A DNA stretch of 64,000 bases from Sphingomonas swuensis (lineage in GTDB: Bacteria; Pseudomonadota; Alphaproteobacteria; Sphingomonadales; Sphingomonadaceae), in assembly GCF_039538045.1 (NCBI RefSeq), contig NZ_BAABBQ010000001.1:2316001-2380000 (forward strand), read 5' to 3'. Under the pieces are notes generated by a model, which saw only the letters and a program-made list of their open reading frames with translations, did not search any database and was not told the origin of the DNA. The position numbers were made by a program, and so were the translations under genes. Positions 1 through 64,000 of this stretch are shown here, one piece after another. Within the stretch, counting starts at the first letter, position 1. Each line of letters starts with the position of its first letter.

Positions 1-603
1 CGCGCCCGTCCCGCCACCCCAATAGCCTCCCCGATCACAACCCTTCCAGTCGGCCTCTTCGCTGTCGCGGAAGGGCTCGAACAACCGGCGATTGATTTGG
101 GCCACTGCGGACCCGGCCCCCGGCAGTTGCAGCGACACGATCGAGAAATCCGGGAAGTGCCCGCGCGTGTCGAGGGTCGTCAGAGTCACCCTCTGCCCTG
201 CCTGCACCACTTCGCTCCGGACGATCCGCACGCCTTCGAGCCTTGGCGCCTGGAACGTCTTGCTCGCGCATGGATCGTCCTCGAATTCGCCCTTGTCGAA
301 CGAGATCGAGCGAAGCCGGACAGGCAGTCGCCTGCTCCCACTTCGCCATTCACCGATCACAGCTTCGCCGACCGCGCCGCGCAGGCTCAGGCTTGGCTCG
401 CTGCCATTGCCCTCGCTGAACAGGCCAGACGATCCTTCGACGGGGCTGAGCATGATCGGCACCAGCCGCGAACGGTAGTAATAAGCGCCGTGCCGTTCAG
501 CCATACACAGCCGCACCGGCAGGCTGCCGATGGTCCCGTCGTAGAGACCCGGTGGCACTGCGGACGGCGTCAGCGCCAGTCCTGCCAGCGCCGCCGCCAG
601 CAT
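1..603 (-). CDS. Secreted hypothetical protein, 3' part beyond window edge
   Basis: The frame is open from an ATG at 603 to the left edge, giving 201 codons without a stop, so the C-terminus is missing. The start overlaps the stop of the upstream gene (TGATG), which argues for translational coupling and for this start. The first ~16 residues (MLAAALAGLALTPSAV) look like a signal peptide without a charged n-region. The rest is a polar, beta-rich sequence with a few cysteines, suggesting a periplasmic or exported protein. No family was recognised. It is the third gene of an operon with a binding lipoprotein and a DUF4112 protein. Confidence 0.6.
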   Translation of the reverse strand, partial: MLAAALAGLALTPSAVPPGLYDGTIGSLPVRLCMAERHGAYYYRSRLVPIMLSPVEGSSGLFSEGNGSEPSLSLRGAVGEAVIGEWRSGSRRLPVRLRSISFDKGEFEDDPCASKTFQAPRLEGVRIVRSEVVQAGQRVTLTTLDTRGHFPDFSIVSLQLPGAGSAVAQINRRLFEPFRDSEEADWKGCDRGGYWGGGTGA

Positions 604-1025
604 CACCGAAGCGGTTCCGCGTCGATGGTCCGGGTCGCCGGATGATGCTTGTCGAGGTGGCGCTTGATGATCCGCAGGTTGCGGGTGTTGGCACGGAAGA
701 AATAATCGGGAATCGCGCCGACGAACGGGATCAGGCCGAGCAGCCAGTCGACGCCGATGTTGGCTCCCATCCGGCTGACCTGCCACTTGCTGAGGCCAAG
801 GTTGCGAGCCTCCCAGGCCAGATAGGCGCCGAGTCCGGCGGCGACCGTCGGGCCCACTCCGGGGACGAAGTCGAGCAGCACGTCGAGACCGACCCGCTTG
901 CTCGTGCCCGGGATCGGGAAGGCCCGTTCGAGCAGATGCTCGAGCGCTTCCATCCGTTGCCGGACTTGCTGCGGGTCGCGGCCGAGGGGAAGCTCGGGGC
1001 GAAGGGGCTGGGGTCGAACGCTCAT
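603..1025 (-). CDS. DUF4112 domain-containing protein
   Basis: A 140-residue protein with the DUF4112 signature: a hydrophobic stretch around residues 46-66 (LDVLLDFVPGVGPTVAAGLG) followed by GANIGVDWLLGLIPFVGAIPD. These short Gly/Pro-rich hydrophobic hairpins suggest membrane association. The N-terminus is hydrophilic and basic and so probably cytoplasmic. Its function is unknown in the family. The ATG lies 4 nt after the stop of the binding-protein gene and its own stop overlaps the next ATG, so it is the middle gene of a three-gene operon. Confidence 0.85.
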   Translation of the reverse strand: MSVRPQPLRPELPLGRDPQQVRQRMEALEHLLERAFPIPGTSKRVGLDVLLDFVPGVGPTVAAGLGAYLAWEARNLGLSKWQVSRMGANIGVDWLLGLIPFVGAIPDYFFRANTRNLRIIKRHLDKHHPATRTIDAEPLR

Positions 1026-1029
1026 CCCC

Positions 1030-2538
1030 CTAATCTCGTGATGCGGGGCGTTCGCGCAAGCCCGTTAGCGGATGACGGGCGAAGCGGTTCTCCTGGAAGC
1101 CGCTGATCCCGCGCGCGGCGAGCGACCAGCGGACCGGCGCTGCGACGGGCATGAACAGCACGGCCTCGCGCATCCGTCGCTCGGCCTCGGCGAAGAAGGC
1201 AACGCGCTGCGGCGCGAAGCCGGTGAGCCGGGCGGCGTCGAGCAGCCGGTCGGCATCGGGGTCGCAGACCGGCACGAAGTCGCAGCGGAAGCTTCGCAGG
1301 AACCAGGCCGGAGAGGTCGACGGCGCGACCTCGTCGACCCAGCGCAGATCGGCGCGCTGTCCTGGCTTGGCGGCGACCACCGAAAGGTTGAGCGGCCCCC
1401 AGTCGGCCTGAAGTCGGCGGAGGATGATCTCGCCTCCCCGGCCGGGCGGAAGCGCGACTCGCAGCTCGGGCGCGGGCTCGAGCGTCGGGGGTTCCTGCGC
1501 GCCGCTCGCACGGGGGAAGAGCATCCGAGCCCGGGCGATGATGTCCTCGCGGCGATTGGCGAGCGGGACGCCGGTCCAGGCGGGCTCGGCCGGCGCCGTC
1601 ACTCCGTCGAGGCCGAGCTGGAGCAGGCTGGTGCGCGGCTGAAGGTCGGGCACTCCGAGCGCGGCGACCAGCGCGGCCCGGTCGATCGTCTCGTCGAGCA
1701 GCGCACGCACCGCAGGGTCGGCGAGCGGCCCGTCCTTGCGCGCCGGAACGAGCCCGAACAGCCCCGCGACGGGGTCGATCCGGAGCGATCCGCGCGGTAG
1801 TCGCGCCTGCTGCGCCAGCGCCAGGTCGGCGATCGTTCCGCCGAGCACCAGCTCGGCCTTGCCGGCGACGAAGTTGGCGATCGCGGCATCGGCGGCGGCG
1901 GCGCCAAGCCGGACCTGTTCCCTGCTGCCTTCATCGCCGTCGAAGCCCGGGAGGGTTCGAGTCAGCAGCAGCGTCGAGTTCTTCGCCTCGACCGCGAACG
2001 GGCCGGTGCCCCGGCGCTCGCGCACCAGTCCGAACTCGGGCTGGGCGAGCAACTGGAGGAGGTGCGGCCGGGGCGCGCTCAGCTCGATCGCCACCACCCG
2101 GTCGGTCATCGCCACCACCTGGTCGATCGCGCCGACCGAATCGCGCAGCGGATTGCGGCCCGCCTTTGCGAAGTGGCGCTCGAGCAGCCGGACGACATCA
2201 CGGGCGCGGACCTTGCGGCCCTCGCTCCACTCGGCCGAGCGCAGCCGGAAGACATAGCTCAGCCCGTCGTCGCTGACCGCCCAGCGCTCGGCCAGCGCGG
2301 GAACGATGTTGCCCCCCGAGTCGAATCCGACCAGCCCCTGCGCGGCATTCTCGACCAGCACGAGGTCGCCCGGCGTGAGGCTTGCGGACGAGGGATCGGC
2401 GATCCGCGGCAGGCGCTCGCCGATGACCAGCGCGTCGACCTCGCCACCCGGGTTCTGGCGGCAGCCGCCGAGCAGGGCGAGCGCAAGCAGCAGTGCCGCT
2501 CCGCCGGCCTTTCGCCGTCCTGCTCGACTTGCTTTCAT
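1030..2538 (-). CDS. Family 5 extracellular solute-binding lipoprotein (peptide/nickel-type ABC transporter)
   Basis: The protein (502 aa from the ATG at 2538) has a basic n-region, a Leu/Ala-rich core and the lipobox LLGGC at residues ~22-26, so it should be a membrane-anchored lipoprotein. The body resembles SBP_bac_5 (DppA/OppA/NikA) proteins: an N-terminal AERWAVSDDGLSYVFRLR segment and a later ARDVVRLLERH segment are typical. These proteins capture peptides or metal chelates for an ABC importer, but no permease or ATPase gene is adjacent, so the substrate cannot be inferred. A GTG eight codons upstream (2562) is a possible alternative start; the ATG fits the signal peptide better. It heads the operon with DUF4112. 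Confidence 0.85.
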   Translation of the reverse strand: MKASRAGRRKAGGAALLLALALLGGCRQNPGGEVDALVIGERLPRIADPSSASLTPGDLVLVENAAQGLVGFDSGGNIVPALAERWAVSDDGLSYVFRLRSAEWSEGRKVRARDVVRLLERHFAKAGRNPLRDSVGAIDQVVAMTDRVVAIELSAPRPHLLQLLAQPEFGLVRERRGTGPFAVEAKNSTLLLTRTLPGFDGDEGSREQVRLGAAAADAAIANFVAGKAELVLGGTIADLALAQQARLPRGSLRIDPVAGLFGLVPARKDGPLADPAVRALLDETIDRAALVAALGVPDLQPRTSLLQLGLDGVTAPAEPAWTGVPLANRREDIIARARMLFPRASGAQEPPTLEPAPELRVALPPGRGGEIILRRLQADWGPLNLSVVAAKPGQRADLRWVDEVAPSTSPAWFLRSFRCDFVPVCDPDADRLLDAARLTGFAPQRVAFFAEAERRMREAVLFMPVAAPVRWSLAARGISGFQENRFARHPLTGLRERPASRD

Positions 2539-2652
2539 CCGCCTTGCCCTAGCCTGCGCCACCGCCGACAGAAAGGGTTCAGCTTGCGCCCCCTAGTCAC
2601 GGCACCTCTGCTGTATTAGGGCGTTAGGTCACCCAGTAGGACAATCGGTGGA

Positions 2653-4749
2653 ATGGCGGATCGCGACTCACCCTGGCAGCGTGGCGGGCGCAACGTCGAG
2701 GAACTGCCCGACCCGTTCGCGCCGCCGCCCTGGTCGGCGCCCCCGCTGACCCGGCGCAAGCACTGGTGGAGTCGCACCCCCCGGCCCGCGTCCGAGCAGC
2801 CTTCCGCGCAGCCCGTCGAGCGCGACTTCTTCGGCGCCCCGCCGCCGCCCGCCGACGAGCGACCCACGGCGCCCCCAGTCCGCCGCCGCCGGCCGTGGCT
2901 CCGCTGGGGCATGATCGCGGTGGCCGCGCTTCTGCTGGTCACCCTCCTGTGGCTGATCATCACCGCCCCGCTCGGACGGGCGCTCGAGCCCCTGCCCGAC
3001 CCGGCGATGCTGATCGTGTCGAGCGAGGGCAAGCCGATCGCGCGGCGCGGCGCCATCAAGGAAGCCCCGGTCGAGGCGAGCAAGCTCAAACCCTATACGC
3101 CCGCCGCCTTCGTCGCGATCGAGGACCGCCGCTTCTATCGCCACTGGGGGATCGACCCGCGCGCGATCGGCCGGGCGATGGTCACCAACTTCCAGGCCGG
3201 CGGGGTCCGCCAGGGCGGCTCGACCCTGACCCAGCAGCTCGCCAAGACCAGCTTCCTCTCCTCCGACCGGAGCCTCAAGCGCAAGGCGCAGGAGGTGATC
3301 ATCGCTTTCTGGCTGGAAGGCTGGCTGACCAAGGACGAGATTCTCTCGCGCTACCTGTCATCGGTCTATTTCGGCGACGGAGTCTACGGCCTGCGCGCCG
3401 CCTCGCGCCATTATTTCGGCCGTCCGCCCGAGCAGTTGACCCTGTCGCAGTCGGCGATGCTCGCCGGGCTGGTGCAGGCCCCGAGCCGTCTCGCCCCCAC
3501 CCGCAACCTGCCAGGTGCGCAGAAAAGGGCCAGGCTGGTGCTCGCCGCCATGGCCGATACCGGCGTCATCCCCGCAGCCCGCGCCAGGGCCGCCGTGCCC
3601 GCGCGTCCGGTCGCGCGCACCAACAAGGTCCCGACCGGCACCTATTTCGCCGATTGGGTCGCGCCCCAGGCCGGGGCGGCGTTCGAAAGCGACTTCGGCG
3701 AGGTTCGGGTACGCACGACGCTCGACGCCGATCTCCAGCGAATCGCCAGCCGGGCGGTCGCCAACGCCCCGCTCTCCCCAGGCGTCCAGGCGGCGCTGGT
3801 CGCGATGCGTCCGGACGGACGGGTCGTCGCGATGGTCGGCGGGCGGTCCTACAAGGATTCGTCCTTCAATCGTGCGACCCAGGCGCGCCGCCAGCCGGGC
3901 TCGGCGTTCAAGCTGTTCGTCTATCTCGCCGCGCTTCGCGCCGGCTACCGGCCCGACACCATCGTCGAGGACCGCGCGATCACCATCGATGGCTGGACCC
4001 CGGCCAATTCGGACGGCGTCTATCGCGGCTCGATCCCGATGCGGCAGGCGTTCGCCCGCTCGAGCAACGCCGCGACGGTCCGCCTGTCCGAGCAGGTCGG
4101 CCGCGCCAATGTCCTGCGCACCGCGCGCGAACTCGGCATCTCCTCGCCGCTTCCCGACAGCCCGAGCGTGGCGCTCGGCACCGCCGGGGTCAGCCTGCTC
4201 GAGCTGACCTCGGCCTATGCGGCGGTCGCCGGTGGCCGCTATCCGGTCAAGGCCACCGGCCTCCCGCCGCAGGTCAAGGAGGAGTTGGGCTTCGCCGACA
4301 TGATGTTCGGCCGCGGCGGCGCGCTCGACGAAGGCCGCGACTGGCGGCCGATGCTCGACCTCCTGTGGGCCGCCGCGAACGAGGGCACGGGCAAGCGCGC
4401 CGCCCTGTCCACCGCGACCTTCGGCAAGACCGGCACCAGCCAGGACAATCGCGATGCCTTGTTCGTCGGCTTCGCCGGCGATCTGGTGGTCGGGGTTTGG
4501 ATCGGGCGCGACGACAACAAGAGCCTCGGCAAGTCGGTCTCGGGTGGCACCGCGCCGGCCCAGCTGTGGCGAAGCTTCATGACTTCGGCGCTGGCGATCG
4601 ACGGCCGCGGCTCGACCAGCCTGCCGAGCGGCTACCGGGCACCGCGCCGCGCTCCGGTCTCCCCTTCACAGCCCGGTTCCGAAAGCCTCGACAGCCTGAT
4701 CGAGGACCTCGGCCGCACTGCCGAACGGCTGCTCGAAGACATGCTTTGA
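2653..4749 (+). CDS. Bifunctional penicillin-binding protein, class A (glycosyltransferase/transpeptidase)
   Basis: A 698-residue peptidoglycan synthase. Residues 1-85 form a Pro/Arg-rich cytoplasmic tail and ~86-105 a single transmembrane segment. The GT51 glycosyltransferase domain follows, with EDRRFYRHWGID (catalytic Glu157) and GGSTLTQQLAK (188-198). The transpeptidase domain carries SAFK (nucleophile Ser417), SSN (~470) and KTGTS (~592). All catalytic motifs are present, so the enzyme should polymerise and cross-link murein at the outer face of the inner membrane. It is shorter than PBP1a and lacks an obvious OB-type insert. It is divergent from the lipoprotein operon across a 114-bp gap. 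Confidence 0.93.
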   Translation: MADRDSPWQRGGRNVEELPDPFAPPPWSAPPLTRRKHWWSRTPRPASEQPSAQPVERDFFGAPPPPADERPTAPPVRRRRPWLRWGMIAVAALLLVTLLWLIITAPLGRALEPLPDPAMLIVSSEGKPIARRGAIKEAPVEASKLKPYTPAAFVAIEDRRFYRHWGIDPRAIGRAMVTNFQAGGVRQGGSTLTQQLAKTSFLSSDRSLKRKAQEVIIAFWLEGWLTKDEILSRYLSSVYFGDGVYGLRAASRHYFGRPPEQLTLSQSAMLAGLVQAPSRLAPTRNLPGAQKRARLVLAAMADTGVIPAARARAAVPARPVARTNKVPTGTYFADWVAPQAGAAFESDFGEVRVRTTLDADLQRIASRAVANAPLSPGVQAALVAMRPDGRVVAMVGGRSYKDSSFNRATQARRQPGSAFKLFVYLAALRAGYRPDTIVEDRAITIDGWTPANSDGVYRGSIPMRQAFARSSNAATVRLSEQVGRANVLRTARELGISSPLPDSPSVALGTAGVSLLELTSAYAAVAGGRYPVKATGLPPQVKEELGFADMMFGRGGALDEGRDWRPMLDLLWAAANEGTGKRAALSTATFGKTGTSQDNRDALFVGFAGDLVVGVWIGRDDNKSLGKSVSGGTAPAQLWRSFMTSALAIDGRGSTSLPSGYRAPRRAPVSPSQPGSESLDSLIEDLGRTAERLLEDML

Positions 4750-4897
4750 AGGTGCCTTAAATGATGAAGCGACATTTACCGGTGGGTGAAAGACCTTCTT
4801 AACCCCTTCTGCCTAGAACCACCCTTGACCGACGGGCTCGACCAGCTTGGCGGTGCCGGGAAGCCCCGGGGGAATAAGTGGAACTAGGAGACCGGAC

Positions 4898-5113
4898 ATG
4901 ACCAATTTCATCAAGATGCTGAACAACGAAGATGGCGCCACCGCGATCGAGTACGGCCTGATCGCCGCCCTCATCGCCGTCGCCGCGATCACCGCGCTGA
5001 CCAGCATCGGCACCAACCTCAACAGCACCTTCACCAAGGTGGGTGGCTCGCTCGGTTCGGCTACTCCGGCTGCTCCGGCTGCTTCGCCGACCCCGACCCC
5101 GGCGGCCCCGTAA
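4898..5113 (+). CDS. Flp-family type IVb pilin
   Basis: A 71-residue pilin precursor. The ATG at 4898 is preceded by AGGAG at 4886-4890. The short hydrophilic leader, the sequence EDGATAIEYGLIAALIAVA with the hallmark Gly/Ala-Thr-Ala-Ile-Glu-Tyr and the ~20-residue hydrophobic helix are those of Flp pilins, which TadV-type prepilin peptidases process. The C-terminus is a short Pro/Ala/Thr-rich tail. No tad/cpa assembly genes are nearby, so this is an orphan pilin relying on a locus elsewhere. It is monocistronic with its own terminator. Confidence 0.92.
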   Translation: MTNFIKMLNNEDGATAIEYGLIAALIAVAAITALTSIGTNLNSTFTKVGGSLGSATPAAPAASPTPTPAAP

Positions 5114-5149
5114 TGGGGAGCGCTCTCCAGGAGCGCTTGGGTTAAAGAG

Positions 5150-5182
5150 ACGGCGCCGGTTCATCCGGCGCCGTTTTCTTTT
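5150..5182 (+). terminator. Rho-independent terminator of the pilin gene
   Basis: A perfect 10-bp stem (ACGGCGCCGG at 5150-5159 with CCGGCGCCGT at 5165-5174), a 5-nt loop, then a T-rich run TTTTCTTTT. It lies 37 bp after the pilin stop. Confidence 0.85.
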
Positions 5183-5248
5183 GTGCAGGATGCATGAACT
5201 TTGGGGTTGGCAGGGCCGCGAGAGCGCCCTAAAGGCCCCCCGGGACAA

Positions 5249-5324
5249 GGGGCCGTAGCTCAGCTGGGAGAGCGTCGCGATGGCATTGCGAAGGTCTGGG
5301 GTTCGATCCCCCACGGCTCCACCA
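5249..5324 (+). tRNA. tRNA-Ala(GGC)
   Basis: A 76-nt cloverleaf: acceptor GGGGCCG/CGGCTCC (one G-U), a D arm starting TAGCTCAGCTGGGAGAG, anticodon stem TCGCG/TGCGA with loop ATGGCAT giving anticodon GGC, T arm GGTTCGATCCC, discriminator A and an encoded CCA. It reads GCC, the dominant Ala codon of this GC-rich genome. It is followed directly by a terminator. Confidence 0.97.
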
Positions 5325-5333
5325 TCCCCTAAA

Positions 5334-5358
5334 AGCCCGCGGTAACGCGGGCTTTTTT
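5334..5358 (+). terminator. Terminator after tRNA-Ala
   Basis: An 8-bp stem AGCCCGCG/CGCGGGCT around a GTAA loop, ending in a run of six T, ten bases after the tRNA CCA end. Confidence 0.85.
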
Positions 5359-5400
5359 GTTGCCCGCGCGATCCGCGCCGGAGCCGCCCGGACGCCAGGC

Positions 5401-5429
5401 AAAAAAAGAGCCGCTCGAAAGCGGCTCTT
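5401..5429 (-). terminator. Terminator of the TIGR02300 gene (minus strand)
   Basis: A stem AAGAGCCGCT/AGCGGCTCTT closes a CGAA loop. On the minus strand it is followed by seven T (the A7 run at 5401-5407). It sits 28 bp downstream of the stop at 5458, as expected for that gene. Confidence 0.85.
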
Positions 5430-5457
5430 CTCCAGATGGTCCGGCGATGCGCCCGAC

Positions 5458-5787
5458 CTAGTTGTTCTCTTCCTCGTCGCCGCCGGTCTCGACCCCGAGA
5501 TCGTCGTCGCCGGTCGAAAGATCGACCTCGTCGTCGGCGCTGGGCTCCTCATCCTCATCCGGAAGCGCGAGATCCTCGGCACCAAGATCCGAATCGGCCT
5601 GCTGCTGCGGCGCCGCGGCGACCGAGACCTGCTCGAACGGCATCGGCTGCTTCGACTTCAGCACCGGCTCGGGCACGAAGGTGTTGCCGCACTCGATGCA
5701 GGTGACGGGATCGTCCTTGCCGAGATCGTAGAAGCGGGTGGCGCACTTGGGGCAGGTGCGCTTGGTGCCCCATTCGGGTTTCACCAT
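5458..5787 (-). CDS. TIGR02300 family protein (zinc ribbon with acidic tail)
   Basis: The start is at the ATG at 5787 (MVKPEWGTKRTCPKC), preceded by GGAGA, giving 109 aa. A zinc ribbon is formed by CPKC near the N-terminus and CIEC ~25 residues later, with the conserved FYDLGKDDPVTC between them. The C-terminal half is strongly acidic (runs of Asp/Glu to the EEENN end). This is the alphaproteobacterial TIGR02300 family (FYDLN acid domain), of unknown function; the architecture suggests binding to a basic partner or nucleic acid machinery. The longer open frame upstream is antisense to cmk and was rejected as the start. It is divergent from cmk. Confidence 0.9.
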   Translation of the reverse strand: MVKPEWGTKRTCPKCATRFYDLGKDDPVTCIECGNTFVPEPVLKSKQPMPFEQVSVAAAPQQQADSDLGAEDLALPDEDEEPSADDEVDLSTGDDDLGVETGGDEEENN

Positions 5788-5887
5788 GAGCTGAAATCTC
5801 CAACGTGAAAGGAGGCCGGCGGCAGTCATGCCCCGGCCGTTCGGCGCGCCTTGCCATAGCGGGGGGTGGCTGTCAAAGCCCGCGCCC

Positions 5888-6538
5888 ATGGCCGAACCCT
5901 CCACCCTCGTCATCGCCGTCGACGGCCCAGCCGCGAGCGGAAAGGGCACCATCGCCCGCGGCCTCGGGCAGCATTTCGGGCTTCCGCACCTCGACACCGG
6001 CAAGCTTTACCGGGCGGTCGCCCTCTCGCTGCTGCGCTGGGGCGGCGATCCCGAGAGCGAGTTCGCCGCGTTGCGCGCCTGCGACGAGGTCTCCGGGCTG
6101 CTCGACGACCCCGAGCTCAAGAGCGAGACGGTGGGCGGGATCGCCAGCCGCATCAGCGCCTATCCGGCGGTCCGCTCGGCGCTGCTTGAGCGCCAGCGCG
6201 ACTTTGCCGCGCAACCCGGCGGCGCGGTGCTCGACGGGCGCGACATCGGCACCGTCATCGCGCCGGGCGCGCGCGCCAAGCTGTTCGTCACTGCCAGCCC
6301 CGAGGAACGCGCCCGCCGCCGCTTCGCCGAGCTCACTTCCTCCGGCCTCCCCGTCCACCTTGATGACGTGCTGATCGACATCCGCGCCCGCGACGAGCGC
6401 GACTCGCACCGGTCGGCAGCGCCGCTCGTCCAGGCCGAGGGCGCGATGCTTCTCGACACCAGCGCCATGACCGCCGCCGAGGCGCTGGCCGAAGCCATCC
6501 GGCTGGTGGAATCCACCTTCCCGTCCCAGGACCTCTGA
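5888..6538 (+). CDS. cmk: Cytidylate kinase
   Basis: This 216-residue kinase phosphorylates CMP/dCMP with ATP in pyrimidine nucleotide supply. The P-loop GPAASGKGT lies near the N-terminus, followed by the substrate motif HLDTGKLYRAVAL, DGRDIGTVIAPGA (CMP binding) and the LID region with paired arginines (ARDERDSHRSAAPL). Length and motifs are normal for Cmk. The ATG at 5888 places the P-loop at the usual distance from the N-terminus; a start further upstream would overlap the divergent gene's leader. Only two bases separate it from the next gene. In many proteobacteria cmk is followed by rpsA, which is not here. Confidence 0.93.
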   Translation: MAEPSTLVIAVDGPAASGKGTIARGLGQHFGLPHLDTGKLYRAVALSLLRWGGDPESEFAALRACDEVSGLLDDPELKSETVGGIASRISAYPAVRSALLERQRDFAAQPGGAVLDGRDIGTVIAPGARAKLFVTASPEERARRRFAELTSSGLPVHLDDVLIDIRARDERDSHRSAAPLVQAEGAMLLDTSAMTAAEALAEAIRLVESTFPSQDL

Positions 6539-6540
6539 CC

Positions 6541-8211
6541 ATGACCACTGCCCCGACCCGCACCGGCGGCCAGATCCTCGTCGACCAGCTCCGCATCCAG
6601 GGCTGCGACCGGATCTTCACCGTTCCCGGCGAAAGCTTCCTCGCCGTGCTCGACGCGCTCCATGACGAGCCGGCGATCGAGACGGTGGTCTGCCGGCAGG
6701 AGGGCGGGGTCGCCTACATGGCCGAGGCCGACGGCAAGCTGACCGGTCGTCCCGGGGTCGCCTTCGTCACCCGCGGGCCGGGCGCGACCAATGCCTCGCC
6801 CGGCGTCCATGTCGCCTTCCAGGATTCGACCCCGATGATCCTGTTCGTCGGCGACCTCGATCGCAAGGACAAGGACCGCGAGGGCTTCCAGGAAATCGAC
6901 TTCCCGGCCTTCTTCGCACCCATCGCCAAATGGGCCGCGCGGATCGACGACGCGCGCCGAATTCCCGAATATGTCGCCCGCGCCTGGCGCGTCGCCTGCG
7001 TCGGCCGGCCCGGCCCGGTGGTCCTTTCGATCCCCGAGGACATGCTCCGGGACGAGGTCGAGGCACTCGACCGCCCGGCGGTGCCGCCGCTGGTCGAGCA
7101 TCCCGACCCGTCGGCCATCGCCACCCTCTACGAACTGCTCAAGGATGCCGCCGCACCGCTCGCCATCGTCGGCGGGGCCGACTGGAGCCCCTGCGCCGCG
7201 CACCATTTCGCCAGCTGGGCAAGCCGGGTCGGCCTTCCGGTCGCCGCCGCCTTCCGCCGCCAGGACGCGGTCGCCAACGACTGCCCGGTCTACGCCGGCA
7301 ACCTTGGCTATGGACCCAACCCCAAGCTGCTCGACCGCGTCCGCGAGGCCGACCTGCTGCTGGTCGTCGGCGCGCGCCTCGGCGAATCGACGACAGAGGG
7401 CTACACGCTCGTCACGCCCGACCATCCGGGCCAGACCATCGTCCACGTCCACCCCGACCCCAATGAGCTCGGCCGGGTCTACCATGCCGATCTTCCGATC
7501 TGCGCGGACATGAGCGAGTTCACCCAGGCGCTCGACTTCTGGGACGATCCCGACCTCGTCGCCTTCGGGGCCGGCGCCGAGGCCCACGCCGACTATCTCG
7601 AGTGGACCACGCCGAAGCCACGTGACGGAGTCGCGCTCGATCTCGGCCCCTGCGTCGCGCTTCTCCGCGACAAGCTTCCCGCCGACACGATCATCTGCAA
7701 CGGCGCGGGCAATTTCTCGGGCTGGTTCCACCGCTACTGGCGCTACGCGGCCATGCCGACCCAGCTCGCGCCGACCAGCGGCACCATGGGCTACGGCCTC
7801 CCCGCCGCGGTCGCCGCGAGCCTGCGCTTCAAGGACCGGCAGGTGCTGTGCGTCGCGGGCGACGGCGACTTCCTGATGAACGGGCAGGAGCTCGCCACCG
7901 CCGCCCAATATGGCGCCGACCTCCTCGTCATCGTCGTCGACAATGGCAGCTACGGCACCATCCGCATGCACCAGGAGCGCGACTATCCCGAGCGCCTGTC
8001 CGCCACCACCCTCGCCAACCCCGACTTCGCCGCCCTCGCCCGCGCCTATGGCGCCTGGGCCGCGACGGTCGAAATTACCGAAGAGTTCGGTCCGGCGATC
8101 GACGAGGCCCTCACCCGAAAGGGCATCCGCCTCCTCCACTGCAAGACCGACGTCGAGGTGATCACCAACCAGACCACCATCTCGGCGCTGCGGGCGAAGT
8201 CCAGGGGGTAG
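6541..8211 (+). CDS. Thiamine pyrophosphate-dependent enzyme, acetolactate synthase-like
   Basis: A 556-residue three-domain TPP enzyme. The N-terminal Pyr domain has the catalytic Glu in CRQEGGVAYMAEA and the GPGATNA motif. The middle domain is the FAD/ADP-type fold. The C-terminal PP domain has the Mg-TPP signature AGDGDFLMNGQELATAAQYG ending in VVDNGSYG. It is related to acetolactate synthase/IlvB, glyoxylate carboligase and benzoylformate decarboxylase, but it has no adjacent small subunit (ilvN), so it is unlikely to be the biosynthetic AHAS. The true substrate is unknown. It starts 2 nt after cmk. Confidence 0.88.
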   Translation: MTTAPTRTGGQILVDQLRIQGCDRIFTVPGESFLAVLDALHDEPAIETVVCRQEGGVAYMAEADGKLTGRPGVAFVTRGPGATNASPGVHVAFQDSTPMILFVGDLDRKDKDREGFQEIDFPAFFAPIAKWAARIDDARRIPEYVARAWRVACVGRPGPVVLSIPEDMLRDEVEALDRPAVPPLVEHPDPSAIATLYELLKDAAAPLAIVGGADWSPCAAHHFASWASRVGLPVAAAFRRQDAVANDCPVYAGNLGYGPNPKLLDRVREADLLLVVGARLGESTTEGYTLVTPDHPGQTIVHVHPDPNELGRVYHADLPICADMSEFTQALDFWDDPDLVAFGAGAEAHADYLEWTTPKPRDGVALDLGPCVALLRDKLPADTIICNGAGNFSGWFHRYWRYAAMPTQLAPTSGTMGYGLPAAVAASLRFKDRQVLCVAGDGDFLMNGQELATAAQYGADLLVIVVDNGSYGTIRMHQERDYPERLSATTLANPDFAALARAYGAWAATVEITEEFGPAIDEALTRKGIRLLHCKTDVEVITNQTTISALRAKSRG

Positions 8212-8218
8212 GCTCGCG

Positions 8219-8650
8219 ATGGAGGACGATCGCCTGAAGGTCGGGTTGCGCCCCGACTATGCCGAAGCCCTCGGCCTTGCGATCTATTGCTTTGCAAACC
8301 TCGAGTGGAAGGCGGTCCGCTGCTGCGAGCGCCTCGAAGCGGGCAGCCTCGACTTACTGTCCGACCGCACCGCCGGTCGCATCGCCGACACTCTGCTTCA
8401 CCTCGTCGGAGCCATGCCCGCGTCGCCTGCCCAGGCAGCGCTGCGCAAGGCCGCGCGCGATTTCGAGTTCCTCGTCGGCACTCGCAACAATCTCGTTCAC
8501 GCCAAGCCGGGCCTCGCACCTGACCAGAGCGAAGCCCTGTTCCGCGATGGCGACCAGTGGACGCTCGGCGAGCTGGAGAGCGTCGCCGATACCTTCACGG
8601 CCTGCGGCGCGATGTTCGACGAAGCCTTGAGCGGGATCCTCGCCGCCTAG
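8219..8650 (+). CDS. Hypothetical protein with HEPN-like RX4H motif
   Basis: A 143-residue, mostly alpha-helical protein starting 7 nt after the TPP enzyme gene. The sequence RNNLVHA (Arg89, His94) matches the R-X4-6-H signature of HEPN ribonucleases, and it is preceded by a long helix ([15 protein letters not shown]) as in HEPN folds. An N-terminal Trp-containing helix ([11 protein letters not shown]) is also typical of uncharacterised HEPN-like families. No nucleotidyltransferase (MNT) antitoxin gene is adjacent, so toxin function is only a possibility; many HEPN proteins are not toxins. Its 3' end overlaps thiG tail to tail by 4 nt. Confidence 0.6.
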
Positions 8651-9456
8651 ATCAGCCCAGCCAGCGGGCTGCTCGGATCGGCATACATGCGCTTCGGCAT
8701 CCGCCCCGCGCGATAGGCGAGCCGGCCGGACTCGACCGCCGCCTTCATCGCGCGCGCCATCAGGATCGGGTCCTTGGCCTCGGCGATCGCGGTGTTCATC
8801 AGCACGCCGTCGCAGCCGAGTTCCATCGCAAAGGCCGCGTCGCTCGCCGTGCCGACGCCCGCGTCGACCAGCACCGGCACCTTGGCGCCCTCGACGATCA
8901 GCCGGATGGTCACCGGATTCTGCACGCCGAGGCCCGAGCCGATCGGCGCGCCGAGCGGCATGATCGCCACCGCGCCCGCATCCTCGCAGCGCCGCGCCAT
9001 GATCGGATCGTCGGTGCAATAGACCATCACCTCGAACCCCTCCTTTGTCAGGAGCTCGGTCGCCCGCACCGTCTCGATCATGTCGGGATAGAGCGTCTTC
9101 GCCTCGGCCAGCACTTCCAGCTTGACGAGCTTCCAGTCCCCCGCTTCGCGCGCCAGGCGCAGGGTGCGGATTGCCGCCTCGGCGGTGAAGCAGCCGGCGG
9201 TGTTGGGCAGGAAGGTCGTGACCTTGGGGTCGATATAGTCGGTCAGCTTGGGCGCCTTGGGATCGGTCAGGTTCACCCGCCGCACCGCGACCGTGACGAT
9301 CTCCGCCCCGCTCGCCGCCACCGCCGCCGCATTCTGCTCGAGGTCCTTGTACTTGCCCGTCCCGACGATCAGCCGTGAAGAGAAGGTCCGGCCGGCAACG
9401 GTCCAGCTGTCGGAATCGGTGGGCGCGGCGGAGGTTGTGACTGGAAGACTTGCCAT
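8647..9456 (-). CDS. thiG: Thiazole synthase ThiG
   Basis: A 269-residue TIM-barrel enzyme that condenses 1-deoxyxylulose-5-phosphate, dehydroglycine and ThiS-thiocarboxylate sulfur to form the thiazole phosphate of thiamine. Recognisable segments are [15 protein letters not shown], the Schiff-base lysine region VKLEVL, the phosphate-binding [14 protein letters not shown] and the C-terminal [15 protein letters not shown]. The ATG at 9456 is chosen because it gives the family's normal length; the open frame upstream is antisense to another gene. ThiS lies 420 bp upstream on the same strand, separated by a gene on the opposite strand. Confidence 0.95.
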
Positions 9457-9466
9457 GCGCGCTGAT

Positions 9467-9877
9467 ATGAGCGCTTGGCCGATGCTTGCAACGTTGCTCT
9501 TCCTATATGCCGCCGAGCCTGACGTGGTGGTCACCCGCTCCGCCGCGGTTCCCGCGGTCGAGCGCATCCTCAAGGCCGACAATCTGGACGTCGAGACGCT
9601 GTCTCCGCAGGAGATCGCCGCGGCGATGCGGGACATCCGGCAAGGCGCCGCGCCGCGCGACTTCTGGGTCGCTTACCAAGCGCATGTCAAAGCGTGGAAC
9701 GACTATGCCGCGGCGCTTGACGCGGCGGCCAGGCGCCAGCCGGGCGAGCTTGCTCCGTCCGGAAGCGAATGGGCTGTCGGTGACGCGCGAACCCGCATCA
9801 ATGCCACGTTCGACGAGGTGGAGCGGCTTGCCCGCATTCGCGGCGCCACCATTCCCCTGCCGCGCACCAGGGTCTGA
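9467..9877 (+). CDS. Hypothetical secreted protein between thiS and thiG
   Basis: A 136-residue ORF whose N-terminus ([18 protein letters not shown]) resembles a short signal peptide. The rest is helical and polar with several Trp/Tyr residues ([20 protein letters not shown]). ATGs at 9455, 9467 and 9482 are possible starts and none has a convincing ribosome binding site; 9467 is chosen because it begins the hydrophobic segment. It runs opposite to both flanking thi genes and fills the gap between them almost exactly, ending at 9877 next to the thiS stop. No family was recognised. Confidence 0.55.
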
Positions 9878-10096
9878 TCAGCCTCCGCCGACAAAATGCA
9901 CGACTTCATAATCGTCGCCGTCCTCGACCTGCACCTCGGCGAGCGTCGAGCGCGGCACGATCTCAAGGTTGCGCTCGACCGCGACCCGCGCGGGATCGAG
10001 CCCGAGCTCGCCGACCAGCCCGGCGACGGTCGTCCCCGCGGCCACCCGCCGGTGCTCGCCATTGACGGTGATGCTGTGGGTTTCGGTTTCGCTCAT
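9878..10096 (-). CDS. thiS: Sulfur carrier protein ThiS
   Basis: A 72-residue ubiquitin-fold sulfur carrier for thiamine thiazole synthesis. The C-terminus ends in VGGG, providing the Gly-Gly tail that ThiF adenylates and thiocarboxylates. The N-terminal [20 protein letters not shown] and the central [12 protein letters not shown] are family features. The ATG at 10096 gives the usual length. Its partner thiG is downstream on the same strand but not adjacent. No thiF, thiE or thiO is in the window. Confidence 0.9.
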
Positions 10097-10134
10097 TTGA
10101 CTAGGGCATCTAGGTGGCGGAAGAGGCTGCCGCA

Positions 10135-10566
10135 ATGCGCAAGGTCCTTATCCTCAACGGCCCCAACCTCAACCGGCTCGGCACCCGCGAGCCCGAGGTC
10201 TATGGCCGCGACAGCCTCGACGACATCGCCGCCATGCTCCACGAGGCGGCCGCTCTGCTCGGGCTCGACATCGACCTCCGCCAGTCCAACCACGAGGGCC
10301 ACCTCATCGACTGGCTCCACGAGGCGGCCGACACCGACGCGGCGGCGGTGATCCTCAATGCCGGCGGTCTCACCCACACCTCGGTCGCGCTACGCGACGC
10401 GATCGCCGCCGTTCCGACGCCGGTGATTGAGGTCCACCTCAGCAATCCGGCCTCGCGCGAGCCCTTCCGGCACAAGAGCCTGATTTCGGGCGTTTGTGTC
10501 GGCTCCATCAGTGGCTTCGGCGCCCGTTCCTACCTGCTTGCACTGGACGCCGCCGCCCGGCTCTGA
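10135..10566 (+). CDS. aroQ: 3-Dehydroquinate dehydratase, type II
   Basis: A 143-residue dodecameric-type enzyme that converts 3-dehydroquinate to 3-dehydroshikimate. The N-terminus [20 protein letters not shown] includes the catalytic Tyr and flexible-loop Arg; the active-site His lies in [15 protein letters not shown] and the second in IEVHLSNP. The ATG at 10135, with AAGAGG 9 nt upstream, is preferred over a start seven codons earlier. It begins a run of three same-strand genes aroQ-accB-accC, a common alphaproteobacterial order. Confidence 0.95.
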
Positions 10567-10601
10567 CAGAGCGCGCCGCGACAGATTACAGGGATTCTTC
10601 C

Positions 10602-11090
10602 ATGTCCGACGAACAAAAGCAGATGCGCATCGATGGCGCCTTGGTCCGCGAACTTGCCGAGCTGCTCAGTGCCAACGAGCTGTCCGAGATCGAAGTCGAG
10701 GACGGCGATCGCAAGATCCGCGTCCGCCGCGAGCTGACCGTCGCCGCCGCGCCCGTGCAGCATATTGTCGCGGCGCCGACTGCAGCCCAGAACGTCGTCC
10801 AGGCCTCGGCCGGGGCCTCGGGCGGTGAAGCCCCTGCCGCGGCGCCCGAGCCGAGCGGGGAGATCGTCCGCTCGCCCATGGTCGGCACCTGCTATCTCGC
10901 CGCCGAGCCGGGCGCCAAGCCCTTCTCGGTCGTTGGCGACACGGTCAAGGAAGGCGACACGCTGCTGATCGTCGAGGCGATGAAGGTGATGAACCCGATC
11001 ACCGCGCCGCGCGGCGGCCGGATCGCCCAGCTGATGGTCTCGAACGCCCAGCCGGTCGAGTTCGACCAGCCGCTGGTGGTCATCGAGTAG
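10602..11090 (+). CDS. accB: Acetyl-CoA carboxylase biotin carboxyl carrier protein
   Basis: The 162-residue BCCP carries biotin between the carboxylase and transcarboxylase active sites at the first step of fatty acid synthesis. The N-terminal ~60 residues form the dimer/partner-binding segment, followed by an Ala/Pro-rich mobile linker (res ~50-85). The C-terminal biotinyl domain has the biotinylated lysine (K128) in EAMKVMN and the thumb-region motif. The stop abuts the accC ATG with no gap, so the two are co-expressed. Confidence 0.96.
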
Positions 11091-12446
11091 ATGGCCAAGA
11101 TCAACAAGCTGCTGATCGCCAATCGCGGCGAGATCGCGCTGCGCATTCTTCGCGCCGCCAAGGAGCTCGGGATCCGCACCGTCGCGGTCCACTCCACCGC
11201 CGACGCCGATGCGATGCACGTCCGTCTGGCCGACGAAGCGGTCTGCATCGGACCGCCCCAGGCGCGCGACAGCTACCTCAACATCCCGAACATCATCTCG
11301 GCCGCCGAGATCGTCCACGCCGACGCGATCCACCCGGGCTACGGCTTCCTCTCCGAGAACGCCCAGTTCGCCGAGATCGTCGAGCTCCACAACATCATCT
11401 GGGTCGGGCCCAAGCCCGAGCACATCCGGGTGATGGGTGACAAGGTCGAGGCCAAGCGCACCGCCGCTGCCCTCGGCCTGCCCCTGGTCCCGGGTTCGCC
11501 CGGCCCGATCTCGGACCTCGACGAAGCCAAGGCAATCGCCGACGAGATTGGCTATCCGGTGCTGATCAAGGCTGCCTCGGGCGGCGGCGGTCGCGGCATG
11601 AAGGTCGTGCCCGAGCCCGACCAGCTCGAGACTCTGATGGCGCAGGCCTCGTCGGAAGCGAACGCCGCCTTCGGCGATCCGACCGTCTACATGGAAAAGT
11701 ATCTCGGCGACCCGAGGCACATCGAGTTCCAGGTGTTCGGCGACGGCGACGGCCAGGCCGTTCACCTCGGCGAGCGCGATTGCTCGATCCAGCGCCGCCA
11801 CCAGAAGGTCATCGAGGAAGCGCCCTCGCCGGTCATCTCCGCCGCCCAGCGCGCCGAGATGGGCGAGCGAGTCCGCAAGGCGATGGCCGACATGGGCTAT
11901 CGCGGCGCCGGCACCATCGAGTTCCTCTACGAGAATGGCGAATTCTACTTCATCGAGATGAACACCCGGCTCCAGGTCGAGCATCCGGTGACTGAGATGA
12001 TCACCGGCCTCGACCTCGTCGCCGAGCAGCTCCGCATCGCCGAGGGCCGCGGGCTCAGCGTCACGCAGGACGAGGTCCGACTCTCGGGCCATTCGATCGA
12101 GTGCCGGATCAACGCCGAGGACGCCGAGACCTTCGCCCCCTCCCCCGGCCTGGTGAAGAACTACGTCGCCCCGGGTGGTCTCCAGACCCGCGTCGATAGC
12201 GGCCTCTATTCGGGCTATAAGGTGCCGCCCTATTACGACAGCATGATCGGCAAGCTGATCGTCTGGGGCAAGGACCGCGACGAGGCGATCTGCCGCCTCC
12301 GCCGGGCGCTCGAGGAATTCATCGTCGACGGGCCCAAGACCAACATCCCGCTTCACCAGCGCATCCTCAAGGAGGACGCGTTCAAGAGCGGCGACTATAC
12401 GATCAAGTGGCTGGAGCGCTGGCTCGAGGAACAGCGCGCCGGCTGA
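11091..12446 (+). CDS. accC: Acetyl-CoA carboxylase biotin carboxylase subunit
   Basis: A 451-residue ATP-grasp enzyme that carboxylates the biotin of AccB using bicarbonate and ATP. Visible motifs are the N-terminal [20 protein letters not shown], the glycine-rich ATP lid [28 protein letters not shown], the catalytic [14 protein letters not shown] and [10 protein letters not shown]. It is complete and of normal length. It follows accB directly and is the last gene of the aroQ-accB-accC run; no terminator is evident in the 60 bp before the histidine kinase. Confidence 0.97.
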
Positions 12447-12507
12447 ACGTCGGAATTCCGACCTGCGCCATGAGACTGGTTGCGCCCCCACCCCCATTTG
12501 CTAGCAG

Positions 12508-14838
12508 TTGGGGGTGGCAGGGGGACAAGCTGTTGGCGTTAGCTCCAGAAGCCCCTTCGCAGCCCGGTTGCTGCGAGGGCTGCTCACCTATCTTGCCTAT
12601 ACGCTGACCGCGGCCCTCGGCCTGCAATGGGCGATGGTCAGCGGCGCCGCGTCGCCGATCTGGCCGGCCGCCGGGGTCGGAGTGGCTGCGGTCTGTCTCG
12701 GCGGACGCGCCATGGCGGTCCCGATTGCGCTCGGCCTCGTCACCGCGTCGCAGCTTACCGGTGCGACCCACCCCTTGTGGTCGCAATTGATGATCGGGAT
12801 CGGCAACGGGGCAGCGGCTGTCGTCGCTGCCGGCCTCGTCCGCCGCTTCGGCGGCCCTGGCGCGATCCGCTTCGACAGGCTGCGCAGCGTCCTCATCTAC
12901 CTCGTCGGAGCGGTCGCCGCCGCCCTGCTTTCCGCCGTGGTGGGAGTCGGAGCGCTTGAGTTCGCGGGGAGCCTTGCCGCAGGCTCCACGGCAATGGTGT
13001 TCCAGTCGTGGCTGGTCGGCGATCTCGTCGGGATCATCGCCATCGGCGCCCTCCTGCTGGCCTGGTCGCCGGCTGGCGCGCGCACCGGCAAGCGGCCACT
13101 CGACTGGCGCTGGTTGCCGCCAATCCTGCTGCTGGTCGCGATCCTTTCCCACGTCATCTTCTTCGGGCCGCCGCTCGCCCGCGCCTGGGCCGTCTATCCG
13201 GCGCTCGGCTGGGCCAGCCTCGCGCTCCGAGCGCGCGGCGCGCTTCTCTCGCTCCTGCTGGTGATCGTGTTCGCCATCGCCGGGACCGACAGCGGCTTTG
13301 GGCCCTTCGTCGCGGGTCCGGACGGCGCCGTCAGCCTGCTGATCCTGCAGCAATTTCTCGCGGTCACGGGGGCGACTACCCTGCTGCTCGCCGCCACCGT
13401 GGACGAACGCGACACCGAGGCCGAATTGCGCGCCGCGGGCGAGCGAGAGCTCTCCGCCCGCGACGAACTCGCTCGGTTCGAAGCCATCCTCGGGCTGGTC
13501 AACGACAGCGCCCCGATGGCGATCTTCGCCAAGGACCTCAACGGCCGCTACCTCTACCTCAACACGCCCGTTGCCGAGGCCACCGGCACTGTGCGCGGCG
13601 AGCTGCTCGGCCGGACCGACGCCTTCTGGGCCTCGGCGGACCTTGCCGCCACGCTGATGGAGAACGACCGCGCGGCGATGGTCGCGGAGAGCCCGACGGA
13701 AGTCGAAGAAACCCTGCCCGGGCGCGACGGCGAGCCGCGCGTGTGGCGCGGGCTGAAGGCGCCGCTTCGCGATTCCGACGGCGCGATCATCGGGATGGTC
13801 GGGGTCTCGACCGACATCACCGAGCGCAAGGCCCTGGAAGAGCGCGAACGGCTGCTCGCCCGCGAGGTCGACCATCGCGCCAAGAACCTCCTCGCGGTGG
13901 TCCAGTCGGTCGTCCAGCTCAGCCGGGCCCAGGATGCCGACGCCTTCCGCGAGAGCGTCGTCGGCCGGATCCAGTCGCTCGGGCGGGCGCACAGCCTGCT
14001 TTCCGCCGGGCGCTGGGAAGCCGTCAGCCTGTCCGACCTCGTGGTCGAGGAACTTGCCCCCTACGCCCTCGACCATCAGCAGCGCGTCACCATCGAAGGA
14101 CCCGACCTCCAGCTTCGCCCCGCCGCCGCGCAGAGCCTTGCCCTGACCCTCCACGAGCTGGCCACCAACGCCGTCAAATATGGCGCGCTGAAGATCGAGA
14201 GCGGCCGCCTCATGGTCAGCTGGCGGCGAAGCGAGGGCGGTGGGCTCGACCTTCACTGGCGCGAGCTTGGCTGCGGCCCGCTCCGCCCGTCCGACCGCTC
14301 GGGCTTCGGAAGCCGGGTAATCGCCGCCAGCATCGAACGGCAGCTCGGCGGCGAAGTCGAGCGCAAGTGGACCGACGACGGGCTCGAGGTCCACCTCCGC
14401 CTCCCCGCAGGCCAGCTCGCCCGCGCGCGCAGCGACGGCGGAGAGGAAATCGCCATCCCGGAAGCGTCAGCGCTGCCCGCAAAGCCGGTGGTCACCGCCG
14501 CTCCCAAGCGGCTTCTGATCGTCGAGGACGAGGCGCTGATCGGGATGGAGATGGAGCGGATCCTGACCCGTCGCGGCTTCCGGCTGGTCGGAATTGCGAC
14601 AACGGTCGCGGAGGCGCTTGCGCTTGCCGAGGAGCGGCGTCCCGATGCCGCCCTGCTCGACGTCAATCTTGCCGGCGAGTTCAGCTTCCCGGTTGCCGAG
14701 CGGCTGCTCGAGCAGGGCGCGCGGGTGATCTTCTGCACCGGCTATGACTGCGACCGGCTGATCCCGCCGCACCTCTCGCACCTCGCCGTGGTGCGCAAGC
14801 CGATCGACCCCGCCGAGGTCGCCGCCGCGCTGCGCTGA
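12508..14838 (+). CDS. MASE1-PAS-HWE hybrid histidine kinase with C-terminal receiver
   Basis: A ~776-residue sensor. Residues ~20-300 hold about eight transmembrane helices with the MASE1 pattern (SPIWPAAGVGVAA). A PAS domain (~325-440) ends in VSTDITERKALEERE, a HWE-type kinase has phospho-acceptor His456 in REVDHRAKNLLAVVQS, ELATNAVKYGAL is the N box and HWRELG the HWE motif. A receiver domain follows, with phosphorylatable Asp718 in LLDVNLAG and the conserved lysine in VVRKPID. HWE kinases often feed alphaproteobacterial stress circuits; the signal here is unknown. The start is uncertain: TTG at 12508 or GTG at 12514, neither with a clear Shine-Dalgarno. Confidence 0.85.
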   Translation: MGVAGGQAVGVSSRSPFAARLLRGLLTYLAYTLTAALGLQWAMVSGAASPIWPAAGVGVAAVCLGGRAMAVPIALGLVTASQLTGATHPLWSQLMIGIGNGAAAVVAAGLVRRFGGPGAIRFDRLRSVLIYLVGAVAAALLSAVVGVGALEFAGSLAAGSTAMVFQSWLVGDLVGIIAIGALLLAWSPAGARTGKRPLDWRWLPPILLLVAILSHVIFFGPPLARAWAVYPALGWASLALRARGALLSLLLVIVFAIAGTDSGFGPFVAGPDGAVSLLILQQFLAVTGATTLLLAATVDERDTEAELRAAGERELSARDELARFEAILGLVNDSAPMAIFAKDLNGRYLYLNTPVAEATGTVRGELLGRTDAFWASADLAATLMENDRAAMVAESPTEVEETLPGRDGEPRVWRGLKAPLRDSDGAIIGMVGVSTDITERKALEERERLLAREVDHRAKNLLAVVQSVVQLSRAQDADAFRESVVGRIQSLGRAHSLLSAGRWEAVSLSDLVVEELAPYALDHQQRVTIEGPDLQLRPAAAQSLALTLHELATNAVKYGALKIESGRLMVSWRRSEGGGLDLHWRELGCGPLRPSDRSGFGSRVIAASIERQLGGEVERKWTDDGLEVHLRLPAGQLARARSDGGEEIAIPEASALPAKPVVTAAPKRLLIVEDEALIGMEMERILTRRGFRLVGIATTVAEALALAEERRPDAALLDVNLAGEFSFPVAERLLEQGARVIFCTGYDCDRLIPPHLSHLAVVRKPIDPAEVAAALR

Positions 14839-14893
14839 GCCGGGACACAGGCAGTCGCTACCGCATGCCGCATCCATGCGTTAGACCCCCACC

Positions 14894-15580
14894 ATGAGCG
14901 GCCCGCTCGACCCTTCGATGATGCTTCACGGCTATGCCTCGGGCGTGTTCCCGATGAGCGACTCGCGTGACACCGACGACCTCTTCTGGGTCGAGCCGAG
15001 GCATCGCGCGATCCTTCCCCTCGACGGCTTCCGGCTCAGCCGAAGCCTTGCCAAGCGCCTCCGCTCGGGTCGCTTCCGGGTCAGCGTCGACACCGCCTTC
15101 GCCGATGTCGTCGCCGGCTGCGCCGACCGCGAGGAGACGTGGATCAACGGCCCGATCGAGCGCGCCATGCTCGACCTGTTCGACAAGGGCTTCGGCCACT
15201 CGGTCGAGGTCTGGGAGGACGAGGCCCTGGTCGGCGGGCTCTACGGGGTGGCGCTCGGCCGCGCCTTCTTCGGTGAAAGCATGTTCAGCCGCGCGACTGA
15301 TGCCTCCAAGGTCGCGCTCGCCGCCTTGGTCGCGCGCCTTCGCACCGGCCATTTCACCTTGCTCGACTGCCAGTTCATGACCCCGCACCTCGCCTCACTG
15401 GGAGCGGTCGAGATCCCCCGGACGCGCTACCTTCAGTTGCTAGGGGTCGCGCTGGAGCGGTCGTCCGCCGACCCGTCCGCCTGGGAGTCGTTCGACGGAC
15501 TGCTGTCGTCCTCGGGCGAGCCGGCATCCTCGGCCGCGGCCGGGAAGTTCATCGCGCAGCTCTTGGGCCAGACATCGTAG
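14894..15580 (+). CDS. aat: Leucyl/phenylalanyl-tRNA-protein transferase
   Basis: A 228-residue enzyme of the bacterial N-degron pathway that adds Leu or Phe to proteins with N-terminal Arg or Lys. Recognisable features are MMLHGYASGVFPMSD, FWVEPRHRAILPLDGF, ETWINGPIERAML, the GALYGV-equivalent VGGLYGVALGRAFFGESMFS and LLDCQFMTPHLASLGAVEI. The C-terminus FIAQLLGQTS is conserved in alphaproteobacterial Aat. Its last 148 bp overlap the convergent DUF2155 gene. No ClpS gene is in view. Confidence 0.95.
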   Translation: MSGPLDPSMMLHGYASGVFPMSDSRDTDDLFWVEPRHRAILPLDGFRLSRSLAKRLRSGRFRVSVDTAFADVVAGCADREETWINGPIERAMLDLFDKGFGHSVEVWEDEALVGGLYGVALGRAFFGESMFSRATDASKVALAALVARLRTGHFTLLDCQFMTPHLASLGAVEIPRTRYLQLLGVALERSSADPSAWESFDGLLSSSGEPASSAAAGKFIAQLLGQTS

Positions 15581-16011
15581 ACCGGGTGCTCGACCACGTT
15601 GAGGCTCGGGCTTTCCTTGTAGAGCCAGCCCGAGAAGACCCGCTTCCACCCGCCGCCTGGCTGCTGGACGTCGACCTGGACGAAGGCGCCGGTCAGCTGG
15701 TCGAACTCCCACGGCGGGGTCCGCTCGCAGGCCTTGAGGCGGACGATCACGTCATCGTCGACGCGCAGCGCCTGCCCCGGCTTCATCGTCAGATCGCGCG
15801 AGATCGAGTTGCGCTTGTTGAGCAGTCCGAGCACCGCGACCCGCTCGCCCATCGGGGTCGTCCCCGGCGCCAGCGGCTCGTTGAGGGTCGCCGTCACATT
15901 GGCCTTGGGCGCCGCCGCCTGCCCGGCGCGCGGTTCCTTGCCGGTCGGCAGCCGGTCGCACCCGGCCAGCGTCAGGCCGAGCGCGAGGCAGGCGAGCCCG
16001 AGCTGCCTCAC
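15433..16011 (-). CDS. DUF2155 domain lipoprotein
   Basis: A 192-residue protein from a GTG at 16011, one base after the stop of the NDUFA12-like gene. The signal sequence ends in the lipobox LTLAGC, so it should be a lipoprotein. The DUF2155 core shows NKRNSISRDLTMKPGQALRV, LKACERTPPWEFDQLTGAFV and RVFSGWLYKESPSLNVVEHP, followed by YDVWPKSC. The last ~35 residues are acidic, Ser-rich and probably disordered. DUF2155 genes commonly sit beside the complex I accessory gene in alphaproteobacteria, but the role is unproven. A long upstream in-frame extension was rejected because it overlaps that neighbour. Confidence 0.88.
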   Translation of the reverse strand: MRQLGLACLALGLTLAGCDRLPTGKEPRAGQAAAPKANVTATLNEPLAPGTTPMGERVAVLGLLNKRNSISRDLTMKPGQALRVDDDVIVRLKACERTPPWEFDQLTGAFVQVDVQQPGGGWKRVFSGWLYKESPSLNVVEHPVYDVWPKSCAMNFPAAAEDAGSPEDDSSPSNDSQADGSADDRSSATPSN

Positions 16012-16012
16012 C

Positions 16013-16396
16013 TCAGTCCGGAGTCCAGGCCTGGTAGTCGCCGGTCGCCGCGGGGCGCTTCCCGCCCCGGCTGAGCGATCCCGCCGGACGATAGGTCTCG
16101 CCCGTTCCCGACAGGTTGGGGAGGCCCGGCTTCTCGAACGTGCGGGCTGCCGGCATCGCCTTGTCGGGGACGTCGGCGATCTGCCCACGAAGCCAGCTCT
16201 GCCACTGCGGCGGGGCCCGGCTGGCATCGTTCGAGCCCTCGTAGATCACCCACCGGCGGCGCGGATCCTTGCGGTGCACGAAATAGACGTTGCCGGCCGC
16301 GTCGCGCCCGACCTCGCGCCCGTGCCGCCGCGTGAACAGCCGCGTGCTGAACCCGGCGCCGTTCCACCAGGTGAAGATGCTGGCCAGAAAACCCAT
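16013..16396 (-). CDS. NADH:ubiquinone oxidoreductase NDUFA12-family accessory subunit
   Basis: A 127-residue homologue of mitochondrial NDUFA12 (B17.2), an accessory subunit of respiratory complex I conserved in alphaproteobacteria. Features are the N-terminal FLASIFTWWNGAGFSTRLFT, GREVGRDAAGNVYF, RRRWVIYEG and PPQWQSWLRG. It probably binds the membrane-proximal side of the Q module at the cytoplasmic face. The nuo operon is not in this window, so the subunit is encoded apart from its complex. It is followed with a 1-nt gap by the DUF2155 gene. Confidence 0.93.
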   Translation of the reverse strand: MGFLASIFTWWNGAGFSTRLFTRRHGREVGRDAAGNVYFVHRKDPRRRWVIYEGSNDASRAPPQWQSWLRGQIADVPDKAMPAARTFEKPGLPNLSGTGETYRPAGSLSRGGKRPAATGDYQAWTPD

Positions 16397-16490
16397 GGCG
16401 AGCCCCTAGCGCGGCGGAGCGGTGGGGAGCAACACCTGATCGCCGCTCCCCTGCCCCGCTTGTGCCGGTGCCCCGCTCAGCGCGGGCCGC

Positions 16491-16967
16491 CTACCACTTG
16501 ACCGTGTCGCCCGCCTTGATCCCGAGCTGGCTGCTGCGCCCGCCCGCAAGCTCGAGCACCGCGCCGACCGACTCCAGCGAAGTCACCGGCTCGAGGCTCA
16601 GCGGAACGGTGTTCTCGGCGATGCTGCTGATCGTCCCGTCGGGACGGATGAATATCATGTCGAGCGGGATCAGCGTGTTCTTCATCCAGAAGCTCGCCGG
16701 GCGCGGCGGCACGTGGGGGAAGATCATGCCCCGGTCCGGCGCGAGCGTGTCGCGGTTCATCAGTCCCTGCGCCTGCTCGTCCTGAGTGCGCGCGACCTCG
16801 ACGGTGAAGCGATGCTCCTTGCCGCCCGCGCTGCGGATGGTCAGCGGCACCTGCTCGAGCCCGGCGGCGCTGCGCTCGAGCTGCGGACCGCCGCTCTGGT
16901 TCGCTTGGCAGGCGGCGGCACTCACCGCCAGCGGAGCGATCGCCAGCAGCAGCGCGAGCCGCTTCAG
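16491..16967 (-). CDS. DUF192 family protein, probable CTG start
   Basis: A 158-residue protein with the DUF192 fold: FTVEVARTQDEQAQGLMNRD, GMIFPH and FWMKNTLIPLDMIFI. It starts with a signal peptide (KRLALLLAIAPLAVSAAAC) that is probably exported and possibly lipidated at AAAC. No ATG, GTG or TTG lies at the right place. The only codon preceding the signal peptide is CTG at 16967, which overlaps the upstream cold-shock gene stop as CTGA, a typical coupling arrangement. Other in-frame starts are >180 bp upstream, inside the cold-shock gene. Family function is unknown; it often follows csp genes in alphaproteobacteria. Confidence 0.82.
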   Translation of the reverse strand: MKRLALLLAIAPLAVSAAACQANQSGGPQLERSAAGLEQVPLTIRSAGGKEHRFTVEVARTQDEQAQGLMNRDTLAPDRGMIFPHVPPRPASFWMKNTLIPLDMIFIRPDGTISSIAENTVPLSLEPVTSLESVGAVLELAGGRSSQLGIKAGDTVKW

Positions 16968-17563
16968 TCCTGTCGCAAGTCGACCGCGGTCAGGCCCTTG
17001 CGCCCCTCGGCCACCCGCGCCTCGATCCGGTCGCCCGGATTGAGATCGAGGATGCCCGCTCGGCGCACCGTCTCCATGTGCAGGAAGATGTCCTGGTCGG
17101 GCGATCCCACCCGATTGACGAACCCATAGCCCTTGACGCGATTGAACCACTTGACCTCCACCGGCTCGAACGGCCCAGCGCCGTCCAGCAGCGCAACGCG
17201 GTCGGCCCGGTCATGGCCGCTGGCGGGTGCCCGTACCGGTACCGCCTCGTCCAGATCGATCGACAGCACGCGCGCCGCCTGCAGTCCGCGATCCTGCCGC
17301 ACCACGTCGCAAGTCACAACCGCTCCTTCGGGGAGCGAGCGCCGGCCATGGTCGCGAAGGACGGAAAAATGCACCAGCACGTCGCCTTCGATGTCGTCGC
17401 TGATGAGGAAGCCGAAGCCGCGGGTCGCGTCGAACCATTTGACCCGCCCGGTGACCTGGATCGCAGACTCGTCCGAAGCCGCGGTCTCCCCCTGCGCGGA
17501 GGATCCCTGCTTGCCATCCGGTTCCGAGACTGACGCGTACTCCCGTTTCACCCGGCTACGCAT
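16964..17563 (-). CDS. Tandem cold-shock domain protein
   Basis: A 199-residue protein with two CSDs. The first (~res 35-100) has GRVKWFDATRGFGFLISDD and DVLVHFSVL, the second (~130-195) VEVKWFNRVKGYGFVNR and DIFLHMETVRRAGI. These are the RNP1/RNP2 equivalents that bind single-stranded RNA or DNA. Double-CSD proteins are common in alphaproteobacteria (CspD-like) and act as RNA chaperones or stationary-phase regulators. The start is ATG at 17563; the open frame upstream is antisense-like filler. The stop overlaps the putative CTG start of the DUF192 gene. Confidence 0.92.
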   Translation of the reverse strand: MRSRVKREYASVSEPDGKQGSSAQGETAASDESAIQVTGRVKWFDATRGFGFLISDDIEGDVLVHFSVLRDHGRRSLPEGAVVTCDVVRQDRGLQAARVLSIDLDEAVPVRAPASGHDRADRVALLDGAGPFEPVEVKWFNRVKGYGFVNRVGSPDQDIFLHMETVRRAGILDLNPGDRIEARVAEGRKGLTAVDLRQD

Positions 17564-17622
17564 ACCACGCCCGAAGGCAGGTGGCAAAAGGTTACGTAAC
17601 CAAAACGACCTCGCCTTTATGC

Positions 17623-18174
17623 TTAGTCCGAAGTGGGTAGCTCGCCGGGCGCGGCGGCGACGATTCGCCTGGCAAGCTCGAAGCCGTGACCGGCGCGCAT
17701 CATCGCCGACAGCGCCTTGGCCCGCCCGTCGCGATCGGCCGCTTCCTCGGCATAGGGACCGATCCGCTTGCGCTGGGCGAAACGCAGCGCCGACTGCCAC
17801 GCCGCCGCCTCGGCCGCCTCGAGCGCGCCCGCGCGATCCTCCTCGGCGATCCCCGCCACGCTGAGCGCGTCGCGCACCCGGCGCCCGCCGAAGCCGCGCC
17901 TCGTCAGGCTCGCGCCCTTGGCCTCGGCGAAGGCGCGGTCGTCGACGAACCCCTGCTCGGTCAGCTTGGCGACCAGCGCCGGAAGGTCCGGCTCGCCCTC
18001 GCCATCCCAGCCGCGCTCGCGCAGCTTGCGCTTGAGGTAGGTCGACAGCTTGGCCCGGCTGGTGGCGAAGCGGGCGACATAATGAAGCGCCAGATCGTTC
18101 AGCGCGACCCGGTCGAGCGGCTTCGGAACCCGCCGCTGGCGCCTCTTCCGGCCGCCCTCCTCATCCCCGTCCAT
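17623..18174 (-). CDS. recX: RecX-family regulatory protein
   Basis: A 183-residue all-helical protein of the RecX family, which modulates RecA filaments. It has the three-helix repeat features: ALHYVARFATSRAKLSTYLKRK, then LTEQGFVDDRAFAEAKGASL and RRGFGGRRVRDALSVAG. A highly basic N-terminus (GGRKRRQRRVPKPLDR) follows the ATG at 18174. recA is not adjacent. The gene is on the same strand as the cold-shock gene, 60 bp upstream of it, and is divergent from the acyl-AMP ligase. Confidence 0.87.
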   Translation of the reverse strand: MDGDEEGGRKRRQRRVPKPLDRVALNDLALHYVARFATSRAKLSTYLKRKLRERGWDGEGEPDLPALVAKLTEQGFVDDRAFAEAKGASLTRRGFGGRRVRDALSVAGIAEEDRAGALEAAEAAAWQSALRFAQRKRIGPYAEEAADRDGRAKALSAMMRAGHGFELARRIVAAAPGELPTSD

Positions 18175-18292
18175 GCCTAGGCTCGACCCCTCACGCCTTG
18201 ATTGTGCCACAGTGTCCCGCGAACAACCATCGGAGGCAATCGCGGCTGTCTGGTGCCGCCCGGCCGTTCGAACAAGACAGCAGGAACATCGC

Positions 18293-20059
18293 GTGCTCGA
18301 CGTCATCGCCAAGGACAACAAGCTTGCGCCCCCCGGCGCCACTGCGACCTTGGACGACCTTCCCCGCCGCATCGCCGACTTCGCGACGCTCGGGGAAGCG
18401 CTCGACTTCGCCGCGACCGGCACCCGCGGCCTCAACTTCCACGATCCTCGCGGAACGCTGTCGCGTGCCTACGGCTATGCCGAGCTTCGCCGCGACTCCC
18501 TCGCCGGTGCGCGCCGCCTGATCGGCCTCGGCCTCGAGCCGGGCGACCGCGTCGCGCTCGTCGCCGAGACCGGGCCCGAGTTCGCCGCCGGCTTCTTCGC
18601 CGCCATCTACGCCGGCCTGTGGCCGGTCCCGCTGCCGCTCCCGACCAGCTTCGGCGGGCGCGAGGCCTATGTCGAGCAGCTGACCGTCATGCTGACGAGC
18701 TCGGACCCGGCACTGTTCCTCTATCCCTCCGAGCTTGCCGACTTCTGCGTCGCCGCGGGCGACCGCCGCCAGGTCCGCGCGATGAGCTGGGAAGAGCTCG
18801 CCGCCGCCCCCGTCGACGAGGCGCTCGCGCTGCCCCAGGCCAAGCCCGAGGACATCGCCTATCTCCAGTACAGCAGCGGCTCGACCCGCTTCCCCCACGG
18901 GGTCGCGGTCACCCACCATGCGCTGCTCGACAATCTCCGCGCGCATGGGCTTGGCCTCAACGTCGAGCCGACCGACCGGGTCGTCAGCTGGCTGCCCTGG
19001 TATCATGACATGGGCCTCGTCGGCTGCTTCCTCTCGCCGCTCGCCAACCAGCTCAGCGTCGACTATCTCAAGACCGAGGACTTCGCCCGCCGCCCGCTGG
19101 CCTGGCTCGACCTCGTCAGCCGCAACCCCGGCACCACCCTCTCCTATTCGCCGACCTTCGGCTACGACATCTGCGCCCGCCGCATGTCGAGCCAGCTGAA
19201 GGCGCAGGACCGCTTCGACCTGTCGCGCTGGCGGATCGCCGGCAATGGCGCGGACATGATCCGTCCCGACGTCATGCAGGCCTTCGTCGACGCCTTCGCC
19301 GGCGCCGGCTTCAAGGCCAGCGCCTTCTGCCCTTCCTACGGCCTTGCCGAGGCGACCCTGGCGGTCAGCCTGATGCCGCCGGGCGAGGGCATCCGCCTGG
19401 AACTGGTCGAGGAAAGCCAGCTTTCGGGCGCTGCCGCCGCCGATGGTCAGGACCGGCCCAAGCGCTTCCGCGCGATCGTCAACTGCGGCCGCCCGGTCGA
19501 AGGGATGGAGATCGAGATCCGCTCGGCCGACGGCGCCATCCTTCCCGACCGCGAGATCGGCAAGGTATGGGTTCGCGGCGCCTCGATCATGGAAGGCTAT
19601 TTCCGCGACAAGGAAGCGACCGACGCCTGCATGGTCGGCGGCTGGCTCGACACCGGCGACATGGGCTACCTCTCGGCGGGCTACATCTTCATCGTCGGCC
19701 GCGCCAAGGACATGATCATCATCAACGGCCGCAACCACTGGCCGCAGGACATCGAGTGGGCGGTGGAGCAGCTGCCCGGCTTCAAGTCGGGCGACATCGC
19801 CGCCTTCGCGATCACCGGACCGTCGGGCGAGGAGCAGCCCGCGGTGCTGGTCCACTGCCGGGTCTCGGACCTCGAGGAGCGCAGCCGCCTCAGGGACGAC
19901 ATCAAGGAGCGGGTCCGCGCCATCACCGGCATCTCGCCGGTGGTCGAGCTGATCGCCCCGCGCACGCTTCCCCGCACCAGCTCGGGCAAGCTGTCGCGCA
20001 CCAAGGCGCGCAATCTCTATCTCTCGGGCGAGATCGTGCCCCTCGACATCGCCGCCTGA
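18293..20059 (+). CDS. Fatty acyl-AMP ligase (FAAL, FadD32-like)
   Basis: A 588-residue ANL-superfamily enzyme that adenylates fatty acids, usually to load an acyl carrier or PKS rather than CoA. Motifs are the P-loop-like YSSGSTRFPHGVAVTH, WLPWYHDMGL, YGLAEATLAV, DTGDMGYL and GRAKDMIIINGRNHWPQDIE, with the C-terminal GKLSRTK. The FAAL-type GYIFIVGR region is present. The GTG at 18293 has AGGA seven bases upstream. No carrier protein or polyketide synthase gene is nearby, so the acyl acceptor must be elsewhere. The gene converges on a MarR-type regulator. Confidence 0.88.
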   Translation: MLDVIAKDNKLAPPGATATLDDLPRRIADFATLGEALDFAATGTRGLNFHDPRGTLSRAYGYAELRRDSLAGARRLIGLGLEPGDRVALVAETGPEFAAGFFAAIYAGLWPVPLPLPTSFGGREAYVEQLTVMLTSSDPALFLYPSELADFCVAAGDRRQVRAMSWEELAAAPVDEALALPQAKPEDIAYLQYSSGSTRFPHGVAVTHHALLDNLRAHGLGLNVEPTDRVVSWLPWYHDMGLVGCFLSPLANQLSVDYLKTEDFARRPLAWLDLVSRNPGTTLSYSPTFGYDICARRMSSQLKAQDRFDLSRWRIAGNGADMIRPDVMQAFVDAFAGAGFKASAFCPSYGLAEATLAVSLMPPGEGIRLELVEESQLSGAAAADGQDRPKRFRAIVNCGRPVEGMEIEIRSADGAILPDREIGKVWVRGASIMEGYFRDKEATDACMVGGWLDTGDMGYLSAGYIFIVGRAKDMIIINGRNHWPQDIEWAVEQLPGFKSGDIAAFAITGPSGEEQPAVLVHCRVSDLEERSRLRDDIKERVRAITGISPVVELIAPRTLPRTSSGKLSRTKARNLYLSGEIVPLDIAA

Positions 20060-20087
20060 GCGTACGCGCCCGGCGGACGTCGGGCGC

Positions 20088-20618
20088 TCAGACGCCGATC
20101 CCGCTGATCGCGGTCCCGCCCTCGATCAGGCTGCGGAAATATTCGGTCAGCAGCCGCCGGCCCTTCTCGCTCAGCTCGACATAATTCTTGCGCCGATCGT
20201 GCGAGCTCTGGGTCCGCACCACCAGCTTCTGGCTCTCCAGATAGTCGAGCCAGCGGATCGAGGTGGTCAGCGGCGAATTGCTGAACTCGGCCAGCTTGGT
20301 CACCGACACCTGGTCGCCGCGGTCGCCGTAGATGAACAGCACCAGCAGCATGTCCCAGGCCGGTTCGCTGAACAGCGACTGCCCGAAATGCTCGATCCGC
20401 CGCTTGCGTGACTGGTAGACCGCGCGGGCGAGGGTGAGCACGTCTTCGTGGGCCGCGACCATCACCTCGGTCTCGGCCGCCTCTTCGCCGCCCTCTCCTT
20501 CCCTGCCCTTGTTCCCGGCAAGCAGCTTGGCCAGCAGGCTGTGGGCCAGCGCGGCCTCCTCCGACGAGAGAGTCACCGACTCCGTGGCGTTGCGGGGTCC
20601 AAACACATTGTCCTTCAT
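20088..20618 (-). CDS. MarR-like winged-helix transcriptional regulator
   Basis: A 176-residue regulator starting at ATG 20618. The C-terminal ~100 residues are a winged helix with MarR traits: WDMLLVLFIYGDRGDQVSVTKLA, the recognition region SPLTTSIRWLDYLESQKLV and the wing SHDRRKNYVELSEKGR. The N-terminal ~75 residues contain an acidic Glu/Gly-rich linker (GREGEGGEEAAETE). It converges with the acyl-AMP ligase gene and may regulate it, but this is inference. The frame is open for another 340 bp upstream with poor coding character, so the short start is preferred. Confidence 0.83.
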   Translation of the reverse strand: MKDNVFGPRNATESVTLSSEEAALAHSLLAKLLAGNKGREGEGGEEAAETEVMVAAHEDVLTLARAVYQSRKRRIEHFGQSLFSEPAWDMLLVLFIYGDRGDQVSVTKLAEFSNSPLTTSIRWLDYLESQKLVVRTQSSHDRRKNYVELSEKGRRLLTEYFRSLIEGGTAISGIGV

Positions 20619-20769
20619 GACCGTCGAAGCACCTTCAATTAACCCCGCGAAGGGGGCACCAACCAGCCGGAAAACGGCGAAATGGCGTCTCGGTGCCATC
20701 CCGTAACTTCGCCGCAATCCCAACGGGTTCGATGTCCCATCTACCTTCACAGCGTTCTTGCTCAGCCCA

Positions 20770-20783
20770 GTCAAATCCTTGAC
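20770..20783. promoter_or_regulatory. Inverted repeat, possible regulator site
   Basis: GTCAA-ATCC-TTGAC is a perfect 5-bp inverted repeat in an AT-richer patch 150 bp upstream of the MarR-like gene. MarR proteins bind short inverted repeats, but the distance is long, so this is only a candidate. Confidence 0.3.
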
Positions 20784-20856
20784 GGGACTGTTAAATTTCA
20801 CCTTGGATGTATTAATCGGCTTGTCGCAGGGAACGCTCTCTGGGACCGTTCGTGCC

Positions 20857-21024
20857 ATGATGATGTATCCCTCGATCCGCAAGCCCTGGGCAGCTCCGAG
20901 CCTTACTCGCATCGTTCCCGACGCACGGCTCGTCCGGCACGTGCTCGACGCCAACGGCATCCGCGACGTGCCCCCGGGCCTCGCCCAGTTCGTCGCTCCT
21001 GTCGCATCGGACAGCGACCGCTAG
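20857..21024 (+). CDS. Possible 55-residue protein
   Basis: An ORF beginning with three consecutive ATG codons (20857, 20860, 20863). It encodes a Pro/Arg/Val-rich peptide ending ...APVASDSDR, 47 bp before tRNA-Trp. There is no recognisable family or strong Shine-Dalgarno. The third-position GC bias looks coding, but in this genome that is weak evidence. Confidence 0.25.
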   Translation: MMMYPSIRKPWAAPSLTRIVPDARLVRHVLDANGIRDVPPGLAQFVAPVASDSDR

Positions 21025-21071
21025 CATTTGCTTGCATGGCGGCCCCAGTCGGGGTACCCGCGCCGCGGCCT

Positions 21072-21147
21072 AGGGGTATAGCTCAGTTGGTAGAGCATCG
21101 GTCTCCAAAACCGAGGGTCGTGGGTTCGAGTCCCCCTGCCCCTGCCA
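21072..21147 (+). tRNA. tRNA-Trp(CCA)
   Basis: A 76-nt cloverleaf: acceptor AGGGGTA/TGCCCCT, D arm TAGCTCAGTTGGTAGAGC, anticodon stem TCGGT/ACCGA with loop CTCCAAA giving anticodon CCA, T arm GGGTTCGAGTCCC, discriminator G and encoded CCA. It lies just ahead of secE-nusG, the conserved bacterial arrangement. Confidence 0.97.
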
Positions 21148-21266
21148 GGCCGCCGCGAGGCGCGTAGCGAAGCAGCGCGCCGACCCGCGAATGTCGGCCT
21201 GGCCAATCACGCCGCATCATTGCGCTCCGGATCGACGGCACGGAATGCACTTCCGTGACGGCCCGC

Positions 21267-21295
21267 TTGAAGGAACAGCGGCACCACGCTACATG
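21267..21295 (+). promoter_or_regulatory. Candidate secE-nusG promoter
   Basis: TTGAAG at 21267-21272 and TACATG at 21290-21295 are separated by 17 bp. The implied start near 21302 would put a strong hairpin at the very 5' end of the secE transcript. Confidence 0.35.
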
Positions 21296-21305
21296 CGCTC
21301 GCAAC

Positions 21306-21341
21306 CGAGGTCCGGCGGAGCCATCCGCGGACCTCGTTTTT
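21306..21341 (+). terminator. Terminator-like hairpin between tRNA-Trp and secE
   Basis: CGAGGTCCG (21306-21314) pairs with CGGACCTCG (21328-21336), with 3 further inner pairs, followed by five T. It ends 21 bp before the secE ATG. It may end tRNA-Trp transcripts, attenuate secE-nusG, or cap the 5' UTR of secE mRNA. Confidence 0.75.
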
Positions 21342-21362
21342 CTATCTGTTATGAGGCAAAAG

Positions 21363-21560
21363 ATGGCCAAGACATCTCCCGGCGAGTTCATCCGCCAGGT
21401 CCGCAGCGAAGCGGGCAAGGTCGTGTGGCCGACCGGCAAGGAGACCTGGGTCACCGCGGTGATGGTGTTCATCCTCACCGGCCTCCTCGCCCTCTTCTTC
21501 TTCGCCGTGGACAGCGCGTTCGCCGCGATCGTCCGCTCCCTCCTCGGCTTGCTCGGTTAA
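21363..21560 (+). CDS. secE: Preprotein translocase subunit SecE
   Basis: The 65-residue single-span SecE of the SecYEG translocon. The cytoplasmic amphipathic segment has the hallmark FIRQVRSEAGKVVWPTGKET, followed by one transmembrane helix (~res 28-52) and a short periplasmic tail. It is the minimal form typical of non-enteric bacteria. The ATG at 21363 is favoured over earlier ones, which add no homologous sequence. It is followed 9 bp later by nusG. Confidence 0.95.
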   Translation: MAKTSPGEFIRQVRSEAGKVVWPTGKETWVTAVMVFILTGLLALFFFAVDSAFAAIVRSLLGLLG

Positions 21561-21569
21561 GGTCTGCCC

Positions 21570-22109
21570 ATGTCCCGCTGGTACATCATCCACGCCTACT
21601 CCGGCTTCGAGAACAAGGTCCGCGATTCGATCGTGAGCGAGGCCAAGCGCCTCGGCCTCGAGCAGCTGGTCGAGTCGGTCGAGGTCCCGACCGAGAAGAT
21701 CACCGAGATCCGCCGCGGCAAGAAGGTCACCAGCGACCGCAAGTTCTTCCCGGGCTACGTCCTCGCCAAGCTCGGCATGAACGACGACGTCTACCACCTC
21801 GTCAAGAACACCCCCAAGGTGACCGGCTTCCTCGGCCCGAACGGCAAGCCGCAGGCGATCAGCGAGGCCGAGGCCGCGCGCATCCTCAACACCAAGGAAG
21901 AGGCCGCCGCCGCGGCGCCCAAGGCCAAGGTCAGCGTCGACTATGAGATCGGCGACAGCGTCAAGGTGCTCGACGGTCCGTTCGCCAGCTTCAACGGCGT
22001 CGTCGAGGAACTCGACTTCGACCGCGGTCGGGTCAAGGTCGGCGTCTCCATCTTCGGGCGCGCCACCCCGGTCGAGCTCGAGTTCGAGCAGGTCGAACTG
22101 GTCAAGTAA
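21570..22109 (+). CDS. nusG: Transcription termination/antitermination protein NusG
   Basis: A 179-residue NusG. The NGN domain opens with RWYIIHAYSGFENKVRDSI and contains RKFFPGYVLAKLGMND, the RNA-polymerase clamp-binding region. A linker with an Ala-rich stretch (EEAAAAAPKAK) leads to the C-terminal KOW domain (VKVLDGPFASFNGVVEEL). NusG couples RNA polymerase to ribosomes or Rho. In this genome rplK-rplA does not follow directly but lies 5 kb downstream. Confidence 0.96.
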   Translation: MSRWYIIHAYSGFENKVRDSIVSEAKRLGLEQLVESVEVPTEKITEIRRGKKVTSDRKFFPGYVLAKLGMNDDVYHLVKNTPKVTGFLGPNGKPQAISEAEAARILNTKEEAAAAAPKAKVSVDYEIGDSVKVLDGPFASFNGVVEELDFDRGRVKVGVSIFGRATPVELEFEQVELVK

Positions 22110-22116
22110 GCTTACG

Positions 22117-22154
22117 CAGGCGCGTTCTCCCGGGCCTGACCCGGGAGCCGCCTG
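22117..22154. repeat. GC-rich palindrome between nusG and msrA (possible bidirectional terminator)
   Basis: CTCCCGGG (22127-22134) pairs with CCCGGGAG (22140-22147) around CCTGA, flanked by further pairing CAGGCG/CGCCTG. The same core (CCCGGG-NNTGA-CCCGGG) recurs at 61062-61078, so it looks like a dispersed repeat. It sits between two convergent genes. Confidence 0.6.
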
Positions 22155-22155
22155 C

Positions 22156-22749
22156 TCAGCCCCGCCAGAAGGCCGGGTAGCGCTTGCGCAGCGCCTCGAC
22201 CTTGGGCCGGTCGTTCACGACGATATAGCCGTGGCTCGGGTTGCGCCGCATGAAGTCCTGGTGCGACGCCTCCGCCGGATAAAAGCGTCCCTGCTCGATG
22301 CGGGTGACGATCGGCCGCTTCCACGTCCCCGATGCCGACAACCGCCCGAGGAAGCCGCGGGCCTCCGTCGCCTGCGCCGGGCTCTGCGGAAAGATCGCCG
22401 ACCGGTAGCTCGGTCCGCTGTCGGGACCCTGCCGATTGAGCTGGGTCGGGTCGTGCGCCACCGTCGCATAGATGGTCAGCAGCTGCCGGTAGCTCACCTG
22501 CCGCGGGTCGAACGTGATCCGAACCGCCTCGGCATGGCCGGTGCGCTCGCTGCTGACCCGCTCGTAGGTCGCGTCGGCGGCGCTTCCCCCGGCATAGCCC
22601 GAGACCACGTCGGTCACGCCGCGAACGTGCTCGAACACGCCCTCGAGGCCCCAGAAGCAGCCTCCGGCAAGCACCGCCGTCTCGCGCGGGGCAGCGGCGG
22701 ACGCCGGCGCGGCGAACGCCACCAGCAGTGCGGGGAGCAACTTCTTCAT
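22156..22749 (-). CDS. msrA: Peptide methionine sulfoxide reductase MsrA, exported
   Basis: A 197-residue enzyme that reduces the S-epimer of methionine sulfoxide. The catalytic cysteine is in GGCFWGLEG (Cys31), with HAEAVRITFDP, DPTQLNRQGPDSGPSYRSAI and the C-terminal NPSHGYIVVNDRPK. A Sec signal peptide (MKKLLPALLVAFAAPASAAA) indicates a periplasmic form. The start at 22749 has AAGG six bases upstream. A resolving cysteine is not obvious near the C-terminus, so it may recycle by a different thiol. The gene converges with nusG. Confidence 0.93.
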   Translation of the reverse strand: MKKLLPALLVAFAAPASAAAPRETAVLAGGCFWGLEGVFEHVRGVTDVVSGYAGGSAADATYERVSSERTGHAEAVRITFDPRQVSYRQLLTIYATVAHDPTQLNRQGPDSGPSYRSAIFPQSPAQATEARGFLGRLSASGTWKRPIVTRIEQGRFYPAEASHQDFMRRNPSHGYIVVNDRPKVEALRKRYPAFWRG

Positions 22750-22823
22750 CGGCATCCTTCCAGTCGCGGGCATCGAGCGCTTCTACACCTTCCAGCATGA
22801 CTGTCGCACAACGGCGACCATGC

Positions 22824-23594
22824 CTACCCGCAGGTGTCGGCGATCAGCCGCACCGTCTCGCGCGGCTCGTCCCACAAGGGGAAGTGGCCGCTGTGCTCGA
22901 ACCAGTGGAGCCGCGCGCCCGGGAAGCGCTTGGTCGCGCGCTTGGCCTGCACCGGAAGGCACAGCCGGTCGTGCCGTCCCCAGCCGATCGCCAACCGTCC
23001 GCCGGTCCGCTCGGCCCCTTCCTGTCCGGGCCCGTAGCCGAGGTCCTTGATCAGCGAGGGCACCGTCGGCGTCACGGCCAGCGCGCGCAGTTCCTCGGCG
23101 ACGAAGCTGCCGTCGAGCGCCCACGGCCGCGCCGACAACTGCGCCAGCAGCGCCGAGCGCCCGACCTTGTTGCCCGCCAGTGTCGGAAGCGCCGGCTTCA
23201 GCCCTTTCACCAGGGCGCGCGAGGCCGACAGGGTGGTCACCACCAGCTGCCGCTCCCACCCTTCCCAGAAGCCGCCCGGATCGAGCGCGACGACGTTACC
23301 CGCCCGTCCCTGCCGCGCCAGCTCGAGCACGAGCCGAGCGCCCATCGAGCTTCCGACCATGTCGACGCCCGTCATCCCGTTGGCATCCTGCCACGCGGCG
23401 ACCGAGCGGACGAGGCCGGCGAAGGTCCCGCTGTCGCCCTCGGCGGGGGTCTGGCCGTGCCCCGGAAGGTCGATGACGACCACGCGTCGTGCCTCGGCGA
23501 GCGGCGCCAGCACCGGCTCCCAGGCGTGGCCGCTGCTGCCCAGCCCGTGCACCAGCAGCAAGGGGCGCCCGCGCCCATGATTGACCACATGCAT
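22824..23594 (-). CDS. Alpha/beta hydrolase
   Basis: A 256-residue alpha/beta-fold hydrolase. The oxyanion region is LLLVHGLGSSGHAWEP, the nucleophile elbow GSSMGA, and the catalytic acid/His region ends HWFEHSGHFPLWDEPRET. The ATG at 23594 has GGAGA upstream. No signal peptide is present, so it should be cytoplasmic. Members hydrolyse esters, lactones or C-C bonds; the substrate cannot be told from sequence. It is divergent from the ABC exporter operon. Confidence 0.87.
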   Translation of the reverse strand: MHVVNHGRGRPLLLVHGLGSSGHAWEPVLAPLAEARRVVVIDLPGHGQTPAEGDSGTFAGLVRSVAAWQDANGMTGVDMVGSSMGARLVLELARQGRAGNVVALDPGGFWEGWERQLVVTTLSASRALVKGLKPALPTLAGNKVGRSALLAQLSARPWALDGSFVAEELRALAVTPTVPSLIKDLGYGPGQEGAERTGGRLAIGWGRHDRLCLPVQAKRATKRFPGARLHWFEHSGHFPLWDEPRETVRLIADTCG

Positions 23595-23749
23595 GTTCGT
23601 CTCCTTTGAGATGAGGTAACGGTCGGCAGCCCTCGCCGGGCCCTGTTCGACGAAAGATGCGCGTGGCCCGACGAACAGCCATGCGGTGCGGCTTCGCGCT
23701 TGACCCCTGCCGCCTGGCCGCCACACTCGATCACATCAGGGGGAATAAC

Positions 23750-24676
23750 GTGGCCAGTGGACCAGCGCTCGCGCTCGAGCATGTCAGCAAGACCTTCGGC
23801 GACCTCGCCGCGGTCGACGATCTCAGCTTCGCGGTGCGCGAGGGCGAGGTCTTCGGCTTCCTCGGCGGCAACGGCGCGGGCAAGACGACCTCGCTCCGAA
23901 TGGTCCTCGACATCATCCGTCCGACCTCGGGCAGCATCTCGGTCCTCGGCCGCCCGCCAGGCCGCGAGAATGCCGTCCACCTCGGCTTCCTGCCCGAGGA
24001 GCGCGGCCTCTACCGCTCGATGAGCGCGCTCGACACCATCACCTATTTCGGCCGCCTCAAGGGCATGAGCCCAGGCGATGCCCGCACCGAGGGCCTCGCT
24101 TTGCTCGATCGCTTCGGCCTCTCGAACTTCGCCAAGTCGACCATGGACAAGCTCTCCAAGGGCATGGCGCAGAAGGTCCAGCTCGCCACCGCGGTGGTCA
24201 ACAGTCCGCGCCTCCTGATCCTCGACGAGCCCTTCTCGGGCCTCGACCCGGTCAATCAGGGCCTGCTCGAGGACGAGATCAAGCGCGCCTCGGCCAAGGG
24301 CGCGACCGTCGTCTTCTCGACCCACGTGATGCAGCATGCCGAGCGCCTGTGCGACCGCCTGCTGCTCCTCGCCAAGGGCCAGAAGCGCTTCGAGGGCACG
24401 CTCGACGAGGCCCGCGATCTCCTTCCCGCCCGCCTCACCGTCACCGCCCGCGGCGACCTCGGCGCCCTTCCCGGGGTCGCCAGCGTCGAGGCCGGCACCG
24501 AGCGCGGCGAGGGCTGGCGCGACCAGACGATATCGCTCGCCCCCGGAGTCCAGGCTGGCGACCTCCTCGAACATTGCACCGCCAACGGAGTCGCGCTCCG
24601 CCGCTTCGAGGAGCGACGCCCGAGCCTCCACGACGTCTTCCTCTACATGGTCGGCCCCCAGGAGGCGCGCGCATGA
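23750..24676 (+). CDS. ABC transporter ATP-binding protein (NatA-like)
   Basis: A 308-residue ATPase. The start is GTG at 23750, preceded by a GGGGGA ribosome site. The Walker A motif is GGNGAGKTT, the signature LSKGMAQKVQLA and Walker B LLILDEPFSGLDP, followed by the H-loop FSTHVM. The C-terminal ~80 residues are the extension (DUF4162-like) found in NatA/CcmA-type exporters. Its stop overlaps the permease ATG (ATGA), so the pair form one exporter, similar to the sodium/antibiotic efflux NatAB group; the substrate is unknown. Confidence 0.92.
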   Translation: MASGPALALEHVSKTFGDLAAVDDLSFAVREGEVFGFLGGNGAGKTTSLRMVLDIIRPTSGSISVLGRPPGRENAVHLGFLPEERGLYRSMSALDTITYFGRLKGMSPGDARTEGLALLDRFGLSNFAKSTMDKLSKGMAQKVQLATAVVNSPRLLILDEPFSGLDPVNQGLLEDEIKRASAKGATVVFSTHVMQHAERLCDRLLLLAKGQKRFEGTLDEARDLLPARLTVTARGDLGALPGVASVEAGTERGEGWRDQTISLAPGVQAGDLLEHCTANGVALRRFEERRPSLHDVFLYMVGPQEARA

Positions 24677-26160
24677 ACAACATCCTGCTCGTCGCGATCC
24701 GCGAATATCGCCAGATCACCCGCATGCGCAGCTTCTGGCTGACGCTCCTGATCCTCCCCCTCGCCTTCGCCATCGCCCCGCTCGCCCAGCGCTTCATGGA
24801 CAAGGACGAGGCCGACCGGATCATGGTCCTCGACCAGGGTGACGGAAGCAACGCCGCGGCCATCACCGCCCGGCTCGATCTCGAGCATCAGCGCCGCGGA
24901 CTGATCGAGCTCAGCCGCTACGTGCAGCGGCACAAGCTCGCCACCGCTCCCGGCGCGCTCTGGTCGCAGCACGACCGCTGGTTCAGCGACGAGGAAGTCA
25001 CCCGTTTCGGCGCCGCCGGCGGGGTCGAGGCCGCTCTCCGCCAGATCACCCCGCTCGTCCCCGAGGGCGTTCCCGACTTCGACGAGCCCGAGCCTTATTA
25101 CGAACTGGTCCCCGTCCCGGCAGAGCTTCGCCAGGCGACCCCGGCGACGATCGACGCCCGGGTCGAGGGGCTGCTCCGGCCAGACGACAAGGACGCCAGG
25201 CGGCTGGACTATCTGCTGCTCGTCCCCGCCGACTTCGCCCGCACCGGCGCGGTCCGGATGTGGACCGGCGGCCGTCCCAACACCGGCTTCGTCACCACCG
25301 TCCAGGAGGTGCTCACCCGCTCGCTCCGCCAGCGCCTGCTGACCGACCGCGGGGTCGCCCCCGACGTTGCCACCGCCGCCGCCACCATCACACCGGCGCT
25401 GTCGCTGGTCCAGCCGCCTCCCGGCGGTGGCGCCAAGGAAGCGCTGCTGGTCCGCTCGATCCTCCCGCTCGCCGCCTCCTACCTGCTGATGATGGCACTG
25501 ATGCTGTCGGGCAGCTGGATGCTCCAGGGCACGATCGAGGAACGCTCGAACAAACTCCTCGAGACCGTGCTCGCCGCGGTCAGCCCCGAGGAGCTGATGT
25601 ACGGCAAGCTGTTCGGCACCGTCGCGGTCGGGCTGACCATGATCGCGGTGTGGATCGGCTGCGGCCTCGTCGCCGCTTATGCGACGCAGGGCGCGATCGC
25701 CGACATGATCCGCCCGGCGCTCGACCCGCTGACCTCGCCCGGCACGATCGCCGCGATGATCTTCTTCTTCGTCGTCGGCTACATCGCCATCTCGGTGCTG
25801 TTCCTCGCGGTCGGCGCGATTAGCGACAGCATGAACGACGCGCAGGGCTATCTGATGCCGATCATCCTCGTCATCCTGCTGCCGATCACCATCCTCATCC
25901 AGGGCATCCTCTCGGGCGGCCAGGGGGTCGGAATCACCGTCCTCACCTGGGTTCCGATCTGGACTCCGTTCGCGGTGCTCGCCCGACTGGGCATGGGCAT
26001 CCCGGCCTGGGAGGTAATCGGCTCAGGGCTGCTCCTGCTCGCCTTCGTCGCGCTCGAGCTGGTTCTGCTCGGCCGCCTGTTCCGCGCCAGCCTGCTCGCC
26101 CAGGGCCAGAAGCCCAGCCTCGCCGAACTGGTCGCCCGGATGCGCCGGCAGGAGGCTTGA
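24673..26160 (+). CDS. ABC transporter permease (NatB-like, ABC-2 type)
   Basis: A 495-residue permease. The first transmembrane helix (SFWLTLLILPLAFAIAPLA) is followed by a large extracytoplasmic region (~res 40-260) and a cluster of five C-terminal helices. The motif GTIEERSNKLLETVLAAVSP is the hallmark of NatB/ABC-2 exporters, followed by ELMYGKLFG. The start codon overlaps the ATPase stop. It should form a dimeric channel with the ATPase. Confidence 0.92.
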   Translation: MNNILLVAIREYRQITRMRSFWLTLLILPLAFAIAPLAQRFMDKDEADRIMVLDQGDGSNAAAITARLDLEHQRRGLIELSRYVQRHKLATAPGALWSQHDRWFSDEEVTRFGAAGGVEAALRQITPLVPEGVPDFDEPEPYYELVPVPAELRQATPATIDARVEGLLRPDDKDARRLDYLLLVPADFARTGAVRMWTGGRPNTGFVTTVQEVLTRSLRQRLLTDRGVAPDVATAAATITPALSLVQPPPGGGAKEALLVRSILPLAASYLLMMALMLSGSWMLQGTIEERSNKLLETVLAAVSPEELMYGKLFGTVAVGLTMIAVWIGCGLVAAYATQGAIADMIRPALDPLTSPGTIAAMIFFFVVGYIAISVLFLAVGAISDSMNDAQGYLMPIILVILLPITILIQGILSGGQGVGITVLTWVPIWTPFAVLARLGMGIPAWEVIGSGLLLLAFVALELVLLGRLFRASLLAQGQKPSLAELVARMRRQEA

Positions 26161-26255
26161 CCTCGGAAGCGCCGGCTCTCCCGGCCGACCTGGCCGCAGA
26201 AGCCCGCGGAAGCTGTCGATGGCGGCGACCTGTACCGCCATCCGGTAGCAGCGGC

Positions 26256-26915
26256 CTACCGTGTGAAGGCGAATCCAACCAGAAGCACGAATAGTGCGCC
26301 TTCTAGCAGGCCGATGGCGACACTGGCTGCGGCGCGACCGTGGCGGCCGTCGCCGCTGATCGCGAACCAGCGAATCTCGACCACCAGCAGATAGAGGAAG
26401 CTCGCGACCAGCAGCGCGTTCCCGATCAGGGTCCAATGCGCCCCGGCTGCCCGCAGGTTGGTGCCGGTGCTGATCCCGAGCGCGAAGACCGCCGCGGGAA
26501 AGCATTGCTCGTAGAAGGGCTCCCGCAGCGAGATCCGGCTGAGCCTGACACCGCTCCGCCGGACGAAGCGAGCGGCAAGGAACAGGGGAAAGCTCGCGAA
26601 GACGATCACCCGGAGCACCAGCGCCGAGGCGGCATCGTCGACCAGGGCCGCGAGCCCGTGCTGGTTGTTGACGATCTCGTCGGGCTGGCCGAGCGCCATG
26701 GCGATCGCATGGGCGAGCAGCAGCGCCAGCGCGAGGAACAGCGGCGGACTGAGCAGCTCGGAAAATTGCTGCTCGTCGGGAAGCAGGAACTGCGGCTTGA
26801 CCGACGCCATCGTCCTGAGCGGGCGCACGATCGCGCGCCCCAGGGTCAACGGAAAGAACAGCAGCCAGCTCATGACCTCGTAGAGGAGTTCGTCGAGCGA
26901 GCTGATCCACTTCAT
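26256..26915 (-). CDS. Hypothetical multi-pass membrane protein
   Basis: A 219-residue protein with about five predicted transmembrane helices, e.g. LFLALALLLAHAIAMAL, VIVFASFPLFLAARFV, ALLVASFLYLLVVEIRWF and the last, LLEGALFVLLVGFAF. The N-terminal amphipathic segment (DELLYEVMSWLLFFPLTLGRAI) resembles the start of Yip1-like/permease families, but no assignment is certain. The gene stands alone between the ABC exporter and the rplK-rplA operon. Confidence 0.7.
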   Translation of the reverse strand: MKWISSLDELLYEVMSWLLFFPLTLGRAIVRPLRTMASVKPQFLLPDEQQFSELLSPPLFLALALLLAHAIAMALGQPDEIVNNQHGLAALVDDAASALVLRVIVFASFPLFLAARFVRRSGVRLSRISLREPFYEQCFPAAVFALGISTGTNLRAAGAHWTLIGNALLVASFLYLLVVEIRWFAISGDGRHGRAAASVAIGLLEGALFVLLVGFAFTR

Positions 26916-27344
26916 GAAAGTCCATGCGCCATCATCGACCAGCCCGGCCTGCGCAGCAATGGCCAGTCGCGGCCGATCCTTGCAAAGTAGGATTTCGCCT
27001 GCTTGCCTCGCCGGCGTGCGCACGATCCGCCCTTTTCTCCTCTGTTTGCGCTGTCGCTCCGCAGTCACAGCTGCGGCGTGCGGGACACGCAATTATGAGG
27101 CCGCGCGCCTCGCGCCATCCCCGGACCCTGGGAACTTCGAGAACTTCGATCCGCGCCGGACCCCCGCACCCCGGGAACTTCGAGAACTTCGCCACGCCGC
27201 GACTCGCCCGACGCTTGCCGCTCGGCCACACCTCTGCTAGGGGCGCGCCCTTCCAGCATCACTGGAGCCAATTGCGGGAGGACGTCCTCGGGCGTCCGCT
27301 AACACCGCTCGACTGAACGGGCCCCGTGCCCAGAAGAGAGTGAC
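26916..27344. other. Intergenic region upstream of rplK-rplA
   Basis: 429 bp without a credible gene. It contains two 19-bp direct repeats at 27130-27191 and must hold the promoter of the rplK operon; no unambiguous -35/-10 pair was found. Confidence 0.6.
27130..27191 (+). repeat. Two 19-bp direct repeats upstream of rplK
   Basis: GGGAACTTCGAGAACTTCG occurs at 27130-27148 and again at 27173-27191, with starts 43 bp apart and different sequence between. Each copy itself contains two GAACTTC units. They lie 154-215 bp before the rplK ATG. Confidence 0.85.
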
Positions 27345-27776
27345 ATGGCCAAGAAGATTACCGGCTATATCAAGTTGCAGGTGCCGGCCGGCGCCGCCAA
27401 TCCGTCCCCGCCGATCGGCCCTGCGCTGGGTCAGCGCGGCGTCAACATCATGGAATTCTGCAAGGCGTTCAACGCCTCCACGCAGGAGATGGAAAAGGGC
27501 ATGCCGATCCCGACGGTGATCACCGTCTATGCGGATCGCAGCTTCTCCTTCGCCACCAAGACCCCGCCCGCCTCGTTCCTGATCAAGAAGGCCGCCGGCC
27601 TCAAGTCGGGTTCGAAGGAGCCGGGCAAGGTCTCCGCGGGGACCATCAAGCGCTCGCAGCTGTCCGAGATCGCTGAGACCAAGATGAAGGATCTCAACGC
27701 CAACGACATCGAAGCGGCGACCAAGATCATCGAAGGCTCCGCTCGCGCGATGGGCCTCCAGGTTGTGGAGGGCTGA
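27345..27776 (+). CDS. rplK: 50S ribosomal protein L11
   Basis: The 143-residue L11 binds 23S rRNA at the GTPase-associated centre and is required for the stringent response. It has [20 protein letters not shown], the [11 protein letters not shown] region and [17 protein letters not shown]. Length and sequence are canonical. It is followed 4 bp later by rplA in the usual order. Confidence 0.98.
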
Positions 27777-27780
27777 GCAG

Positions 27781-28476
27781 ATGGCCAAGCAGACCAAGAA
27801 GCAGAAGAGCCTGGCAACCGCGATCGACCGCGAGAAGCTCTACGGCGTCGATGAAGCCATCGCGCTCGCCAAGAGCCTCGCCACCGCCAAGTTCGACGAG
27901 TCGATCGAAGTCGCGCTGAACCTCGGCGTCGATCCGCGCCACGCCGACCAGATGGTCCGCGGCGTCGTCAACCTGCCCAAGGGCACCGGCAAGACCGTCC
28001 GCGTCGCCGTCTTCGCCAAGGGTGGCAAGGCCGACGAGGCCACTGCCGCCGGCGCCGACCGCGTCGGTGCCGAGGACCTGATGGAAGAGATGGTCGCCGG
28101 CAAGATCGACTATGATCGCGTCATCGCGACCCCGGACATGATGGGTGTCGTCGGTCGCCTCGGCAAGGTGCTCGGTCCCAAGGGCCTGATGCCGAACCCG
28201 AAGCTCGGCACCGTGACCATGGACGTGACCAAGGCGGTCACCGACGCCAAGGCCGGCCAGATCGAGTTCCGTGTCGAGAAGGCGGGCATCATCCACGCCG
28301 GCATCGGCAAGGCGAGCTTCGATGCCGCCGACCTGCGCGCCAACTATGACGCGTTCGTCGACGCCATCACCCGCGCCAAGCCGGCCGGGGCCAAGGGCAA
28401 GTATCTCAAGAAGGCGGCGATCAGCTCCTCGATGGGCCCGGGCATCAAGGTCCAGCTCGAAGAGGGCGTCGCCTGA
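27781..28476 (+). CDS. rplA: 50S ribosomal protein L1
   Basis: The 231-residue L1 forms the L1 stalk and moves deacylated tRNA through the E site; it can repress its own operon. Typical segments are [36 protein letters not shown] and [18 protein letters not shown]. The ATG at 27781 comes just after the rplK stop; a start six codons earlier inside rplK is less likely. A 14-bp terminator follows. Confidence 0.98.
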
Positions 28477-28503
28477 CGTCGGCAACGACCGCGCTTGAAC
28501 AAG

Positions 28504-28535
28504 AAGGGGTCGGAGCGGCAACGCTCCGGCCCCTT
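28504..28535 (+). terminator. Terminator of rplK-rplA
   Basis: A 14-bp stem (28504-28517 with 28522-28535, one G-U pair) around a GCAA tetraloop, 28 bp after rplA. The U-tract after it is poor (CCTCGTT), so it could also act as a stabilising hairpin. Confidence 0.65.
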
Positions 28536-28562
28536 CCTCGTTGAGGAGGCTGTAGGAGATCC

Positions 28563-28847
28563 ATGACCATGACCGACACGCCCCGCGACGACGACCAGCA
28601 GATCAAGGCCGACGACGCCGAGTTCAGCGACGCCCACCCGCTCGCCAGCCCCAACGAACTCGCCGGCGACGCGTCGAGCGGGATCGAGCTCGAATTCCTC
28701 GCCCGCGACGTCGCCGAGGCCGAGGCGGGCGCACTGCCGCTCGACACCGACGCCACCGGCGCGGCCTCGGGCATGGCGCTCGACGACGAGGATTCGGTCG
28801 ACGACGAGACCGGGGAGCGCGACACGCTCCCGCTCGAAGGGAACTAG
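28563..28847 (+). CDS. Acidic hypothetical protein
   Basis: A 94-residue, very acidic protein (Asp/Glu over a quarter of residues, almost no Lys/Arg) without transmembrane segments, probably disordered. AGGAG lies five to nine bases ahead of the ATG. Its stop is in the same frame as, and 3 bp before, the putative CTG start of the flavoprotein gene, so the two are probably co-translated. No family was recognised. Confidence 0.7.
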   Translation: MTMTDTPRDDDQQIKADDAEFSDAHPLASPNELAGDASSGIELEFLARDVAEAEAGALPLDTDATGAASGMALDDEDSVDDETGERDTLPLEGN

Positions 28848-28850
28848 CCG

Positions 28851-30035
28851 CTGGCCGGGGGGGCGCAGCGGTTCGACGCCATCATCCTCGGTGCCGGTGG
28901 CGCCGGGCTGATGTGCGCCGCGGTGGCGGCCCAGCGCGGGCGCAGGGTGCTGATCCTCGACCATGCGCCCGAGCCCGGCCGCAAGATCCTCATCTCGGGC
29001 GGTGGCCGCTGCAACTTCACCAACCTCGGCACCGCCCCCGACCGCTACCTCAGCGCCAATCCCCACTTCGCCCGCTCGGCGCTCGCCCGCTACACGCCCC
29101 GCGACTTCCTCGATCTCGTCGAGAAGCACGGCATCGCCTGGCACGAGAAAACCCTCGGCCAGCTTTTCTGCGACGGCTCGGCCCGCCAGATCGTCGCGAT
29201 GCTGATGGGCGAGTGCGAGGTCGGCGGAGCGACCATCGCCTGCGGCGCCCCGATCCGCTCGGTCGACCATGCCGACGGCCGCTTCCGGGTCTCGGCGGGA
29301 GAGCATGAAGCCGAGGCGCCCAGCCTCGTCATCGCCACCGGCGGTCCGTCCATCCCCAAGCTCGGCGCGACCGGCTTCGCCTACGACCTTGCCCGCCAGT
29401 TCGGCCTCAAGGTGGTCGAGCCACGCCCTGCCCTCGTGCCCCTCACCCTCGGCGGCGACGAGGCGCTGTTCCGCGAGCTGTCGGGAGTCGCCACTCCGGT
29501 CGAGGCGCGCTGCGGCAAGGCCGCCTTCCGCGAGGCCGCCCTGTTCACCCACAAGGGGATGAGCGGTCCCGCCATCCTCCAGGTCTCGAGCTACTGGCGC
29601 CACGGCCAGGCGGTCGCGATCGACTTCCTGCCCGAGGCGGGCTCCGGCTGGCTGCGCGAGGCCAAGCGCCAGCGGCCGAAGGCCCGGCTCGCGACCCTCC
29701 TCGGCGAGCATCTTCCCGGCCGACTCGCCGACACGCTGGCCGAGAAGATCGGGGTCGCCGGCGACCTCGCCAATGCACCCGACAAGGTGCTCGCCGCCGC
29801 CGAGGAGCGACTGTCCGGCTGGCCGTTCCAGCCCAACGGGACCGAGGGCTTCGCCAAGGCCGAGGTGACCGTCGGCGGGATCAGCACCGCCGAACTCAGT
29901 TCGCAGACGATGGAGGCGCGGCGGGTGCCCGGCCTCTACGCCATCGGCGAGGCGGTCGACGTCACCGGCTGGCTCGGCGGCTACAATTTCCAGTGGGCCT
30001 GGGCGAGCGGGGTGGCCGCCGCCCAGGCCCTCTAG
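28851..30035 (+). CDS. NAD(P)/FAD-dependent oxidoreductase (BaiN/HI0933 family), CTG start
   Basis: A 394-residue flavoprotein. The FAD-binding Rossmann motif (DAIILGAGGAGLMCA) begins upstream of the first ATG (28911), so the true start must be earlier. A stop at 28845 in the same frame leaves CTG 28851 as the only start codon, with GAAGGGA 8 bases upstream. Other family marks are GRKILISGGGRCNFTN, LVIATGGPSIPKLGATGFAY and the C-terminal GLYAIGEAVDVTGWLGGYNF. Relatives include aminoacetone oxidase-like and BaiN proteins; the physiological reaction is unclear. Confidence 0.88.
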   Translation: MAGGAQRFDAIILGAGGAGLMCAAVAAQRGRRVLILDHAPEPGRKILISGGGRCNFTNLGTAPDRYLSANPHFARSALARYTPRDFLDLVEKHGIAWHEKTLGQLFCDGSARQIVAMLMGECEVGGATIACGAPIRSVDHADGRFRVSAGEHEAEAPSLVIATGGPSIPKLGATGFAYDLARQFGLKVVEPRPALVPLTLGGDEALFRELSGVATPVEARCGKAAFREAALFTHKGMSGPAILQVSSYWRHGQAVAIDFLPEAGSGWLREAKRQRPKARLATLLGEHLPGRLADTLAEKIGVAGDLANAPDKVLAAAEERLSGWPFQPNGTEGFAKAEVTVGGISTAELSSQTMEARRVPGLYAIGEAVDVTGWLGGYNFQWAWASGVAAAQAL

Positions 30036-30036
30036 A

Positions 30037-32856
30037 CTAGCGGGCGATCCCGAGGGTGCTGAGGTCGAGCTGGTCGGCCGGGACCACCATCACGTCGGGC
30101 CGCATCGCGCGGACCTTGTCGATGAACTTGGCCGAGTCGCCGACGATCACCAAGCTGACGCGACTGGGCTGGAGCAGCCGTCCGATCGCGCTCGTCGCCG
30201 CGGTCCCGCCGACCGCCCGCACCCGCTCGGCATAGGCCAGCTGCTCCGTCGGAGAGACGCCGCGCAGCGAGGCACCGGCCAGCTGGCTGTTGAAGCCCGC
30301 GCTGCTCTGGAGCGAGCGCTGGAAACTGCCGACCATGAAGGTCTTGCGGTTCTCGACGTCCGCCGCGGTGAGCGGCTCGCTCCCGATCCGGCTGAACTGG
30401 TCGAGGAACACCTGCGCCACCTCGGCGGCGCTCTCGTTCTTGGTCGAGGCGCTGGCCGACAGCGTCCCGCTTCCGAGCCCCGCTGCAAGCGAGCTCGACG
30501 CGCCGTAGCTCAGCGCCCGCTTGACCCGGATCTCCTGGAACAGCCGTCCGGTCGACGAGCCGCCGAGGATGCTGTTGGCGAGCAGCGCGTCATAATAGCC
30601 GGCGTCCGACCGCGGCACGCCGCGGACCGCTGCGACCACCGTCGCCTGGCCCGCGCCGGGAAGGTCGATGACCAGCGTGCGCGGGGCCTGCTCGGAGCCT
30701 GCGACGTCGCTCGGAAGCGCCGGCGCGGCGCCGGTCGCACGCCAGCCGCCGAGCGCCTTCTCGGCGATCTGCCGGGCCTGCGCCGGATCGATCCCGCCCG
30801 AGACGAAGGCGGTGGCGAGGTCCGGCCGCCACCAGGTCGAGCGGAACTGGGCGAGGTCGGCGCGGGTCAGCCCTGCGATCGTCGCCGGGCTTGCGACCGT
30901 GCCGTAGGGCGCGCTTCCGAACACCACCGGCGGCAGCGCCAGCCCGGCGATCTGTCCCGGATCCTTGAGCGCCACCTGGAGCCCGTCCAAGGACCGCTTC
31001 TTCTCGCGCGCAAAATCCTCCTCGGGGAAGGTCGAGTTGGCGAGGATGTCGCCGAGGATCTCGGCCGCTTGCGGCATGGTCGCGACGGGCGCGGTCAGCG
31101 ACAGCACGGTGCCGTCGAGGGAGGCATTGGCCGAGAGGTCGGCGCCAAGCCGCTCGAGTCCCGCCGCGATCTGATCGGCCGAGCGGGTGGTCGTGCCCTT
31201 GCTGGCGATGTTCGCGACCATGCTGGCGAGCCCGGCCTTGGCGCGCGGCTCGACCGCGCTTCCGGCACGGATCGCGACGGTCAGCGTCGCCAGCGGCACG
31301 TTGCCGGTGCGCGCGGTGACGAGCTTCATCCCGTTGCCGAGCGTCGTCTCGCTGAGCGCCGGCATGCGGAACTGGGCCGGAGTCCCCGGCGCGGGCGGCG
31401 CCTGGCGCTGGCCCTCGGGCAGCAGCGCCAGCGGCGGCCGGGCGGCCGGCGGCGGACTTGCGAAGCGTGGCAGCGGGGTCGGATTGGCCCAGCCCTTCGC
31501 CTCGCCGTCGCCCTTGGCGTAGCGAAGCTCGATCCTCTTCGCCGGGTCGAGGATGGTGCGGGCGACGCGCTGGACATCGGCGGCGGTCACCCGGGTGACG
31601 GCGGCCAGCCGCTTGTCGGCGGCACGCGGATCGCCGGTCCGGACCAGACCTTCGCCAAGCGTGAAGGCACGGCTGCTCGCCACCTCGCGCTCCTCAAGTC
31701 CGGCCGAGAGCAGCTCGTTCTTGGCCTCGGCCAGCTCGGCGGCAGTCGGCCCCGACTTGCGCAGCGCGTCGAGAGTCCGGGCGAGCTCGGTCGCGACCAC
31801 CTCGGGTTCGCGACCGCTGGCGACGATCGCCATCAGCGCATAATAGCCCTGCTCCTCGGTGTCGTTGAGCTGGCTGATCGGGCGCGTCGACAGGCCCGTC
31901 TTGACCAGCGCGGTCTCGAGCCGGTTGCTGTCGCCGCGGGTCAGGATGGCGTCGAGCACCTCCATCGCGGCCATGTCGGTGCTGGCCGCACCCGGCGTCT
32001 GCCAGGCCGCACCGACGATCGGCAGCGGAACGTTGGGGCCGGTCGCACTGACCCGCCGCCCGTTCAGAGGCCGGTCCTTGCCCTTGATCGCGAGGCTCGC
32101 GGGGCGCGGCCGCTTGGGCACCGCGGCGAAATACTTGTTCACCAGCGCATCAAGCTGGCTCGGTTCGAAATTGCCCGAGACGATCAGCGTCGCCGTGTCG
32201 GGACCGTAAAAGGCCTCATGGAAGGCGCGCGCATCCTCGAGCGTGGCGCTGTCGAGGTCAGAAATGCTGCCGATGGTCGGGCGCCGATGCGGAAGCACGT
32301 TGTAGACATTCTCGCCGAGCGCGAAGGAGTAGAGCCGGCCGTATGGCGGGGCGAGGACCCGCTGGCGAAGCTCTTCCTTGACGACGTTCCGCTCGGTCTC
32401 GAACACTTCCTTGTCGATCACCGGCCGCGCCATTCGCTCGGCGTGGGTCCACAGCATCCGCTCGAGATATTGCGCGGGGACGGTCTCGTAATAGTTGGTG
32501 CGGTCGTACCAGGTGCTGGCGTTGCGGGTGCCGCCGATGTCGTCCACCATCTTGTTGATGGTGTTGTAGGGCATGTTCACCGTCTTGCGGCTGAGGATGT
32601 GCTCGAACAGGTGGGCGAAGCCCGAACGGCCCTCGGGGTCGTGCTTGGAGCCGACCTCATACCACATCGAGACGGTGACGTCGGGCGTGCTGGTGTCGCG
32701 GATGGCGATCACCCGAAGGCCGTTCGCAAGCTTGCGCTCGGTGAAGGGGATGGTCGGCGCGCCGAGCTTGGTCGCCTGGGCGGCCGCGGCCGTCGGCATG
32801 GCGATGGCGCTGGTCATGAGCGCGCCCAGCAGCGCGGCTCGGATCGACACGGACAT
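30037..32856 (-). CDS. M16 family zinc metallopeptidase (two fused halves), exported
   Basis: A 939-residue secreted peptidase from ATG 32856, preceded by GGGGAG. A signal peptide (~res 1-26, ending AAAAQA) leads to the first M16 unit. The inverted zinc motif HLFEH (82-86) has a further Glu ~75 residues on; the second unit (~480-930) lacks HXXEH and is the structural half. This is the fused pitrilysin-like layout of processing peptidases in Sphingomonadales and other proteobacteria. It probably degrades peptides in the periplasm. The open frame continues another 1.4 kb upstream but is antisense shadow. Confidence 0.93.
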   Translation of the reverse strand: MSVSIRAALLGALMTSAIAMPTAAAAQATKLGAPTIPFTERKLANGLRVIAIRDTSTPDVTVSMWYEVGSKHDPEGRSGFAHLFEHILSRKTVNMPYNTINKMVDDIGGTRNASTWYDRTNYYETVPAQYLERMLWTHAERMARPVIDKEVFETERNVVKEELRQRVLAPPYGRLYSFALGENVYNVLPHRRPTIGSISDLDSATLEDARAFHEAFYGPDTATLIVSGNFEPSQLDALVNKYFAAVPKRPRPASLAIKGKDRPLNGRRVSATGPNVPLPIVGAAWQTPGAASTDMAAMEVLDAILTRGDSNRLETALVKTGLSTRPISQLNDTEEQGYYALMAIVASGREPEVVATELARTLDALRKSGPTAAELAEAKNELLSAGLEEREVASSRAFTLGEGLVRTGDPRAADKRLAAVTRVTAADVQRVARTILDPAKRIELRYAKGDGEAKGWANPTPLPRFASPPPAARPPLALLPEGQRQAPPAPGTPAQFRMPALSETTLGNGMKLVTARTGNVPLATLTVAIRAGSAVEPRAKAGLASMVANIASKGTTTRSADQIAAGLERLGADLSANASLDGTVLSLTAPVATMPQAAEILGDILANSTFPEEDFAREKKRSLDGLQVALKDPGQIAGLALPPVVFGSAPYGTVASPATIAGLTRADLAQFRSTWWRPDLATAFVSGGIDPAQARQIAEKALGGWRATGAAPALPSDVAGSEQAPRTLVIDLPGAGQATVVAAVRGVPRSDAGYYDALLANSILGGSSTGRLFQEIRVKRALSYGASSSLAAGLGSGTLSASASTKNESAAEVAQVFLDQFSRIGSEPLTAADVENRKTFMVGSFQRSLQSSAGFNSQLAGASLRGVSPTEQLAYAERVRAVGGTAATSAIGRLLQPSRVSLVIVGDSAKFIDKVRAMRPDVMVVPADQLDLSTLGIAR

Positions 32857-33068
32857 GGTGCACTCCCCTGGTTCGAAGACTTTCCTGCAGCTTGGGGCAG
32901 GACCGACGAGCGGCAATCCGCCTTCGACGAACGGTCGGCTGCGCCCTCCCGACGGTTGAGGAAGGAGGCAATGCGGCTGCGGTGAACCGAGCGTCGCCGC
33001 CCTGCGCGAAGCGTTACCCCTTACCCGATCGGCATCCCCGGCCGGTCCAGCGGCAGGAGAGAGACGGC

Positions 33069-33608
33069 ATGGACAACAGCAACATGAGCGGCGACCAGGG
33101 CAGCAAGACCGGCACTCGCGACAGCACCTATGACCTGACCGCCGTGCTCTACCATGCGCTGCAGGGCGTGGAGAATTGCCAGACCTACATGGGCGATGCC
33201 GGCGGAAGCGCGGAGCACCGCCAGTTCTTCCAGCAGGCGCTGGACAGCCAGAAGAAGCTCGCCGAGCAGGCCAAGCGGCTGCTCCACGATGCGCTGATGA
33301 GCGAGACCGGCCGCGGCGGATCGATGGGCCAGCAGGGCATGAGCCGCGACAGCTCACCGGTCGACCAGGGCGTGGCGACGGGCCAGTCGCACAGCTTCTC
33401 GGAAGCCCAGGATGACGGCAGCGCCCTCCGCTTCGCCAGCGGCCGGACCGAGGGCGGCTCTGACCAGTTCGCGCAGGGCGGCGACAGGGACCGCCAGGGC
33501 GGCCTGGGCGAGGACCCGCAGTCCTCCTCCTTCGGGCAGGACGGGCTCGGCCAGGGCCAGCGGCACCATGAGACGACCACCGGCGGCGGTGGCACCAGCA
33601 GCTTCTAA
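33069..33608 (+). CDS. Hydrophilic hypothetical protein, two-helix N-terminal domain
   Basis: A 179-residue protein starting at ATG 33069 after AGGAGAGAG. Residues ~18-80 form two long helices (YDLTAVLYHALQGVENCQTY and HRQFFQQALDSQKKLAEQAK), reminiscent of ferritin-like/DUF2383 two-helix units. The remaining ~100 residues are Gly/Gln/Ser/Asp-rich, low complexity and probably disordered, as in stress hydrophilins. Function is unknown. It is divergent from the M16 gene. Confidence 0.75.
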   Translation: MDNSNMSGDQGSKTGTRDSTYDLTAVLYHALQGVENCQTYMGDAGGSAEHRQFFQQALDSQKKLAEQAKRLLHDALMSETGRGGSMGQQGMSRDSSPVDQGVATGQSHSFSEAQDDGSALRFASGRTEGGSDQFAQGGDRDRQGGLGEDPQSSSFGQDGLGQGQRHHETTTGGGGTSSF

Positions 33609-33623
33609 ACCAAGCGAAATCGC

Positions 33624-33659
33624 CGGCGGAAGACGGCTCTGAACAGCTGTTTTCCGCCG
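33624..33659 (+). terminator. Terminator-like hairpin
   Basis: CGGCGGAA (33624-33631) pairs with TTCCGCCG (33652-33659), 16 bp after the hydrophilic protein gene. The following T content is low, so it may be a weak or Rho-assisted terminator. Confidence 0.4.
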
Positions 33660-33811
33660 TTTGCCGATCCGTCGTCTGGAAGCTCGCGTTCGCCGTCAGG
33701 TCGAAGTCGCGCCTCGCGTCGATCGAACCTGCCGAGCGGAGGCGCGGCCCAAAGCCTATTCCCAAGTCACCCGTCCGGATGCGCCGGGCGGGCATGACAA
33801 GGGAAGAAGCC

Positions 33812-34195
33812 ATGTCCACCAACCTGCTGCGGAGCGCCGCCGGAGCGGCCCTCGCCCTCATCCTCGCGGCGAGCGCCGTGGCCGTTCTCGCCGCTCCGCC
33901 CGCCGCCGCCCGGGACCTCACCGTCACCGCTCCGCGCCAGTCCGAGTTGCTGACCGAGAGGGTCTCGCTTGCCGGGCTCGACCTTGCCAGCAAGGACGAC
34001 CGCCTGCTGCTCGATCGCCGGCTCCGCGCGGCGAGCGGGCGGGTCTGCGCCCCGGTCTCGGTCGGCTTCCCGGGCACGATCGAGAACCGCTGCCGGAGCG
34101 CGGCGATGGAGGATGCCAGGGACCAGCTCGCTCGGCGGGCGGCAAGCGACAGCATCCTGACCGCCAGCATCGTCGTCCGTGCCATCCCTGGATGA
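33812..34195 (+). CDS. UrcA family protein
   Basis: A 127-residue exported protein. The ATG at 33812 follows GGGAAGAA. The signal peptide is ~res 1-33 (ALALILAASAVAVLAAPPAAA). The mature region shows the UrcA pattern: RVSLAGLDLASKDDRLLLDR, then a pair of cysteines (RVCAPV and NRCRSAAM) that probably form a disulfide. UrcA proteins are small periplasmic proteins common in sphingomonads and caulobacters; their function is unknown. Confidence 0.82.
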   Translation: MSTNLLRSAAGAALALILAASAVAVLAAPPAAARDLTVTAPRQSELLTERVSLAGLDLASKDDRLLLDRRLRAASGRVCAPVSVGFPGTIENRCRSAAMEDARDQLARRAASDSILTASIVVRAIPG

Positions 34196-34252
34196 GCGAC
34201 CTCGCCCAAGGTCCATGCGACCGGAGCCCGCCTAAAGCGTTGTTCCGGTTGC

Positions 34253-34435
34253 ATGACCCAGCCAGTTTCCCTTTTGAAGTCCGAGCAGGTGCGTCGCCAG
34301 ACGATGCTCCTGCGGCTGCAGCTGGCGATGGACGATCCACGCCTGACGCCGGAACTGCGGGCCCGGGTCGAGCTTGGTGCCCGCCGCCTGCGAGCCCTGC
34401 TCCGCCGCGAGCACGCCGCGTCGTTTCCGGCTTGA
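34253..34435 (+). CDS. Small helical hypothetical protein
   Basis: A 60-residue ORF rich in Arg, Leu and Gln (QTMLLRLQLAMDDPRLTPEL), predicted to be helical and basic, ending in HAASFPA. There is no strong Shine-Dalgarno and no recognised family. Its stop overlaps the -35 element of the trp leader promoter, so it is transcriptionally separate from the trp operon. Confidence 0.4.
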   Translation: MTQPVSLLKSEQVRRQTMLLRLQLAMDDPRLTPELRARVELGARRLRALLRREHAASFPA

Positions 34436-34460
34436 CCTGTAGGAGTTCAGCGGCTTTTGT
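34432..34460 (+). promoter_or_regulatory. Promoter of the trp leader/operon
   Basis: TTGACC at 34432-34437, a 17-bp spacer and TTTTGT at 34455-34460. The -35 is near consensus and the -10 weak. The predicted start (34466-34468) coincides with the ATG of the leader peptide, so the leader mRNA would be leaderless, which explains why no Shine-Dalgarno precedes it. Confidence 0.55.
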
Positions 34461-34467
34461 CGCCGCC

Positions 34468-34542
34468 ATGCTTCGCACGCCCTCCTCCTTGCTCGCTCGC
34501 CGCTGGTGGCGCTGGCAGGTCTCGAGCGGCGTGCCGGCCTAG
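34468..34542 (+). CDS. trpL: trp operon leader peptide
   Basis: A 24-codon ORF, ATG 34468 to TAG 34540-34542. It encodes MLRTPSSLLARRWWRWQVSS then GVPA, with three Trp codons (TGG 34504, 34507 and 34513) within four positions. Together with its place ahead of the DAHP synthase-trpE-trpG operon and the downstream hairpins, this identifies a trp attenuation leader. A Trp-rich leader of this kind (WWW in rhizobia) is known upstream of trpE(G) in other alphaproteobacteria. No Shine-Dalgarno lies at the correct distance. This ORF is short and easily missed. Confidence 0.85.
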   Translation: MLRTPSSLLARRWWRWQVSSGVPA

Positions 34543-34606
34543 AACGCTTTCCTCCCGGGCGTTCCAACTCCGACCCGCCGCCTTTCGGCCGGCGGGTTTT
34601 TCTTTG
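34533..34606 (+). terminator. trp attenuator: terminator and competing antiterminator
   Basis: Terminator: ACCCGCCG (34573-34580) pairs with CGGCGGGT (34590-34597), then TTTTTCTTT. Competitor: GCCGGCC (34533-34539), lying at the end of the leader ORF, is complementary to GGCCGGC (34587-34593), the 3' arm of the terminator; GCGGCG (34526-34531) can also pair with the 5' arm (34576-34581). A ribosome that reaches the TAG covers these and lets the terminator form. One stalled at the Trp codons leaves them free. A further hairpin GAACGC/GCGTTC spans 34542-34564. Confidence 0.75.
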
Positions 34607-34653
34607 TCCAGCGTGACAGCCCTGCCGGCCCCATCTCACCGACAGGAATCATC

Positions 34654-35667
34654 ATGATCATCGTACTGAAGCCCGAAGCCCCCACCGACTCCGCCGAGCG
34701 CCTGCTGCGCAAGATCGAGGATGCGGGGTTGAAGCCGCTGCACATGCCCGGCGCCGAGCGCGTGGTTCTCGGCGCGCTCGGCGACGAGCGTGTGCTGGCC
34801 GAGCTCGCCCTCGACAGCGATCCCGCGGTCGAGAGCGTCAAGCCGATCCTCGCCCCCTACAAGCTCGTCAGCCGCGAGCTCCAGGCGCACGACACCGTTG
34901 TCGACGTCGGCGGGGTCAGCATCGGCGGCGACCGGCTGGCGGTGATCGCGGGCCCCTGCGCGGTCGAGACTCCCGAGCAGCTCCACGAGACCGCGCAGGC
35001 GGTGAAGGCGGCGGGCGCGACCCTGCTTCGCGCCGGCGCTTACAAGCCGCGCAGCTCGCCCTACGGCTTTTCGGGCCATGGGCCCGAGGGCTTGCGGATC
35101 CTGCGTGAGGTCGGCGACGACCTCGGCCTGCCAATCGTCACCGAGGTGATGGACACCGCCGACGTCGCGCTGGTCGCCGACAGCGCCGACTGCCTCCAGA
35201 TCGGTGCCCGCAACATGCAGAATTTCGCGCTCCTCCGGGCAGTCGGAGCGACCGATCGCCCGGTGCTTCTGAAGCGCGGTCTCAGCGCCACCATCCAGGA
35301 GTGGCTGCTGGCCGCCGAATATCTGATGGCGGCCGGCAACTCGCAGGTTATCCTGTGCGAGCGCGGGATCCGGACCTTCGAGCCCGCGACCCGCAACACG
35401 CTCGATCTCAACGCGGTCCCCTACGTCAAGGGCAAGACCCACCTGCCCGTGGTGGTCGATCCGAGCCATGGCACCGGCGCGCGCGACCTCGTGCCCCCGA
35501 TGAGCCTCGCCGCTACCGCGGCCGGCGCCGACGGGCTGATGATCGAGGTTCACCGCGATCCCGCGGTCGCCATGTCGGATGGCGCCCAGTCGCTCTACCC
35601 GGCGCAGTTCGAGGCGCTGATGGCGGCGCTTCGCCCGGTTGCGGCGGCGGTCGGGCGATCGCTGTGA
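34654..35667 (+). CDS. aroF: 3-Deoxy-7-phosphoheptulonate synthase (DAHP synthase, type I-beta with N-terminal regulatory domain)
   Basis: A 337-residue enzyme condensing PEP and erythrose-4-phosphate, the first step of the shikimate pathway. The N-terminal ~70 residues are the ferredoxin-like/ACT-type regulatory domain seen in Thermotoga-type enzymes; the barrel has [32 protein letters not shown], the metal/substrate region [10 protein letters not shown] and VVDPSHGTG. It is the first structural gene after the trp attenuator and is coupled to trpE through GTGA, so its expression should respond to tryptophan. Confidence 0.95.
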
Positions 35668-37220
35668 AGGTCGAGGCGCGGGTGCTTGGTCGGCGGCTGC
35701 CGGCGGGCCAGGACCCGCTTGCCGCCTATCGCGCGCTCGGTTGCGGGGAGCCCGGGACGGGGCTGTTCGAGGCGCCCGACGGGCAGGTGCTGGTCATGGC
35801 CCGCGCCTGCGTCCGGGCCGAGGCGCGCGACGGCACGGTGGTGATCGAGGCGCTCAACGCCAATGGCGAGACGCTGCTCGAGGCGCTCGATTCGGCCGCG
35901 CTGGTCGAGCGCCGGACCGACCGCCTGACCCTCGCCTTCGCGTTGCCGAAGAGCGACGACGCAAGCGAACGGCTGCTCGGTGCGCAGCCGCTGCACGCGC
36001 TCCGCGCCCTCCTCTCGGCGGCAGCGGCGCCGTCGGGCGAGCCGTTCGGCGCGGTGCTGCTTGGGGTCGCGGGCTTCGACCTTGCCGGCTGGGGCGAAGC
36101 GATGCCGCCCGCGCCCGCCAGCGACTTTCCCGAGTTCGTCTTCTGGGTCCCCGACACGCTGCTGACCATCGCCCCGGGCGGCGCCGCTCGGCTGCTGTGC
36201 ACCGCCTTCGGCGCCGACGAGCGACACGCCCACGACGCGGCGCGAAGGCTTGAGGAGGGGTTGGCCAAGCTCGGCTCCTCCCTGTCGCGTAGCGATGGGG
36301 AGGTGCCTGCGCGAAGCGCTGACGGAGGGGCCCCTCCACTCGTCGCTTCGCGACCGGTCCCCCTCCCCACCGCCTCCGGCGGCAGGGAGGATCTCTTCAC
36401 CCCCGACCTCGACGATGACGCCTTCGCCGCCCTCGTCATCCGGCTCAAGCAGGAGATCGCCGCCGGCGAGGTCTACCAGATCGTTCCCAGCCGCACCTTC
36501 CGGGGCCCCTGCCCCGACCCGCTCGACGCCTATGCCCGGCTGCGGGCGGCGGAGCCGGCGAGCTACCGCTTCTTCGTCGCCGGGGACGGCTGGACTTTGC
36601 TCGGCGCAAGCCCCGAGACGAGCGTCCGCCTGTCGCCCGGCGGAGCGACGGGTCGCGTGGTCGAGGTCAAGCCGATCGCCGGCACCCGCCCGCGCGGCGC
36701 AAGCCCCGACGAGGACGACCGTCTCGAGGCCGAGATGCGGCTCGACGGCAAGGAACTGGCCGAGCACATGATGCTGGTCGACCTCGCCCGCAACGACGTC
36801 GCCCGGGTTTCCTTGCCCGGGACCCGGCGGGTGGCGAAGCTGCTGACGGTGGAGCGCTTCGCCCGGGTCATGCACCTCGTCTCCTCGGTCACCGGGATCC
36901 TCCGCCCCGGCTATGACGCCTTCGACGCGCTGGCCGCCTGCCTCAACGTGGGGACCTTGGTCGGAGCCCCCAAGATCCGCGCGATGCAGCTGCTCCGTGC
37001 GCACGAGGCGACCCGCCGCGGTCCCTATGGCGGGGCGGTCGGCTGGATCGCTGGCGACGGGCGGATGGACACCGCGGTGGTGATCCGCTCCGCCCTCGTT
37101 TGCGACGGCGTGGCCGCGGTCCGTTCGGGCGCCGGCGTGGTCCACGACAGCGTGCCCGAAGCCGAAGCGGCGGAGACCCGCGCCAAGGCCTCCGCCCTCC
37201 TCGGAGTACTCAGCGCATGA
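35664..37220 (+). CDS. trpE: Anthranilate synthase component I (TrpE) with in-frame palindromic insertion
   Basis: A 518-residue chorismate-utilising subunit of anthranilate synthase. The GTG at 35664 overlaps the DAHP synthase stop. The C-terminal chorismate-binding domain has [45 protein letters not shown] and [15 protein letters not shown], so the catalytic half is intact. Residues ~205-243, between the N-terminal regulatory half and the catalytic domain, are a Ser/Pro/Ala-rich linker encoded by a 116-bp palindrome (see repeat). This linker is dispensable-looking. The N-terminal Trp-feedback motif (LLES) is not clear. Its stop overlaps the trpG start (ATGA). Confidence 0.95.
36276..36391. 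repeat. 116-bp nested palindromic element inside trpE
   Basis: Perfect 9-bp terminal arms TCCTCCCTG (36276-36284) and CAGGGAGGA (36383-36391). Nested inside are TGGGGAGG/CCTCCCCA (36296-36303/36362-36369), GCGAAGCG/CGCTTCGC (36311-36318/36344-36351) and a central 14-bp palindrome GGAGGGG-CCCCTCC (36324-36337). The whole can fold as one long hairpin. Its sequence style (GGGGAGGTG...CGAAGCGCTGACGGAGGGG) matches intergenic REP-like elements common in sphingomonads, here translated in frame. Confidence 0.85.
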
Positions 37221-37789
37221 AGCCCGTCCTCCTCATCGACAATCTCGACAGCTTCACCTTCAACCTGGTCGAGAGCCTCCAGCGGCTGGGTGCCGAGGTC
37301 GCCGTCCGGCGCAACAGCATCGCTGCCGATGCGGCACTTGAGGAAGCGCGGCGAATGAATGCGGTGATCATGATCTCGCCCGGCCCGGGTTCGCCGACCG
37401 AGGCGGGCTGCTGCCTCGAACTCATCGCCCTCGCCAAGGGCCGGGTGCCCGTGATCGGCATCTGCCTCGGTCACCAGGCCATCGTCGAGCAGGCTGGCGG
37501 GACGGTCGCCCGAGCCCCCGAGCCGGTGCACGGCAAGTCGATGCTGCTCGCCCATGACGGTGCGGGGCCATTCGCCGGTCTGCCGAGCCCGGTCCGCGTC
37601 GGCCGCTACCACAGCCTGTGCACCCGCGACCTTCCGGAGCGCTTCACCGTCCACGCGCAGGTGGACGGAATGGCGATGGCCTTCAGCGATCCGCAAGCAC
37701 TCCAGCTCGGACTGCAATTCCACCCCGAGAGCATCCTCACCACCCACGGCGAAGTGATGATGGCGAACGCGCTGGCGCTGTTCGGCTAG
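37217..37789 (+). CDS. trpG: Anthranilate synthase component II (glutamine amidotransferase)
   Basis: The 190-residue class I glutamine amidotransferase supplies ammonia from glutamine to TrpE. It shows [31 protein letters not shown], the nucleophile in [15 protein letters not shown] and the catalytic His-Glu pair in [13 protein letters not shown]. The ATG overlaps the trpE stop. trpD, trpC, trpF and trpBA are absent downstream, so this operon is limited to the commitment steps. Confidence 0.96.
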
Positions 37790-38078
37790 GAGCGGATCGC
37801 GCCACGGGTTGATCGGCGGGCGCTTTCTGCTATTGGGCGCCTCGTTCCCGGCTTGCCGGAAACGCCGTCCGAGACAGTTGGTGGGCCTCGCGCCCTTAAT
37901 TTCCAGCCTAGACGGGGAAGAGAGTTTCAGGCGGGCCTGCCCCGCTCTGTCGTGCGCCGCTTCGTTCGCGCACGCGCCTCCCAACCCCACGGACATGAGC
38001 TCCCGGGCGCCCCCGCGTCCGGGTCATGAAGCCGGTCGTTCGCCCCTCGGGGCAGATGGCCATTTGTTTGGAGTTGGC
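37790..38078 (+). other. Leader region of rplJ-rplL
   Basis: 289 bp without a gene between trpG and rplJ. It contains a hairpin at 37994-38028 (CATGA...CCCGG / CCGGG.TCATG with a 3-nt asymmetric bulge), a possible site for L10 autoregulation, though a kink-turn signature was not clear. A promoter must also lie here. Confidence 0.5.
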
Positions 38079-38594
38079 ATGGATCGCAACGAAAAGGCGG
38101 ATCTGGTTGCCGAGCTGAAGCAGGTCTTCACCGAGACCAGCGTGGTGGTTGTCACCCGCAATCTCGGTCTGTCGGTGGCCCAGTCCACCGATCTGCGCCT
38201 GCGGATGCGCGACGCCGGAGCTCAGTTCAAGGTTGCGAAGAACCGTCTCGCCCTCATCGCGCTCGATGGCACCCGCTATCAGCCGATCGGCGAGCTGCTC
38301 AAGGGTCCGACGGCCCTCGCCACGTCCATCGATCCGGTGGCGGCCGCCAAGGTCGCCGTCGATTTCGCCAAGACCACCGACAAGTTCGAGGTTCTTGGTG
38401 GAGCGATGGGTGACACCGTCCTCGACCTCAACGGGGTCAAGGCGCTGGCGGAGCTGCCGAGCCTCGATGAACTCCGCGGCACCCTCATCGGCCTCATCCA
38501 GGCGCCGGCGAGCAAGATTGCCCGGACCATCAACGAGCCGGGCGCAATGCTCGCTCGCGTGTTTGGCGCCTATGCGGCGGCCGAAGCGGCTTAA
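38079..38594 (+). CDS. rplJ: 50S ribosomal protein L10
   Basis: The 171-residue L10 anchors the L7/L12 stalk. Features are the N-terminal [16 protein letters not shown], the RNA-binding globular domain ([11 protein letters not shown]) and the C-terminal helix that binds L12 dimers ([20 protein letters not shown]). The ATG at 38079 has GGAG just upstream; the earlier open frame belongs to leader sequence. It is followed by rplL 62 bp later. Confidence 0.98.
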
Positions 38595-38656
38595 GGTTCT
38601 TCGTTTTTCTTATTGCACGACAATCTGGGGCCAGAGGCCCCGCACAGGAGTAGAAA

Positions 38657-39031
38657 ATGGCTGACATCAATTCCATCGTCGACCAGCTGTCGGCGCTCAC
38701 CGTCCTCGAGGCCGCCGAGCTCGCCAAGGCCCTCGAAGAGAAGTGGGGCGTTTCGGCCGCCGCTGCCGTCGCCGTCGCTGGCCCGGCCGCTGGCGCTGCC
38801 GCTCCGGCCGCTGAAGAGAAGACCGAATTCGACGTGATCCTCACCGGCGACGGTGGCAAGAAGATCAACGTCATCAAGGAGGTCCGCGTGATCACCGGTC
38901 TCGGCCTCGGCGAAGCCAAGGCCCTGGTCGAAGGCGCTCCGAAGGCCCTCAAGGAAGGCGTCAACAAGGACGAGGCCGAGAAGATCAAGAAGCAGATCGA
39001 GGAAGCCGGCGGCACCGTCGAGCTCAAGTAA
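38657..39031 (+). CDS. rplL: 50S ribosomal protein L7/L12
   Basis: The 124-residue stalk protein that recruits translational GTPases. The N-terminal dimerisation helix pair ([20 protein letters not shown]) leads to an Ala/Pro-rich hinge (~res 35-55) and the C-terminal domain with [20 protein letters not shown] and [18 protein letters not shown]. It is canonical in sequence and length. A terminator-like hairpin follows, so rpoB appears to be transcribed separately. Confidence 0.98.
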
Positions 39032-39077
39032 GCTTCTGCATCAGTTTCGCCGGTGTCTTGAAGCGCCGGTGATTGGG

Positions 39078-39108
39078 AAGGGCGGCTCCGCAAGGGGTCG
39101 CCCTTTTC
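39078..39108 (+). terminator. Terminator after rplL
   Basis: AAGGGCG (39078-39084) pairs with CGCCCTT (39099-39105) across a 14-nt loop, followed by TTCC. It lies 47 bp after the rplL stop. Confidence 0.55.
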
Positions 39109-39112
39109 CGTG

Positions 39113-39904
39113 TCAGGCGGGCATCGCCGCTGCCCTGCGCTCCTCGTCCACGGGCATCAGGCTGACACCCTTGCGCTCCGCAGCCCGCATCGCGGCGATC
39201 GCATTGGCACCGAAGATGGTGAGCGACAGGAAGCCGACGACGATGGCGTCGAACACCATGATCGCCCACACCAGCGGCTCGGGCCGGCCGATCGCGAACA
39301 GGCCGCCGTAGTGGAGCGCCATCAGCGGCACGACCCCGGCGATGATCAGTGCGACCGTGCGCCAGAAGCTGCCGTTCATGATGGCGACGGAGCGCAGCGG
39401 TCCGATCGCCGCATTGCCGAGCGACCAGGCGACCAGCCAGGCGGTGAGATAGATTCCGACCACCGTCTGGAACAGCGTCAGAAGCCCCTTCGCCCAGCTC
39501 TCCGCACTGCCGTTCAGGCCGATCACGGACCCGAGGGGCGGCCCGAACAGCGCCAGCCACTGCATCAGCGCGACCAGCGGAACGAACAGCGCCGCCCACA
39601 GCAGCAGCGCCCTCCCGTCTGGACGCCGGGCGAAGGCGGCGTCGCGCCCGCTCGCCACATAGCGGTACATCCAGTAGCTCGGCAGCGAGATGGCAAGCGT
39701 CTTCCAATAGCCCGCCATCATCCGGGCGCCGTCATTCTCCAGCGCGCGCGCCATGTCGGCGGACTGGTAGAGGCCGATGCGGACCTCGATGACATGCTGG
39801 GCGAACTCGAACAGCACCGGCACCAGGAACAGCAGCGGGCAGGCGAGCGCGAACGCCCAGGCACTGCCGTAGATGTCGCGCACGTCACGCCACAGGCTCT
39901 TCAT
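39113..39904 (-). CDS. Multi-pass membrane protein in XRE/DUF2975 operon
   Basis: A 263-residue protein with about six transmembrane helices (FALACPLLFLVPVLFEFA, LLLWAALFVPLVALMQWLAL, GIYLTAWLVAWSLG, TVALIIAGVVPLMALHYGG, AIMVFDAIVVGFLSLTIF) and an acidic/basic cytoplasmic tail. Its ATG overlaps the XRE gene stop (ATGA). No family assignment is certain; the context suggests a membrane protein whose level is set by the regulator. It is the third gene of the operon. Confidence 0.75.
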   Translation of the reverse strand: MKSLWRDVRDIYGSAWAFALACPLLFLVPVLFEFAQHVIEVRIGLYQSADMARALENDGARMMAGYWKTLAISLPSYWMYRYVASGRDAAFARRPDGRALLLWAALFVPLVALMQWLALFGPPLGSVIGLNGSAESWAKGLLTLFQTVVGIYLTAWLVAWSLGNAAIGPLRSVAIMNGSFWRTVALIIAGVVPLMALHYGGLFAIGRPEPLVWAIMVFDAIVVGFLSLTIFGANAIAAMRAAERKGVSLMPVDEERRAAAMPA

Positions 39905-40128
39905 TGATCGTCCCCTTCGTCGGCACCGGCTTCCCAGCGCAGGATGTCGCCCGGCTGGCAGCCGAGTTCGCGGCAGATCGCGGACAGGGTCGAGAAGCGG
40001 ATCGCCTTCGCCTTGCCGGTCTTGAGCACGTTGAGATTGGGCGCGGTGATGCCGATGCGCTGGGCAAGTTCGGCCTGCGTCATCCGCCGCTCGGCAAGCA
40101 GCCCGTCGAGATCGATGCGGATCGGCAT
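39901..40128 (-). CDS. XRE-family helix-turn-helix regulator
   Basis: A 75-residue Cro/CI-type HTH protein. The fold is seen in LAERRMTQAELAQRIGITAP, with recognition helix TAPNLNVLKTGKAKAIRFST and the closing SAICRELGCQPGDIL. This YdaS/YozG-like mini-regulator often pairs with DUF2975. Its start overlaps the DUF2975 stop (TGATG) and its stop overlaps the next gene's ATG. It probably binds the half-site cluster at 40645-40687 and controls its own operon. Confidence 0.92.
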   Translation of the reverse strand: MPIRIDLDGLLAERRMTQAELAQRIGITAPNLNVLKTGKAKAIRFSTLSAICRELGCQPGDILRWEAGADEGDDQ

Positions 40129-40634
40129 CAGATGGTCAGATCGGCTTCGGTGCGCAGGCGCGTGCCTTCGCGGAACACGCGGGCGAGCACGAACACCAGC
40201 AGGACCGCGACCCAGCCGGTGATGCCCGGTGACCAGCCCGACGTGCGCTCTCCAGCCGCCGTGTCGAAAGCAGTGGCGGCGATTCCGAAGCCGATGTCGC
40301 ACAGCTGAATGGCAAGCAGGCACCAGGCCACGACCCGCAGCCGCTCGGCATTGGCTGCCACGAACGGCTCGCCCTCCTCGACGGTGCGGAGGATGGCGAG
40401 AAGCCGGCGAAACAGAAGGTGCGCGAACAGCATGACCGGCGCGGCTATGGCGAGCAGCCAGCGCGCGCTCGCGAGCAGCAGGGGCAGGTCCATGCCGATA
40501 TTCAGCTTGCCGAGCGTCTCGAGGAATTTCGCTTCGGCCACAAAGGTATAGCCGAACAGCAGGAGCAACGGCACCCCGACAAGGAAATTGAGCACGACGA
40601 GTGCCCGAAGCACCCAGGTCGACACCTTCAGCAT
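40128..40634 (-). CDS. DUF2975 domain membrane protein
   Basis: A 168-residue protein with four transmembrane helices (ALVVLNFLVGVPLLLLFGYTF, LLAIAAPVMLFAHLLFRRLL, WCLLAIQLCDIGFGIAA, ITGWVAVLLVFVLARVF), followed by the DUF2975 ending FREGTRLRTEADLTI. The motif EEGEPFVAANAERLRVVAW is diagnostic. DUF2975 genes are almost always next to a small HTH gene, as here. Function is unknown; membrane-linked control of the regulator is a plausible model. It is first in the operon, with AAGGAG 9 bases from the ATG. Confidence 0.9.
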   Translation of the reverse strand: MLKVSTWVLRALVVLNFLVGVPLLLLFGYTFVAEAKFLETLGKLNIGMDLPLLLASARWLLAIAAPVMLFAHLLFRRLLAILRTVEEGEPFVAANAERLRVVAWCLLAIQLCDIGFGIAATAFDTAAGERTSGWSPGITGWVAVLLVFVLARVFREGTRLRTEADLTI

Positions 40635-40644
40635 CCAATCGACT

Positions 40645-40687
40645 CCTTACCGACTAACGGTAAGGTGCCTTATCGATAAGCGATAAG
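40645..40687 (-). promoter_or_regulatory. Operator cluster, five CTTAYCG/CGRTAAG half-sites
   Basis: CTTACCG (40646-40652), CGGTAAG (40658-40664), CTTATCG (40669-40675), CGATAAG (40674-40680) and CGATAAG (40681-40687). The first two form an 8-bp-arm inverted repeat (CCTTACCG...CGGTAAGG); the third and fourth form the perfect palindrome CTTATCGATAAG. The cluster lies 11-53 bp upstream of the DUF2975 start and covers its Shine-Dalgarno. Confidence 0.7.
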
Positions 40688-40719
40688 TCAAGCCGCTTTT
40701 AAATCGCTCCCCGAACGGC

Positions 40720-41103
40720 TCAGCCCGAAGGCTGGGCGTCGCCCTCCTGCCCACCCTTGAGCAGGCCCGGCTGGCTGGTCGTCCCGGTGCCCTTGTCGGG
40801 CGCGACCGTACCGTCCTTCCGGTTGGGGTTCTGGACGAGGTTCGGACGAGCCTGCACCGACGGAGGGACGGCCTGGCCGGCATCCGCTGCGCTCGGTGCA
40901 TCGGGCGCTCCGACCTGTGCCGCGCCGCCGATCGCCAGCGCGTTCTGCGGGTCGACCCCGTTCTGCACGGCGGACTCGACCGCATTGGCCGCACTGGGGT
41001 CCATCTGCGCGGTGGCGTTCAGGATGTTCTTGTCCGGGTCATTGGCTGCCGAGCCGCAGGCGGCAAGCAGGATGAAGGCGGGCGAGACGAGAAGGAGGCG
41101 CAT
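40720..41103 (-). CDS. Small lipoprotein of unknown function
   Basis: A 127-residue protein with signal peptide and lipobox ([11 protein letters not shown]), so it is a probable lipoprotein. The mature part is Pro/Gly/Asp/Gln-rich, low complexity and contains no known domain. The ATG at 41103 is the only sensible start. It is monocistronic, upstream of and opposite to rpoB. Confidence 0.8.
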
Positions 41104-41443
41104 GGACGGGGCTTTCGGCTGTCGACGGGTGGCGTGGCTGGACCAATGCGCCCGCCCCGACTTGGTTGCCTTTCCCCTTGCGCTGAGCCCCTCCGACGCT
41201 ATATGCGGACCTCATCCGACAAACATACCGGCTCCGCCGCATGGCCATCCATGCGCCTGGGGCCTTTCCTGCCCTCTCCGGGACAGGGCCCGAACAGCGC
41301 GCGGGCCAAACGAATGGGAGAGAGTGCGGGCGCAGCGCCTCACACATTTCTCCGGCGAAAGCCGGAGCCCAGATCCTTGGTCCTCGCCGGTGCGGGGGCC
41401 TTGCGGGGCGGTCCGCCGTCCCGATCAAGCGCAGGGACGTTTC
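41104..41443 (+). other. Intergenic region upstream of rpoB
   Basis: 340 bp between the lipoprotein (-) and rpoB (+). It contains a candidate promoter at 41178-41205 and a repeat-like hairpin CTCCGGC-GAAA-GCCGGAG at 41350-41367, a motif frequent in sphingomonad intergenic DNA. Confidence 0.6.
41178..41205 (+). promoter_or_regulatory. Candidate rpoB promoter
   Basis: TTGCGC (41178-41183), 16 bp, TATATG (41200-41205). It is the best -35/-10 pair in the region; the resulting 5' UTR would be ~230 nt. Confidence 0.35.
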
Positions 41444-45613
<4,170 letters not shown>

Positions 45614-45617
45614 CCTG

Positions 45618-45727
45618 CCTTCTCCCCTCCCGCTCGCGCGGGAGGGGTCGGGGGTAGGCCCGTAGCCCGCCCCCAACGACATTCCCTCCCCTGGCCCCTC
45701 CCGCACGCGGAAGGGGAAAAGGAACGA
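45618..45727. repeat. GC-rich palindromic repeat between rpoB and rpoC
   Basis: Contains a perfect 10-bp hairpin CCCCTCCCGC-TCGC-GCGGGAGGGG (45624-45647), then a GTCGGGGG/CCCCCAAC arm pair, then a third CCCCTCCCGC...GGAAGGGG hairpin. It is of the same family style as the elements in trpE and after rpoC. Transcription of rpoC must read through it. Confidence 0.75.
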
Positions 45728-45735
45728 GAAAACTG

Positions 45736-50007
<4,272 letters not shown>

Positions 50008-50013
50008 GCGCCA

Positions 50014-50047
50014 GCCTCCCCTTCCGCCGTGTGCGGGAGGGGAGCCT
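50014..50047. repeat. Short palindromic repeat after rpoC
   Basis: CTCCCC (50016-50021) pairs with GGGGAG (50039-50044), with an inner CGC/GCG pairing, 10-35 bp after the rpoC stop. It is of the same GC-rich family as the rpoB-rpoC spacer. Confidence 0.55.
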
Positions 50048-50081
50048 GCCGGCCTCGGCCGGACCAAAGGCAGACAAAGAA

Positions 50082-50112
50082 AAACCCCGCTGGCTCGTCG
50101 CCGGCGGGGTTT
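50082..50112. terminator. Bidirectional terminator between rpoC and the entericidin genes
   Basis: A 13-bp stem (50082-50094 with 50100-50112) around a 5-nt loop. On the minus strand it is followed by TTTTTCTTTG, ideal for the entericidin genes; on the plus strand by TTTCTC, adequate for rpoC. It lies between two convergent transcripts. Confidence 0.8.
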
Positions 50113-50133
50113 CTCATGTCAGCCGTGGATGCC

Positions 50134-50274
50134 TTAGCGGCAGTTCTGGCCGTTGATCGTGTTCTCGGTGCAGTTCGCAGCCGAGTTGAGATCCTGAGCC
50201 GCGCCCCGAACGGTGTTGCAGGCCGCAAGGGCCAGCGAACCGCCGATCAGGGTCAGGGTCAAAAACTTGCGCAT
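50134..50274 (-). CDS. Entericidin-like small lipoprotein
   Basis: A 46-residue peptide reading MRKFLTLTLIGGSLALAAC, then NTVRGAAQDLNSAANC. The N-terminus is a lipoprotein signal ending in the lipobox LAAC; the mature NTVRGAAxDxNSxA motif is that of entericidin A/B family bacteriolytic lipoproteins. It has two extra cysteines near the end (NC and QNC) which the neighbour lacks. GGAG lies 9 bases before the ATG. Too short for automated calling; it is the second gene of a tandem pair. Confidence 0.85.
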   Translation of the reverse strand: MRKFLTLTLIGGSLALAACNTVRGAAQDLNSAANCTENTINGQNCR

Positions 50275-50316
50275 GGGTCTACTCCGTTAAACAACCGAAA
50301 CGACCCATGCCTCGGA

Positions 50317-50442
50317 TCAGGTGTTCTTGTCGACGGTGTTGGCGACGCTGTTCACGTCAGCCGCCGCACCCCGAACCGTGTTACAAGCCGCGATGCCGAG
50401 CGAGCCGGCGATCAGGGCCAGGGTCATTACCTTGCGAACCAT
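50317..50442 (-). CDS. Entericidin-like small lipoprotein (first of tandem pair)
   Basis: A 41-residue peptide: MVRKVMTLALIAGSLGIAAC, then NTVRGAAADVNSVANTVDKN and a final T. It has a lipoprotein signal with IAAC and an entericidin core nearly identical to the downstream copy, which suggests duplication. AGGAGAGAAC lies just upstream of the ATG. In enterobacteria EcnA/EcnB form a stress-induced toxin-antidote pair; whether these two play opposite roles is not known. Confidence 0.85.
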   Translation of the reverse strand: MVRKVMTLALIAGSLGIAACNTVRGAAADVNSVANTVDKNT

Positions 50443-50471
50443 GCTGTTCTCTCCTGTCTTGCGGCTGAACG

Positions 50472-50496
50472 AACGCGAGACTCGCGGCGCGGGTCC
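50472..50496 (-). promoter_or_regulatory. EcfG-like (general stress response) promoter candidate
   Basis: On the minus strand GGACC (50496-50492), 16 bp, CGTT (50475-50472). The alphaproteobacterial EcfG consensus is GGAAC-N16/17-CGTT, so there is one mismatch. The start point would fall ~23 nt before the entericidin ATG. Confidence 0.45.
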
Positions 50497-50588
50497 ATGA
50501 CGGAGGCGTTATTTTCTCGCTGACCGACTGCGGCGTGGTGCGGCGCTTGACCGGGGCGACGCGCGCGAGGCAAGTCGTCCGCCCGGAT

Positions 50589-50674
50589 GCGGACGTGGCG
50601 GAATGGTAGACGCTGCCGACTTAAAATCGGCTTTCGGGAACGAAGTGCGGGTTCAAGTCCCGCCGTCCGCACCA
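50589..50674 (+). tRNA. tRNA-Leu(TAA)
   Basis: An 86-nt type II tRNA: acceptor GCGGACG/CGTCCGC, anticodon stem GCCGA/TCGGC with loop CTTAAAA giving anticodon TAA, a long variable arm (TTTCGGGAACGAAG), T arm GGGTTCAAGTCCC, discriminator A and encoded CCA. It decodes the rare TTA (and TTG) codons. Confidence 0.97.
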
Positions 50675-50749
50675 ACTCGTGAATTTCCGTCGCGCTAAAC
50701 AACCGTATTGGAGCAAATTGTTAAGGGGCTGGACTGTAAGCCCTTTCCC

Positions 50750-52354
50750 ATGCCCGGTTTGCTTAAGCTCGGTTCCGCACGCCCGCGCCTCGCCATTGAA
50801 GGCGCGGAGCTGCTGATGATCGTCTTCCTGCTGAGCGCCGTCAGTGCCTTCATCTTCAATGGCAGCTCGCTGCTCCAGCTGGTCGCCGCCGACCGCACCG
50901 CCAGCTTCAACACCTCGGTCCAGGTCGCCGCCTCCGCGCTCGTCCTCAATGTCGCGCTGATCCTGTTCGGCTGGCGTCGCTATGCCGACCTCCGCCAGGA
51001 AGCCGACCGCCGGGCCGACGGCGAGCGCCGCGCCGCTTTGCTCGCGGCAAGCGACAGCGTCACCGGTCTCGCCAACCGCAAGGGCTTCGCCGACGGGGTC
51101 GAGCGCCTCTGCCGCGACACGCTCGATCCCGATCATTGCCTGGTCATCGTCAGCCTGCAGATGCAGCGCTTCAAGCGGATCAACGATCGCCACGGTTACG
51201 ACCTCGGCGACGCATTGCTCCGCGAGATCGCCGGCGCGATGCGCGAGAGCGTGCCGCCGGCGGGGATCATCGCCCGCCTGTCGGGCGACGAGTTCGCGAT
51301 CGCCGCCTGCGTCCGCACCGCGGACCTTGCCTCGGCCGAGGTCATGGCCGAGTGCCTGCTCCGAGACGTCAGCCGCACCTACGACATCGGCGGCACCTTC
51401 GCCCAGGTCGGCGCCTTCGCCGGGATCGCCAGCGCGACCCCGGGGACCGCCTGCCGCGCTTCCGACCTCCTCCGCCGGGCCGACATCGCGCTCGACCATG
51501 CCCGAAGCGCGCGCGCCGCCCGTCCGACCTGGTTCGACCATGGCATGGAGCGGGCGTTGATCGAGCGCGGCGAGCTCGAGCAGGCGATCAGGGTCGGCAT
51601 CGAGCACGGACAGTTCGTACCCGTGTTCGAACCCCAGATCGACCTTGCGACCGGCGCCATCACGGGCTTCGAGTTGCTCGCCCGCTGGCACCATCCCAAT
51701 CGCGGGATCCTCAGCCCCGAGCTGTTCATCCCCGTCGCCGAGGAAATCGGCGTCATAGGCGCGCTGTCCGAGTCCGTCATCGCCCAGGGCCTCGAGGCCG
51801 CGCGCGAGTGGGACGCCGCGCTCAGCCTGTCGGTCAACATCTCGCCCGCGCAGCTGTCGGATCCCTGGCTTGCCCACCGCCTTGTCCGCCTCCTGACGGA
51901 GCATGCCTTCCCGGCCGAGCGGCTGGTGGTCGAGGTCACCGAAAGCTCGCTGTTCAGCGACCTAGACCTTGCCCGCAGCCTGGTGCTCAGCCTCCGCAAT
52001 CAGGGCGTCCGGCTCGCCCTCGACGACTTCGGCACCGGCTTCTCGTCGCTCTCGCACCTGCGCTCGCTGCCGCTCGACTTCATCAAGATCGACCGCAGCT
52101 TCGTCGCCTCGATCGCGGTCGACCGCGAGAGCGCGGCGATCGTCCGCGCGGTGACCACCCTCGCCCAGGCGCTCAACGTGCCCGTCACCGCCGAGGGCCT
52201 CGAGGATGCCGAGACGCTCCAGCGGGTCGTCGCGCTCGGCGCCACCACGGGCCAGGGCTGGTTCCTCGGCAAGCCGCTCAGCGCCGAGGCGACCGGCGAA
52301 CTGCTCGCCCGGCGAAGCCTCGAACTGGTCTCGGACGCCCGCCAGATCGGCTGA
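50750..52354 (+). CDS. Membrane-bound GGDEF-EAL diguanylate cyclase/phosphodiesterase
   Basis: A 534-residue c-di-GMP enzyme from ATG 50750. Two N-terminal transmembrane helices (LLMIVFLLSAVSAFIF and VQVAASALVLNVALILFGW) are followed by a GGDEF domain whose active-site motif reads SGDEF (res 178-182) and a C-terminal EAL domain with FELLARW, EVTESSL, DDFGTGFSSL, KIDRSFV and AEGLED. The EAL metal and catalytic residues look intact, so phosphodiesterase activity is likely. SGDEF and a missing inhibitory-site signature make cyclase activity less certain. A TTG start 42 bp earlier is possible but less good. Confidence 0.92.
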   Translation: MPGLLKLGSARPRLAIEGAELLMIVFLLSAVSAFIFNGSSLLQLVAADRTASFNTSVQVAASALVLNVALILFGWRRYADLRQEADRRADGERRAALLAASDSVTGLANRKGFADGVERLCRDTLDPDHCLVIVSLQMQRFKRINDRHGYDLGDALLREIAGAMRESVPPAGIIARLSGDEFAIAACVRTADLASAEVMAECLLRDVSRTYDIGGTFAQVGAFAGIASATPGTACRASDLLRRADIALDHARSARAARPTWFDHGMERALIERGELEQAIRVGIEHGQFVPVFEPQIDLATGAITGFELLARWHHPNRGILSPELFIPVAEEIGVIGALSESVIAQGLEAAREWDAALSLSVNISPAQLSDPWLAHRLVRLLTEHAFPAERLVVEVTESSLFSDLDLARSLVLSLRNQGVRLALDDFGTGFSSLSHLRSLPLDFIKIDRSFVASIAVDRESAAIVRAVTTLAQALNVPVTAEGLEDAETLQRVVALGATTGQGWFLGKPLSAEATGELLARRSLELVSDARQIG

Positions 52355-52478
52355 CGCAACGGCGCTCCACACTCGCCGGGCGCAGCTTCCGTTCCCGCCA
52401 TCCCACTTCAGGACAGTCGGCAACCGCCTGTCCGCGCCTCCCGTTTGCGCATGGTAAAAATCGCGTTAAGGTTTTGCC

Positions 52479-52682
52479 ATGCCTCGTTCGACAGCCGTCG
52501 TCCTGCCCTACTCGGTCCGCCTCGGCGGACCCCATCCGATGCGCTTCGGCACCGGCCGGCGCTGGCTCCTCGGCCTCGCCGAGAAGCTAGATCGACTGCC
52601 GTCGGGATTGAGCGACGACGCCCGGCTGTTCCTCGGCACCTATGCCGCCGGCTTCGCCGCGGTCAGCCTCTACCTCGCCTAG
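52479..52682 (+). CDS. Small hypothetical protein
   Basis: A 67-residue ORF, MPRSTAVVLPYSVRLGGPHP then a basic middle (GRRWLLGLAEKLDRL) and a hydrophobic C-terminus (GTYAAGFAAVSLYLA) that may be a short membrane-associated helix. AAGG lies 7 bases before the ATG. Its stop overlaps the convergent MFS gene by 3-4 nt. No family was recognised. Confidence 0.45.
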   Translation: MPRSTAVVLPYSVRLGGPHPMRFGTGRRWLLGLAEKLDRLPSGLSDDARLFLGTYAAGFAAVSLYLA

Positions 52683-54052
52683 GGGTGACCCGCCGCAAGG
52701 CAGGCGCGATGGAGCTTCTTGCCGAGAAAGGCTGAGACGAGCGTCCCGGCGACCACCAGCAGCAGCGTCTGCTCGACCGACACGCCGACCTTCAGAAGCA
52801 GATATTGCAGCACCGTCGCGCCGACCATCGCCCCGGCATTGACGATGTTGTTGGCCGCGACCGTCCGCGCCGTCTCCGACTTGGGCACGGTGGTCGTCAG
52901 GAAGGCGTAGAGCGGGACCACGAACATGCCCCCGAACAGCGCGACGAAGAACAGGCTCGCGACCACCGGCCAGCCGGTCGGCTCGGCGAGGAACTGCCGG
53001 GTCCCGACCAGCTCGGGGAAGGGCGACCAGGCCGCGCTCAGCAGGTAGAGGGCGAACACCGAGACGCCCATCAGCAGCGCGCTGATCGGGGCGAAGCGCG
53101 CCGACACCTCGCCGCCGAGCAGGCGGTTGATGACCAGCGATCCCGATGCGACCCCGACCGAGAAGATCGCCAGGAACAGGGTCGCGACGCTCTGGTCGCC
53201 GCCGAGCACGTTCTTGACCAGCGGCGGGAACTGCGCCGCGAGCACCGCGCCCATCGCCCAGAAGAAGCTGATCGCCATGATCGCGACGAACAGGCGCGGC
53301 ACGTGCATGGTCGCCCTGACGAGGCCGAGCGAAGCCCGGACGATATGCCAGTCCATGCCCGGCCGCGGCAGGTCGGGATCGTTGATCGTCCCGCTGTCCT
53401 CGGTCGAGGGCGGCGCGGCGGGCACGAACTGGCCCGCGATCTTGCCAAGCACCGCCACCACCAGCACGCCGACGGCGGCATATTCGGCATGGTAGCGCCC
53501 GCCCGCGTCCTGCACGACCAGCAGCCCGCCGAGAATCGTGCCGCCGAGGATCGCGATATAGGTACCGGCCTCGACCAGGCCGGTGCCGCCGAGCACCTCG
53601 TCGCTCCGCAGGTGCTGCGGAAGGATGGCGTATTTGATCGGCCCGAAGAAGGTCGAGTGGATGCCCATCGCCGCCAGCGCGACCAGCATCAGCGGCACGT
53701 TCAGCAGCAACAGCCCCGCTGCGCCGAACAGCATGATCCCGATCTCGGCGGTCTTCACCCAGCGCACGATCCGCGCCTTGTCGGTCGCGTCGGCCAGCTG
53801 CCCCGCCAGTGCCGAGAGCAGGAAGAAGGGCAGGATGAACAGCCCGCCCGCGACGGCGGAGAACATCGCCTCCTGCTCTTCCGAGCGATAGATGCCGTAG
53901 ATGACCAGCAGGATCATCGCGGTCCGGAACAGATTGTCGTTGAAGGCCCCCAGGAACTGGGTGACGAAAATCGGCAGGAAACGCTTCGTTCCGAGCAGGT
54001 GCGTGACGTTCTGGATCAATGCCTTACGGGTCCCGGATGGAGCGATCGTCAA
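52679..54052 (-). CDS. MFS transporter (LplT-like)
   Basis: A 457-residue protein with about twelve transmembrane helices. The N-terminal RFLPIFVTQFLGAFNDNLFR is the hallmark of the LplT/lysophospholipid transporter and related MFS group; later segments such as HSTFFGPIKYAILPQHL and GGTGLVEAGTYIAILGG agree. It probably moves lysophospholipids or a related lipid across the inner membrane, and it lies next to the phospholipid gene pgsA in divergent orientation. The start appears to be TTG at 54052. Confidence 0.85.
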   Translation of the reverse strand: MTIAPSGTRKALIQNVTHLLGTKRFLPIFVTQFLGAFNDNLFRTAMILLVIYGIYRSEEQEAMFSAVAGGLFILPFFLLSALAGQLADATDKARIVRWVKTAEIGIMLFGAAGLLLLNVPLMLVALAAMGIHSTFFGPIKYAILPQHLRSDEVLGGTGLVEAGTYIAILGGTILGGLLVVQDAGGRYHAEYAAVGVLVVAVLGKIAGQFVPAAPPSTEDSGTINDPDLPRPGMDWHIVRASLGLVRATMHVPRLFVAIMAISFFWAMGAVLAAQFPPLVKNVLGGDQSVATLFLAIFSVGVASGSLVINRLLGGEVSARFAPISALLMGVSVFALYLLSAAWSPFPELVGTRQFLAEPTGWPVVASLFFVALFGGMFVVPLYAFLTTTVPKSETARTVAANNIVNAGAMVGATVLQYLLLKVGVSVEQTLLLVVAGTLVSAFLGKKLHRACLAAGHP

Positions 54053-54134
54053 AGCGGCTTAGCGGTGGCGACCACGAACTCCAACCTCGACCGCTTTGGC
54101 TTGGCGGGTTTCATCGCTAAGGATGCCCGGGTCC

Positions 54135-54701
54135 ATGCTGTCGCTGCCCAATCTCCTCACCCTGTCGCGCATCTTCGCGGTGCCGATCCTGGTCTTCCTG
54201 CTGTGGACCCCGACGCCGGTCGACTATCTCGTCACCTTCGTCCTCTACTGCATCGTCGGCATCACCGATTATTTCGACGGCTACCTCGCCCGCGCGCAGG
54301 GGCGGATCAGCCGGCTCGGCCAGTTCCTCGATCCGATCGCCGACAAGATCATGGTCGCCGCGGTCATCATGATGCTGGTCTCGAGCCGCCAGGTCGGCGC
54401 CGAGCCGATCATCCATGGATTCCACATCGTGCCCGCGCTGGTCATCCTGCTGCGCGAGATCATCGTCTCGGGCCTTCGCGAATTCCTCGCCCCGCTCCAT
54501 GTCTCGATGCCGGTCAGCAAGCTCGCCAAGTGGAAGACCACCTTCCAGCTGGTGGCGCTCGGCGCGCTGATCCTCGCCGGCGCGACCCCGCAGGTCTGGT
54601 GGGTCCATGCGACCGGCCTCGTCAGCCTGTGGGCGGCCGCGATCCTCACCGGGGTCACCGGCTGGGACTATCTGAGGATCGGCCTCAAGCACATGGACTG
54701 A
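54135..54701 (+). CDS. pgsA: CDP-diacylglycerol-glycerol-3-phosphate 3-phosphatidyltransferase
   Basis: The 188-residue integral membrane enzyme makes phosphatidylglycerol phosphate. It contains the complete CDP-alcohol phosphotransferase motif DG-x2-AR-x8-G-x3-D-x3-D (DGYLARAQGRISRLGQFLDP then IAD). The N-terminus MLSLPNLLTLSRI is the normal PgsA start, so ATG 54135 is preferred to 54123, which adds only four residues. Transmembrane helices are at ~10-30, 90-110 and 130-180. Confidence 0.95.
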   Translation: MLSLPNLLTLSRIFAVPILVFLLWTPTPVDYLVTFVLYCIVGITDYFDGYLARAQGRISRLGQFLDPIADKIMVAAVIMMLVSSRQVGAEPIIHGFHIVPALVILLREIIVSGLREFLAPLHVSMPVSKLAKWKTTFQLVALGALILAGATPQVWWVHATGLVSLWAAAILTGVTGWDYLRIGLKHMD

Positions 54702-54771
54702 GGGCAGCCTTGCCCCGCCCGGCCATGCCCGTTACCGCCTTACCTACAAATTTGTCAGGAGGATTGCCGTC

Positions 54772-55071
54772 ATGACCAAGCAGGAACTCGTCACCAAGAT
54801 GCAGGACGCCGGCGCGTTCGTCCCGGGCAAGAAGGTCCGCCTTCACTTCGGCGACCAGGGCGCGATCCTGCTCGACGGGCAGGCCAGCCAGGTCACCGAG
54901 GACGCCGACAGCCCCGCCGACACCACCATCAAGGTCAACTGGGACGACTGGCAGTCGATGGCCTCGGGCCAGCTCGACGGAATGACCGCCTTCATGACCG
55001 GCAAGCTCAAGGTCGAAGGCGACATGTCGAACGCGATGCAGCTCCAGGGCGTTCTCGCCAAGCTTCGCTGA
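54772..55071 (+). CDS. SCP2 sterol-binding domain protein
   Basis: A 99-residue single-domain SCP2 protein: VRLHFGDQGAILLDGQ, DTTIKVNWDDWQSMASGQ, AFMTGKLKVEGDMSNAMQLQ. SCP2 domains bind lipids or fatty acyl chains in a hydrophobic tunnel. AGGAGG precedes the ATG. It lies between pgsA and a GST gene. Confidence 0.93.
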   Translation: MTKQELVTKMQDAGAFVPGKKVRLHFGDQGAILLDGQASQVTEDADSPADTTIKVNWDDWQSMASGQLDGMTAFMTGKLKVEGDMSNAMQLQGVLAKLR

Positions 55072-55173
55072 GCGATGCCGGCCCCGGTCAAGACCGGGAG
55101 CCAGTATCTTCTTCCTGCCGAACAGGAACAAACGCACGGGGCTCCTGCTTTCCTGAGGAGAACAGGAGACCCC

Positions 55174-55812
55174 ATGCTGAAACTCTATTATTCCCCCGGC
55201 GCCTGCAGCCTCGTCACCCACATCGCCCTGCACGAGGCGGGCGCCGAGCATGAGGCGGAGCGGCTCGACTTCGCCAGCGGCCAGCAGCGCAGCCCCGACT
55301 ATCTCGCGATCAATCCGCACGGCCGGGTCCCGGCGCTGGTGACCGACGAGGGCACCATCACCGAGAATCTCGCCATCCTCGGCTATCTCGCCGACCGCTT
55401 CGGGGCCGAGGGCACCATCCCGCGCGGCGACGCCTACCGCACCGCCAAGGCGATGCAGCTCCTCAGCTGGCTGAGCGGCACCGTCCACGCCACCGCCTTC
55501 GCCGCGCTGTTCCGCCCCGCCCGCTTCACCGCCGACGAGACGCTCCACGCCGGGATCAAGGAAGGCGCGCACGCCGCCCTCACCAGCCACTTCGTCGAGC
55601 TGGACGATCTGTGCGGCGAGGGCTGGCTCGTCGGCGACAGCTTCACCGCCGCCGACAGCTATGCCGCGGTCTTCTACCGCTGGGCCCGCGCGGCCAAGTT
55701 CGACCTGTCGCTCTACCCGCGCTGGACCGCGCTCGTCGGCCGGGTGGTCGAGCGCCCGTCCTTCGTCCGCGCGATCGAGCATGAAGGCCTCGCCATCACC
55801 CAGTTCGCCTGA
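55174..55812 (+). CDS. Glutathione S-transferase, beta-like
   Basis: A 212-residue GST. The N-terminal thioredoxin-fold domain has LYYSPGACSLVTHIALHEAG, with the beta-class cysteine in SPGACSL, and the cis-Pro region NPHGRVPALVTDEG. The C-terminal helical domain is normal (GEGWLVGDSFTAADSYAAVF). The ATG at 55174 has AGGAG upstream. It is cytoplasmic and detoxifies electrophiles or serves in catabolism. Confidence 0.93.
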   Translation: MLKLYYSPGACSLVTHIALHEAGAEHEAERLDFASGQQRSPDYLAINPHGRVPALVTDEGTITENLAILGYLADRFGAEGTIPRGDAYRTAKAMQLLSWLSGTVHATAFAALFRPARFTADETLHAGIKEGAHAALTSHFVELDDLCGEGWLVGDSFTAADSYAAVFYRWARAAKFDLSLYPRWTALVGRVVERPSFVRAIEHEGLAITQFA

Positions 55813-55814
55813 CC

Positions 55815-56618
55815 TCAGATCCAGCCGGCGTCCCTGAGGGCGCCGGCCCGGTCGCGCGCCACCGGCGCTTCGAGCCCGCCCTTAAGCCGCAGCACCAGTC
55901 GGCGGCCGTCGCGTTCGCGGCCTTCGACCGCTCTTCGCGCCACCCACCAGCTGCGATGCACCCGAAGACCGTCGGTCCCTGCCAGCTCGCGCTCGGCGTC
56001 GGCCATCCGCATCAGGATCAGCAGGCTCCGGCCGTCCGGCCCGTGAGCGCGGACATAATGATCCTCCATCTCTAGCGCGTGCAGCTCCCCGCCCCAGTCG
56101 GCCGGGAGGCGATCGAGAAAGGGTGACGGCGGTGACGGCGGTTGGCTGGCCGTGCCGTCGGGTGGCCGATCGGTCTCGACCTTCCGCTCGAGGCTGACGA
56201 ACAGAAGGGTGATCAGAGCTCCGACCAGCGCGACATTGAAATAGAGCGGCGCAAGCGCATCGAGCGGGGGAAGCCCGTCGCGCAGGCCGCCGCCGAGCCA
56301 GCCGATCGCGAGCGTCGCCGGAACGGCCCCGACCAGCACGGCCCCGCCGATCGCCGCCATCCGCGGCAGTTCGAGCGTGCGTGCCGCCCACTCGCCCAGC
56401 CAGACGATCGGCCGGAACACGGCAAAGCCGACCAGCACCGCCGGCAGCCAGTAGCCGAGCCGCGCCCCGAACCCGCCCTCGGCGAAGCTCCCGAAGGGTC
56501 CGAGTGCAGCGAGGACGACCGCAGCGAGCAGGACCAGCGCAAGGCTGATCAGACCCCTCCGGAACCACTGCCGTGCCTGCCCCTGCCCGTTCACGCTTCG
56601 CGAACCGTCCCTTGCCAC
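55815..56618 (-). CDS. Membrane-anchored LytTR DNA-binding regulator
   Basis: A ~267-residue protein. Four N-terminal transmembrane helices (LISLALVLLAAVVLAALG, LPAVLVGFAVFRPIVWLG, AAIGGAVLVGAVPATLAIGW, FNVALVGALITLLFVSL) are followed by a Pro-rich linker and a C-terminal LytTR domain (DHYVRAHGPDGRSLLILMRM and VHRSWWVARRAVEG). Such membrane LytTR proteins often regulate a neighbouring membrane-protein gene. The start codon is uncertain: GTG 56618 or GTG 56594, without a clear ribosome site. It is divergent from the DUF2306 gene. Confidence 0.8.
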   Translation of the reverse strand: MARDGSRSVNGQGQARQWFRRGLISLALVLLAAVVLAALGPFGSFAEGGFGARLGYWLPAVLVGFAVFRPIVWLGEWAARTLELPRMAAIGGAVLVGAVPATLAIGWLGGGLRDGLPPLDALAPLYFNVALVGALITLLFVSLERKVETDRPPDGTASQPPSPPSPFLDRLPADWGGELHALEMEDHYVRAHGPDGRSLLILMRMADAERELAGTDGLRVHRSWWVARRAVEGRERDGRRLVLRLKGGLEAPVARDRAGALRDAGWI

Positions 56619-56715
56619 CGCCGACGAACTAGCCTGCACGACTAGCGTATGCGCACTTGCTGGCAAGACGACCGGACCCGAACCTCCGTGGCGACCCGTG
56701 CCAGGAGCCGAACCG

Positions 56716-57246
56716 ATGACCAGTGCCACCCTCCCCCTGCCGTCGTCCCGGCGCCCGCTCGACGAACGGGCCGCGGTGCGCTTCGCCATCGCGCTTGGCG
56801 CCACGCTACTGACCACGGTCGTCCTCTACGGCGTGATACGCTGGCTGTCGGGGGTCGCCCCCGCCACCCCCTGGGTGCGAAGCACCGCGCTCGCCCTCCA
56901 TCTCGTCACCGTCATTCCGGCGATCCCGCTCGGCGCCTATGTCCTGCTCGCCCGCAAGGGCGACCGCCGCCATCGGACCCTCGGCAGCCTGTGGCTCGCG
57001 CTGATGCTGGTGACCTCCGTGTCGACCATCTTCATCCGCAACCTCAATCACGGCGACTTCAGCGCCATCCACCTGCTCACGCTGCTGAGCCTCGTCGCCA
57101 TCCCGCGCGCGATCATCGCCGCCCGCCGCCACGACATCGCCGCCCATCGCCGTCACCTCCTCACCTTCTACACCGGCTCGATGCTGATCGCCGGCTTCTT
57201 CACCTTTCTCCCGGGCCGCACGATGTGGCAGTGGGCGTTCGGCTGA
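56716..57246 (+). CDS. DUF2306 family membrane protein
   Basis: A 176-residue protein with four or five transmembrane helices. Its features are TALALHLVTVIPAIPLGAYV, LARKGDRRHRTLGSLWLALM, NHGDFSAIHLLTLLSLVAIP, ARRHDIAAHRRHLLTFYTGS and LIAGFFTFLPGRTMW. The repeated His/Arg-rich loop resembles the DUF2306 family. The ATG at 56716 follows CCAGGAGCC. It is divergent from the LytTR regulator, which probably controls it. Confidence 0.8.
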   Translation: MTSATLPLPSSRRPLDERAAVRFAIALGATLLTTVVLYGVIRWLSGVAPATPWVRSTALALHLVTVIPAIPLGAYVLLARKGDRRHRTLGSLWLALMLVTSVSTIFIRNLNHGDFSAIHLLTLLSLVAIPRAIIAARRHDIAAHRRHLLTFYTGSMLIAGFFTFLPGRTMWQWAFG

Positions 57247-57325
57247 GGCGGCCGCCCACCCGTCCACTTCCTTCTTGCTCCCGCGCCCGCCCGCCCGCAT
57301 CAAGACCGCCACGACGTCCCGAGTG

Positions 57326-57347
57326 AAGTTGAAAGATGATTCAACTT
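57326..57347. promoter_or_regulatory. Palindromic operator candidate upstream of the CoA-transferase operon
   Basis: AAGTTGAA (57326-57333), 6 bp, TTCAACTT (57340-57347), a perfect 8-bp inverted repeat in an AT-rich patch 34 bp before the scoA start. It is typical in size and place for a TetR/MarR-type operator overlapping a promoter. Confidence 0.6.
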
Positions 57348-57381
57348 TGCCTAGTCGTGAGCGTGAAACGGTGGAGTGACG

Positions 57382-58092
57382 ATGGCCAAGAAGATCTATC
57401 CCGATGCCGCGGCGGCGCTCGACGGACTGCTCCACGACGGCATGACCATCGCCGCCGGCGGCTTCGGCCTGTGCGGCATTCCCGAGCGACTGATCGACGC
57501 GATCGTCGCCAGCGGGGTCAAGGACCTCACCGTCGCCTCCAACAATGCCGGCATCGACAATGAAGGCCTCGGCAAGCTGCTGCGCACCCGCCAGATCGCC
57601 AAGATGATCTCGTCCTACGTCGGCGAGAACAAGGAGTTCGAGCGCCAGTATCTCGCCGGCGAGCTCGAAGTCGAATTCTGCCCGCAGGGCACGCTCGCCG
57701 AGCGGATGCGCGCCGGCGGCGCGGGGATCCCGGGCTTCTACACCAAGACCGGAGTCGGGACGAAGGTCGCCGAGGGCAAGGAAGTGAAGAGCTTCGACGG
57801 CGAGGAGTATATCCTCGAGCGCGGAATCCGCGCCGACCTCGCGATCATCAAGGGCTGGAAGGCCGACGAGGCCGGCAACCTCGTCTTCCGCAAGACCGCC
57901 CGCAACTTCAACCAGCCCGCCGCCACCAGCGGCAAGATCTGCGTCGCCGAAGTGGAGGAGATCGTGCCCGTCGGATCGCTCGACCCCGACGCCATCCACC
58001 TTCCCGGCATCTACGTGAAGCGCCTGATCCTCGGCGCACCCTACGACAAGAAGATCGAATTCCGCACCGTCCGCCAGCGGGAGGCCGCATGA
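57382..58092 (+). CDS. scoA: 3-Oxoacid CoA-transferase subunit A
   Basis: The 236-residue alpha subunit of succinyl-CoA:3-ketoacid CoA-transferase, which activates acetoacetate with CoA from succinyl-CoA. Motifs are [53 protein letters not shown] and [13 protein letters not shown]. The ATG at 57382 with GGAG upstream is preferred to GTG 57376. The stop overlaps the next gene's ATG (ATGA), which is unusual because that gene is not the beta subunit. Confidence 0.95.
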
Positions 58093-58625
58093 CCCTGATC
58101 CTCGCCGCCGCGCTCGCCGCGCAACTCCCGCAGGGCGTCAGTCCGCCCAGGCCGGTGATTGTCGCGACACAGGGAACGCCTGCCGACGATCGCGCCCGCC
58201 GCGAAGACATGGCAATCCGCGAGGCGGTCGCCGGCGTCTACGCCGTCATCTCCGGTCCGGCCGGTCAGAAGCGCGACTTCGCCCGGATGAAGAGCCTGTT
58301 CACTCCCGACGCGCGGCTCTACGCGGTCGGTGGGCGCGGGCTGCAGGGCGGATCGCTTGACGATTATATCGCGAAGAACGGCGACTCGCTGACCAGGGTC
58401 GGCTTCTCCGAGCGCGAGCTGACAAGTCAGGTCCAGGTCTTCGGCAACGTCGCGCAGGTCTGGTCGTCCTATGCGGGCACCAGCAGCGATGGCAGCGTCA
58501 ACGTCCGCGGAATCAACAGCTTCCAGCTCGCTCGCCAGCCCGATGGCCGCTGGCTGGTCCATTCCATCCTGTGGCAGGCCGCCAACCCGCAGCTGCCCCT
58601 CCCCCCGTACATGGAGCGTCGTTAA
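58089..58625 (+). CDS. Secreted NTF2-like (SnoaL-type) protein inserted between scoA and scoB
   Basis: A 178-residue protein. The short N-terminal hydrophobic segment ([14 protein letters not shown]) is a possible signal peptide. The body matches the NTF2/SnoaL fold: [59 protein letters not shown] and [20 protein letters not shown]. It overlaps scoA by 4 nt and scoB by one (TAATG), so it is translated as part of the operon. No catalytic role can be inferred. Confidence 0.8.
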
Positions 58626-59260
58626 TGCCCTGGTCCCGTGACGACATGGCCGCCCGCGCCGCGAAAGAACTGCGCGACGGCTTCTACGTGAACCTCGGCA
58701 TCGGCATTCCGACCCTCGTCGCCAATCACATTCCGCAGGGGCTCGAGGTCACCCTCCAGTCCGAGAACGGGATGCTCGGCATCGGCCCCTTCCCCTATGA
58801 CGACGAGGTCGACGCCGATCTCATCAACGCCGGCAAGCAGACCATCTCCGAGCTTCCCTCGTCGAGCTATTTCAGCTCGGCCGACAGCTTCGCGATGATC
58901 CGCGGCGGGCACATCGACCTGACCGTCCTGGGCGCGATGGAGGTCAGCCAGGACGGCGACATCGCCAACTGGATGATTCCGGGCAAGATGATCAAGGGCA
59001 TGGGCGGGGCGATGGACCTCGTCGCGGGCGTCAAGAAGATCATCGTCGTGATGGAGCACACCAGCAAGAACGGCGATCCCAAGTTCATCCCCTCCTGCAC
59101 CCTGCCGCTGACCGGCAAGAATGTGGTCGACATGATCATCACCGATCTTGCCGTCTTCCAGCGCCCGGATCATTCCAGTCCCTTCCGGCTGCTCGAAACC
59201 GCGCCGGGGGTGAGTGCGGACGAAGTGAAGGCGAAGACGACGGCCAGCTATCTGAGCTGA
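58625..59260 (+). CDS. scoB: 3-Oxoacid CoA-transferase subunit B
   Basis: The 211-residue beta subunit. The catalytic glutamate that forms the glutamyl-CoA thioester is in SENGMLGIG. Other marks are [55 protein letters not shown] and [20 protein letters not shown]. The start overlaps the stop of the NTF2-like gene. Together with scoA it makes a complete enzyme. Confidence 0.95.
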
Positions 59261-59280
59261 GGGCCGGCAAAGGGGGGAGC

Positions 59281-60786
59281 ATGAAGGGACGGATTGGCGC
59301 AGCGGCACTAGCGTTCCTACTAGCCTCCTCGGTCGCATCCGCCGCACCTCCGGCCGAGCGTGACTGGAGCGAGGCGCTCGCCCGCGACGCCCAGGCCCTC
59401 CACGACGACCTCGCCGCCAATCATCCCGGCGCGGTCAACAGCCTCGACCCCGGGTTCAACGCCAACAATGATCGCCAGCTCAAGCTCGCGCTCGAGCGGG
59501 CGAAGAGCGCGCGAAGCTACGCCGACTATTTCTTCCCGCTGCGCATCTACGTCTCCTCCTTCGACGACGGCCATCTCGGCTTTGGCGCGCTCGGCAACAC
59601 GCCCAACGACCTGCGCTGGCCCGGCTTCGCCACCCGCTACGACGGGCGAGGCCGGATCGTGGTCGGGACCAGCGAGCCGGAAAGCCCGGTGCCGCAGGGC
59701 GCCGAGCTGCTGTCCTGCGACGGGATGAGCGCAAGCCGCTATGCCGAGGCGACGCTCGGGACCATGTGGGGCCGCTGGTCGCTCGAGGCGCAGCAGCAGC
59801 GCATGGGCGCCTTCCTGTTCATCGACGAGAGCAGCAACCTCATCCCCAAGGCGAAGGAATGCACCTTCGCCATCGCCGGGCAGAGAAAGAGCATTCCCTT
59901 GTCCTGGCAACCGCTTGCCCTCGACCGGGTCGGGCCGCTGCTCAACAGCCTCCAGGGGCGCCGGAGCCGCGACTTCGGCGAGCGGACGCTGCCTGGTGGT
60001 ATCCGCTGGCTGGCGATGCCCTCCTTCGACGGCGACCCCGCTTCCGCCGCCGCCAAGGCGCTTCCGGGGATGATCGCACGCGCACGCTCGGATCGCGCCG
60101 CGATGCTCGCCGCCCCGGCGATCGTCCTTGACCTGCGCGGCAACGGCGGCGGCTCGTCCGACTGGTCGCGGCAGCTTGCGGTCGCCCTGTGGGGTGAAGG
60201 CGCCGAGGACAGCCTTCCGCCCGGCCCGACCGTCGAGGTCGATTGGCGCGCTTCGCCCGCCAACCTCGCCGAGATCGCCAACGGCTATGCCGAGCGCCGC
60301 GGAAGCGAGGGCTTCTCCGCGCCCGTGGACAACTGGTACCGCTCGGTCATTGCCGGCCTCGGCGTGGCCGTCGCCCGCAAGCAGGCGCTTTGGCGGCACG
60401 TCGATTTCGATGCCTCCGGGCCATCCGCCGCCAGCAGCGAAGGAAAGCGGCCGACGGCGCCCGCGCTAGCGCGCCCGGTTCGCCCGATCTACGTCCTGAC
60501 CGATTCCTCCTGCGCCTCGGCCTGCCTCGACGCGCTCGACCGGTGGACCGCGCTCGGCGCCATCCAGATCGGCCGTCCGACCAGCGCAGACACGCTCTAC
60601 ATGGAAATCCGCGACCGCACCCTGCCCTCGCGCCTGACCAGCATCAGCGTGCCGATGAAGGTCTATCGCGGACGCAAGCGCGGCTCCAACCAGCCGGCGA
60701 TGCCCGTGCATCGCTTCGACGGCGACATCAGCGACACCGCCGCGCTCGAGACCTGGGTGACGAGCCTTGCCGCCGCGCGCCGCTAG
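59281..60786 (+). CDS. S41-like serine protease, exported
   Basis: A 501-residue protein with a signal peptide (res 1-21, ALAFLLASSVASAA). The C-terminal half has S41/C-terminal-processing-protease features: IVLDLRGNGGGSSDWS, then YVLTDSSCASACLDALDRW, where SSCAS supplies the nucleophilic serine, and GAIQIGRPTSADT. There is no obvious PDZ domain. An N-terminal ~200-residue unique domain with DDGHLGFGALG may bind substrate. It starts 20 bp after scoB and may share its transcript. Confidence 0.82.
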   Translation: MKGRIGAAALAFLLASSVASAAPPAERDWSEALARDAQALHDDLAANHPGAVNSLDPGFNANNDRQLKLALERAKSARSYADYFFPLRIYVSSFDDGHLGFGALGNTPNDLRWPGFATRYDGRGRIVVGTSEPESPVPQGAELLSCDGMSASRYAEATLGTMWGRWSLEAQQQRMGAFLFIDESSNLIPKAKECTFAIAGQRKSIPLSWQPLALDRVGPLLNSLQGRRSRDFGERTLPGGIRWLAMPSFDGDPASAAAKALPGMIARARSDRAAMLAAPAIVLDLRGNGGGSSDWSRQLAVALWGEGAEDSLPPGPTVEVDWRASPANLAEIANGYAERRGSEGFSAPVDNWYRSVIAGLGVAVARKQALWRHVDFDASGPSAASSEGKRPTAPALARPVRPIYVLTDSSCASACLDALDRWTALGAIQIGRPTSADTLYMEIRDRTLPSRLTSISVPMKVYRGRKRGSNQPAMPVHRFDGDISDTAALETWVTSLAAARR

Positions 60787-61054
60787 CCTCCTCCTCCTCG
60801 CGCTGCTGCTTGCCGGTTGCGCCGATCCGCCGCCGACCACCATCGACGGAAGCTCGCCCGAGGCCTTCGCCGCCTCGACCAGCGCGGCCCGCGAGGAGCT
60901 GCCCGTCGCCGACCGCCTTATGTTCGATCGCGCCCTCGCCTCGGTGCCCGCCCGGCGCTACTCGTCTGGCGACCCCGAGCAGCTCCGCCGAACCACCTTC
61001 GACGGAATGACCGCCGCGCAGGTCGTCGACGACCAGCGCCGCCGCTCGCGCTGA
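60767..61054 (+). CDS. Small lipoprotein
   Basis: A 95-residue lipoprotein starting at TTG 60767, overlapping the S41 gene by 20 bp. The signal segment SLLLLALLLAGC ends in a good lipobox. The mature part (DPPPTTIDGSSPEAFAASTS and DGMTAAQVVDDQRRRSR) resembles the small DUF6694-type lipoproteins seen in proteobacteria. There is no strong Shine-Dalgarno; translation may be coupled. Confidence 0.65.
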   Translation: MPPRAASLLLLALLLAGCADPPPTTIDGSSPEAFAASTSAAREELPVADRLMFDRALASVPARRYSSGDPEQLRRTTFDGMTAAQVVDDQRRRSR

Positions 61055-61056
61055 AA

Positions 61057-61083
61057 CGTCGCCCGGGCTTGACCCGGGACGCG
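61057..61083. repeat. CCCGGG-CTTGA-CCCGGG palindrome
   Basis: CCCGGG (61062-61067) and CCCGGG (61073-61078) around CTTGA, with outer CGTC/ACG pairing. It has the same core as 22129-22145 and resembles CCCGGTCAAGACCGGGA at 55084-55100. It is probably a dispersed repeat that also acts as a weak terminator. Confidence 0.6.
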
Positions 61084-61154
61084 CCAGCCTCTCACTGCAG
61101 CAGCGACAGGCGGGCGGGCGCGACGGCGCTCGCCGGCACGACGAGGAGAGACAG

Positions 61155-62153
61155 ATGCGCGCATTGCTTTCGCAGGCCCCCGGCGGGCCCGACACGCTCC
61201 AGCTGGCCGAGCTCCCCGATCCCGTGCCGTCCACCGGCGAGCTGCTCGTCCGGGTCCATGCCGCCGCGATCAACTATCCCGACGTCCTGATCATCGAGGA
61301 CAAGTATCAGATGCGCCCGCCGCGGCCGTTCGCGCCCGGCGGCGAGATCGCCGGCGAGGTCATCGGCATCGGCGAGGGCGTTACCGGCTGGTCGGTCGGC
61401 GACCGGCTGATCGCCGTCCCGGGCTTCGGCGGCCTGGTCGAGAAGATCGTCATCCCCGCCGCCTCCGCCTTCCGCCTGCCCGAGAGCCGCAGCTACACCG
61501 ACGGCGCCGCCCTTCTCCTCACCTACGCCACCTCGATCCACGCCTTGTGGGACCGCGGCCAGCTTAAGGCCGGCGAGACCCTTCTGGTGCTCGGCGCGGC
61601 GGGCGGGGTCGGGCTCGCCGCGGTCGAGCTCGGCAAGGCCCGCGGCGCCCGCGTGATCGCCGCCGTCTCGAGCGAGGACAAGGCTCAGGCCGCGCGCGAC
61701 GCCGGCGCCGACGAGGCGATCGTCTATCCGCGCGGACCCTTCGACAAGGACGCCAGCAAGGCGCTCGCCGAGCAGTTCAAGGCCGCTGTCGGCCCCAAGG
61801 GCGCCGACGTCATCTACGATCCCGTCGGCGGCGATTATTGCGAGCCCGCGCTCCGCGCCATCGCCTGGGAAGGCCGCTACCTCGTGGTCGGCTTTCCTGC
61901 CGGAATCCCGAGGCTCCCGCTCAACCTGACGCTCCTCAAGAGCTGCAATGTCTGCGGCGTCTTCTGGGGCGCCTTCGCCGCGCGTGACCAGGCCGCCAAC
62001 CAGGCCCATGTCGAGGAATTGTTCGCGCTTTGGGACGCCGGCAGGATCAGCCCGCGAGTCAGTGCCACCTACCCGCTCGAGCGCGCCGGCGAGGCGATCG
62101 CCGCGATGGCCGCGCGCCAGGTCATCGGCAAGCTGGTGGTCGAGATCGGCTGA
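61155..62153 (+). CDS. NADPH:quinone oxidoreductase family protein (MDR superfamily)
   Basis: A 332-residue zinc-free medium-chain dehydrogenase. It has GGPDTLQLAELPDPVPSTGE, HAAAINYPDVLIIEDKYQ, RPFAPGGEIAGEVIGIGEGV, the coenzyme site VLGAAGGVGLAAVELGKA and DVIYDPVGGDYCEPALR. Zinc ligands are absent, as in quinone oxidoreductases. It is cytoplasmic; the physiological substrate is unknown. Confidence 0.92.
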   Translation: MRALLSQAPGGPDTLQLAELPDPVPSTGELLVRVHAAAINYPDVLIIEDKYQMRPPRPFAPGGEIAGEVIGIGEGVTGWSVGDRLIAVPGFGGLVEKIVIPAASAFRLPESRSYTDGAALLLTYATSIHALWDRGQLKAGETLLVLGAAGGVGLAAVELGKARGARVIAAVSSEDKAQAARDAGADEAIVYPRGPFDKDASKALAEQFKAAVGPKGADVIYDPVGGDYCEPALRAIAWEGRYLVVGFPAGIPRLPLNLTLLKSCNVCGVFWGAFAARDQAANQAHVEELFALWDAGRISPRVSATYPLERAGEAIAAMAARQVIGKLVVEIG

Positions 62154-62167
62154 CCACTCGCGAGAAG

Positions 62168-63511
62168 CTATTCCGCCGGCTGCGCCCGTCCTTCCAGCCG
62201 CGCGCGCCGGAATGGCTGGCGCTGCTGGTAGGCGAGGCTCTTCCACAGCCATTCCATCGGCCCGTTCTCGAAGCGGCGCATCCACAGCACCGCCGCGACC
62301 AGTTCGAGCGCGATGACGATGGCGGCGACCAGCGTCATGTCGGCCATGCCCCAGCGGCCCGCCAATCCGAAGCCCCAGGGCGCGAACACCACCCACATCA
62401 TCAACAGCGACGTGAAGAGGTAAATGCTGAGCGGCATCTTGCCCGCCGCGGCGAAGGGAGCGAGCAGCCGTCGCCCGAGCGACGCTCGAAGCGCCAGATG
62501 GACGAGCCCGACATGTCCCAGCGTCACGGCCAGCCTGGCGATGTCCTCGAACATCCGCTGCCAGTGGATCCCGGGCTGGAATGTCAGCCGCTCGGCCCAC
62601 AAGGTGCCCCTCAGGCTGAGCCCGACCGCGTAGCCGACCACCAGCAGCGCCGCATAGGTGCGCGTGCTCGCCTTCCCCTGGATGATCCCCCATTGGTAGA
62701 GCGCCATTCCGATCAGCATGGTCGCCAGGATCTCGCCTTCGATCTGCCAGAAGAAATTGCTCATCACCATCAGCCAGCCGTCCCGCTGGAACGCCCAATA
62801 GGCGCCGAAGCTTGAGCGCCGCGCCTGGTCTGCTGCCTCGATGCTCTTCATCTTGTCCGGGCTCGCGGCGGGCAGGCTGCTCCGGCGCAGGTCGCGCGCC
62901 TTCTGCTCCTCGACCTTCTTCGAATCGGCCTCGCTCAGCGTGACCCCCGACGCGGCTTGGGCGGCAAGCTGCTCGACCTTCGCGCGCTCGGTCACCGCGC
63001 TGCGATATTCCATGGCTCCGACGGTCATCAGCGCGGCGATGATCAGCGCCGCCCAGCCGAGCTGGCCCCGTGGGCCGGTCCTGCGGAAGGGGAAGAGGAA
63101 GATGGCGGCGATGCCGTAGACCAGCAGGATGTCCCCCATCCACATCAGCAGCAGCGCGTTGGCCAGCCCGAACAGGATCAGCCACAGGTTGCGGCGATAG
63201 TGGAGGTCGGCGACCTCGACCGGCCCGTCGGGCGTCATTGCGCGCCTTGCCATGATCATGATGCCCGCGCCGAACAGCAGTTCGAGCAGGCCGCGCTGGG
63301 TCCCCTCCAGCGTCACGTGAAGGATCAGGGTCGCCCAATAGTCGGCGGGCGTCCAGCTTGGATGGCGAAGCTCGAACAGCGGCGGCCCGCCATATCCGCC
63401 CATCCACGAGATGTTCATGAGCAGGATCAGCAGGATCGCGAGGCCCCGCAGGATGTCGAGCGAGGGAATGCGATCCCCTTCGGCAATTCGAGAGATGCCG
63501 TTCGTGTCCAT
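62168..63511 (-). CDS. DUF418 domain membrane protein
   Basis: A 447-residue protein with about ten transmembrane helices. The N-terminal RIPSLDILRGLAILLILLMN is typical of DUF418/acyltransferase-like (DUF1624) proteins, and the C-terminal DUF418 region has GKMPLSIYLFTSLLMMWVVF and GPMEWLWKSLAYQQRQPFRR. A long hydrophilic helical insert (~res 190-245, Lys/Glu-rich) sits between helices. The start is ATG 63511 or 63514, right after GGGAGG. Function is unproven. Confidence 0.88.
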   Translation of the reverse strand: MDTNGISRIAEGDRIPSLDILRGLAILLILLMNISWMGGYGGPPLFELRHPSWTPADYWATLILHVTLEGTQRGLLELLFGAGIMIMARRAMTPDGPVEVADLHYRRNLWLILFGLANALLLMWMGDILLVYGIAAIFLFPFRRTGPRGQLGWAALIIAALMTVGAMEYRSAVTERAKVEQLAAQAASGVTLSEADSKKVEEQKARDLRRSSLPAASPDKMKSIEAADQARRSSFGAYWAFQRDGWLMVMSNFFWQIEGEILATMLIGMALYQWGIIQGKASTRTYAALLVVGYAVGLSLRGTLWAERLTFQPGIHWQRMFEDIARLAVTLGHVGLVHLALRASLGRRLLAPFAAAGKMPLSIYLFTSLLMMWVVFAPWGFGLAGRWGMADMTLVAAIVIALELVAAVLWMRRFENGPMEWLWKSLAYQQRQPFRRARLEGRAQPAE

Positions 63512-63668
63512 CATTGCCTCCCCTTCGAGCAATGCCGGTAAGCATGAATGATGAACCCGTAACGACATGGTGGCAAGCAGGGCGCGCGGAACACGCGAGT
63601 CGTCCCGACATTGCCCTTGGCCCCGCCGGGCCCTATCTCCCGTTCACCATCCGGACGGGGAGTTTTAC

Positions 63669-63995
63669 GTGACCACCTTCGACGATCGCGAGCGGGCCTT
63701 CGAAACCAAGTTCGCGCATGACGAGGAGATGCGCTTCCGGGTCATCGCGCGTCGCAACAAGCTGCTCGGCCACTGGGCGGCCGGCCTCATGAAGCTCTCC
63801 CCGATCGAAGCCGAGGCCTATGCCAAGGACGTGGTCCGCGCCGACTTCGAGGAAGCCGGCGACGAGGACGTCATCCGCAAGCTGCTCGGCGACCTCACCG
63901 CTGCCGACATCGAGATCGACGACGCCGCCATCCGCCAGGCGCTCGCCGACCAGACGGTCGAGGCCAAGCGCCAGTTGATGGAAGCGAAGGGCTGA
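63669..63995 (+). CDS. ATPase inhibitor subunit zeta (DUF1476)
   Basis: A 108-residue protein starting at GTG 63669 after GGGGAG. The N-terminal inhibitory segment TTFDDRERAFETKFAHDEEM and the following RFRVIARRNKLLGHWAAGLM are diagnostic of the alphaproteobacterial zeta subunit, which blocks reverse rotation of F1 by inserting its N-terminus. A C-terminal helical bundle follows. It ends five bases before the window edge and is complete. Confidence 0.93.
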   Translation: MTTFDDRERAFETKFAHDEEMRFRVIARRNKLLGHWAAGLMKLSPIEAEAYAKDVVRADFEEAGDEDVIRKLLGDLTAADIEIDDAAIRQALADQTVEAKRQLMEAKG

Positions 63996-64000
63996 TCCGA

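Follow-up and report, generated by a model that had tools for sequence, protein, structure and literature searches.

A tryptophan-rich leader and a terminator precede a DAHP synthase-trpE-trpG operon

The DNA analysed here (the window) is a 64-kb stretch (C1, 2316001-2380000) of a 2.79-Mb genome that consists of a single contig. Within it a short leader ORF (trpL), an intrinsic terminator and the genes for a class I-beta DAHP synthase, trpE and trpG follow one another in this order (Table 1). The leader ORF starts with ATG at 34468 and has 24 codons plus TAG, and its three TGG codons (at 34504, 34507 and 34513) lie in a Trp-Trp-Arg-Trp cluster, as an earlier note on this DNA had read and as our direct reading confirmed. 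The same reading verified two other elements of that note: the promoter TTGACC-N17-TTTTGT upstream of the ATG, and the terminator 3' of the ORF, whose stem is formed by ACCCGCC (34573-34579) and GGCGGGT (34591-34597) and is followed by a T-run to 34601. The presence of a tryptophan leader and terminator before a DAHP synthase operon is thereby confirmed. On both strands of the window this was the sole case of a short ORF with adjacent Trp codons (WW ORF) and a terminator within 80 nt, being one ORF with three nested start codons.

Table 1. Features of the trpL-DAHP synthase-trpE-trpG locus (positions in the window)
Feature	Positions	Strand	Basis
Promoter: TTGACC (34432-34437), 17 nt, TTTTGT (34455-34460)	34432-34460	+	Sequence
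trpL leader ORF, MLRTPSSLLARRWWRWQVSSGVPA then stop	34468-34542	+	Direct reading; Trp cluster in 34/34 leaders
Region 1 (GCACGCC), predicted to pair with 34528-34534 absent a ribosome	34475-34481	+	Lone fold
Regulatory codons TGG TGG CGC TGG (Trp-Trp-Arg-Trp)	34504-34515	+	
Region 2 (GCGGCGTGCCGGCC), predicted antiterminator 5' strand	34526-34539	+	Invariant core, nascent fold
Insert hairpin GAACGC...GCGTTC within the antiterminator loop	34542-34564	+	Folding
Region 3 (CCGACCCGCCGC), predicted antiterminator 3' strand, overlapping terminator 5' arm	34570-34581	+	
Intrinsic terminator	34573-34606	+	Stem 34573-34597, T-run from 34597; terminator in 34/34 leaders
DAHP synthase, class I-beta, 337 aa	34654-35667	+	NF006421, TIGR01361
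trpE, anthranilate synthase component I, GTG start	35664-37220	+	NF010079 best match
trpG, anthranilate synthase amidotransferase component	37217-37789	+	TIGR00566

The downstream genes were identified with NCBIfam profiles: the DAHP synthase (479.8 bits against NF006421, cut-off 335) and trpG (163.7 bits against TIGR00566, cut-off 121) scored above the cut-offs, and trpE had its best match to NF010079 at 449.6 bits, below the cut-off of 471. Each gene start overlaps the stop codon of the gene before it. We take the DAHP synthase to consist of a class I-beta enzyme plus an N-terminal domain. Tryptophan attenuation of this DAHP synthase-trpE-trpG operon is supported by 34 homologous leaders (see below). 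The proposed "fusion" of shikimate entry with the tryptophan branch stands insofar as the genes form one operon; there is no gene fusion.

Between the terminator and the DAHP synthase, CCTGCCGG...CCGACAGG (34621-34646) forms an imperfect stem that includes the probable Shine-Dalgarno sequence of that gene; by eye, similar stems occur in close relatives (L113-L121), and this could possibly constitute a second, translational layer of control. Elsewhere the source genome carries a class II DAHP synthase (362 aa, part of the profile missing) on the minus strand at 2659250-2660338 of contig C1 (L032:850-1938), near a trpA match at 2661299-2661997. It is flanked by what we take to be an aroA-like gene and an SDR-like gene. 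DAHP synthase genes adjoining trpA were seen in three cases in the Sargasso Sea metagenome, according to the available text of PMC2395257.

Conservation of the leader among sphingomonads

In the genus of the source, the DAHP synthase was found at E below 1e-140 in 33 of 61 genomes (in G128 as two pieces), and the operon-type TrpE occurred in the same 33 (in G153 as a piece of 62 residues only). The region 5' of the gene was read in 32 loci (L001-L004 and L113-L140; three of the 33 genomes were without loci), and 31 of these had the leader, L123 being left out with only 113 nt upstream before the contig end. Three records were added, two from Sphingomonas (L033 and L036) and one from Sphingomicrobium astaxanthinifaciens (L039), the last linked to the set by its resemblance to L138, to whose leader peptide its own is identical. 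Each of the 34 leaders read upstream of this enzyme in sphingomonads combines a Trp-cluster ORF with a terminator that begins 23-45 nt past the leader stop codon, in agreement with the earlier note. Apart from the Trp cluster, the leader peptides share little.

Several side observations concern the same genus. The operon is absent from 28 of the 61 genomes; no match to the chorismate-binding domain was found in 19 of the 61 (10 of 47 good-quality genomes), and trpA was present in 59. In L002 (G053) a gene divergent from the trpL promoter lies upstream of the leader, and it presumably encodes a TrpD-like protein.

Promoter spacing and a predicted leaderless start

A gap of 7 nt separates the TTTTGT hexamer from the leader ATG. 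In a standard promoter, a -35 box beginning 36 nt before a base puts that base near +1. Among 33 sphingomonad leaders (L039 was omitted as a near-duplicate of L138) 30 have TTGAC at 35-37 nt from the leader start, on its 5' side (seven at 35, 19 at 36 and four at 37 nt), a count for which, at leaders with several possible starts, the start nearest 36 nt from TTGAC was chosen (nine of the 34 have another in-frame ATG within 30 nt). Base composition predicts ~0.002 such TTGAC per locus at those three positions. Over the whole 130 nt upstream, TTGAC was counted 31 times in the 33 leaders, the remaining one at 41 nt (L003); by eye, L114 has TTGATT at 36 nt from the start and L128 has TTGTCA. The spacers of distant loci differ widely, and thus the promoter spacing is not merely a matter of shared DNA.

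A strong Shine-Dalgarno sequence (at or below -5 kcal/mol) preceded the leader ORF in none of the 34 loci, and pairing with the 16S 3' end was weak there (mean -1.6 kcal/mol); before the DAHP synthase it was somewhat stronger (mean -3.6 kcal/mol; 4/34 at or below -5), and weak also before many of these genes. Since TTGAC sits ~36 nt before the start codon, that codon would lie at the 5' end of the transcript, give or take a base or two; in the window the predicted transcript start is 34468 or a base or two away. Together, the near-fixed TTGAC spacing and the lack of any strong Shine-Dalgarno sequence indirectly support the leaderless start suggested by the earlier note; a leaderless trpL mRNA is, as a prediction, well supported by comparison.

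By eye, the bases 3' of the -35 box (TTGACCTGTAGGA, 34432-34444) are alike in about a dozen relatives. A repeated operator, TTGACNTGTWGGA, extending the promoter was considered and rejected, as its single occurrence in the genome is the one in the 34432-34444 region.

A predicted switch between terminator and antiterminator

Folded alone, the RNA of 34466-34650 was more stable than its shuffles (z -2.79): 34475-34484 pairs with the end of the ORF at ~34523-34534, and the terminator forms. Folding, which had been proposed as a check, gives the pattern of an ordinary ribosome-mediated attenuator when a translating ribosome is modelled by masking its footprint (15 nt before to 14 nt after the A site) and folding only the RNA downstream. 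Region 3 was captured in the nascent RNA (probability >0.5) in 34/34 leaders when the ribosome occupied the first Trp codon, in 1/34 when it stood at the stop codon and in 12/34 without a ribosome, a Trp/stop contrast that follows partly from the masking of region 2, for which shuffled spacers are the fairer control. Against these, mean region 3 capture with the ribosome on Trp was 0.76 observed vs 0.38 shuffled; every locus exceeded the mean of its own shuffled controls, the mean fraction of controls at or above the observed value was 0.11, and 0.17 of shuffles reached the capture of the window leader. In the full RNA the mean terminator probability was 0.46 when a ribosome occupied the first Trp codon, 0.94 when it stood at the stop codon and 0.81 without a ribosome. 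For the window leader the full RNA favoured the terminator even with the ribosome on Trp (0.72), and thus its antiterminator would have to win by timing.

The pairing of region 2 with region 3 was also examined across loci. Single loci reached p <=0.05 in 9/34 cases (window leader, p 0.129). When regions were permuted among loci, the duplex became weaker on average (-17.73 for own partners, -16.13 for permuted ones), with none of 5000 permutations as low, a comparison uncorrected for relatedness and in which the own region 2 was the single best partner in 5/33. Region 2 lies 21-31 nt beyond the first Trp codon, and in 33/34 leaders a ribosome that has reached the stop codon would have at least part of it within its footprint. 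Two groups of loci are of note here: i) in ten close leaders GCGGCGTGCCG is invariant despite being read in two frames (AGC GGC GTG CCG, SGVP, in L001; GAG CGG CGT GCC GGC, ERRAG, in L113 and L117), and hence selection appears to act on the RNA and not on the peptide tail; ii) in L137, L138, L140 and L039 the ORF ends right after WWWRSS with a GCGGCG element just past the stop codon, so a terminating ribosome would still cover the element. An insert hairpin of at least 4 bp lies within the antiterminator loop in 23/34 leaders and may draw regions 2 and 3 together.

The earlier note had placed the switch in the complementarity between the ORF end (34533-34539) and the terminator 3' arm (34587-34593). 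This 7-nt complementarity exists as described. However, as the sole antiterminator it comes too late and was rejected, because by the time this pairing could arise the terminator hairpin would already be able to fold; pairing of 34526-34539 with 34570-34581, that is, with the 5' arm and the bases preceding it, accounts better for the switch. Tryptophan attenuation, supported by 34 homologous leaders, stands, and a switch acting chiefly through the 3' arm does not.

From the elements, their conservation and the predicted alternative pairings, we infer the exact transcript start, the stalling, the termination and the tryptophan response of what is very probably a ribosome-mediated tryptophan attenuator with a leaderless leader mRNA. 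RNA polymerase would start at the A of the trpL ATG, or a base or two off, and a ribosome would load directly onto the 5'-terminal start codon. When charged tRNA-Trp is abundant, it would reach the stop codon and cover region 2, leaving region 3 to fold into the terminator, and transcription would stop near 34601-34606. When tryptophan is short, the ribosome would stall on the TGG codons, region 2 would remain exposed and could pair with region 3 ahead of synthesis of the terminator 3' arm, and polymerase would continue into DAHP synthase-trpE-trpG. Without translation, region 1 would take region 2 and the terminator would form. By this scheme the first enzyme of the aromatic pathway and the first enzymes of tryptophan synthesis appear to be made mainly when tryptophan is short.

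Alternative explanations

High-G+C DNA gives rise to many spurious ORFs, and a Trp-rich one could happen to precede a terminator. We consider the likelihood of such a coincidence here negligible and rejected it: the Trp-cluster ORF is kept in 34/34 leaders, 12 order-2 Markov surrogates of 64 kb each gave no WW ORF-terminator pair on either strand, and 27 other sphingomonad trpE loci have no WW ORF within 400 nt upstream. If the ORF is genuine, attenuation might still operate as proposed on a longer transcript, with the true promoter upstream and an ordinary 5' UTR. The -10 hexamer TTTTGT is indeed poor (the -10 differs among loci), and the gammaproteobacterial relatives appear to be built in this way; the 30 of 33 TTGAC at 35-37 nt, with just one other within 130 nt, and the want of a strong Shine-Dalgarno sequence in all 34 leaders nevertheless make this arrangement improbable.

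A little less improbable, though still unlikely, is that the terminated leader RNA or its peptide acts in trans in addition to attenuation, as do rnTrpL and peTrpL of Sinorhizobium meliloti, the precedent described in the available text of PMC7298713. The insert loop CUUUCCUCCC (34542-34564) gave sub-threshold matches to anti-hemB (25.6 bits, cut-off 49.5) and suhB (24.1 bits, cut-off 41), hinting at an anti-Shine-Dalgarno sRNA. However, the anti-Shine-Dalgarno potential of the insert was no greater than that of shuffles over the 34 leaders (mean z +0.30; 1/34 below -1.6), and this candidate was rejected as not conserved across them. The scant similarity of the leader peptides outside the Trp cluster also speaks against a trans role, although the rhizobial trans-acting leader peptides are likewise not conserved, as far as the available text of PMC7298713 goes.

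Distribution and likely origin of the module

A DAHP synthase search of 119 genomes of the family gave matches in 37, four of them full-length (E below 1e-140, the source genome included); the other 33 had partial matches of 26-40% identity, which are most likely KDO8P synthases and other relatives. Across the class the enzyme was found at E 1e-90 in 2 of 385 genomes, again counting the source. A phylogeny of the DAHP synthase was built from 47 rows (32 of 80 loci, 14 sphingomonad loci and one other alphaproteobacterium), and in it the 18 sphingomonad rows grouped together (100/98) inside a 28-row clade (100/100) that also held five Gammaproteobacteria, two deltaproteobacterial bins, two Verrucomicrobiota and one Methylomirabilota. 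Of the 80 loci, 11 had trpE or trpG next to the DAHP synthase within the DNA examined: four sphingomonads, five Gammaproteobacteria, L035 (Chthoniobacterales) and L037 (a deltaproteobacterium), the last two having the operon with no WW leader found. A W-W frame occurred in nine of the 74 loci with enough upstream sequence to be scanned, those of L076 and L112 looking like chance.

The trpE genes of other sphingomonads were rejected as the source of the leader. A search of 59 genomes yielded 27 such loci (L144-L170), 38-47% identical to the window TrpE over the aligned part, and in none did the 400 nt preceding the estimated trpE start (unsure in L165, where a contig end is near) contain a WW ORF; a looser scan found W-x-x-W frames and, in the region of the trpE reading frame, one WW frame (L158). 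Given that relatives mostly lack the enzyme and that the other trpE loci are this distant and without a WW ORF, the module was likely gained by horizontal transfer. The attenuator would place the aromatic-pathway entry enzyme under tryptophan control in a lineage whose relatives are mostly without it.

Relation to known systems

Attenuation as a mechanism and the leaderless trpL of Sinorhizobium are already known; the novelty lies in the lineage, in an operon headed by DAHP synthase and in the near-fixed promoter spacing. The leaderless trpL in rhizobia that the earlier note mentioned is borne out by the available text of PMC7298713 and PMC10117765, which establishes for S. meliloti both the leaderless trpL and its attenuation. 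S. meliloti trpL-trpE(G) (rnTrpL, peTrpL) resembles what is predicted for the window: a leaderless Trp leader in an alphaproteobacterium and a terminator before an anthranilate synthase gene, with ribosome-dependent attenuation. It differs in that the first gene is trpE(G), as against a DAHP synthase followed by separate trpE and trpG, and in that its leaderless start is experimental and that of the window inferred; the leader peptides have only the Trp cluster in common (PMC7298713, PMC10117765).

With the enteric trp leader (RF00513, Trp_leader) the window shares Trp codons, the logic of regions 1-4 and a terminator; unlike it, the window has no predicted 5' UTR, places a DAHP synthase first and carries an insert hairpin in the antiterminator loop. 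RF00513 had no match in the window up to E 1 (gathering score 41 bits), and among 15 related loci searched four came near that cut-off but stayed below it, L136 (36.8 bits), L039 (35.6), L004 (33.7) and L121 (27.6). We class the window leader among the ribosome-mediated trp attenuators, with a start predicted to be leaderless, and not as a member of RF00513, and we do not assign it to the rnTrpL-like RNAs of demonstrated dual function. Zymomonas mobilis presumably belongs to the same order as the source of the window. The available text of PMC7566282 lists 119 leaderless cases among 2,675 TSS-gene pairs for that species, and that of PMC2659441 lists an RF00513 leader before trpE in Shewanella. 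Searches of the open-licence literature turned up no report of sphingomonads with an attenuator ahead of DAHP synthase and trpE. Older subscription papers on attenuators and on how trp operons evolved may cover the case.

With the distance between promoter and start nearly fixed, leaderless attenuation can be tested as a principle of design, the question being how a ribosome engages an AUG at the very 5' end early enough to direct a polymerase ~100 nt further on. Relatives in the Gammaproteobacteria, seemingly with 5' UTRs, offer a natural contrast.

Gammaproteobacterial relatives

The trpL-DAHP synthase-trpE operons of Gammaproteobacteria (Ferrimonas L043, Kangiella L038 and L040, and L204-L229) share with the window a Trp-rich uORF upstream of a related DAHP synthase, at least one being present in 26/26 of L204-L229, and trpE adjoins the DAHP synthase in every gammaproteobacterial locus checked (L038, L040, L041, L043, L044 and L204-L208). 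They differ from the sphingomonad loci in three respects: i) TTGAC, where present, lies 64-130 nt before the first leader and in 0/25 at 35-37 nt, and thus a 5' UTR is expected there; ii) 24 of the 26 loci have two Trp-rich uORFs; iii) the Ferrimonas and Kangiella operons continue into further genes, which we take to be trpD and trpC. With rather more doubt than belief, we propose that the attenuated DAHP synthase-trpE-trpG module is common to Gammaproteobacteria and a few sphingomonads, and that it lost its 5' UTR in the latter, becoming leaderless independently of rhizobial trpL. If so, a 5'-terminal AUG would suit the timing of ribosome and polymerase in attenuation and would have been reached more than once.

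In the gammaproteobacterial family of G839 (L205, L206 and L208-L229) the first trpL was found in 23 of 24 loci, and a second uORF, MLTTKVKSWFIWWLQPIYAG or close variants (MNKATTWYLWWLLPIYAG in L226), precedes the DAHP synthase in all 24, mostly by 28-38 nt; no terminator was found after it in these loci. Its 23 twenty-residue copies comprise 19 nucleotide versions that encode 5 peptides, their variable sites fall 3, 4 and 14 times on the first, second and third codon positions, and by eye the stop codon of every copy is TGA with a C after it. The second uORF looks to be selected as a peptide, for whose letters the literature searched held no relevant paper, and it may encode a stalling peptide that senses Trp and governs translation of the DAHP synthase. 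In a further locus, L207 (G742), two tandem Trp leaders, each with its own terminator, lie upstream of the DAHP synthase and apparently form a double attenuator.
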